Source of the DNA: a virus
DNA: 30,886 nt
IMG/VR virus record: IMGVR_UViG_3300024520_000335
Span: 1-30,886 of that record
Strand: one strand, 5' to 3'
Under the pieces are notes generated by a model that saw only the letters and a list, made by a program, of their open reading frames with translations, did no database searches and was not told the origin of the DNA. Of this stretch, positions 1 to 30,886 are shown piece after piece. Made by a program: the position numbers and the translations under genes. How positions within the stretch are numbered: the stretch's first letter is position 1; each line of letters opens with the position of its first letter.

Positions 1-64
1 CTTGGGTTCACCCTCGGGGGGCATAGGTGGTGGGGCCTCCCTTATTGGGGTAGAGGGTGAATGA
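1..64 (+). CDS. 3' end of an unidentified upstream gene (partial)
   Basis: Frame 2 is open from the window edge to a TGA at 62-64. It encodes a Gly-rich, mildly acidic tail ending in GVEGE. The TGA overlaps the ATG of the next gene as ATGA, which is the junction style used by many gene pairs in this genome, and that is the main reason to believe this frame. Only about 20 residues are visible, so no function can be given. Frame 1 also stops at 58-60, so the choice of frame is not certain. Confidence 0.4.
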   Translation, partial: LGSPSGGIGGGASLIGVEGE

Positions 65-624
65 CAGACTTTATATCGATTGCTTTAACCGGAACCGTCT
101 GTGGTACTCTAAATCAAGAGTGGCACAAGAATGGGTACTTCCGTTGCAATTGCATGATCAAAGCGAAACAGTGGTATTACACCAAGGCGGGGAATCGCAA
201 AGAGAACCACGTCTTGTTGCGGATCTACTTCATTGGGCGGGACGCAGAGACGTTCTACCAATACGTGAACAAACGGGACAAGATCTTTGTCACAGGGCGC
301 CTGCTTCAACGCAGGATGCCCGGGTTTTGTTGTGCTAATGCCAAAGAACAATGGTTCACCTCATTGGAAGTTGAGCGATGGTACTTCATCAACCAACCCA
401 CCAAAGAGCCGGAAACGTTCGAGAACTACACAAAAACAATGCCACCAGTGCGGGAACTCGATCTTGATGAAGAAAAGCGTAGATCCCTACACAGGGAAGG
501 AGATTCTAACGTTGGATCGAGAGAAGATAGATTGCCCAGCAGCGAAGCGGATAAAGGAGATGGTTCACCAGGAGAGGACAACAGCAGTTCGGGTGGATCA
601 GAAGAAGTCGGAGAAGTTGTATAA
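61..624 (+). CDS. SSB-like single-stranded DNA-binding protein (OB fold)
   Basis: The first ~115 residues follow the bacterial SSB pattern. There is an opening beta-strand (FISIALTGTVCG), a central strand with an aromatic pair (QWYYTK), then FIGRDAETFYQYVNKRDKIFVTGRL, matching the family's 'fgk.Ae....KG..v.V.Grl', and a closing strand (FTSLEVERWYFI). By family it should coat single-stranded DNA during replication or recombination, which suits its neighbour, a RusA-like resolvase. The start ATG overlaps the upstream stop (ATGA). From about base 430 the frame-1 translation becomes low-complexity (Ser/Gly/Glu-rich) while frame 2 becomes protein-like, with paired cysteines. The true C-terminus may therefore lie in frame 2, through a frameshift or a missing base in the A-run at 432-436. 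The OB-fold assignment is fairly firm; the tail after residue ~123 is doubtful. Confidence 0.72.
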   Translation: MTDFISIALTGTVCGTLNQEWHKNGYFRCNCMIKAKQWYYTKAGNRKENHVLLRIYFIGRDAETFYQYVNKRDKIFVTGRLLQRRMPGFCCANAKEQWFTSLEVERWYFINQPTKEPETFENYTKTMPPVRELDLDEEKRRSLHREGDSNVGSREDRLPSSEADKGDGSPGEDNSSSGGSEEVGEVV

Positions 625-847
625 GTACGAGTGTGCCATTGAGAATATACTGGTGGCGTTGAAGTCGAAGAAGATGGGTGAAGCCAAGCGGATCTGCGAA
701 GAGGTGCTGTCGGTGAATTCGATACCGGACCACAAGGCATATGATGAGATCGATGTGAGCATCTCTCAACTGCTGAACCGCATTCATAAGACTCGAGATC
801 CTGAGTACTACGGTGATGCTATCCGTGATGAGGAAGAGACTGATTAA
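467..847 (+). CDS. Cys-rich / helical protein overlapping the SSB gene in another frame
   Basis: Frame 2 reads convincingly as protein from about 431 to its TAA at 845-847: QCHQCGNSI, then DPYTGKE, IDCPAAKRIKE and a helical stretch (NILVALKSKKMGEAKRICEEVL). The Cys-x2-Cys and later Cys-Pro suggest a small zinc-binding element. The coordinates use the ATG at 467, the first one after the SSB domain ends. It lies downstream of the CHQC pair, which argues that translation enters from upstream. Two explanations fit: this is the C-terminal half of a single SSB fusion (61-847) joined by a +1 shift at the A-run 432-436, or a separate overlapping gene. An open frame back to an ATG at 287 exists, but its first 45 residues look like an out-of-frame reading of the SSB. 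The stop overlaps the next start (TAATG). Function unknown. Confidence 0.55.
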   Translation: MKKSVDPYTGKEILTLDREKIDCPAAKRIKEMVHQERTTAVRVDQKKSEKLYKYECAIENILVALKSKKMGEAKRICEEVLSVNSIPDHKAYDEIDVSISQLLNRIHKTRDPEYYGDAIRDEEETD

Positions 848-1269
848 TGTCACTCCTATTCACGTTGGAGATCGCCCCTAAGCCTCAGGTGCGTCATCGT
901 ACAATTCACGGTGGTCGCAGGACTTACGACCCCAGCAGCAAGTACAAGAATCAGATCAAGGAAATGGCGAGGATGGTGGCGCCGGCGGAACCTGTCGAGG
1001 GAGCCTTACGGGTCACCATGTCATTCTATTTGGCTATGCCTAAGGCGTTTGGCAAGCGCAAGCAAGACCTGGCAATCCAAGGTCAGGTCCGCCCATTTAA
1101 ACGGCCTGATCTCAGCAATTACATCAAAGCGGTAGAGGATGCCTTGGACGGTATCATCTGGCGTGATGATGGTCAGATCGTGGAATACGGTCCACGTACC
1201 GGGAAGTACTTCTCAGAGTTTCCCCGGATAGAAGTCATGGTCGAGACGCTTAACGTCGACCTGTACTAA
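847..1269 (+). CDS. rusA: RusA-like Holliday-junction resolvase
   Basis: This 140-residue protein matches the RusA endonuclease family in length and motif order. It has an N-terminal strand with PKPQVRHR, a central strand (LRVTMSFYLAMP), then the signature RPDLSNYIKAVEDALDGI (residues 86-103) followed by WRDDGQIVE (105-113). RusA resolves four-way junctions in recombination and replication intermediates. Acidic residues visible at the usual sites are D88, D101, D107 and D108. Where E. coli RusA has D-x-D-N, this protein has D-L-S-N, so one of the aspartates important in E. coli is replaced by serine; I believe such variants occur in phage members but cannot check. The start overlaps the upstream stop as TAATG. 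It probably works with the adjacent SSB on phage DNA before packaging. Confidence 0.87.
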   Translation: MSLLFTLEIAPKPQVRHRTIHGGRRTYDPSSKYKNQIKEMARMVAPAEPVEGALRVTMSFYLAMPKAFGKRKQDLAIQGQVRPFKRPDLSNYIKAVEDALDGIIWRDDGQIVEYGPRTGKYFSEFPRIEVMVETLNVDLY

Positions 1270-1289
1270 ACCCCAATATCTAGGTTTTA
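1266..1289 (+). other. Imperfect inverted repeat at the end of the resolvase gene
   Basis: CTAAACC and GGTTTTAG flank a ~10-base loop, giving 7 pairs with one bulged base and spanning the resolvase stop codon. No U-tract follows, so this is at best a weak terminator or an mRNA end structure. It sits at the boundary between the DNA-metabolism genes and the virion operon. Confidence 0.25.
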
Positions 1290-1290
1290 G

Positions 1291-1320
1291 TTGACAAGCC
1301 CCCACAGTCAGATGTATCTC
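1291..1320 (+). promoter_or_regulatory. Possible sigma70-type promoter ahead of the virion operon
   Basis: A perfect -35 hexamer TTGACA (1291-1296) is followed after 18 bases by TATCTC (1315-1320), a poor -10. The 99-base gap 1270-1368 is by far the largest on the plus strand between 61 and 23786, so a late-operon promoter is expected about here. A second AT-rich stretch (CATAAT, about 1339-1344) has no well-placed -35. An AAGG about 9 bases before the ATG at 1369 could be the ribosome-binding site of the next gene. Confidence 0.35.
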
Positions 1321-1368
1321 TCCCAATATAGAACGTCGCATAATATCTAAGTCATAAGGTAATCACGT

Positions 1369-1554
1369 ATGCCTGAGCCAATAACTAAAGAGTCCCTCGA
1401 AGTGAGGCTTAACGCTTTGGAAGAGTGCTGCCCATCCGGCAGGGGTCCAGGTCCGTGGACTATTGGGTCTGAAACTACGACGGCATTTGAAGACCTCCAA
1501 CGACTACAGGAACTTGAGCGTGAGCATTCAAAAATGAATAACGGAGAGATCTGA
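1369..1554 (+). CDS. Small hypothetical protein, first gene of the virion operon
   Basis: This 61-residue protein has charged helical stretches at both ends (residues ~6-19 and 42-56) and a Gly/Pro-rich middle (CCPSGRGPGPWT). It is preceded by AAGG at a good distance, and its TGA overlaps the next ATG (ATGA). I do not recognise it. Its place at the head of the late operon, ahead of beta-rich virion-like proteins, suggests a minor structural or regulatory role, but nothing in the sequence shows this directly. Confidence 0.6.
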   Translation: MPEPITKESLEVRLNALEECCPSGRGPGPWTIGSETTTAFEDLQRLQELEREHSKMNNGEI

Positions 1555-1856
1555 TGGCTGAAGCTACTGGTGTACAGGTTTTGCTCGATGAAGATACTGG
1601 GGGCGCTACTGATGGCGAGGGCACTGCAAAGTTTGGTGGGTGTAAATCAATCACCTACTCGGTAGAGATTGATGCCACCGGTGCTGTAGAATTGCAACGC
1701 CAGATGAAGACCACTGGCACTTGGATAACGATCCCTGGTACTAGCGTATCTGCCAGTACAAACCTCACCCTATTTTCTCCCTTTGATATGATCAGGGCTA
1801 AGATTACTGCCAACACAGGCGCAATTACGGTTGAGTGCCTTGGGATTATGCTTTAA
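1554..1856 (+). CDS. Small beta-rich protein, possible virion component
   Basis: This 100-residue protein is dominated by alternating hydrophobic, Thr and Gly residues, typical of a beta-sandwich: SITYSVEID, GTWITIPGTSV, FDMIRAKIT and AITVECLGIML. The overall pattern, with a late 'IRAKIT..TGAITVE' strand pair, resembles small phage virion surface proteins, but I cannot name a family. A GGAGAG sits just before the start, inside the end of the upstream gene, and start and stop overlap as ATGA. It lies directly before a jelly-roll-like protein, so the two may be displayed together on the particle. Confidence 0.7.
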   Translation: MAEATGVQVLLDEDTGGATDGEGTAKFGGCKSITYSVEIDATGAVELQRQMKTTGTWITIPGTSVSASTNLTLFSPFDMIRAKITANTGAITVECLGIML

Positions 1857-1858
1857 TA

Positions 1859-2563
1859 ATGGGTGATCCATTTGTCCCTAATACAGCATGGATACCAGCC
1901 ATACCTGCCGGTTCCAGGGTTGGTTGGTCACAGGGTGTGCCTGCATCAGAGAATCTTGAAAGTCCCATCTGGACATCGTTTGACGTAACTGTCGGTGGTA
2001 CTCCACTCGCATCCCCCACTGCCAGTAATGGCACAGTTCTGACCAATGCCAGGCAGTTGTTTGGTACAGCAGCATTGGCCCAGCACTTCCTTGGGGTTGC
2101 TGTTACCTACACGAATGGCGGGTTTGTTACCCTCAGGGGATTTGCCAAGAAGGGTCACGCTTCTGGCATCCTTGACTTTGTTGGACTGACATTTTTGAAT
2201 CTTGGGTTTATCGCTACGACCATCTTCAATATTGATCTTGGCACTGTCACCACGACTCCCTCGCAAGCAACCGCTACAAGCATTACTGCTCTTGCCGGAG
2301 GATGGTTTGAACTTGCTGTCACACTTGCAACTCCCATCACTGGGTCTGCCCCTATCATTGCGTTTGGTGATGCTCCCATTAATAGCGTAGTCCCCTACGT
2401 GGGTGATCCTTCGTTTGGCAATATCTGGGATGGTTTGCAAGTATGTGCCGCTTCTACTCTTGGCATCAATCCAGAGGGATATGTTAAGTCGAGAGGCACG
2501 ACTAACGATGGCGTTGTTGGTTACCCAGCTATTCCGGCCATGAATTCGGTTAGTGCTCCTTAA
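1859..2563 (+). CDS. Putative carbohydrate-binding jelly-roll virion protein
   Basis: The start is taken at ATG 1859, two bases after the upstream TAA (TAATAATG); an in-frame ATG 24 bases upstream lies inside the previous gene. The 234-residue product has a Gly/Thr/Ala-rich beta pattern. The run FVTLRGFAKKG...FNIDLGT...ALAGGWFELAVTLATP...GDPSFGNIWDGLQV follows the strand order of the CBM-like jelly rolls often found in phage fibres and decoration proteins: a 'vtl..yaKaG' strand, a middle 'f.l.tG', a 'ggW.r.' strand and a final 'i..aQv'. The likely role is surface or receptor binding on the virion. Its location upstream of terminase, away from the tail genes, is unusual. The family call is pattern-based. 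Confidence 0.62.
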   Translation: MGDPFVPNTAWIPAIPAGSRVGWSQGVPASENLESPIWTSFDVTVGGTPLASPTASNGTVLTNARQLFGTAALAQHFLGVAVTYTNGGFVTLRGFAKKGHASGILDFVGLTFLNLGFIATTIFNIDLGTVTTTPSQATATSITALAGGWFELAVTLATPITGSAPIIAFGDAPINSVVPYVGDPSFGNIWDGLQVCAASTLGINPEGYVKSRGTTNDGVVGYPAIPAMNSVSAP

Positions 2564-2949
2564 TGGGACTCAATGACTTTGGAATCGATGAACAGTCTGC
2601 TCCTCAACGAGCGGTCGGCGAGAAGGTCAAGGATTGGCAATCTAAGTCCAAGTCCAAGGTCAAGCAGGAAGACGAGTACGATAAGAACATGACCAAGATT
2701 CGTGGTCGCATCCGCAAGATGCTCACGACTCTCAGCGGCGATCAGATGTTTGAGGAAGAGTCTGCCAGGAAGTGCTTGATCGCGCTTCACTTAACCGGCT
2801 TGCTCTCATACGACGAGAAGGTCCAGATCAATGCTGCCAAAGAGTTGAAAGACATCTTTGGGTTTAAGGGTAAAGAGCTTGGTGATGGTGTACTTGATTA
2901 CGATGCTGTCATGCGTGACATCATTAACGGGGATGATGAAGATGCCTAA
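2563..2949 (+). CDS. terS: Putative terminase small subunit
   Basis: This 128-residue, highly charged and mostly helical protein sits immediately upstream of the terminase large subunit, the standard place for the DNA-recognition subunit. A basic, Lys/Ser-rich segment (residues ~20-40) is followed by helices and a C-terminal block (INAAKELKDIFGFKGKELGDG) resembling the 'aakeL.dl.G.kg' ends of small terminases. An acidic tail (GDDEDA) could contact the large subunit. The start overlaps the upstream stop (TAATG) and the 3' end overlaps the terL start by 8 bases. The family assignment rests on context and size; I see no unmistakable helix-turn-helix. Confidence 0.6.
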   Translation: MGLNDFGIDEQSAPQRAVGEKVKDWQSKSKSKVKQEDEYDKNMTKIRGRIRKMLTTLSGDQMFEEESARKCLIALHLTGLLSYDEKVQINAAKELKDIFGFKGKELGDGVLDYDAVMRDIINGDDEDA

Positions 2950-4465
2950 GACGGTACTCACTATCGAGAACGAGGAAGAGGACGTTAAGTTTGACGTTAC
3001 TCGTCTCACTTGGGGTGAGAAGAAAAGAGCATTCAAGATGTTTGGCTATAAGCCATTCGCTAATCAAGTGAAGGTCCATAAGTCCATGGCTCGCTTCAGG
3101 GCGGTATGCGCCGGCGCTCGTTTTGGCAAGAGCATCATGTCAGCAGCAGAATGTTTAGCTGATGCTATGTTCCCTAATCGTAGATGGTGGATTGTGGGGA
3201 AGACCTATGACATCGGATCCAAAGAGTTCCAGTACATCTGGGACTTCTCCGTTAACAATCCAGACAAGCAGTTCAGGAAATACATCAACTCTCATATTAT
3301 TCGGAAAGCGAATGATCCTCGGACAGGCCGTATGTTCATTGAGTTTGATTGGAACTCTTGGATCAGGGTCAAGTCCAGCCAAGACCCCGCCACTTTACTC
3401 GGTGAAGAATTGGATGGGATCATCCTGGCAGAAGGCTCGCAGCTTGAAGTGGTCTATTGGCAACGTTACCTAAGACAGCGTCTTGCAAGTCGCCAGGGTC
3501 AACTCTTTGTGCCTACGACTCCTGCTGGCTTTGATGATTTCTTGCATCCCCTTTTCTTGCAGGGTCAAGATAAGCGTAGCCATTATGGCAAGACTCCTTA
3601 TTCAGGGTCCACTGAATCATGGCAGTTCCGTTCCATTGACTCTCCTTATTATCCTCAGGAAGAGTGGGACCAAGCACTACAAGACTTGAATACTGGCGTA
3701 TTGGACATTGCTGCTTTTGAGGAGCAGTTCGGTGGTGAGTTCACTGCCATGACAGGGCGTGTGTATAAGCTGTTCCATGAGAGCGTGCATGTTGTTGAGC
3801 CTTACGAGATACCTAAGGGTTGGGGTTGGGTAAGAGCATTGGACGTTGGCTTTGACCATCCGACATGCTGTCTATGGGGAGCTATTGATCAGACCGGCGC
3901 CATCGTGATTGCTGAAGAGTACTTCATGGAAGGTGCTGATGTCTTGGAGCACTCAGAGAATATTAAAGCTATCACTACTGACATGGGCGTTAAAGAGTCT
4001 GATGTCATGTGGACGGTCATTGACTCCGCGGCGGATCAACGCACTGCTGGTAACCCAGTGTCGGTTCGCATTCAGTACATGCAAGCCGGTCTTAACACAC
4101 TCACTTGTGATAAGGACATTGCTGCTGGTGTGTCGAGGGTTACTGAATACATGCGGTATCAGGCCAAGGATGGCATCGTGATTGATCAGCCTAAGCTGAA
4201 GATCATGGCTAATTGCACCCGTCTCATCAAAGAATTGCAGGGATACGTTTGGGCCAGGAATCAAAAGGGTGAGCGAACAGATAAGCCTATCAAGAAGAAA
4301 GATGATGGCCCTGATGCACTCAGATACATGATTATGCGCCAACCAAGGGCCATTCGCAAAGATGCTGAAAAGCGTATTAAACCGAACAGTTTCGATTCGA
4401 TGTACAAAGAAGCGATTCTAGAAAAAAACAACTTAGTGAGGATACGCAGTGGCATTCGGGTTTAA
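2942..4465 (+). CDS. terL: Terminase large subunit (ATPase-nuclease DNA packaging motor)
   Basis: The 507-residue product has the two-domain layout of TerL. The packaging ATPase has a Walker A variant GARFGKS (residues ~58-64), a Walker B-like LDGIILAE (~158-164) and a coupling motif PTTPAG (~191-196). The RNase H-like headful nuclease has acidic residues in RALDVGF (D301), TVIDSAADQR (D361) and KKDDGPDALRY (D454-D458). It translocates DNA into the prohead through the portal and cuts concatemers. I chose ATG 2942 because a GGGG (2929-2932) lies 9 bases upstream. ATGs at 2933 and 2936 are too close to it, and the longer open frame back to 2858 falls inside terS. The 3' end overlaps the portal gene by 17 bases. 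Confidence 0.95.
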   Translation: MPKTVLTIENEEEDVKFDVTRLTWGEKKRAFKMFGYKPFANQVKVHKSMARFRAVCAGARFGKSIMSAAECLADAMFPNRRWWIVGKTYDIGSKEFQYIWDFSVNNPDKQFRKYINSHIIRKANDPRTGRMFIEFDWNSWIRVKSSQDPATLLGEELDGIILAEGSQLEVVYWQRYLRQRLASRQGQLFVPTTPAGFDDFLHPLFLQGQDKRSHYGKTPYSGSTESWQFRSIDSPYYPQEEWDQALQDLNTGVLDIAAFEEQFGGEFTAMTGRVYKLFHESVHVVEPYEIPKGWGWVRALDVGFDHPTCCLWGAIDQTGAIVIAEEYFMEGADVLEHSENIKAITTDMGVKESDVMWTVIDSAADQRTAGNPVSVRIQYMQAGLNTLTCDKDIAAGVSRVTEYMRYQAKDGIVIDQPKLKIMANCTRLIKELQGYVWARNQKGERTDKPIKKKDDGPDALRYMIMRQPRAIRKDAEKRIKPNSFDSMYKEAILEKNNLVRIRSGIRV

Positions 4466-6563
4466 GCGCAAAGAACGCAAACAAACAGGCAAGCCTGGAA
4501 AGATGGCTGATGCTGATAAGGTGGCATTGTGGAAGAGCAAGATCGCAACTGCTCTTAACTTACGTGACACTGCAAATGAATCAGAGTGGCGTCAATTCAA
4601 TGACTTGTATAACTGTCAGAATCCAATCCTGACCAATGACAACATTGATGACTTTCACCTCAATGACTTCCATCTGTCAGTGCGTCGTACCAAGGCTCGC
4701 ATTAACTACAGGAATCCTCGCTGGACTGTGCTTACTGTTGGTGGCAATGCGTCTACCGATCAAGAGATTGATAATGCAGATCTCGTTCGCTCTTGGCTTC
4801 AGTGGTTTGTTTATTCAAACGATATTCGTGAAGACGTACTTGATCCGACCACGCTAGACGCACTTATTGTTGGTACTGGCATTGTTCAGGTTGGATTCAA
4901 CAGCATTCCTGAGAAGCAGGAAAAGTTCACTGACGAGAACAAGGCGGCTATTGAATTAGAGGAAATGGCTAAGGCTATCAGTGAAGGCGTTGACCCTGAT
5001 GAGGCAGCGACTCGAGCCGAAGAAGCATCTAAGGAGATGCCTGACATCCCACCCAGTGATGGTATGGATGATCACAAAGAGAATCAGCCCTACGTTCAAC
5101 ACATTGACGCATTCAACTTTGTCATGTCCCCTGGTTATCCAGATCTCAAGTCAGCATGGAATAACGGTGGATGGGTAGCGAAAAGAATCGTTGCTCCTAT
5201 CGATGTGATTAAAGCCGAACCTCGCTACAAGAAGTCGGCTCGAGATGAGCTTGAAGCAACCAGAGACCTTACGTCCCCTGGCTTTGAGTTCATTAAAGAC
5301 GAAGGCATCTACGATGAAGACGGCAACATGATGTTCGACTTCGTTGCAGTGTGGGAGATATGGACTGCACCAGACAAGAAGAACAACAAGCCTGGACGAG
5401 TGATGGTCGTTGCTGAAGAGAGCCAGAAGTTTCTTTACAACGAAGAGAACCCATTCGACCTCGATAGCTTTCCATTCGTTGATTTCCGTTTCATCAAGCA
5501 GAAGAACCAATTCTGGGGCATCCCCTTTGGTCGCTCTAGCATGGATACGAACGAAGCTAAGGACCAGATGGTTTCCTACTGGGTTGACTTTGCTCGGTCC
5601 CAGAAGACTGTGCTGCTTGCTCAAGAGAACGTATGGCAGGACAACCATGTCAACAACTTGGCTGAGTTGTCTAATAACAGTGTGCTTCGTGTACCTGATG
5701 TAACTGAGCAGACCGCTCGCTTTATGTCACCCAACCCGATGTCGCCTGAGATCCCCAATGTGTTGGGACTCTTGGGTCAGCATTTTCAGCAGCACATGAG
5801 CGTTGGTCCTCAACAGAATGCTGGATATGGGCCTAGTGGATCTTCGGCTACTGAAGCACAGTTGGTTAACCAGAATGCCCAGGTCAACACAGATGACTTC
5901 ATTAGTGTGATCACAGATGGTTGGGCTCGCATCGGCAGAATGCTGGTCAAGCTCTTGAAAGAAATGGGTGATGAGTCCCAAATCATCAAGGTATCTAAGG
6001 TTGATGGTGCTGTGTGGCAAGGTGAGTTCACCATTGATGAGATCAATGAAGAGTTCGATATTCGTATTGCAGCAGGATCGACTCAGCCGATTGATGAAGC
6101 AGTACGCCAGAAGCAGTTGATCGACTTGACCGGCATGCTCTTTAATCTGGCCCCAGAGCAGATTGAGAAAGAGCCGATCCTTACCGATCTCCTTGAGAAC
6201 TATCAGGATCGTCTACCAAACACGAAGAACTACATCTCTCAGAATCCGCTTAATAGCCAAGAAATTGAGACTTTGATGATGATCGAGACGGGTGAGGTTG
6301 TGCCTATTCGTCCTACCGATCCTCATATGAAGCATGTGCGTCAGATCGAGAATGTGGTCACCGGATACCAGATGGCAGTCCAGAACCAGATGCTCAGTGA
6401 GGAAGAGGCTACTCAGCGCATAGCACCCCTCCAGCAGCACGCTCAGATGCATATGCAAGCAATCGAGCAACGTAACGCCGGCGCCCAAGCACAGCAGCAG
6501 ACAAGCAACGGTGGGGCTATGGATCCAGGCGGTATGCAGCAAGAAGTGCAGGGAGGTGCTTAA
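4449..6563 (+). CDS. Portal protein
   Basis: This 704-residue protein lies directly after terL and begins with GTG at 4449 (preceded by GAGG), encoding MAFGFKRKERK. The length and features fit podovirus-type portals: an N-terminal helical region, RRTKARINYRNPRW (~75-90), a central wing with FRFIKQKNQFWGIPFGRSSMDTNEAKDQ, the stem/crown region with GYGPSGSSATEAQ, and a Gln/Met-rich C-terminal barrel-like tail (from ~650). The portal forms a dodecameric ring at one capsid vertex, docks terminase during packaging and later holds the connector. The stop overlaps the next start (TAATG). No break or frameshift is seen. Confidence 0.92.
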   Translation: MAFGFKRKERKQTGKPGKMADADKVALWKSKIATALNLRDTANESEWRQFNDLYNCQNPILTNDNIDDFHLNDFHLSVRRTKARINYRNPRWTVLTVGGNASTDQEIDNADLVRSWLQWFVYSNDIREDVLDPTTLDALIVGTGIVQVGFNSIPEKQEKFTDENKAAIELEEMAKAISEGVDPDEAATRAEEASKEMPDIPPSDGMDDHKENQPYVQHIDAFNFVMSPGYPDLKSAWNNGGWVAKRIVAPIDVIKAEPRYKKSARDELEATRDLTSPGFEFIKDEGIYDEDGNMMFDFVAVWEIWTAPDKKNNKPGRVMVVAEESQKFLYNEENPFDLDSFPFVDFRFIKQKNQFWGIPFGRSSMDTNEAKDQMVSYWVDFARSQKTVLLAQENVWQDNHVNNLAELSNNSVLRVPDVTEQTARFMSPNPMSPEIPNVLGLLGQHFQQHMSVGPQQNAGYGPSGSSATEAQLVNQNAQVNTDDFISVITDGWARIGRMLVKLLKEMGDESQIIKVSKVDGAVWQGEFTIDEINEEFDIRIAAGSTQPIDEAVRQKQLIDLTGMLFNLAPEQIEKEPILTDLLENYQDRLPNTKNYISQNPLNSQEIETLMMIETGEVVPIRPTDPHMKHVRQIENVVTGYQMAVQNQMLSEEEATQRIAPLQQHAQMHMQAIEQRNAGAQAQQQTSNGGAMDPGGMQQEVQGGA

Positions 6564-6976
6564 TGGCTAGTCTCAAGAAGCAAACTTTCATCTATGACAA
6601 GAACCTGAAGAAGACGGTTCCAATCGAAGAGTGCACGATGGATACGCCTTCAATCAAGAAATTGACCAGGAATGCGACTGCCACAACTGAGGGACTTTAC
6701 AACTATGTGGACGAGCATTTGGGATTCATTCGTGATCCTGCCCACAAAAAAGAGTTGATGAAACAGCAGGGTTTCAATTATCACCCTGATCATGCTGATT
6801 GTTACGAGAGCAGTGATGATAACTCTGCCAATCATCCTGATTATGAGAAGTTGGTAGCGCAGCGTGAGAGAGCAGAGAGGGCAGAAGATGCCCAATTCTC
6901 TCAGGCAAGGACACCAGATGAGTCTGAAATCCGTGCTGCTCGAGAGTGGATGTTGTCGAAGATGAATAGGCAGTAG
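6563..6976 (+). CDS. Hypothetical protein between portal and scaffold
   Basis: This 137-residue, very hydrophilic protein has a Lys-rich N-terminus, a middle part with several His, Cys and Tyr residues (FNYHPDHADCYESSDD, ~75-90), and a charged C-terminal helix (YEKLVAQRERAERAEDAQF...REWMLSKMNRQ). I do not recognise the family. Its place between portal and scaffold suggests a head-assembly accessory. Translation is coupled to the portal gene by TAATG. A 19-base gap with GGAGG separates it from the scaffold gene. Confidence 0.75.
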   Translation: MASLKKQTFIYDKNLKKTVPIEECTMDTPSIKKLTRNATATTEGLYNYVDEHLGFIRDPAHKKELMKQQGFNYHPDHADCYESSDDNSANHPDYEKLVAQRERAERAEDAQFSQARTPDESEIRAAREWMLSKMNRQ

Positions 6977-6995
6977 GTCTGCCTGGGAGGAAATT

Positions 6996-8012
6996 ATGGA
7001 CGATTTAGACGCCAACCCATCGTCGGAACCCGTTGAAGAGGAAGCTATGGATTTAGATCCAAGTGCCGATCTCTTTGGTGGACAGGCCGAGGATGCAGAG
7101 GAAGTCGAACCGCAGGAACCCGCGGATGACGAGGAAGTTCTAGAGGCTGAAGAGGAGCCTTTGGAACTGAGTGATGAACAGGTTCAAGAGTTGTCGGAAG
7201 AGAACAGGAAGATCTACAACCATTATCGGTCGCAGCTTCCTAATGTTCAGGCAAAGGCCAAAGAAGCCGCTTACGAGCAGTTTCGTAAGGACCACGCCAC
7301 TGATCTGGAAGCTGCTGAGATCTATCGGCAGTTCACAGATCCTAATAACTCCGACAAAGTCAGAGATGCTTTGCTTGCTGCTAACCCTGATATCCAGAAG
7401 AAGCTCTGGGAGTACGAGAAGTTAGAAGCAGAGAGAGCCGCTGCTGCTGCCACTGTTGAAGAGAAACCCCTCATTACTGAGGATGATTTGTCAGATCTGT
7501 ATTCAGATCCTACAAAGCTTCAGCACATACTTGAGACGATGGTTGAAAAGAAGGTTCAGCCATTGCAGCAACGTATGCAGCAGCAACTGGAAGACGAGAA
7601 GGCTCGACAGGAAGAAGTACGACATGATGCCAGACGGAGAGAACTTATATCCGACTGGGAGAAGGTTGTTTCCGAGACACCTGTTGCTGCCAAATTTGAA
7701 GCCGATGTTACTCCTCTAATCATCGGAAATGGTCTGTCGCCTGAGGATGCTTTCCTTCTTGCTTACATGAAGAGGTGGAAGTCCCAAGGTGGTCAGTTGC
7801 GTCACGTTGGAAAGGGTAAGGTAGCCAAGGCTACTCCACCTGTTCCTGGTGCTGTACCGACTGACATGACAGGCCCTAAAGTGGAAAGCACAGGTGAAGT
7901 GGACATCTTCGAGAAGAAGACCGGACCTGCACCCTCGCTTTGGGACAAAGTAAATAGTGACGCAGAGGTTAATGAGGCACTTGCCGCAGACCTCGAGCGT
8001 TATAACGATTAG
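6996..8012 (+). CDS. Capsid scaffolding protein
   Basis: This 338-residue protein immediately precedes the major capsid gene. It begins with a very acidic segment (residues 1-70, almost all Glu, Asp, Pro and Ala), followed by long charged helices with Gln-rich coiled-coil character (KKVQPLQQRMQQQLEDEKARQEE, ~185-207) and a basic helix-turn-helix-like end. This is the normal appearance of phage internal scaffolds, which bind capsid subunits during prohead assembly and are then expelled or degraded. A consensus GGAGG lies just before the ATG (ctgggaggaaattATG), suggesting high expression. No protease motif was seen. Assignment rests on position and composition, as scaffold sequences are poorly conserved. 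Confidence 0.83.
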   Translation: MDDLDANPSSEPVEEEAMDLDPSADLFGGQAEDAEEVEPQEPADDEEVLEAEEEPLELSDEQVQELSEENRKIYNHYRSQLPNVQAKAKEAAYEQFRKDHATDLEAAEIYRQFTDPNNSDKVRDALLAANPDIQKKLWEYEKLEAERAAAAATVEEKPLITEDDLSDLYSDPTKLQHILETMVEKKVQPLQQRMQQQLEDEKARQEEVRHDARRRELISDWEKVVSETPVAAKFEADVTPLIIGNGLSPEDAFLLAYMKRWKSQGGQLRHVGKGKVAKATPPVPGAVPTDMTGPKVESTGEVDIFEKKTGPAPSLWDKVNSDAEVNEALAADLERYND

Positions 8013-8030
8013 AAAAGGTAGAAATATCCA

Positions 8031-9008
8031 ATGGCACAAGTAACGACCATTGCAAATTTCGATAATATCCTTACTTCTACGATTCAACACATCCAGGATG
8101 AGTTGGCAACCCAGTGGCACAATGACCACGGTGGCCTCTATGCTCTCCGCGTGTTTGGTGGATTTGAAGAGTATGTCGGTGGCGACAACATCTTTGAAAA
8201 CCTGAACACGACCCGGGATGATTCTGTTAAGAGTCGTGGTCGTAACGCTACTATCGCGCTGAATGAACTTCAGCACTTGCGTCCAGCAGAGTTTGAGCCA
8301 AAAGTTCTCAACGGTGCTATTGCACTGAACGAGTTCGACCTGGCATCCAACCGTGGGCCTCAGGAAGTCATCGACATGTGGGATTCGCGTAAGAACAACG
8401 CTATCCTGACCATGAAGGATGAGTTTAACCGTCAGTTCTTCCAGGGTGTTGGTACTGTTGATGAGTTCGGTGGTGCAAACCTCATCGTCTCCTCGGCTCC
8501 AACCACTGGTACTGTTGGTGGTATCGACCGTTCGGTCGCTGCTAACTCGTTCTGGCGCAACCAGATCACTAGCTCAGTGGGTTCATTCGCTGCTGGTGGT
8601 GTTGATGCGTTCCGTACGATGTACAACAAGTGTGCCCGTGGCGCTCTCTCGAACCATACTGACGTGATTATCACGGATCAGACCACGCACGAAGCTTACG
8701 AGAAGACACAGGTTGGTAACCAACGTTACCAGAACCCGTCTGCTCGCGCTTTGGCTGATGGTTCTTTTGATGCCCTGGCATTCAAGAACTCTGCTGTACT
8801 CTGGGACTTTGAAATGCAGTCAGGTGAAGCAGTTTTCCTGAACTTCAAGTGTTTCAAGTACAAAGTGAACAGCATGTTCAACTTCGCGGTAAAGCCGCCT
8901 AAGGCAAGTGATGACCAGTTCGTCATCTCCAGCCTCCTGGCGACTTTTGGTAACTATTGCACCAATGCGCCTCGCTATCTCGGCAGGCTCACTGGTATCA
9001 CTGCTTAA
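8031..9008 (+). CDS. Major capsid protein
   Basis: The 325-residue product is encoded between scaffold and decoration-like genes. Features fitting an HK97-fold coat protein include an N-terminal helix, the stretch LNTTRDDSVKSRGRNATIALNE (loop region), the helical spine DLASNRGPQEVIDMWDSRKNNAILTMKDEFNRQFFQG, a Gly-rich turn and GGIDRSVAANSFWRN, then an A-domain with TDVIITDQTTHEAYEKT and YQNPSARALADGSFDALAFKN. The NSFWRN and 'itdq..ye.y' patterns are frequent in podovirus and siphovirus coat proteins. It should be the most abundant late protein. A terminator follows the next gene at 9785-9820, consistent with high expression of this short block. GGTAG lies 10-14 bases upstream of the start. 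Confidence 0.92.
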   Translation: MAQVTTIANFDNILTSTIQHIQDELATQWHNDHGGLYALRVFGGFEEYVGGDNIFENLNTTRDDSVKSRGRNATIALNELQHLRPAEFEPKVLNGAIALNEFDLASNRGPQEVIDMWDSRKNNAILTMKDEFNRQFFQGVGTVDEFGGANLIVSSAPTTGTVGGIDRSVAANSFWRNQITSSVGSFAAGGVDAFRTMYNKCARGALSNHTDVIITDQTTHEAYEKTQVGNQRYQNPSARALADGSFDALAFKNSAVLWDFEMQSGEAVFLNFKCFKYKVNSMFNFAVKPPKASDDQFVISSLLATFGNYCTNAPRYLGRLTGITA

Positions 9009-9026
9009 CGAAAGGAGGTACTTAAC

Positions 9027-9779
9027 ATGGCTCAAGGAAACTTCGATGCTTCTGGTGCCCTCGGTCGTAAGTGGAATCAAAATATTGACGAAGTCAGTTC
9101 GTCACGTAAAGAAGACATGGGCGCAGTTCGCGTTGAGTCTGATGGACGTGCGTTCCGTTACTCGTTCACTACCGAAGCTTTGGCTATCGGTGAGTTGGCT
9201 GAGTTCACGGAAGTTCTGACTCCTGCTGTTAGTGGTACGACTACATCGGCTTCTCTGATTAGTACGGATATCGTGACTGACACAGGTGCGTTTGCTTCGC
9301 TTGCTGGTGTGGAAGATGGTGACACCTTCTTGGATGTCACTGACGCTACCAGTGGTGATCAGCAAACGTATCGGGTTCTCGAAGTCATTGACGATGACAA
9401 CATTCGTCTGACTGAGGATCTGGTCGTTGCTATTGGTTCCGCAGAAACGTTTATCGTTTATCGCAAGTACAAGGTAGCCCAGGCTAACGCTTCCGTCCTC
9501 AAGGGTGGACTCGCTGGTGCTCCTATTGTTGCTGCTGCGGCAGACGATTACGTTTGGCTCCAATACAAGGGTCGTGGCATGGCTGTCCAAGATGACAGTG
9601 CCGATCCTGTGATCCTTGCCGAAGGCATCATTGCCGCAGGCAGTGGTCTGGTTGAAGGTTACACAGCAGCAGCTACGACTGCTGATGAAGCCGCTAATAC
9701 GATTGGGTATTCCCTGGTGAACAAGGATGGTAATGGCGACATTCTCACCCCTGTGATCTGGGATCTGCCTGAAGCGTAA
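9027..9779 (+). CDS. Putative capsid decoration / head protein
   Basis: This 250-residue beta-rich protein directly follows the major capsid gene and has the strongest ribosome-binding site in the window (AAAGGAGGT 7 bases before ATG), implying a high copy number. The N-terminus (NQNIDEVSSSRKEDMGAVRV) is followed by an extra beta module at ~70-148 with GDTFLDV...TYRVLEVIDDDNIRLTEDL...FIVYR. A similar module appears twice in the connector gene. The C-terminal half (residues ~150-250) is Ala/Gly-rich with VWLQYKGRGMAVQDDS and DPVILAEGIIA, like the 'p.aG.a...v..G.i.g...' folds of decoration proteins. Role in stabilising the capsid surface is inferred from position and expression signals. Confidence 0.68.
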   Translation: MAQGNFDASGALGRKWNQNIDEVSSSRKEDMGAVRVESDGRAFRYSFTTEALAIGELAEFTEVLTPAVSGTTTSASLISTDIVTDTGAFASLAGVEDGDTFLDVTDATSGDQQTYRVLEVIDDDNIRLTEDLVVAIGSAETFIVYRKYKVAQANASVLKGGLAGAPIVAAAADDYVWLQYKGRGMAVQDDSADPVILAEGIIAAGSGLVEGYTAAATTADEAANTIGYSLVNKDGNGDILTPVIWDLPEA

Positions 9780-9784
9780 GTTCT

Positions 9785-9820
9785 GGGGGGAGGGTTTCGG
9801 CCCTCTCCCCTTTCTTTTTT
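9785..9820 (+). terminator. Strong rho-independent terminator after the capsid genes
   Basis: A ten-base-pair stem (9785-9794 with 9801-9810, one G-U pair, mostly G-C) encloses the six-base loop TTTCGG and is followed by a T-rich tract TTTCTTTTTT (9811-9820). Only 16 bases separate it from the next start codon, with no room for a typical promoter. Downstream tail genes must therefore be reached by read-through, so it probably attenuates transcription, as the terminator after the T7 capsid gene does. Confidence 0.93.
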
Positions 9821-9836
9821 AAGGGAGGAAAGGCTA

Positions 9837-10358
9837 ATGGATAGAAATTCAGCAACTGCGATGGAAAACGAAACTGTCAATAAACAATTGGCAGATCAGA
9901 AGAATCGCATGATGGCTCGAGTAAGGACAAACAACGGTGATTACCGTCGTGACACTCCTTGTGATTACACACCTGAAACTTACACCGATGAGGTTGTGGT
10001 TGAGATGTGTAACAAGTTGAACGACTCACCGTTGTTCTACAAGATGCCTGATCCGCGTGATCCGAATCAACAGAAGACGCTGCCGGTGTATTACACCAGG
10101 GCTGATTCAAAGAAGGGGTTTGCTTGTCCTGTTTGTGAAAAGGGCAACTATCACCACCTGACTCGTTCACACATCAAGCCAGATGATAATAAGACTGAGG
10201 ATCTCCATAGTCACATTATGAAGAATCACCCACCCCCTAAGGTTGAATACTCGACCGATGAAAGGGTTGACGAGGTCGGAGATCTGAAGGCGCTTGTGGA
10301 AGAACAGGGCAAGATGCTCAAAGAATTCCAGAAGAAATTGGCCGCAAAAGGAAAATAA
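9837..10358 (+). CDS. Hypothetical protein with a CxxC/HxxxH zinc motif
   Basis: This 173-residue protein starts after GGAGG (9824-9828). The N-terminal 90 residues are polar, with YTDEVVVEMCNKLNDSPLFYKMPDPRDP. Residues ~101-132 hold CPVCEKGNYHHLTRSHIK...HSHIMKNH, a Cys-x2-Cys followed by several histidines, like a C2H2-type zinc knuckle. The C-terminal ~30 residues form a Lys/Glu coiled coil. It is the first gene after the terminator and directly before the connector gene, so it may be a minor head or connector-associated protein. I do not recognise the family; a DNA-binding role is only suggested by the zinc motif. Confidence 0.78.
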   Translation: MDRNSATAMENETVNKQLADQKNRMMARVRTNNGDYRRDTPCDYTPETYTDEVVVEMCNKLNDSPLFYKMPDPRDPNQQKTLPVYYTRADSKKGFACPVCEKGNYHHLTRSHIKPDDNKTEDLHSHIMKNHPPPKVEYSTDERVDEVGDLKALVEEQGKMLKEFQKKLAAKGK

Positions 10359-10360
10359 CA

Positions 10361-11569
10361 ATGAGATTCATTGAGATGCAAGAGGCTTACTTCCACCTTC
10401 GTGGTGAACTTGGACTTGGCACCAACCTTGGTGTCATCTCTGGAACTACGAATGCTAAAGAGGAAGCAAAACGACAGATTAATGCTGTCATCCAAGAACT
10501 CGAAGCAACCAATGATTTCCCCTGGTCACGTACTGAGGCAACGCTGGACTTCGATCCAACCTATACAACCGGCACTATCTCTGGCACCAAGGATGAGGCT
10601 ATCCTCACTGGTGTTGGTACTGCTTGGTTTAAAGAGTTGGAAGGAGCATTCATTCAAGTAGACGGAACTGGTGACTCTGGTGACAGGCATCGTATTGTCA
10701 GTGTGAACACTGCGCTTGAGATGACACTTGAGTCTCCCTTGCTTGAAGATCTTCCGGCCCTGTCTACATACAGCATCTATCGTGATGTGTATTCGTTCCC
10801 GTATGACTTCTCAAAGCTGTACTCAGCATATCAGTTGACTGACCAGCGAGAGATTCATGCCCTTAACCATAAGAGCACCAGGACGATTAATCGTCTCCTA
10901 TATAGCTTTGATGGCACTGTGACTGACATTGATATCGACTTCAAGGCTACTGACAGGGATTACTACAAGACAGGTACTGTGGACATCATTACGAATGGTG
11001 CTACGACAGTGACCTTTGTTGGAACTGACTTTGATGCTACGAATGTTCCACCGTTTACCCTGAGGGTGGGTGACTACCTCAGGTTGGATCGTGACCTTGA
11101 TCGCGTATACAAGATTAGATCGGTAACCAGTGACACTGTTTTGGAGCTTGATGAACCTTATCAAGGCGAGAGTGCTCTTACTGGTGCAGCACTTGGCTAT
11201 GCTATTAATCCTGCTGGCCGGCGCCGGTTCAGATTGCTTCGCTATCCTGATGGTGAAGGTCAATTAATCATTGAGTACAAGAAGAAACCTTTGTACTTGG
11301 TGGGTGACAATGAGCGTCCACACCCGATCCCTGAGGCTTATCATTACTCAGTGTTGGTGTATGGTGCCGTCCTTAGAGATGCGGTCCTGAGAGGGCTTGA
11401 GGTGGGTTCTATGGCACAGCAGTGGCAGAATTCTGTCAATGCGATCATTAATGGCAACAGTGCAGATGGTATGCGTCATGGTCGCATCATACGCAAGTGG
11501 TCCAGGCGTCAACCTCGCAGAGCATTCCTTGGTAGAGAGGCAGACACTGCGTTCAAGGACATGCTGTAA
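10361..11569 (+). CDS. Head-tail connector / tail adaptor protein with inserted beta modules
   Basis: This 402-residue protein starts two bases after the upstream stop, with AAAGGAAAA as ribosome-binding site. The outer parts look like the helical adaptor of podoviruses: the N-terminal helix KEEAKRQINAVIQELEATNDFPW and the C-terminal helices EAYHYSVLVYGAVLRDAVLRGLEVGSMAQQW, the latter typical of T7 gp11/P22 gp4-type connectors. Between them are two related beta modules (~70-141 and ~203-283). Each runs TGT...T/VTFVGT-D/AW...G-(F/Y)-(I/L)-(Q/R)-(V/L)-D...(H/Y)-(R/K)-I-(V/R)-S-V...L-(E)-L...Y. The protein should form the ring under the portal that carries the nozzle. Connector identity is inferred from order plus the helical pattern; the insertions make it larger than T7-type adaptors. 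Confidence 0.68.
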   Translation: MRFIEMQEAYFHLRGELGLGTNLGVISGTTNAKEEAKRQINAVIQELEATNDFPWSRTEATLDFDPTYTTGTISGTKDEAILTGVGTAWFKELEGAFIQVDGTGDSGDRHRIVSVNTALEMTLESPLLEDLPALSTYSIYRDVYSFPYDFSKLYSAYQLTDQREIHALNHKSTRTINRLLYSFDGTVTDIDIDFKATDRDYYKTGTVDIITNGATTVTFVGTDFDATNVPPFTLRVGDYLRLDRDLDRVYKIRSVTSDTVLELDEPYQGESALTGAALGYAINPAGRRRFRLLRYPDGEGQLIIEYKKKPLYLVGDNERPHPIPEAYHYSVLVYGAVLRDAVLRGLEVGSMAQQWQNSVNAIINGNSADGMRHGRIIRKWSRRQPRRAFLGREADTAFKDML

Positions 11570-14500
11570 TGCCTCGGATTCAATCACCTAATAACTACGC
11601 TGGCCTTGATGCTCGTCCTGGTGGCTATGATGCCATTCAGAACGCGGGTACGTCTATCAGCGACATCACGTTTGTTGACAAGACGATCAAGAAGCGCAAG
11701 GGGCATGAACGTGCCCATACGAATCAGATTCGTCATCCGTCAATTTGTTTTGACGAGAGAATCGGATCCCTCATTCACGTAAACGATTGGGGTCTTGATG
11801 CCGCCTTCGCTACTGGTGGAGCATCATTTGAACTCGCTATTCGGTTTACGAAACTTGCTGCCGCGGGATCAGTCACGGACTTCCTTTCAGGTGCGTTGAT
11901 CTGCAATCTCACATCGGCTGGCAAGTTGGTTGTTGGCATGACATCAGCCGCAGTGGCAGTTGTTCACACTTCAGTTGCAACACTTGCAGTAGATACTGAC
12001 TATTACATCTCAGTTACTCTGTCACAGTCTTCTGGGTTTACTTCAGTCACTCTTTTCATTGATGGCGTGTCTGATGGGTTCACTGTTAACCTTGGTGGCG
12101 TTGCCCCTACTGACCCATCTTTCGACATTGGGAATGTGCCAGGGTTTAAGGGTGGGCAGATACACAACAAGGACAAGATTTATATCCAACAGCTTAGGTT
12201 GTGGGACATCATAAGGACGGATCCACAGATACTGCTTTGGCACGATTCGGAACTCAGCGATTCTGAAAAGTTATTGGCAACACTCCATCGTTATTGGAGG
12301 CTCAACAACGTCGAAAATGGCGTGTTGAGTGAAGAGGGAAGTTTCGACCTTACTGGCGACTACCTTCGCAATGTTGAAGGCATTGTGCCTGGTAGCTTTG
12401 GTGCCGCCCGAGGCAATGTTGACGCTCATGGTAATGGCGGATTGAATCTGTTCTACATGGGCCACAATCCAGCAGTGCTTCCGATGGGCCCAGGCTATTA
12501 TGCCGACCTTGGCGATCAGACGTGGCAGTTTGCATTGAAGATTGATTCACTCACTACCGGCACTGGGTCAGGCGACATCATGTTTTTGATGGATCTTGGC
12601 TACGCAAGAGTAGAGATTGCTTCGTTTAGCGGTATGCGCTTTGGCGTTATCGATAATGCTGCGAGTGACTGGCGCTACTATCTAGAGATATTCGAATCTG
12701 GCGTTTCGCTTGGCAGCATTACTGGCGCCACCACCATTACAACTGCAACAGTTCATGATATTGCTGTTACATGCGATGACACTGGTGGCTCATCTACATT
12801 CAACATTTACCTGGATGGCGCATCGGATGTGTCAGGTGCATTCGCTCAGGCGGCTGTTGCAACGGCCAACCCCAAAACGCTTGGCATATGTCACTTTGAA
12901 AGAGTTGGTGGGATCAAGGAAATTGATTACACCATTGACGATATCAAATTGTGGGACGTGGTCAGAACAGCAATACAAATTAAGAATCTTGGTGGTGAAG
13001 CATTCCCAAATAATGGTAGCGAGAAGTCTCAGATTGCCGCCTATTGGTCGTTGAACGGTGACAACCCGAACGGGTTCTTTGGTCAACTTGAAGATCCTAC
13101 TCACTGGGAAGACACTAACGGCAATCCCATTGGCATCAATCTACACATGAATAACGTCTTTGCTTCCGGGACACTTCATGACTCTCCCGGATCAAGGCAA
13201 TTCACATGGGGCCGCGGTTTAATTAATAATTATCGCGCTCCATCAGTGCATGGGATTCATGAATACAGGGAGGTGCTGGGTGATGCAAGAACGACGGCAA
13301 CGTCATCTGGGCAGACATGGGAGTTAGATGAAGCGGGTGCCCTAATGGTGGTTAAGCCAGGGGCGGAGCAGAGGGCACAGCAAGATACGCTCACTTCATC
13401 TGAAGAGCTTATCGGCGAAGTATTCTATGCTGATGGTCGTTCGGCACCTTGGATGTATGACGGTGTAAACACCTACCCCATCGCCGTATATAGACCCACA
13501 GCGCAAATATTGGCGACCTTTTCAGGCGTTGGCACTGATTGGCCCCTTGGTACATATCGCTATGCCTATGCATTGATTTCCGAGAGAGATGGAAGAGTTG
13601 TGCGCTCGCCGCTTTCAACAATTCAAACCCAGACCACCGTCGCCGATTCCTTGATCTTGAACATCACCATGCCGGAAGAGCAGCAGTTTGCCAGGTCTTA
13701 TGATTGCGGAGTAACTAAAGTTCAGTTCTTCGTTTCAAAAGTTAATGGCACGACTCTCTTCGAGTCTGAATTTCTAGACATTGAGTCAGTGACATTGGTT
13801 GCTCTCAACCTTGGGCACAAGGAAGAAGATTTAACGATCCCGGTAAATGAGGACATTGGTGCTCCTCCATCTGGGACAGAGCACATTATTGAACGCGACA
13901 ACAGGATGCATTACGCAAAGGGTCGCGTCCTTTCATTCAGTGAGCCTGAGGCGCCGGAGGAAGTACTACCTCTTAACTTCAGGACGTTCCCCTTCTGTAT
14001 CACTGGTCTTAGCGTGATGCCTAACAATGACTTGGTAATCTGGGGAAGAACCCAGAGGTACATCATCAATGGTGATGTCAGTAACCTTCTTACACCTGTG
14101 CGCGAGTATGAAGATGGTGGGTGTTTGAGTCATCATTCATTGGAAAATATTGGTGGGTCTATCTACGGCCTTGGTCCAGATGGTCCATTCCGTAGTGATG
14201 GTTACCACTACGTTCCGATTGATGAGATTAGCCGCAACGGGTCTGTCGTGGGTTCGATCAGGGCAAGACTCCTTGAGGTAGACAAGCCACTTTGGAACAA
14301 GGCTATCAGTTCTTATAACTGGGACACAAAGCGTTGGCACTTGCTGATACCTCGCAGCACCACTGGTTGCCGTCACTATGTACTCCATGTAGATATTTCA
14401 GCATGGGCAGAGTGGGATGGTGAACTTGATCCATGTGTCATTGGCACTACGTTTACAGCAGATGGCAATGCAGTCAAAACCTACGCCCAGTATTCGAGAG

Positions 14501-15126
14501 GATACCTATCGTCTCTTGATTCAGACGGGTGGCGAGATGAGATCAAGTCAACTGGTACATCTGTTTACGAGGTGTTGTCAGTTGATTCGACCAACGAGTC
14601 ACTGACACTTACCACGACACCTGACCCAGAAGTTCTTCAGTCCCTCGCCTTAAAGTGGGATGATTCCAACGATGATATGGGCATACCAATCAACCAACCC
14701 GTTGGCGGTACTGCAATGCGTATTTTCTCCATCGATGGTGACACTCTTTATGTGAATGAAGATCCAGCCTCCAGCGTTGCCATTGGTGACAAGATCGTGG
14801 TTGGTCATTACAATGCTCTTTATGTAAGTAAACGCATGACTGCACGCACTCCGTACCAGCACAAAACATTCCGCTCTTATGACTTCACTGCCAATACAGC
14901 AAGTGCCGGCGTAATTAGATTGCGCCTCTTTGGTGATACTCAAGGCGAGCAGACTGCTGGTTACGGTATACCTGTTGACCTATCAGATGGATTACATCAT
15001 CACATCGAAGCACCATTGAGTGACTACGCCCTTCGTATGGCTTTCAGTTCTTCCGATGATGTTGGTATGGAAATCTTTGAATACTCTGTTGAGTACGACC
15101 AAGAGCCAAAGAGGAAGTACTCGTAA
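11569..15126 (+). CDS. Large tail nozzle-like protein with two lectin-like modules
   Basis: This 1185-residue protein follows the connector with a TAATG junction. Residues 1-45 (SPNNYAGLDARPGGYDAIQNAG) and ~545-1185 resemble the beta-propeller-type tail nozzle/tubular B proteins of podoviruses, for example LVIWGRTQRYIINGD, then GSIYGLGPDGPFRSDGYHY and WNKAISSYNWDTKRWHLLIPR. Two concanavalin/LamG-like beta modules are inserted at ~60-265 and ~305-495. Each carries a similar signature near its end: QLRLWDIIRTDPQI...HRYWRLN and DIKLWDVVRTAIQI...AAYWSLN. The nozzle should form the distal DNA channel, and the lectin-like modules would project outward and could bind glycans. No frameshift is seen. 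Nozzle identity rests on gene order and the propeller-like repeats; the LamG call rests on the repeated motifs. Confidence 0.74.
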   Translation: MPRIQSPNNYAGLDARPGGYDAIQNAGTSISDITFVDKTIKKRKGHERAHTNQIRHPSICFDERIGSLIHVNDWGLDAAFATGGASFELAIRFTKLAAAGSVTDFLSGALICNLTSAGKLVVGMTSAAVAVVHTSVATLAVDTDYYISVTLSQSSGFTSVTLFIDGVSDGFTVNLGGVAPTDPSFDIGNVPGFKGGQIHNKDKIYIQQLRLWDIIRTDPQILLWHDSELSDSEKLLATLHRYWRLNNVENGVLSEEGSFDLTGDYLRNVEGIVPGSFGAARGNVDAHGNGGLNLFYMGHNPAVLPMGPGYYADLGDQTWQFALKIDSLTTGTGSGDIMFLMDLGYARVEIASFSGMRFGVIDNAASDWRYYLEIFESGVSLGSITGATTITTATVHDIAVTCDDTGGSSTFNIYLDGASDVSGAFAQAAVATANPKTLGICHFERVGGIKEIDYTIDDIKLWDVVRTAIQIKNLGGEAFPNNGSEKSQIAAYWSLNGDNPNGFFGQLEDPTHWEDTNGNPIGINLHMNNVFASGTLHDSPGSRQFTWGRGLINNYRAPSVHGIHEYREVLGDARTTATSSGQTWELDEAGALMVVKPGAEQRAQQDTLTSSEELIGEVFYADGRSAPWMYDGVNTYPIAVYRPTAQILATFSGVGTDWPLGTYRYAYALISERDGRVVRSPLSTIQTQTTVADSLILNITMPEEQQFARSYDCGVTKVQFFVSKVNGTTLFESEFLDIESVTLVALNLGHKEEDLTIPVNEDIGAPPSGTEHIIERDNRMHYAKGRVLSFSEPEAPEEVLPLNFRTFPFCITGLSVMPNNDLVIWGRTQRYIINGDVSNLLTPVREYEDGGCLSHHSLENIGGSIYGLGPDGPFRSDGYHYVPIDEISRNGSVVGSIRARLLEVDKPLWNKAISSYNWDTKRWHLLIPRSTTGCRHYVLHVDISAWAEWDGELDPCVIGTTFTADGNAVKTYAQYSRGYLSSLDSDGWRDEIKSTGTSVYEVLSVDSTNESLTLTTTPDPEVLQSLALKWDDSNDDMGIPINQPVGGTAMRIFSIDGDTLYVNEDPASSVAIGDKIVVGHYNALYVSKRMTARTPYQHKTFRSYDFTANTASAGVIRLRLFGDTQGEQTAGYGIPVDLSDGLHHHIEAPLSDYALRMAFSSSDDVGMEIFEYSVEYDQEPKRKYS

Positions 15127-16022
15127 TGGGTAACACGGCAATTGGAAATGCATTCATCAAGATAAGGGAAGGCAATGAGTCGACCCCTCCTGAGGACACA
15201 GAGCAGGAAGAAGCACGCTTTGAGGTAGAGAGTGGGTTTGGGCCAGGACAAATGACTGGTCCTGAACTGGCACACCGGCAGCGTCGATCAGAAGAGACTG
15301 ACCGTATTGTTGACACTAGGCGTAACTTGGTGGACTCCTTCTTCTTTGAAGGTCTTCAGATGAGTTACGTTAACGCGCAGACTATTAGTGTTACCTCTGG
15401 CGCTTTAGGACTCGACAAAGAAATCTTTGACACTAGTGCTTTTGAGATCTCAGTCGATCCTGAATTCGTAGATGCCACTGCCAAGTGGTTATACCTGCAT
15501 GTTGCTATTGCACGTGACAAGCCACAAAAGCCTTTCTTCGCTCGCACAAGGGTGGTCAATACCTTCCCCCCTGGTTACGGGAAGAGTCATTACATTGGTG
15601 TGATTAACTACACAGCATCAGATGTGATACACCCATTTGTCCAATGTGCTTCATCTGAGGAGCGTCATTATTCATTTGAGGGTATCTTGGTGGATAGCAC
15701 CGTCGTTGGTGTCATGACAGAGATCACTTTAGATATCCCTGATGGTGTATGTAGATTCGATTGGTTCTTCAGGGCAACTGGTTCTGGTCCTTCATCAACC
15801 ATTGCTTATTACGCGGCACCTTCTGTATTGAATGCACCTACCCCTACGTTGTCAGCAGGTAACCAGATATTTTCAAGTGGTCCATCCACCGGCTTTCGAG
15901 GTGCTTTCCATATGAGTGTGAGCAGGAAGAAGATCTATCATGCTGCAACTGCAACTGGGGCTCAGACGATAATCAACCTTGAGCTATACGTCCGTGGCTT
16001 TACTGACCATGTGAATGATTAA
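15126..16022 (+). CDS. Putative tail protein / fibre-base protein
   Basis: This 298-residue protein is coupled to the nozzle gene by TAATG. A polar, charged N-terminus (residues 1-65, many Glu, Arg and Gln) leads into beta-rich sequence: YVNAQTISVTSGALGLDKEIFD, WLYLHVAIARDKPQKPFF, YIGVINYTASDVIHPF and FAHMSVSRKK-like strands near the end. The segment 'w.YlYv......' followed by 'yigvi.....' resembles proteins that link fibres to podovirus tails. I cannot assign a family. The last codons overlap the acetyltransferase start by 8 bases. Confidence 0.7.
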   Translation: MGNTAIGNAFIKIREGNESTPPEDTEQEEARFEVESGFGPGQMTGPELAHRQRRSEETDRIVDTRRNLVDSFFFEGLQMSYVNAQTISVTSGALGLDKEIFDTSAFEISVDPEFVDATAKWLYLHVAIARDKPQKPFFARTRVVNTFPPGYGKSHYIGVINYTASDVIHPFVQCASSEERHYSFEGILVDSTVVGVMTEITLDIPDGVCRFDWFFRATGSGPSSTIAYYAAPSVLNAPTPTLSAGNQIFSSGPSTGFRGAFHMSVSRKKIYHAATATGAQTIINLELYVRGFTDHVND

Positions 16023-16491
16023 GATGATTGGTAGCAAAGACATAACCCATCTGGCGACCAGCGACATTGACGAGTTGATGGCAAAGGTCATCAAGCTTAA
16101 CCATTGGGAAGCGGTCAAATTTGACTCTCGCATCTTGATGGATGAGTACCAGATTGCCCAGATCCGTGAGCATATCATGGGTCTTTTGAGGGATCCTGAG
16201 TTTGGTGCTGTATTGGTCTTTAAGGTTGACGAGAAGATTTGTGGGTTTATCTCAGGAATTATAGAAGGTTCCCGGGCAAAGATTTTAGATGTTTGGGTAG
16301 ACGAAGAACACAGAGGGTCTACTGCTGCGACGAGGCTCTTTTATTCGTTGCATGATTACTTCGGTAAATGTGGTGTGACCAAGATCATTTGTGAGACATC
16401 AGTCCAGAATGATCAGGTACACGACATGTTGGTACGCTTCGGTTACTCCCCTTTTGCGGTAACCTTTATGTTGAATGTTGAGGACGAATAA
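16015..16491 (+). CDS. GNAT-family N-acetyltransferase
   Basis: The 158-residue product shows the GNAT fold in order. An N-terminal helix is followed by the strands FGAVLVFKVDEKICGFISGII (~60-81) and AKILDVWVDEEHRGSTAATRLF (~85-107), containing the motif A region. Here the acetyl-CoA loop reads EEHRGSTAATRL rather than the common R-G-x-G-x-G/A. A helix (SLHDYFGKCG), the strand KIICETSV and NDQVHDMLVRFGYSPFAV (motif B) follow. It would transfer acetyl from acetyl-CoA to an amine on a small molecule or protein. The start could be ATG 16015 or 16024; 16015 overlaps the previous gene. It sits between tail and internal-protein genes, so it may act on virion or host proteins. Substrate unknown. Confidence 0.83.
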   Translation: MIKMIGSKDITHLATSDIDELMAKVIKLNHWEAVKFDSRILMDEYQIAQIREHIMGLLRDPEFGAVLVFKVDEKICGFISGIIEGSRAKILDVWVDEEHRGSTAATRLFYSLHDYFGKCGVTKIICETSVQNDQVHDMLVRFGYSPFAVTFMLNVEDE

Positions 16492-17303
16492 TGGGTGGTG
16501 GAAGTGGAAGTGGTGGTGGATTCGGAAGCATCGTAGGTGGTGGTCTTGGCATGGCATTTGGTGGCCCCATGGGTGGCGCTATTGGCAGTCAACTGGGTGG
16601 CAGTGTCGGTGGACTCTTTGATGAGCCAGGACGTAGACGCCAAGCAGGTCGTGAACGTGATCGCTTTGAACGTCGCCGCGGTGATGAGATCAATGCTATC
16701 CAGAGGATCATGTCAGCAGGTCGTGAGTCAGTACCTGGACAGAGGCTCATGAGCATCCTCTCTGGAGAGGGTGAAGGCTATGAGGACTTACAGCGTCAAG
16801 CTGGAGATATCACCTCACAGAGGCGCAGAGGGGCTGTAGCAGGCAATACGATGGCACGTCGTGGCTTGAGTGGAGCCTTGGGTCGTGCCGGCGCATCTGG
16901 TGGACTTGCTGCCGGTGGTCTGGGTGAGTTGGATCGCAGACAGATGAACCAACTGGCAGACATTGAAGCCAATCAACAAAACGTATTCCAACAGCTTCGT
17001 GACAATGAAGCCAACACGCTACGAGGTGGATTGTCTTCCTTGTATGCCAACCCTAATTCAGTTGCTGGTCAGCTTGGTCCTGCTTATGGACAGGCATTCA
17101 CCTCACCTACTGGTTATGACAACAACGAGTGGGGGCAAGTGGGCCAAGGATTTGGCACTGCCATGATGATGCAAGGCATGATGGGTAATCGCGGTCAACA
17201 GCAGGGACAGATGGGTCTGCCAGGACATGGTGTTTACGACGATCCTAACAATTGGCTGGACACTGACAACATGGACGTGATGGGTCCACCATCCCCTTAT
17301 TAA
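16491..17303 (+). CDS. Glycine-zipper internal virion protein (putative ejection protein)
   Basis: This 270-residue protein opens with a long Gly-zipper-like segment (residues 1-42, GxxxG repeats such as GGGLGMAFGGPMGGAIGSQLGG) that could insert into membranes. It is followed by an Arg-rich helix (RRRQAGRERDRFERRRG), more Gly/Ala-rich helices and a Gln/Gly/Met-rich tail. Small Gly-rich proteins ahead of larger helical ones are typical of podovirus DNA-ejection proteins (the T7 gp14 / P22 gp7 position), which leave the capsid and help form a channel across the host envelope. TAATG couples it to the acetyltransferase gene. Assignment is by composition and order, not by sequence family. Confidence 0.66.
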   Translation: MGGGSGSGGGFGSIVGGGLGMAFGGPMGGAIGSQLGGSVGGLFDEPGRRRQAGRERDRFERRRGDEINAIQRIMSAGRESVPGQRLMSILSGEGEGYEDLQRQAGDITSQRRRGAVAGNTMARRGLSGALGRAGASGGLAAGGLGELDRRQMNQLADIEANQQNVFQQLRDNEANTLRGGLSSLYANPNSVAGQLGPAYGQAFTSPTGYDNNEWGQVGQGFGTAMMMQGMMGNRGQQQGQMGLPGHGVYDDPNNWLDTDNMDVMGPPSPY

Positions 17304-17313
17304 GGAATAAATC

Positions 17314-18828
17314 ATGCCTGTAAGCATTACACAAATCGGTAAGGGTGGTGGAGGTGGCGGAGGCCAGCAACAGAACCCGATGGCTATGTTCATTCCTATG
17401 ATCATGGCGCTTAAGAAGGAAGAGCAACGATCTGCTGAGAGGGCGGAGGATCGTAAGTTCCGTCAAGCCCAGATGATGTTCCAACAGCAGATGGCATTGG
17501 GACAGCAACGCATGGCTGAAGCTGCTAGTAAGCGTGACGATGCTATGCTGTCGATGCGTCAAGATGTCATGTCTCTTCAAAAGAGCAAGATCTCCAGGGA
17601 GCAGTCGAATAAAGCTGCTGCTTATCTTCAGCAGAATTATCCTACTTGGTCTGGAATTACTCATGACCCTAATGTCATGCTTGCTCGAAAGAAGGGCGAG
17701 ACGAAGGATGAATACACTAAGCGATTCCCTAATCTTCATACACTTCTGGAAAACACAGCGAAGCGTATTTCGAGTGGTCAGTTAAAGACTGATCTTGCGG
17801 CTATTGGCATTGATGATCCTGCTGCTATTGCATCAGCAGAGAACATCCTTCTTCAAAAGGTTGGTAATGCCCGTAAGGCACACAGCGAAAACCTTATGAT
17901 TCCTAGTCCAACGGAGAAAAAACCGAAGGGGTGGGATGCGGTCAAGTCGCATATGGGAGAAGGCTTTAGCAAAATGACCAAAGGGTCTGGCAGTGTTGCT
18001 GAGTCTCTCGTTACTGGTGAAGCATTTAAGCCTAGTGCTAGTAGGGGAACTGATACAAGCCTAGCCAGCCTTCCCGGTGCTATCTGGGATAAGCTCTTTG
18101 GTGATGAGGAACAAGCACCTCAACGTGCTGCTCCAACCCCAACTCCTGTTGCGTCACAAGAGGACTTAACTCCTGGTCAACAGACTGAACAAGAGCGTCT
18201 GGCATCTGTATTCCTTGATCCTCTACTTGAGGAAGAGGCCGCACCACAAATGAGCATGGGCGGTATGACTATGCTTCCAAATGGTGGAGGTGGTGGAAGT
18301 ATTGGAATAGATGCTGTGCCATCAACAAGTCCAGATCCTACTTCAATGATCGAAGCTGCTTTAGAAAAAGAACGTATGCAGCGTCAATCTGGTCCTGCAC
18401 AACGTGGTCAACCTGCTCGAATGCTTGAGCGAGGAGAGACTGCTGACAGGGTCATGGCAGAAGAAACTTTGGACTTCCTGCCTGAAGGTGCTGAAGCTCG
18501 CACTGGTAAAGGCATTGGGGTTGTTCCTCGAGGGGGAATGATAACAAGTCAAAATGGTCAGAATGTTTTGGTTATCCCAGAAACCTTGGATGAAGATGCT
18601 GAACAAGATGTCATCAGTCGCATTGGATCTGATGCCTATCAACGACTTGGTGATGATCAACGCAAGGCAATCCTGGCCCGTGTTAAAGAGAGAATGACTC
18701 TTCAAAACATGCAAGAGTTGTCACGTAATCAGCAGAACTCTGGCAAGGAACCATCGAAGGGATTCTCTCCGATGCAATGGAAGCAGAGTAAAGGTTGGTT
18801 GGATAATATCACGTCTGCTGGTCGCTAA
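17314..18828 (+). CDS. Putative internal virion protein 2
   Basis: This 504-residue protein has AAGGA 8 bases before its ATG. The N-terminus holds a poly-Gly stretch (residues ~10-17), then QQQNPMAMFIPMIMALKKEEQRS and a long Gln/Met/Arg-rich coiled coil (~45-105). The middle is polar and helical. The C-terminal part carries another Gly run (LPNGGGGGSIG, ~325) and ends in Gln/Asn-rich sequence. It lies between the Gly-zipper protein and the 1297-residue protein, the normal place of the middle ejection protein in podoviruses. I cannot name a family and see no enzymatic motif; in particular no lysozyme or transglycosylase motif was seen. Confidence 0.7.
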   Translation: MPVSITQIGKGGGGGGGQQQNPMAMFIPMIMALKKEEQRSAERAEDRKFRQAQMMFQQQMALGQQRMAEAASKRDDAMLSMRQDVMSLQKSKISREQSNKAAAYLQQNYPTWSGITHDPNVMLARKKGETKDEYTKRFPNLHTLLENTAKRISSGQLKTDLAAIGIDDPAAIASAENILLQKVGNARKAHSENLMIPSPTEKKPKGWDAVKSHMGEGFSKMTKGSGSVAESLVTGEAFKPSASRGTDTSLASLPGAIWDKLFGDEEQAPQRAAPTPTPVASQEDLTPGQQTEQERLASVFLDPLLEEEAAPQMSMGGMTMLPNGGGGGSIGIDAVPSTSPDPTSMIEAALEKERMQRQSGPAQRGQPARMLERGETADRVMAEETLDFLPEGAEARTGKGIGVVPRGGMITSQNGQNVLVIPETLDEDAEQDVISRIGSDAYQRLGDDQRKAILARVKERMTLQNMQELSRNQQNSGKEPSKGFSPMQWKQSKGWLDNITSAGR

Positions 18829-18830
18829 TA

Positions 18831-21800
18831 GTGACACAAGACGTTCCTAACCCAGTATCGCAAGCATGGATACCCTCACTGGGGGAAGATCCATCTAACG
18901 ATAACCGTCCACCAGAATGGTTGATCAAGACTGCTGAAGTCATTGATAACATTCCAGTACTCAGTCACATCATTCATGCCATGTCTCGAGTGGACTACGC
19001 TGCTGGTAACTTGATCGAGGGTGACATTCAGAACTTCTGGAAGGTACTCAATCCTTGGGAAGAGATTGATGACCCTGAAGAGATGACCCTGGTATCTGAT
19101 GTGCTGCTCCCAGAGGGTAGTCATTGGATGGCTAAGTTTGGACTCGATGTGGTCGCATCTCCTTGGACCCTATTCTCCCCTGGCATAGGTGGCGTTAAGG
19201 GGCTTAGAGTCGCCGGTATCACCAAGAAAGGTGGTGTCTCATCTAAGGTCAGGAACCTGAGGCAAGAGGCCAAGTGGCGTAACGTGCCAGTAGAAGAGCT
19301 TCCTCAATTCAAGGGACTTAGAGCAGAGGTCAAGAAAGCCGGTCATGAGATTAGCGACCTTGTTGACTTTGGTGACACCTTTGGGACTCAAGCACGCCTT
19401 GGTCAGAGGGCGTTACTTACGATGGGGGGCAAAGCCCTCATCAAAGGTGAGCCTGCCTTAGAAGTGATCACAGCGATCTCTCAGGCAACCCGTAAGACCA
19501 GTATCTTCAAGACATTCAACACGATGTTTGGTGTCACTAAGGATCCATTCCTCCGTACTGCCCAGATTATCTATGGTGGCGACAAGGCTAAGTTGATTCA
19601 TAGAGCAGACGATGCCATCTTGGAATTTGATGACATCGTTAAGGGACTCAGCAGGGAAGAGGTCAGTCAGATCCCCAACGTATTAGAGAACTTCAGCACG
19701 ATAGACAAGGTTGCTGTTAACCCCAAGGTGCTTCAAGCCGCGGCAGTCATGGGCAAGACCTTCGATGACTGGGTCGAGATGGGTAAGAAATCTGGGATTA
19801 AGATCCCTGACCTTAAAGACAAGTTCATCAAGCGTGCTGCTGAAAAAGGCATCCCCAAAGCGATCTTGATGAAAGAGGTCACTGGGGTGATGCGTAAGAT
19901 CATTGACAAGGATGCTGCTCAACTCCTGCAAAGGATTGGTAAGGAGGCAGCATCACGTCACTCAAAGGGAGTGAACAGACTTAACGCTCAGATTCAGAAT
20001 GTTGCCAGGTCATTTAAAGGTAACGACATCACCGCTGTAAGTGCTGTTGCTGAAGTACAAAAGGTTATCAACAAAGAGATGAGGAGTATTGCCAAGCGTG
20101 CAGACATTCCTCCCTCTGAGATACTTAATTCAACTCCTAAAGATGTAAAGAAAGCTCTTGGAAAAGAGGATGGTGAAGCATTCCTCCAACTCAAACGTGA
20201 GGCAGTGGTTCTTAACAGGACAGCACGCCAAGAGATTGACTTGGTTGGTCAGATTGAGAAGCACTTTGACAACGTTGCTGAACCGACAGCACTCAAGGCC
20301 GCAGAGAATGCAGCAGATGCAGAGTTGGTAGACAAGGCTCGAGTCTTTGCAGAGACGATTGCCAATGAACCTAACTACCTACCTCACATCTTGAGCCAGG
20401 ATGCTCTTGATGTAATGCGTAAGCGCCGGCCCGACATCATGAAGAAGGCAAAGAGTTCCTTTGGTGCCCGTCTATTGCAGCGTGAGTTTGCATTCAATAA
20501 GCAGAAGGGCCTGGGTAACAGTCTCAGCCTTAAAGAAATTGAAGAGGTGTTTAAGCGAGGTGATGCTACCGGCATTGGCTTGTCCCAGGAGTGGCAGCAT
20601 GAGTTGCTTGCCGTCAGTGGTGAGAACTCTAAGCGCCTCAACCAAGCGATTAAGAAGGGCAACAAGGGTCAAGGCCCAAAGATCAATAACGTCCAAGACG
20701 CGATCAATCATGGCTTTGTAGATGATGTTGCGAGGTACTTTGAGACTGATTCAAAAACCATACTTGAATCGTTCCAGCGTAGCTTCATTGAGAACCTGAC
20801 TGACTTTCAATTTCGTGAATCAGCCAATCGCTTGTGGGGTGCTAGACTTGTTGGCGCACCTATACCTGCATCATTCAAGAGCGTCCTCAAGAAGGATGGT
20901 ACTGCCAGAAAGAACATGACACTTGTTGATAAGACTACTGGTGAAGAGGTCAGCCTTGTAAGCATTACAGAAGCATCAAGTCCCTTGGATGAAATTGGTG
21001 AACTTGTTGTTAAGAGTGAAGATGGAATCGAGAGTACAAAGTCGATTACTCAATTCGATCATCCACCACAATCTGTTAAGGATGGCATCAAGAATGTTGA
21101 GAGTCTTCCTGAGTCATTCAGGCAAGCAGACATTCAAGGTACTGTCTCTGGTGTGTACTTCCCTGATGAGATTGCAACTGAGATGGAACGCATGCATGAC
21201 TTCATGCGTAACGTTGATGTGCAGAATGAATTCCTTCGCTTCTACGATGGTGTACAGAACACTTGGAAAGCCAGTGTTACCGGGATTTGGCCGGCTTTTA
21301 ACTCGAGAAATGCTGTGAGCAATCTCTTCCTTTCCTTCCTTAAGTTAGGTGGTCGAGTGGGTGATGCGCCAAGATTGGTAGCCTCGTATGGCAAGGCATT
21401 CAAGCTTCAGTGGTACGGTATGAACCCACTCAAGAATCGCAAAGCATTGCAGAAGATGAAGTTCAATACTCAAGAGGGTGTCGTTGATGGGCACCGTATG
21501 CTTGACATCATCATGGAGTACGATGTAACTGCTGGTAACGCACATACAAATGACCTGACAAGATTCACTGATCCCCTGAAGGGAAAGAGTCTTTTGGCTA
21601 AGGGAGTTAACACTACAACCAAACCATTCCAACTCGTTGGTAATGTTGGTAGACGTGTTGGTAACACAATAGAGTCCAACTCTAAGATGGGCCACTTCAT
21701 CCATGAGATTGAGCGTAACAGTCTTGACTATGTGACTGCACAGAACTCTGTCATGGCAACACTGTTTAACTACGGTGACCTCACACCATTCGAATCAAGC

Positions 21801-22724
21801 ACGATGAAGAGGATCATGCCTTGGTATACGTGGAGTCGTAAGGCAGTACCTTCAATGGTAAGTGCTGTCTTCATGAACCCCAAGAAGGTCAACTCAATGG
21901 GACGCTTCCTGGATGAGTTCGACAAACAGAACAAGGCAGAGTGGGGTGATCTGCCAAACGAACTACTTCCTCAGTACCTGCGCGACACATTGAATGTGAC
22001 GTGGCGGGTCGATGAGGATGGCAATAGAGAAATGTTTATTCTTGATGGGTGGTTGCCTCTGGCTGAAGTCAATAAGCTCGATGGGTTGCTGCGTATGAGT
22101 CCCAAAAAATTTGGCAAGAGATTGTCAGCAGAGTTATCTCCACTCATCAAGAATCCCTTTGAATTACTTTTCAACCGTGCCTTGTTCTTTGATAAAGAGA
22201 TTGAGCAGTTTGAAAACCAACGTGTGTCTTGGATGGGCTTTCGTCCCAAGGCAACTGACAGGCACATCCTGTCTAACATCCGTTTGTTGAACGAAGCAGA
22301 TAACCTTATGCGTACCCAGCTTGACCCTGGGGATCATAGATACCGTGAGACCAAAGACTCTTTGTATCGTTTCATTGGTGGCATTAAGACTCAGAGTCTT
22401 GACATTGAGCGGCAGACATCTATCGCTGACATTAAGAAGCAGAGGGAAATCCGCGGCCTTAAGGGATTCCTTAACTTTGCTCGCAAGACTGGTCAGGTTG
22501 ATAACGAGCTTGAGTTGATCCAACAGTTGAATGGCATGGGTTATGACATTGCTGCCGATGATGACAAGAAGGCTAAGAGGGCCGCGGCAAAGCTTGCACG
22601 TCAACAAGAAGCCAATGAGGCTCGTAACGTGGGTGACATTGACAAGATCATTCGGAACTTGGTTAGAGATTCTAGTGTCGAAAAGCAAATCGAGTCCGAA
22701 GGATTCGGGGAGGTCTTCAAATGA
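18831..22724 (+). CDS. Very large internal virion / ejection protein
   Basis: This 1297-residue protein starts at GTG 18831, two bases after the upstream stop, with no clear Shine-Dalgarno, so it probably relies on coupled translation. It is mostly helical and rich in Lys, Glu and Ala. Recognisable blocks are a hydrophobic N-terminal segment (~100-125, LDVVASPWTLFSPGIGGVKG), GIWPAFNSRNAVSNLFLSFLKLGGR (~820-845) and RIMPWYTWSRKAVPSMVSAVFMNPKK (~990-1015). The 'fN.RN.vSN' and 'mPWytWsr' patterns recur in large phage virion proteins. Size and position at the end of the virion operon match the largest ejected protein of podoviruses. No transglycosylase, polymerase or protease motif was seen. It overlaps the lipoprotein gene as ATGA. 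Confidence 0.72.
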   Translation: MTQDVPNPVSQAWIPSLGEDPSNDNRPPEWLIKTAEVIDNIPVLSHIIHAMSRVDYAAGNLIEGDIQNFWKVLNPWEEIDDPEEMTLVSDVLLPEGSHWMAKFGLDVVASPWTLFSPGIGGVKGLRVAGITKKGGVSSKVRNLRQEAKWRNVPVEELPQFKGLRAEVKKAGHEISDLVDFGDTFGTQARLGQRALLTMGGKALIKGEPALEVITAISQATRKTSIFKTFNTMFGVTKDPFLRTAQIIYGGDKAKLIHRADDAILEFDDIVKGLSREEVSQIPNVLENFSTIDKVAVNPKVLQAAAVMGKTFDDWVEMGKKSGIKIPDLKDKFIKRAAEKGIPKAILMKEVTGVMRKIIDKDAAQLLQRIGKEAASRHSKGVNRLNAQIQNVARSFKGNDITAVSAVAEVQKVINKEMRSIAKRADIPPSEILNSTPKDVKKALGKEDGEAFLQLKREAVVLNRTARQEIDLVGQIEKHFDNVAEPTALKAAENAADAELVDKARVFAETIANEPNYLPHILSQDALDVMRKRRPDIMKKAKSSFGARLLQREFAFNKQKGLGNSLSLKEIEEVFKRGDATGIGLSQEWQHELLAVSGENSKRLNQAIKKGNKGQGPKINNVQDAINHGFVDDVARYFETDSKTILESFQRSFIENLTDFQFRESANRLWGARLVGAPIPASFKSVLKKDGTARKNMTLVDKTTGEEVSLVSITEASSPLDEIGELVVKSEDGIESTKSITQFDHPPQSVKDGIKNVESLPESFRQADIQGTVSGVYFPDEIATEMERMHDFMRNVDVQNEFLRFYDGVQNTWKASVTGIWPAFNSRNAVSNLFLSFLKLGGRVGDAPRLVASYGKAFKLQWYGMNPLKNRKALQKMKFNTQEGVVDGHRMLDIIMEYDVTAGNAHTNDLTRFTDPLKGKSLLAKGVNTTTKPFQLVGNVGRRVGNTIESNSKMGHFIHEIERNSLDYVTAQNSVMATLFNYGDLTPFESSTMKRIMPWYTWSRKAVPSMVSAVFMNPKKVNSMGRFLDEFDKQNKAEWGDLPNELLPQYLRDTLNVTWRVDEDGNREMFILDGWLPLAEVNKLDGLLRMSPKKFGKRLSAELSPLIKNPFELLFNRALFFDKEIEQFENQRVSWMGFRPKATDRHILSNIRLLNEADNLMRTQLDPGDHRYRETKDSLYRFIGGIKTQSLDIERQTSIADIKKQREIRGLKGFLNFARKTGQVDNELELIQQLNGMGYDIAADDDKKAKRAAAKLARQQEANEARNVGDIDKIIRNLVRDSSVEKQIESEGFGEVFK

Positions 22725-23410
22725 AGTACTTAATCATAGTCTGGTGTTCACTGATCTTTGCAACGGGTTGCATGAATGACTTCCAGAAGCAGAACTTTGC
22801 TGATGCTAAGGCTGGCACTGATGCCATCATTGGGCACCCCTTGTCTGCACCACCCATCCAGGACATTGCTAAGGGTGTTGGTAGTCACATAAAGGCGGGA
22901 ACCTTACTGGCGACACTCCCTGCTCCCAAGAAGACACCAGAGCAGATCATTGGTGACCCTGATGCCTATAAGAAGCAGGGCGCCGAAGCTGAAAAGGAAG
23001 CGGAGGGAATGAGTGGTGGATTCCTGGCTGGTTTGTTTGGGCTTGTTACTGGTGTCGGTCTTCTTGTTGCTCGTAATTCTGGACCTTTAGGCAGTATGGC
23101 AGCGAGTCTATTCTCAAAGCTATCGCCTCATGCGAGTGAAAAAGAGAAACGTGCAAAAACGGTCCTTGGTGTTATAGCGTCTACCGAGGTTGGTCGCCAG
23201 GGACTCAAGAAGTTGGATGCCAAGCTTGATGGTGAATCTGTAGGGAGAATCCTGACAGAGTTGAGTGGAGGAAAAGCTAGCACTATCGAAGAGTATTTTG
23301 TATCTCTACTCAAAGCAGACCAGAGAGATCGAAACATACAGAGTGATGTTGCCTCGCTTAGGAGTGAGGTTCTGCACACCTCTGACACCAAGAATGGTGA
23401 TATAGTTTAA
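22721..23410 (+). CDS. Lipoprotein with an internal hydrophobic segment
   Basis: The 229-residue product begins with a short signal peptide ending in a lipobox (LIFATG-C17), so Cys17 is probably lipidated and the protein exported. Residues ~99-118 (GGFLAGLFGLVTGVGLLVAR) form a Gly-rich hydrophobic stretch that could cross or insert into a membrane. The C-terminal half is helical and charged. It is the first gene after the virion genes and precedes a holin-like gene, so a role in lysis or host-envelope alteration is plausible. A spanin-type function is only one option. It starts inside the previous stop (ATGA). Confidence 0.78.
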   Translation: MKYLIIVWCSLIFATGCMNDFQKQNFADAKAGTDAIIGHPLSAPPIQDIAKGVGSHIKAGTLLATLPAPKKTPEQIIGDPDAYKKQGAEAEKEAEGMSGGFLAGLFGLVTGVGLLVARNSGPLGSMAASLFSKLSPHASEKEKRAKTVLGVIASTEVGRQGLKKLDAKLDGESVGRILTELSGGKASTIEEYFVSLLKADQRDRNIQSDVASLRSEVLHTSDTKNGDIV

Positions 23411-23421
23411 GTGAGATGATA

Positions 23422-23718
23422 ATGGCAGACGGACTGGAAGATAAGATCACTCAGATGCATGAAACCATGCTGGTAATGAAGATACAGACCATCCCCCAAG
23501 TGGAGAAGATGGCAGACGATATTGCTAACTTGAATGAGAAGGTACTGGACCCAGAGAATGGGATCATTGCCAAGGCAAAGACTAGCCATCTCAGGATCAA
23601 AAGCTTGGAAGATAACCAGAGCAAGAAGGACAAGATGGTGACCACAGCAGTGACCACCGGAATAGGTGCCTTTGTGTTGTGGGTATGGGCATTGGTCACT
23701 GGCAAGGGTGGATCGTGA
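23422..23718 (+). CDS. Coiled-coil protein with C-terminal membrane segment (holin candidate)
   Basis: I chose ATG 23422 because AAGTGAG lies 6 bases upstream; an ATG at 23416 directly abuts that sequence. The 98-residue product has a helical, charged body (residues ~1-70) and one C-terminal hydrophobic segment (TTAVTTGIGAFVLWVWALVTG, ~74-94) followed by KGGS. Small phage proteins with this layout are often annotated as holins or membrane anchors. It lies between a lipoprotein and a Lys-rich microprotein at the end of the late operon, which fits a lysis block. Function is inferred from topology only. Confidence 0.68.
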   Translation: MADGLEDKITQMHETMLVMKIQTIPQVEKMADDIANLNEKVLDPENGIIAKAKTSHLRIKSLEDNQSKKDKMVTTAVTTGIGAFVLWVWALVTGKGGS

Positions 23719-23786
23719 TGGCTAAGAAAAAGAAGATGAAGAAGAAGGTACGCAAGCCCAAGAAGAAGATGGGCTACGGTTACTGA
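23718..23786 (+). CDS. 22-residue Lys-rich microprotein
   Basis: ATG at 23718 overlaps the upstream TGA (ATGA). The frame encodes 22 residues, MAKKKKMKKKVRKPKKKMGY plus Gly-Tyr, with 14 basic residues, and ends at TGA 23784-23786. It is far shorter than usual gene-calling limits. Coupled translation and the unusual composition, Lys/Arg ending in GYGY, argue that it is made. It might bind nucleic acid or be a virion-DNA-associated peptide. It ends 7 bases into the convergent minus-strand gene, so it is the last gene of the late operon. Confidence 0.6.
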   Translation: MAKKKKMKKKVRKPKKKMGYGY

Positions 23787-24061
23787 TCCTCTTCTTTACA
23801 TCGTTCCATCTCGCACCAAATTGAAATGATCTCAGCATAGTGATGCTGGGCCAAGACTTGTCCCCAATGTGATTCGGTAAGGTCTGCCGTCTCTGTCCCC
23901 TCGACATATTCAACCATCAAGATGTGTAGCTCATCGTCCAGGTCGGCGACCTCGAATGCCAACTCGATGGGGTGGTTGGTTAATGGACTGAAAGAGTCCA
24001 AGTGAAGTCGAGCAACTTTGCATGATTGCACACACATGAATTCACCGTGTTCATCTTCCAT
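23780..24061 (-). CDS. Small acidic hypothetical protein, last gene of the minus-strand operon
   Basis: This 93-residue acidic protein has a body like HPIELAFEVADLDDELHILMVEYVEGTE and a Cys/Glu-rich end (WCEMERCKEEDQ). I do not recognise it. Its start overlaps the stop of the 3D-domain gene (TAATG), so it is translated with it. Its 3' end overlaps the plus-strand microprotein by 7 bases, with no clear intrinsic terminator between the two converging operons. Confidence 0.68.
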   Translation of the reverse strand: MEDEHGEFMCVQSCKVARLHLDSFSPLTNHPIELAFEVADLDDELHILMVEYVEGTETADLTESHWGQVLAQHHYAEIISIWCEMERCKEEDQ

Positions 24062-24762
24062 TACTTATCGATCCTTTCCCAGAGTTCTATTCTGATCTTC
24101 TTAACGCCAAACTTCCTGGCCCTATGCTGTGATCTATAGCCTGTCATCAAGACATCAAGCCTATCGTACTTGGTGATTCGATCACGTGGAATTGTCATGT
24201 AACCCTTGTCCCAACTGTCACTGTTGTATCCAGGTACATGCAGGAACCATTTGTGGTAACCGTCGCTGCATAACTCTTCATGGATGAACCGCATCGACTT
24301 AGGGATGGCGGCTGAATAATGCCCATCATCAACGTAGGTGGACACTAGAGGGTATCTGGGAAGCTTAGGATTGTACTTGGTGCCACCCCTCAGGAAGTTG
24401 ATTGAGGCGTATCGCTTTCCGAATCCGGGATCGTCGTGCTTTGTGTAAGCACTTACTTTGAAGTAGAGGTATCCGTCGAATCGGAATCCGTCTCTAATAT
24501 TCCCAGTAGCCTTTTTTCCCAGTACTTCATATCTGGCATTTGATCTGTCATCAGCATTTCGTACTGCATCTGTCTGTATATCTTTGCCACTTCTGGTCTT
24601 TGCCTCCACTGTGACCATTGATGGCTCACCCACGTATTGATGTCCTTCTGGCACTGCTCGTTGTCCATCACTCGAAACTCCAGTACTTAAAGCTATCCCA
24701 GCACCGATAACAAATCCCAGACCAGCCGACGCTCCAAAAAAGATCATACGCTTATAGGTCAT
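24061..24762 (-). CDS. Membrane-anchored 3D-domain-like protein, possible endolysin
   Basis: The 233-residue product starts with a weakly hydrophobic, Gly/Ala-rich segment (residues ~6-29, IFFGASAGLGFVIGAGIALSTG) resembling a signal-anchor. Residues ~97-230 resemble a 3D (double-psi barrel) domain: YFKVSAYTKHDD at the start, HYSAAIPKSMRF in the 'vAvdp..iP' position, then DKGYMTIPRDRITKYDRLDVLMTG and the final strand RARKFGVKKIRIELWE, matching the family's 'riDvy...h..A..fG.r.v.v.i'. 3D domains occur in MltA-type peptidoglycan-cleaving enzymes, so this could be the endolysin, perhaps of the signal-anchor-release type. Of the three family Asp positions, the last (D203) and probably D185 are present; the first seems replaced by Ala. 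It starts by ATGA overlap with the preceding gene. Family call moderate, lysis role inferred. Confidence 0.58.
   Translation of the reverse strand: MTYKRMIFFGASAGLGFVIGAGIALSTGVSSDGQRAVPEGHQYVGEPSMVTVEAKTRSGKDIQTDAVRNADDRSNARYEVLGKKATGNIRDGFRFDGYLYFKVSAYTKHDDPGFGKRYASINFLRGGTKYNPKLPRYPLVSTYVDDGHYSAAIPKSMRFIHEELCSDGYHKWFLHVPGYNSDSWDKGYMTIPRDRITKYDRLDVLMTGYRSQHRARKFGVKKIRIELWERIDK
24453..24668 (-). CDS. Nested ORF inside the 3D-domain gene (71 residues)
   Basis: A second frame inside the preceding gene encodes a 71-residue protein that looks more protein-like than random: MDNEQCQKDINTWVSHQWSQ at the start, a helical middle with several Trp, Met and Tyr, and a Ser/Thr/Asp-rich end. Its ATG at 24668 follows GGAG by 9 bases. 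It covers the low-complexity linker (residues ~31-103) of the host frame, where overlap would be tolerated. It has no signal peptide or lipobox, so it is not an Rz1-type nested spanin. It may be a real nested gene or a chance frame. Confidence 0.35.
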   Translation of the reverse strand: MDNEQCQKDINTWVSHQWSQWRQRPEVAKIYRQMQYEMLMTDQMPDMKYWEKRLLGILETDSDSTDTSTSK

Positions 24763-24971
24763 GCTTCTATCACCCCATAAAATGTAGGATTCTTGACAGG
24801 GTAATAAACCACCATCGGGAAGTATAGATCTTTAGGAGTTTGATCTAACTCTTTCAGACAATCTTCGCAGATAACCTTTTGGCATTCTTCACCATTATGT
24901 TTACTTGGATAGATTCCATAATGGTTTTCAATAACTTCATTAGTACAGTGAAAACAAACATACCTACTCAT
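24759..24971 (-). CDS. Small zinc-ribbon protein (70 residues)
   Basis: The ATG at 24971 overlaps the upstream stop and is preceded by a purine-rich stretch, so I prefer it to the in-frame ATG 21 bases upstream. The product has YVCFHCTNEV and HNGEECQKVICEDCLKELD, two Cys-x2-Cys pairs (C6/C9 and C39/C42) plus an extra Cys, consistent with one bound zinc. The C-terminal part (YFPMVVYYPVKNPTFYGVIE) is beta-like. Function unknown; it belongs to the chain of zinc-ribbon genes and couples to the 3D-domain gene by ATGA. Confidence 0.78.
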   Translation of the reverse strand: MSRYVCFHCTNEVIENHYGIYPSKHNGEECQKVICEDCLKELDQTPKDLYFPMVVYYPVKNPTFYGVIEA

Positions 24972-25107
24972 CGGTCTTTTTCTCTTCCTCATCTTCCAGG
25001 CTTTCCGTATAGCAACCTTCGCAAATCATCTCACCATCTTTTTCTTCACTGTTGTCGAAGTCGCTGTCGATGTATCGGTCGCACCAATGACAATAGAATA
25101 CGCTCAT
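24964..25107 (-). CDS. Zinc-ribbon microprotein (47 residues)
   Basis: The frame runs from ATG 25107 (after GGAGGAAGAATC) to TAG 24964-24966. The 47 residues contain FYCHWCDRYI and GEMICEGCYTESL, two Cys-x2-Cys pairs 22 residues apart, and a very acidic tail (LEDEEEKKTDE). The start overlaps the upstream stop (ATGA) and the end overlaps the next start by 8 bases. Clean coupling at both sides and the zinc signature make it a likely gene despite its size. Confidence 0.72.
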   Translation of the reverse strand: MSVFYCHWCDRYIDSDFDNSEEKDGEMICEGCYTESLEDEEEKKTDE

Positions 25108-25388
25108 GATTCTTCCTCCACACATACCTCGCAAGGCTCGCCGTAAGTGTTGACCTTAGAGTCTAAGCACATAGGACAGGCACGCTTACTATAAACAACA
25201 TGAGCCCCATGTGACATCATGCGAGGCTTGCCAAACCCAGTAATGATCTTGTTCTCACAACCTGGACACGTCCACTCATCTCCAGACATAAACATTGAAG
25301 AGTTCTCTTCCGGCTTTCCAAGTTCACAATCCACTTCATTGTGGGTGCACTTGTACCAACGCTCACAGGGTATGCAGTATGTGCTCAT
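25104..25388 (-). CDS. Multi-cysteine zinc-binding protein (94 residues)
   Basis: The 94-residue protein has three Cys-rich blocks: YCIPCERWYKC...VDCELG (residues ~4-22), WTCPGCENKIITGFG (~39-53) and RACPMCLDSKV...EPCEVCVEEES (~69-94). This suggests two zinc sites in rubredoxin- or ribbon-like knuckles. It starts and ends with ATGA overlaps. I do not recognise a named family. Among the small genes of this operon it has the most Cys pairs. Confidence 0.78.
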   Translation of the reverse strand: MSTYCIPCERWYKCTHNEVDCELGKPEENSSMFMSGDEWTCPGCENKIITGFGKPRMMSHGAHVVYSKRACPMCLDSKVNTYGEPCEVCVEEES

Positions 25389-25696
25389 GCTTTATCCTCT
25401 CCGCGCAAGGCAACAGAGCAGCATTTGGCGATGGTCTTGCCTACACCCTCAACATACTCAACGGCATCAGTTCCACATTTCCACCAACCACTAGCTATGG
25501 TCACGTCTACATATTCGCCGATTTCATCCAGCACCCCCTCCAGCCTCGCAACCCGCTCTTGCAGGGAGTCGCGCTCGGCCTTGTACAATGCAACCATGCG
25601 GCCTAGTTCGTCACGCTCGGCAATGATCACGCACCTCTCGCAGTTGTCCACGTTCTCGCCTGACGGGAATCCGCATATGCAATCGTTTCTGCTCAT
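25385..25696 (-). CDS. Cys-motif coiled-coil protein (103 residues)
   Basis: The N-terminus carries DCICGFPSGENVDNCERC (residues ~5-22), two Cys pairs that could hold zinc. It is followed by a coiled coil (RDELGRMVALYKAERDSLQERVARLEGVLDEIGEY, ~29-63) and a short C-terminal part with WWKCGTDAVE. Codon use is visibly more GC-rich than in the genes further downstream, matching its upstream neighbour. ATGA overlaps at both ends. Function unknown. Confidence 0.74.
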   Translation of the reverse strand: MSRNDCICGFPSGENVDNCERCVIIAERDELGRMVALYKAERDSLQERVARLEGVLDEIGEYVDVTIASGWWKCGTDAVEYVEGVGKTIAKCCSVALRGEDKA

Positions 25697-26400
25697 GCGC
25701 TTTTCTCCTCGGGATCGGGTGCCCCTTCGTCGGTCGGCTGTAGGGCTCTTGCAGCTTTACCAATAACGCCCCATGCAACTGACCTGTAGTGATCTGCTTC
25801 ATTACCTGCCGCTGGTGGCATGCTAGTGCCGGTGCCTGCAATATCATCCAGCGCAGCCTTGTACCTTTCCCCCTCCAGCAGCAGGGCCTTGATGTGGGAC
25901 CAGTGCTTAACGAGTTTCCATTCATCATCCTCATCCATTTCTGCGATGTGCCACCTGGCGATTACAGGGTCAACTTCCTCCACAATCTCGCGTGCCGTTG
26001 GCGTGGTCATCGCTCCCCCCTCTGCTGCTGCGCGAATTGCTTCGCGTGCATTTACAAGCGCCTCATCGTAAGCACCCTCTAGCCCCGTCGCATATCGGTA
26101 TGCCTTCATCAGTCCTTCCAGCGCCTCCACCAGCGCGGTCAGGCGGGATTGCAGGGCTGCGTTTTCAGCTTCCAAAGCATTAATGGCAGCAATGTCAGGG
26201 CCAACGCGGTCGGCTAATATCTGCTGGTAACTCTCCACCTCCGCCTCTGCTGCCTTCAGGCGGGTGAGTGTGTCGATTATCTGCTCACATTCGCTTTGGT
26301 CTATACGTGCCCATTCACCACCAGCATCTACAAAATGTTGCAGCACACCATCCCAGTGATCAATCAACCCATCCACATCCACCGGCTGCTCGGTGGTCAT
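25693..26400 (-). CDS. Coiled-coil hypothetical protein, GC-rich (235 residues)
   Basis: I chose ATG 26400 because it overlaps the stop of the membrane microprotein gene (ATGA); an in-frame ATG 15 bases upstream is less well placed. The protein has polar N-terminal helices, a long coiled coil (INALEAENAALQSRLTALVEALEGL, ~72-96) and, after an internal MTTPTAREIVEEV (~131), a helical C-terminal half with HWSHIKALLLEGERYKAALDDIAG. This layout resembles the Ea22-like small-phage-gene products seen in many temperate phages, and the C-terminal half may be a separate module. Codons are GC-rich compared with the virion genes, suggesting acquisition from another phage. Function unknown. Confidence 0.74.
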   Translation of the reverse strand: MTTEQPVDVDGLIDHWDGVLQHFVDAGGEWARIDQSECEQIIDTLTRLKAAEAEVESYQQILADRVGPDIAAINALEAENAALQSRLTALVEALEGLMKAYRYATGLEGAYDEALVNAREAIRAAAEGGAMTTPTAREIVEEVDPVIARWHIAEMDEDDEWKLVKHWSHIKALLLEGERYKAALDDIAGTGTSMPPAAGNEADHYRSVAWGVIGKAARALQPTDEGAPDPEEKSA

Positions 26401-26573
26401 GAGAGAACACCGCATAAAATCAAAACAATAAATACAAATCCGATTATACCCAGCAGGCCGCCGGTCAAATAAATCTTAGCGAGTCTGTCAGATAAGCACC
26501 CATAGCAGAGCCCATCGGGATGATCCTTTGCAAATGTTGATATTCGGTGGCATCGAACACATAACTTGCTCAT
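26397..26573 (-). CDS. Zinc-ribbon membrane microprotein (58 residues)
   Basis: ATG at 26573, three bases after the upstream stop, opens a 58-residue frame to a TGA that overlaps the next start (ATGA). Residues ~4-26 hold KLCVRCHRIST and GLCYGCLSDRL, a two-pair Cys-x2-Cys ribbon. Residues ~37-57 (TGGLLGIIGFVFIVLILCGV) form a single transmembrane segment. A zinc ribbon joined to a membrane anchor is distinctive; the N-terminal ribbon probably faces the cytoplasm. Function unknown. Confidence 0.72.
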   Translation of the reverse strand: MSKLCVRCHRISTFAKDHPDGLCYGCLSDRLAKIYLTGGLLGIIGFVFIVLILCGVLS

Positions 26574-26576
26574 TCG

Positions 26577-26852
26577 CTACCACTCCGTTGTTGATATAAG
26601 TACAGGGAATTTGCCACCGTCCATCTCGTGCTGTAGGGCTGATTCGCGTAGCGTTTGCTTACCCTTCGATTGGTCGTATACGTCTATCATGTGCTCATAA
26701 CTTGGCTCGCGCTCAACTGGAGATTCGTAGTAATTTTCTACGTCACCGCACACTACATTTGTGTGCCATTCAATGGCCTCGTCCCACGTCTTTGCTGCAA
26801 CAGTGTCAATGTCATCAACAAGCCAAAACTTAATCTCATCTGCAATGCTCAT
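26577..26852 (-). CDS. Hypothetical protein without zinc motif (91 residues)
   Basis: I chose ATG 26852 because it overlaps the upstream stop (ATGA); an open frame back to 26882 lies within the previous gene. The acidic product has SIADEIKFWLVDDIDTVAAKTWDEAIEWHTNVVCGDVENYYESP, a helix rich in aromatic and acidic residues, and a polar C-terminal half. It has a single Cys. I do not recognise it. It is one of the few members of this small-gene chain lacking a Cys-x2-Cys pair. Confidence 0.72.
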   Translation of the reverse strand: MSIADEIKFWLVDDIDTVAAKTWDEAIEWHTNVVCGDVENYYESPVEREPSYEHMIDVYDQSKGKQTLRESALQHEMDGGKFPVLISTTEW

Positions 26853-27073
26853 TCGCTTTGCTCCTCGGGCTGGGTGGTCCATGAATACGAGAGGTGTACG
26901 TTTAATTCAAAATTTTTACCACAACTTCCGCACTCCTCTTTGTGATCACCCTCTCTATAGAAGTCGCCTTCCGAATCTGCTGGATCATGGAACGCCTTAC
27001 AGTGTGGACAAAACACGCCCTCATCGCTCCAGACTTCGCCATCCTCATCTTCAAGGTATCGGTTGTCACTCAT
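26849..27073 (-). CDS. Zinc-ribbon protein (74 residues)
   Basis: The product carries VFCPHCKAFHD and EECGSCGKNFE, Cys-x2-Cys pairs at residues 22/25 and 48/51, the classic zinc-ribbon layout, inside an acidic N-terminal sequence. The final part (LNVHLSYSWTTQPEEQSE) is beta-like then polar. Zinc ribbons of this type often bind nucleic acids or partner proteins. The ATG overlaps the upstream TGA (ATGA) and its own TGA overlaps the next ATG. Confidence 0.78.
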   Translation of the reverse strand: MSDNRYLEDEDGEVWSDEGVFCPHCKAFHDPADSEGDFYREGDHKEECGSCGKNFELNVHLSYSWTTQPEEQSE

Positions 27074-27240
27074 CCCGTCGCCCCCTCACCCTCGGGCTGC
27101 TCACAATCACAACACGTAGGGCACTCACTACATACAGCGCACATCTTAGGCAGCTTGTTCCCGTACTTAAACCTGTGGTACATAGCGCCATGGCAAGACG
27201 GGCAGCCTTCAACTTCTGAGGCGCGGGGGTTAGGAGTCAT
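27070..27240 (-). CDS. Very Cys-rich microprotein (56 residues)
   Basis: ATG 27240 to TGA 27070-27072 encodes 56 residues containing GCPSCHGAMYHR and MCAVCSECPTCCDCEQPE: eight Cys in 34 residues with an adjacent His. That is enough for two zinc or other metal sites. It overlaps the upstream gene by 11 bases and the downstream one by ATGA, so coupled translation is likely. It has GC-rich codons at its ends. No family recognised. Confidence 0.7.
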   Translation of the reverse strand: MTPNPRASEVEGCPSCHGAMYHRFKYGNKLPKMCAVCSECPTCCDCEQPEGEGATG

Positions 27241-27421
27241 GGGTGGGCTCCAGCTTGTTAACTTCTACCTCTTCTATTTCATACCAATTGTTTTCATTAT
27301 TTGATCTACCCACGTGATCAACAGAGTTTTCAGCATTCTCTTTGCTATCAAATATGCCAGTGAAGTACCCACCGTACTGGTCATACGCATTATAGAATTC
27401 AAGAACTACCCACATATTCAT
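27230..27421 (-). CDS. Small hypothetical protein (63 residues)
   Basis: The product starts MWVVLEFYNAYDQYGGYFTGIFDSKENAENSVDH-like and ends in WYEIEEVEVNKLE. The pattern, an N-terminal strand, then 'giFdSkE.Ae.sv' and a closing 'yeI.ev.l', is typical of small phage regulatory or accessory proteins with one alpha-beta unit. There is no Cys. The start is ATG 27421, overlapping the stop of an 18-codon frame; a second ATG two codons later is possible. Function unknown. Confidence 0.7.
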   Translation of the reverse strand: MNMWVVLEFYNAYDQYGGYFTGIFDSKENAENSVDHVGRSNNENNWYEIEEVEVNKLEPTHDS

Positions 27422-27474
27422 TCTCCAGTCCCCTTCAATCTCCGCTCCACCAACGCCTGTAGATCGTCACTCAT
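27418..27474 (-). CDS. 18-residue linker ORF
   Basis: A tiny frame (MSDDLQALVERRLKGTGE) starts inside the end of the upstream gene at 27474, and its TGA overlaps the next ATG. It carries the GGAG that serves the following gene. It may be a translational bridge that keeps ribosomes moving through the operon, or a remnant of a longer gene. Without it, 45 bases would be untranslated. Confidence 0.35.
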   Translation of the reverse strand: MSDDLQALVERRLKGTGE

Positions 27475-27703
27475 CGTCCAGGCCCTCCGGATATAGTTCA
27501 TCGGCACACTTTGGGCAATACGTTGCACCTACAATGTCATAAATCATCCAACGATCAGGCAACACATCTACCGGCTTCTGATCCTTATACCTTCCAAAGC
27601 CCCAGCCCTTGCCGTTGAAGCTAATAAACTCACGTCGTAAAAAAGCTGTGCCATCTGCAACTGCATCACAACCGCCGCAGCTAAATACTACTTTGACTCC
27701 CAT
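27467..27703 (-). CDS. Zinc-motif protein (78 residues)
   Basis: The ATG at 27703 follows TGATG coupling; a GTG one codon upstream is less likely. The protein has FSCGGCDAVADGTA near the N-terminus and TYCPKCADELYPEG near the C-terminus, two Cys-x2-Cys pairs separated by about 50 residues. Between them is a beta-rich stretch with FNGKGWGFGRYKDQKPVDVLPDRWMIYDIVG. The pairs probably come together around one zinc. Function unknown. Confidence 0.77.
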   Translation of the reverse strand: MGVKVVFSCGGCDAVADGTAFLRREFISFNGKGWGFGRYKDQKPVDVLPDRWMIYDIVGATYCPKCADELYPEGLDDE

Positions 27704-27918
27704 CACCCCAACTCCTCCAACCTCTTAGCCTCTATGCAACGGTCGCACCAGCCACCCCTCTCATCTGCACGACACACATAAGCCTTCTTGCACCTCCCGC
27801 ACACATCTGCAACGTGCTGCCGCTCAGGATGGAACAACGCTTTAGATGCACCCTCACGTTGATATTCCTTTGCACGATCCTGGTTGTCGGATCCTGTGTC
27901 GATGTATTCATGCGCCAT
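27703..27918 (-). CDS. Zinc-ribbon protein (71 residues)
   Basis: A polar N-terminus (MAHEYIDTGSDNQDRAKEYQ) leads to VCGRCKKAYVC and GGWCDRCIEAKRLEEL, a four-Cys ribbon (residues ~40-61) with an extra Cys. GGAGGGTGAG lies just upstream of the ATG. The gene begins 11 bases inside the end of the DpdA-like gene, placing it at the head of the zinc-ribbon chain and tying its translation to the base-exchange enzyme. Confidence 0.77.
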   Translation of the reverse strand: MAHEYIDTGSDNQDRAKEYQREGASKALFHPERQHVADVCGRCKKAYVCRADERGGWCDRCIEAKRLEELG

Positions 27919-28573
27919 CTAACTCACCCTCCTTAAATAACATGGACTGTCTCTCAGGCTTTTCAAACTCGTCTAAGATATGCCAAGCTTTATTCCTCAC
28001 GAATGATGCTGAGTCACATGAGTCAACGCCAAGCTCTTGACATCGCCTTAGATACTCAATCTTCCCACATTGACCAACGTGACATTTCTTGCCATTCTTA
28101 TGGGCCAACTCAACCCATGCTTCAACATTGCGCCATTTCCACTCAACAGATCCACCAATGAATAACGTGGTGATACGATCATCCTTAAGCATCAGGCTTA
28201 TCTTTCCCCCCCTGCTCAGTGGAGTCATGCCATCCTGGACTACGAAGGCAAGGTTAGTGCCATGCAATCTATCTGCCCATGCCATTGAGAAATCAAATGA
28301 CTTCATACCGCCAGTAACAATGTCTGGTAGCACAATGAACTGCAGATCTAAATTCAGATTGTAGATGGTGTCCAGTGCCTTGAGGAAAGCATACTCATTG
28401 AACCCTCTCCCCTTTTGGAATGCAGGGAAAGCACCATTGTCTAGGGACACAGGTATACCTTCCCATTGCTTACGTGGCAACCACCTGGAATCAGATGAGC
28501 ACAGTATACCCATGCCAAACTTATGGATGTACTTAAGGTCTTCACCCATTGCGTTGGACGTGTAAATCCTCAT
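27908..28573 (-). CDS. dpdA: DpdA / TGT-like 7-deazaguanine transglycosylase
   Basis: The 221-residue protein keeps the core of the tRNA-guanine transglycosylase fold that phages use to exchange guanine in DNA for a 7-deazaguanine. The aligned features are LDNGAF (residues 44-49, the TGT 'DSGGF' acid), VLPDIVTGG (81-89), FVVQDGM (110-116), LFIGGSVEWK (137-146, the substrate-pocket Gly-Gly) and LGVDSCDSASFVRNK (181-195), which matches the nucleophile region 'GvD.fDcv.PtR'. D184 or D187 is the likely nucleophile. The usual C-terminal zinc site of tRNA TGTs is absent and the protein is short, as in phage DpdA types. QueE is encoded 13 bases upstream, giving the precursor. The combination predicts modified phage DNA that resists host restriction enzymes. 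The substrate, DNA rather than tRNA, is inferred. Confidence 0.8.
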   Translation of the reverse strand: MRIYTSNAMGEDLKYIHKFGMGILCSSDSRWLPRKQWEGIPVSLDNGAFPAFQKGRGFNEYAFLKALDTIYNLNLDLQFIVLPDIVTGGMKSFDFSMAWADRLHGTNLAFVVQDGMTPLSRGGKISLMLKDDRITTLFIGGSVEWKWRNVEAWVELAHKNGKKCHVGQCGKIEYLRRCQELGVDSCDSASFVRNKAWHILDEFEKPERQSMLFKEGELDGA

Positions 28574-28586
28574 GAGATAACAGTGA

Positions 28587-29240
28587 TCATCTTACGTCAG
28601 CAAACTTATGCATCTGCATACACAGCTTCCAGTCTCGACCATTACCACTCTGTAACTTCTTAACCATTGCTACAGTATCCTCTGCATTGCACTTGCCATT
28701 CTTCCATTCAGGCATCAGGAAAACATTGTTAGCATAGACTGTCCTTTCCCACTCCCTGATCTCTTCTATGTGTTGACCTGTGTACACCAACTTAAGTTCA
28801 CTAGCTCTGGTGATCTTGCACTCCTTGGGAGATGTTTTAGGTGAGACAACTAGATACCCACCCTTGATCATGAAGTATTCAACCTGGAGAGCTTTAGCCC
28901 CACTGGTCTGGATCATGACCCTATTATCTTTGAGTTCTTTAATCAGGGAGTTGAGTGCTTTAGGTTGATCTAGTGGTTCTCCACCAGTGATGCAGATCCA
29001 ACCAACATTACCCACCTGCTCCTTGGCACGTAAAGCCACTGCATCTGCAAACCCTCTGTACTTGTAGGAGTAGTCAGTGTCGCAGTGCATACGTACAGGG
29101 CATTGGCCTACTGAACAACCTGAGAACCTTATGAAGTACATGGGCGTACCTGTGAGTTGACCCTCACCTTGGATGGAATAGAACTCTTCAGCCAACTTGA
29201 TAGCGTCGATCACTTCCCTAGAAGTCATTATTGTATCCAT
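28587..29240 (-). CDS. queE: QueE-like 7-carboxy-7-deazaguanine synthase (radical SAM)
   Basis: QueE uses a [4Fe-4S] cluster and SAM to rearrange carboxytetrahydropterin into 7-carboxy-7-deazaguanine, the ring source for preQ0. Residues ~18-55 read EEFYSIQGEGQLTGTPMYFIRFSGCSVGQC...HCDTDYS, where GEG, the 'GtP..FiR..GC' strand and CDTDYS are hallmarks of QueE. ICITGGEP is the SAM-binding GGEP motif, VSPKTSP follows, and the C-terminus LCMQMHKFADVR matches the family's 'LQtHKy'. The cluster Cys spacing is C-x4-C-x5-C instead of the usual C-x3-C-x2-C (see findings). The start is ATG 29240, overlapping the helicase end by 23 bases; ATG 29228 is possible. Length (217) is normal for QueE. No QueD, QueC or FolE gene lies in this window. 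Confidence 0.88.
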   Translation of the reverse strand: MDTIMTSREVIDAIKLAEEFYSIQGEGQLTGTPMYFIRFSGCSVGQCPVRMHCDTDYSYKYRGFADAVALRAKEQVGNVGWICITGGEPLDQPKALNSLIKELKDNRVMIQTSGAKALQVEYFMIKGGYLVVSPKTSPKECKITRASELKLVYTGQHIEEIREWERTVYANNVFLMPEWKNGKCNAEDTVAMVKKLQSGNGRDWKLCMQMHKFADVR

Positions 29241-30886
29241 ATTGACGCTCTACAGGCCCCTCAGCCTGCCTAAGATAGTTAATCGCTAATGCCTCTGGTG
29301 ATTCTTTGTACTGATAGCTTGGTTGATCCCAGAATAAACCTACCTTCCCTTCCCAGTCACCTTCACGCTGCTTGAAACATCCAATGACAGCATCAGGCTC
29401 ATCACGTAGGGATAGCTTGTCTTCACCTGAATCTATGGCGTCTTCTTTTATCTTGTTCCTCCAGACGCTAAACACGTTGTCAGCAAGATCTGTGATAGCG
29501 CCAGTCCCTTTGATGTCCAACTTTCCAGGCATCAATGATTCATCTTGACCCTTGCGAGAGTGAGCAAGTAAGTGGATGTGAATTGGTAATTGATTCTTAA
29601 GGTCACACAGCTTGTCTACAAAAGACTTCTGCCCGTTGTAGTCATCTTCAGCAAATCCACACTTGACCAGGGAGTCGATTACAAAGTGAGTGATGTTGTA
29701 TCTGTAGTGCCCATATTCCATCACCTCTAAAAGCCTCTCTGATTTAGCTGATCCTACGAGATTGAATATAAACAGTGAGTCGTAGTACCACTTGTTGATC
29801 TCTTCCAAGTCTTCAGGGGATGGCTGACCTTTCCCAACAATCTGCCTGCACATACGACGTAGTGTTTTTTGTGGCCTCATCTCCATGCTAGCAATACAGA
29901 CTTTTGATTTCTGCATAATGGAGCTAATTGCAACATGGCCCATGACTTGAGATTTGCCATGACCATTGATCCCAGTCCACATAGATAGCTCATGGGGTCG
30001 TATATAGATTTTCCCTTGGGTCTTTTTCCACGGCATATCCAGGCCAATGGCTAATTCATCTGATGGGTAGAATTCTTCATAGACCTTGTCCTTGAAGTCA
30101 GACGCTCTTTTAAGCTCCTCTGGGTCCATGGTCTTGGCTGAGTGGAGGCACTCATACATGTCACCTGCTGATTTCAATTCAAGAAGACACTCATTGGCGT
30201 CTTTATGTGGGAGTTCAACTACCCGACACCTGTGCTTACCTAAACGCTCACAGATTGACTCAATGGACTTTTGGCCTTCCTCGTCCATGTCAAAACTGAC
30301 ATAAATCTCATCGAATCTTTGGAGGTGGTCATATTCCTCTTCAATCCACTGATGATTTCCTGCACCAAAGGGAACTGATAAAGAATCAAACCCATATTGC
30401 TTCCAGGTCATGGCATCAATCTCACCCTCACAGAGGATTATTGATCTGGCTGAATCATCAACTGCCTGCCATCCAAACAGAGTGGGTCTACATTCAGGTG
30501 CTACTTGGATACCCTTCTTGCCTTTATCGCTTCGCTCAAGATGTAGATATTTCCTGAACAGGCATTTATCGTCCTTGTGATAATTGAAGACAATCTCTTG
30601 CCCTCTGGTCATAACATTAAATCTCTCAAGGGTAGCTAGAGTTATGAGCCTTTTGTTGATTAGGTAATCAAGTGCCTGCTTGTGATCTCGCACATGCTCT
30701 AGACATGCCGCTACGGGGGTCGCAGGCGTCTTGTAAGAGCGTTTCTCTCCAGCAAGAGGGTTAGTTGGGATGTTGAGGTATTCGCAAGCCTCAGTCATGG
30801 CCTGTGAGATAGTGACATTCTTTGTCACCTGCCATAAATCTAGTAGGTCACCCGATTCATTGTCTATTGCGAAGTCTGACCACCTT
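29218..30886 (-). CDS. Primase-helicase, 5' end beyond the window (partial)
   Basis: The frame stays open past the GTG at 30828 to the window edge, reading WSDFAIDNESGDLLDLWQ upstream of it. This looks like the end of a primase zinc-binding region ('GD.idlw'), so the gene is partial. Counting from 30828, a TOPRIM domain has LCEGEIDAM (~132-140) and SFDMDEEGQ (~178-186). A RecA-like helicase has Walker A GINGHGKS (~286-293), a Walker B-like THFVIDSLVKCG and HIHLLAHSRKG (motif H3-like), then LADNVFSVWRNK. This is the T7 gp4 / DnaG-DnaB architecture: it primes lagging-strand synthesis and unwinds the fork. It heads the visible part of the minus-strand operon and overlaps queE by 23 bases. Confidence 0.92.
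   Translation of the reverse strand, partial: RWSDFAIDNESGDLLDLWQVTKNVTISQAMTEACEYLNIPTNPLAGEKRSYKTPATPVAACLEHVRDHKQALDYLINKRLITLATLERFNVMTRGQEIVFNYHKDDKCLFRKYLHLERSDKGKKGIQVAPECRPTLFGWQAVDDSARSIILCEGEIDAMTWKQYGFDSLSVPFGAGNHQWIEEEYDHLQRFDEIYVSFDMDEEGQKSIESICERLGKHRCRVVELPHKDANECLLELKSAGDMYECLHSAKTMDPEELKRASDFKDKVYEEFYPSDELAIGLDMPWKKTQGKIYIRPHELSMWTGINGHGKSQVMGHVAISSIMQKSKVCIASMEMRPQKTLRRMCRQIVGKGQPSPEDLEEINKWYYDSLFIFNLVGSAKSERLLEVMEYGHYRYNITHFVIDSLVKCGFAEDDYNGQKSFVDKLCDLKNQLPIHIHLLAHSRKGQDESLMPGKLDIKGTGAITDLADNVFSVWRNKIKEDAIDSGEDKLSLRDEPDAVIGCFKQREGDWEGKVGLFWDQPSYQYKESPEALAINYLRQAEGPVERQYGYNNDF

Follow-up and report, generated by a model that had tools for sequence, protein, structure and literature searches.

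Gene arrangement at the locus

The stretch of DNA analysed here, referred to as the window, is the whole of IMG/VR record IMGVR_UViG_3300024520_000335 (30,886 bases) and is probably a genome fragment. The contig carries the tailed-phage genes for a terminase, a portal, a major head protein, a tail fibre and an internal-virion-like protein, and an acetyltransferase-like gene is located amid the tail and structural genes (16015-16491 (+), PHROG 1249, E 6.6e-16). Close relatives of the phage were not found by a terminase search. A search with the primase gave seven distant loci, 0/7 with pathway genes.

Two adjacent reading frames on the minus strand form the core of the locus, at the coordinates given in the original prediction. 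The first, 28587..29240 (-), encodes a predicted QueE-like radical SAM enzyme of 217 aa with the cysteine arrangement C42-x4-C47-x5-C53 (GCSVGQCPVRMHCDT). The second, 27908..28573 (-), encodes a protein of 221 aa, which by fold, residue alignments and its match to PHROG 15826 is a predicted short DpdA-like guanine transglycosylase. For this short DpdA-like family (PHROG 15826) we use the name sDpdA. A spacer of 13 bp (28574..28586 (-)) separates the stop of the queE-like gene from the start of sDpdA in the sequence, an arrangement that reads as a compact operon. Upstream, a primase-helicase gene (29218..30828 (-), Toprim/DnaB domains, PHROG 239, E 3.1e-110) overlaps the queE-like gene with its 3' end by 23 bp, and the end of the record cuts into or near this primase gene. 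Downstream, the ORF list contains a small CxxC-rich frame of 71 aa (27703..27918 (-)), whose start overlaps the end of sDpdA by 11 bp and which gave no above-chance profile match in Pfam or PHROG. It is part of a series of small ORFs 3' of sDpdA (25104-27918 (-)), several with CxxC zinc-ribbon-like pairs, for which no clear family was obtained in profile scans.

A search of the remainder of the 30.9-kb record for queC, queD (PTPS), folE and Pfam-TGT gave no match. The expectation of a minimal gene set that would depend on host intermediates thus holds for this record; as the record is a fragment, queC, queD or folE could still be present elsewhere in the phage genome.

Fold and active site of the short DpdA-like protein

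The sequence of sDpdA is far from those of all characterised DpdA proteins. Besides PHROG 15826, a family of unknown function (E 3.2e-24), profile search gave a Pfam TGT score of 12.2 bits (E 0.092), under the gathering cut-off of 26.3. PDB sequence searches with the single sequence or a profile returned nothing meaningful, and single-sequence hhalign against E. coli TGT aligned a chance segment only, a deeper profile being needed. The relation to TGT is therefore barely visible to sequence search alone, and its support comes from fold and profile-profile tests.

An AlphaFold2 model built from 19 homologues (pLDDT 90.0, pTM 0.87) was compared with the PDB by Foldseek, and 50/50 of the matches listed were TGT (best E 1.2e-5). 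In a viral Foldseek library, several of the top matches were named queuine or queuosine tRNA-ribosyltransferase. On this model basis, sDpdA is predicted with high confidence to form a TGT-type barrel. TIM barrels are common, and in a VIA comparison pyruvate kinase, another TIM barrel, scored level with TGT; the barrel alone is thus not diagnostic and the active site was examined as well. A profile of 88 sDpdA family members was aligned with five TGTs and evaluated against 100 column shuffles. The global score of 17.4 exceeded the shuffle mean of 2.8 and maximum of 14.3, and the local score of 35.7 exceeded a shuffle maximum of 25.2. In the profile alignment D45, D84, G140-141, D187 and R193 of sDpdA pair with D89, D143, G213-214, D264 and R270 of E. 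coli TGT, while Q113 lies one position off Q187.

Phage proteins were compared as well. Local scores for phage 9g DpdA, Salmonella 7-11 DpdA, a Campylobacter CP220 relative and Sonali gp87 lie 6.4-13.1 s.d. over shuffles (30 sequence shuffles each). The local alignment with 9g DpdA covers sDpdA residues 39-195 and pairs D45, D84, G140-141, H165, S185 and D187 with D72, D114, G162-163, H196, S213 and D215; no Gln is placed at the position of Q113 in the 9g and 7-11 alignments. Invariant in 19 sDpdA sequences are D45, P83-D84, Q113, G140-G141, W145-K146, H165, S185, D187 and R193. The segments LDNGAF, FIGGS and GVDSCDS, named in the original prediction as intact catalytic regions, are present and conserved across the family. 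Thus the assignment to a TGT/DpdA-type enzyme was borne out by a TGT barrel with both catalytic aspartates aligned, and neither of the contrary outcomes set beforehand, a structure prediction lacking this barrel or a nucleophile (D187) lost on alignment, was found.

With 9g DpdA1 and Salmonella 7-11 DpdA, sDpdA shares the TGT-type barrel, the aligned aspartates with the GG pocket and the linkage to preQ0-pathway genes. With 9g DpdA it also shares the SxD(S/G) nucleophile motif and the histidine corresponding to H196, a residue that is reported to be kept in DpdA and lost from DpdA2 (PMC6884629). By profile the nearest characterised relative is the DpdA of Salmonella phage 7-11, a singleton (E ~7e-7, with few proteins scanned). 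In contrast to 9g DpdA with its 317 aa, sDpdA proteins comprise only ~200-220 aa, and no significant pairwise match exists between the two. The bacterial DpdA equivalog of the Dpd islands (NCBIfam NF041059) scores 10.4 vs 200 bits (E 0.2), which places sDpdA outside that group. Barrel, catalytic aspartates and base pocket, histidine and preQ0-gene linkage together support its placement in the phage DpdA (DNA-guanine transglycosylase) superfamily. Bacterial TGT likewise has the barrel, the catalytic aspartates and the GG loop, but is much longer, contains a zinc region and has Tyr at E. coli position 242 in place of the DpdA-type His. Since sDpdA stops 34 residues past the nucleophile D187, the C-terminal zinc region of TGT is missing; with this site absent and the Pfam score under the gathering threshold, the protein falls outside the tRNA-TGTs.

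The QueE-like protein and its cysteine motif

For the neighbouring gene the identification as QueE stands by profile and fold, while the canonical cysteine motif and the Glu of the substrate motif were not found. Window QueE matches PHROG 2076 (E 4.6e-22) and, in phmmer, the QueE of 4njg (E 3.3e-7); the top six Foldseek chains are all QueE (best E 1.5e-10), so that both fold and sequence profile agree with QueE. The NCBIfam model queE_Cx14CxxC gave E 5.5e-18, well under its equivalog cut-off, and the best equivalog score was 65.6 vs 240 bits, with all QueE cut-offs missed. Like the QueE proteins of Burkholderia (4njg), E. coli (6nhl) and phage 9g, it retains QGEG, R38, CDT, GGEP, SPK and QxHK in addition to the fold; unlike canonical QueE, it has Gln111 in place of the Glu of the (E)T(N/S)G substrate motif.

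The three cysteines are present in the arrangement GC-SVGQ-C-PVRMH-C-DT, that is CX4CX5C with a displaced middle cysteine, and match neither radical SAM motif, CX3CX2C (as in 9g QueE) or CX14CX2C. For this reason the protein is called QueE-like. The non-canonical spacing makes its activity less certain, and residues 48-52, the cysteine loop, are below pLDDT 50 in the model. The same CX4CX5C spacing occurs in the QueE of L055, L133 and L136 (GCSYKACHIRALCDE is the L055 type). L055 and its near relatives are 37% identical to window QueE (blastp) and also carry Gln for Glu in (E/Q)TSG. Between L055 and L133 a dN/dS of 0.06 was obtained for queE, which indicates that this variant is under selection.

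A single-sequence IMG/VR scan revealed no close relatives of window QueE, and a DNA-pattern scan, run over IMG/VR together with 84,980 species genomes, brought up no other QueE carrying the window-type motif; its matches at 3 viral and 3 genomic places were rejected as chance (0/6 in the QueE frame). The pattern required GC(S/T), (V/I)R and CDT. The CDE relatives L055, L133 and L136 escape it, so that the scan does not show the motif to be absent elsewhere. Another variation was seen in L134 (4992-5687) and L135 (667-1362), where QueE-like proteins carry an insert of ~31 residues between the first and third cluster cysteines; both phages also encode QueD and FolE, and L134 encodes QueC.

Relatives of sDpdA and their pathway partners

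Homologues were collected with sDpdA alone as query and comprise 38 and 80 IMG/VR loci (the second set being 80 kept of 321 profile relatives) together with 20 GenBank phages. Including the window, the analysed loci fall into 34 clusters at 70% identity. Some GenBank members are already annotated "DpdA-like"; the SEA-PHAGES "DpdA-like tRNA-guanine transglycosylase" proteins (Sonali gp81, Phegasus gp54) belong to the sDpdA family and ReqiPine5 gp03 is homologous. The tblastn matches to these actinophage genes span 52-74% of the sDpdA query. Isolated phages that carry family members include Erythrobacter phages R6L and ZS04, Arthrobacter phage Sonali, mycobacteriophage Phegasus and Rhodococcus phage ReqiPine5.

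In 23/34 clusters queC, queD or queE is found within 3 kb of sDpdA, mostly overlapping or adjacent. When the window is set aside, as well as L133, a locus reached via QueE, a pathway gene remains in 21/32 clusters and Vut_1 in 2 more. For scale, window QueE has a match at E 1e-3 in only 185 of the 50,697 phage records of GenBank. The partner sets within 3 kb are QueD (9 clusters), QueC with QueD (5), QueC (3), QueD with QueE (3), QueE (2, the window and L133), QueC with QueE (1), Vut_1 (2) and none (9); FolE was found on none (0) of the viral contigs searched. As many metagenomic contigs are short, these counts are lower bounds. At least 15 changes of partner set are required on a maximum-likelihood tree, on which the window groups with 99/99 support with L003 and L047 (QueD partner) and L001 and L050 (no partner). 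Whereas in the actinophage branch the gene adjoins Vut_1 or has a full preQ0 operon nearby, in the window branch its neighbour is queE, queD or no pathway gene at all. Thus, unlike the folE-queD-queE-(gat)queC arrangement of the 9g and 7-11 systems, partial and interchangeable partner sets are the rule in sDpdA loci, which fits reliance on host intermediates.

The comparison also bears on the position beside the replicative primase-helicase, from which modification at or near the replication fork had been proposed. This adjacency is confined to the window and recurs in no other cluster: by blastp, a homologue of the primase is found within 3 kb of the gene in the window alone, and the only matches in the other clusters are two loci, 4.5 kb away. 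As the adjacency is not conserved and transglycosylation needs no fork, we reject the coupling.

Several further genes recur near sDpdA. A Vut_1 (YhhQ-family) gene abuts or overlaps it in ReqiPine5 (L044 3264-4414) and Phegasus (L042 4388-5549). The preQ0 transporter belongs to the YhhQ family, and the position of Vut_1 suggests uptake of a precursor. A nucleoside 2-deoxyribosyltransferase-like gene accompanies sDpdA and QueD in two clusters (L034 3691-5176, L100 ~5118-6522; the PF05014 assignment was tested in L034). PAPS-reductase-family genes occur in L036 (8571-9566), L040 (7181-8380), L055 (3977-4789), L133 (3555-4376), L114 (1456-2250) and L044 (4508-5425). Long sDpdA reading frames were considered as fusions with pathway enzymes and rejected, no pathway domain being found; the long frame of L051 matched a home-made longer-DpdA profile that may contain L051 itself. 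Arthrobacter phage Sonali encodes sDpdA plus a longer DpdA-like protein (L041 5875-6492, 8862-9752), both genes adjoining a full queC-queD-queE-folE operon. With two such proteins in one phage, sDpdA may serve a function of its own in Sonali.

Proposed function and alternatives

Considering the fold, the residue equivalences, the family-wide genomic link to the pathway and the partial gene sets, the two genes probably constitute a minimal module for 7-deazaguanine modification of DNA, in which a host-fed QueE supplies an sDpdA that exchanges DNA guanine. Host FolE and QueD would provide 6-carboxytetrahydropterin (CPH4), from which the phage QueE-like enzyme would raise the flux to 7-carboxy-7-deazaguanine (CDG), supplementing the host pathway; host QueC would then convert CDG into preQ0. 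By the TGT mechanism, sDpdA would swap selected guanines of the phage DNA, rather than of tRNA or a nucleotide, for preQ0 or a nearby intermediate, D187 presumably attacking the sugar, D45 serving as acid/base and D84 with G140-141 holding the base. The inserted base may be preQ0, CDG or a derivative. Reliance on the host has precedent in two phages with dpdA as their sole pathway gene, in which dADG was found at levels of 0.02% and 0.13% of G (PMC6884629, PMC8306585). Host nucleases may cut the modified phage DNA less readily. Such protection from restriction is uncertain, since dpdA-only phages carry very little modified base and, in phage MED16, no appreciable protection could be ascribed to it (PMC6884629, PMC8306585).

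QueE and sDpdA are the sole pathway genes seen in the window, as they are within 3 kb in L133, which could also mean that QueC is dispensable. QueE would then make CDG and sDpdA insert it directly to give 2'-deoxy-7-carboxy-7-deazaguanine (dCDG), with Lys146 pairing with the carboxylate. W145-K146 is invariant in 19 sDpdA, and counting residues from the aligned GG (G141 = TGT G230) puts K146 at E235 in the numbering of Zymomonas TGT, where Glu235 is near the 7-substituent. dCDG was reportedly found in phage DNA by Cui in 2023. However, K146 is equally invariant where the phage encodes QueC or only QueD and does not track the QueE-only sets, and QueC is common in hosts; this route is therefore unlikely. 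In a broader version, a QueE with a rebuilt CX4CX5C iron-sulfur site makes CDG and the zinc-less sDpdA places CDG or a new derivative directly in DNA, the family as a whole acting as a plug-in module. We consider this rather improbable; if true, the sDpdA family of phages and large plasmids would borrow any 7-deazaguanine that the cell offers.

The TGT fold and the catalytic residues of sDpdA are also what would be expected if it acted on tRNA and, with QueE, boosted queuosine-type tRNA modification during infection. The zinc-binding region of TGT contributes to tRNA binding, however, and sDpdA, ending 34 residues after the nucleophile, is without it and possesses the DpdA-type His. Phages with pathway genes and no dpdA were proposed to boost Q, but E. 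coli tgt was not replaced by phage 9g DpdA (PMC6884629). Action on tRNA is thus very unlikely. That QueE mainly disturbs the host and lies beside sDpdA by chance, as could be imagined from E. coli QueE, which blocks cell division when abundant and is reported to regulate division (PMC11142719, PMC4974570), is scarcely credible given the recurrent linkage of sDpdA to QueE, QueC or QueD in many clusters, the QGEG, GGEP and QxHK active-site motifs kept in window QueE and the low dN/dS for the same cysteine-motif type in L055 and L133.

Implications and occurrence on plasmids

The general idea of 7-deazaguanine modification in phage DNA is already known. What the present analysis adds is evidence, at the level of the family, that a minimal DpdA occurs with single partners that are exchanged for one another, together with the odd QueE motif. 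Should sDpdA act on DNA, it would rank among the smallest guanine transglycosylases and offer a compact tool for DNA base exchange. With a spread over unrelated phages and 170 plasmid records, 7-deazaguanine DNA would be far commoner than full-pathway phages suggest, and phages with one or two of the genes would need precursors from the host. How far the cluster-binding loop of a radical SAM enzyme can change with its chemistry kept could be tested on the CX4CX5C QueE.

The plasmid homologues were found in PLSDB, where 146 of the 170 records are from Pseudomonas and most plasmids are large; others are Burkholderia-group and haloarchaeal plasmids. The proteins are annotated "hypothetical protein", for example in L138 (NZ_CP083367, 5719-6582). 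In pQBR57 (L139), stop codons interrupt the sDpdA copy.
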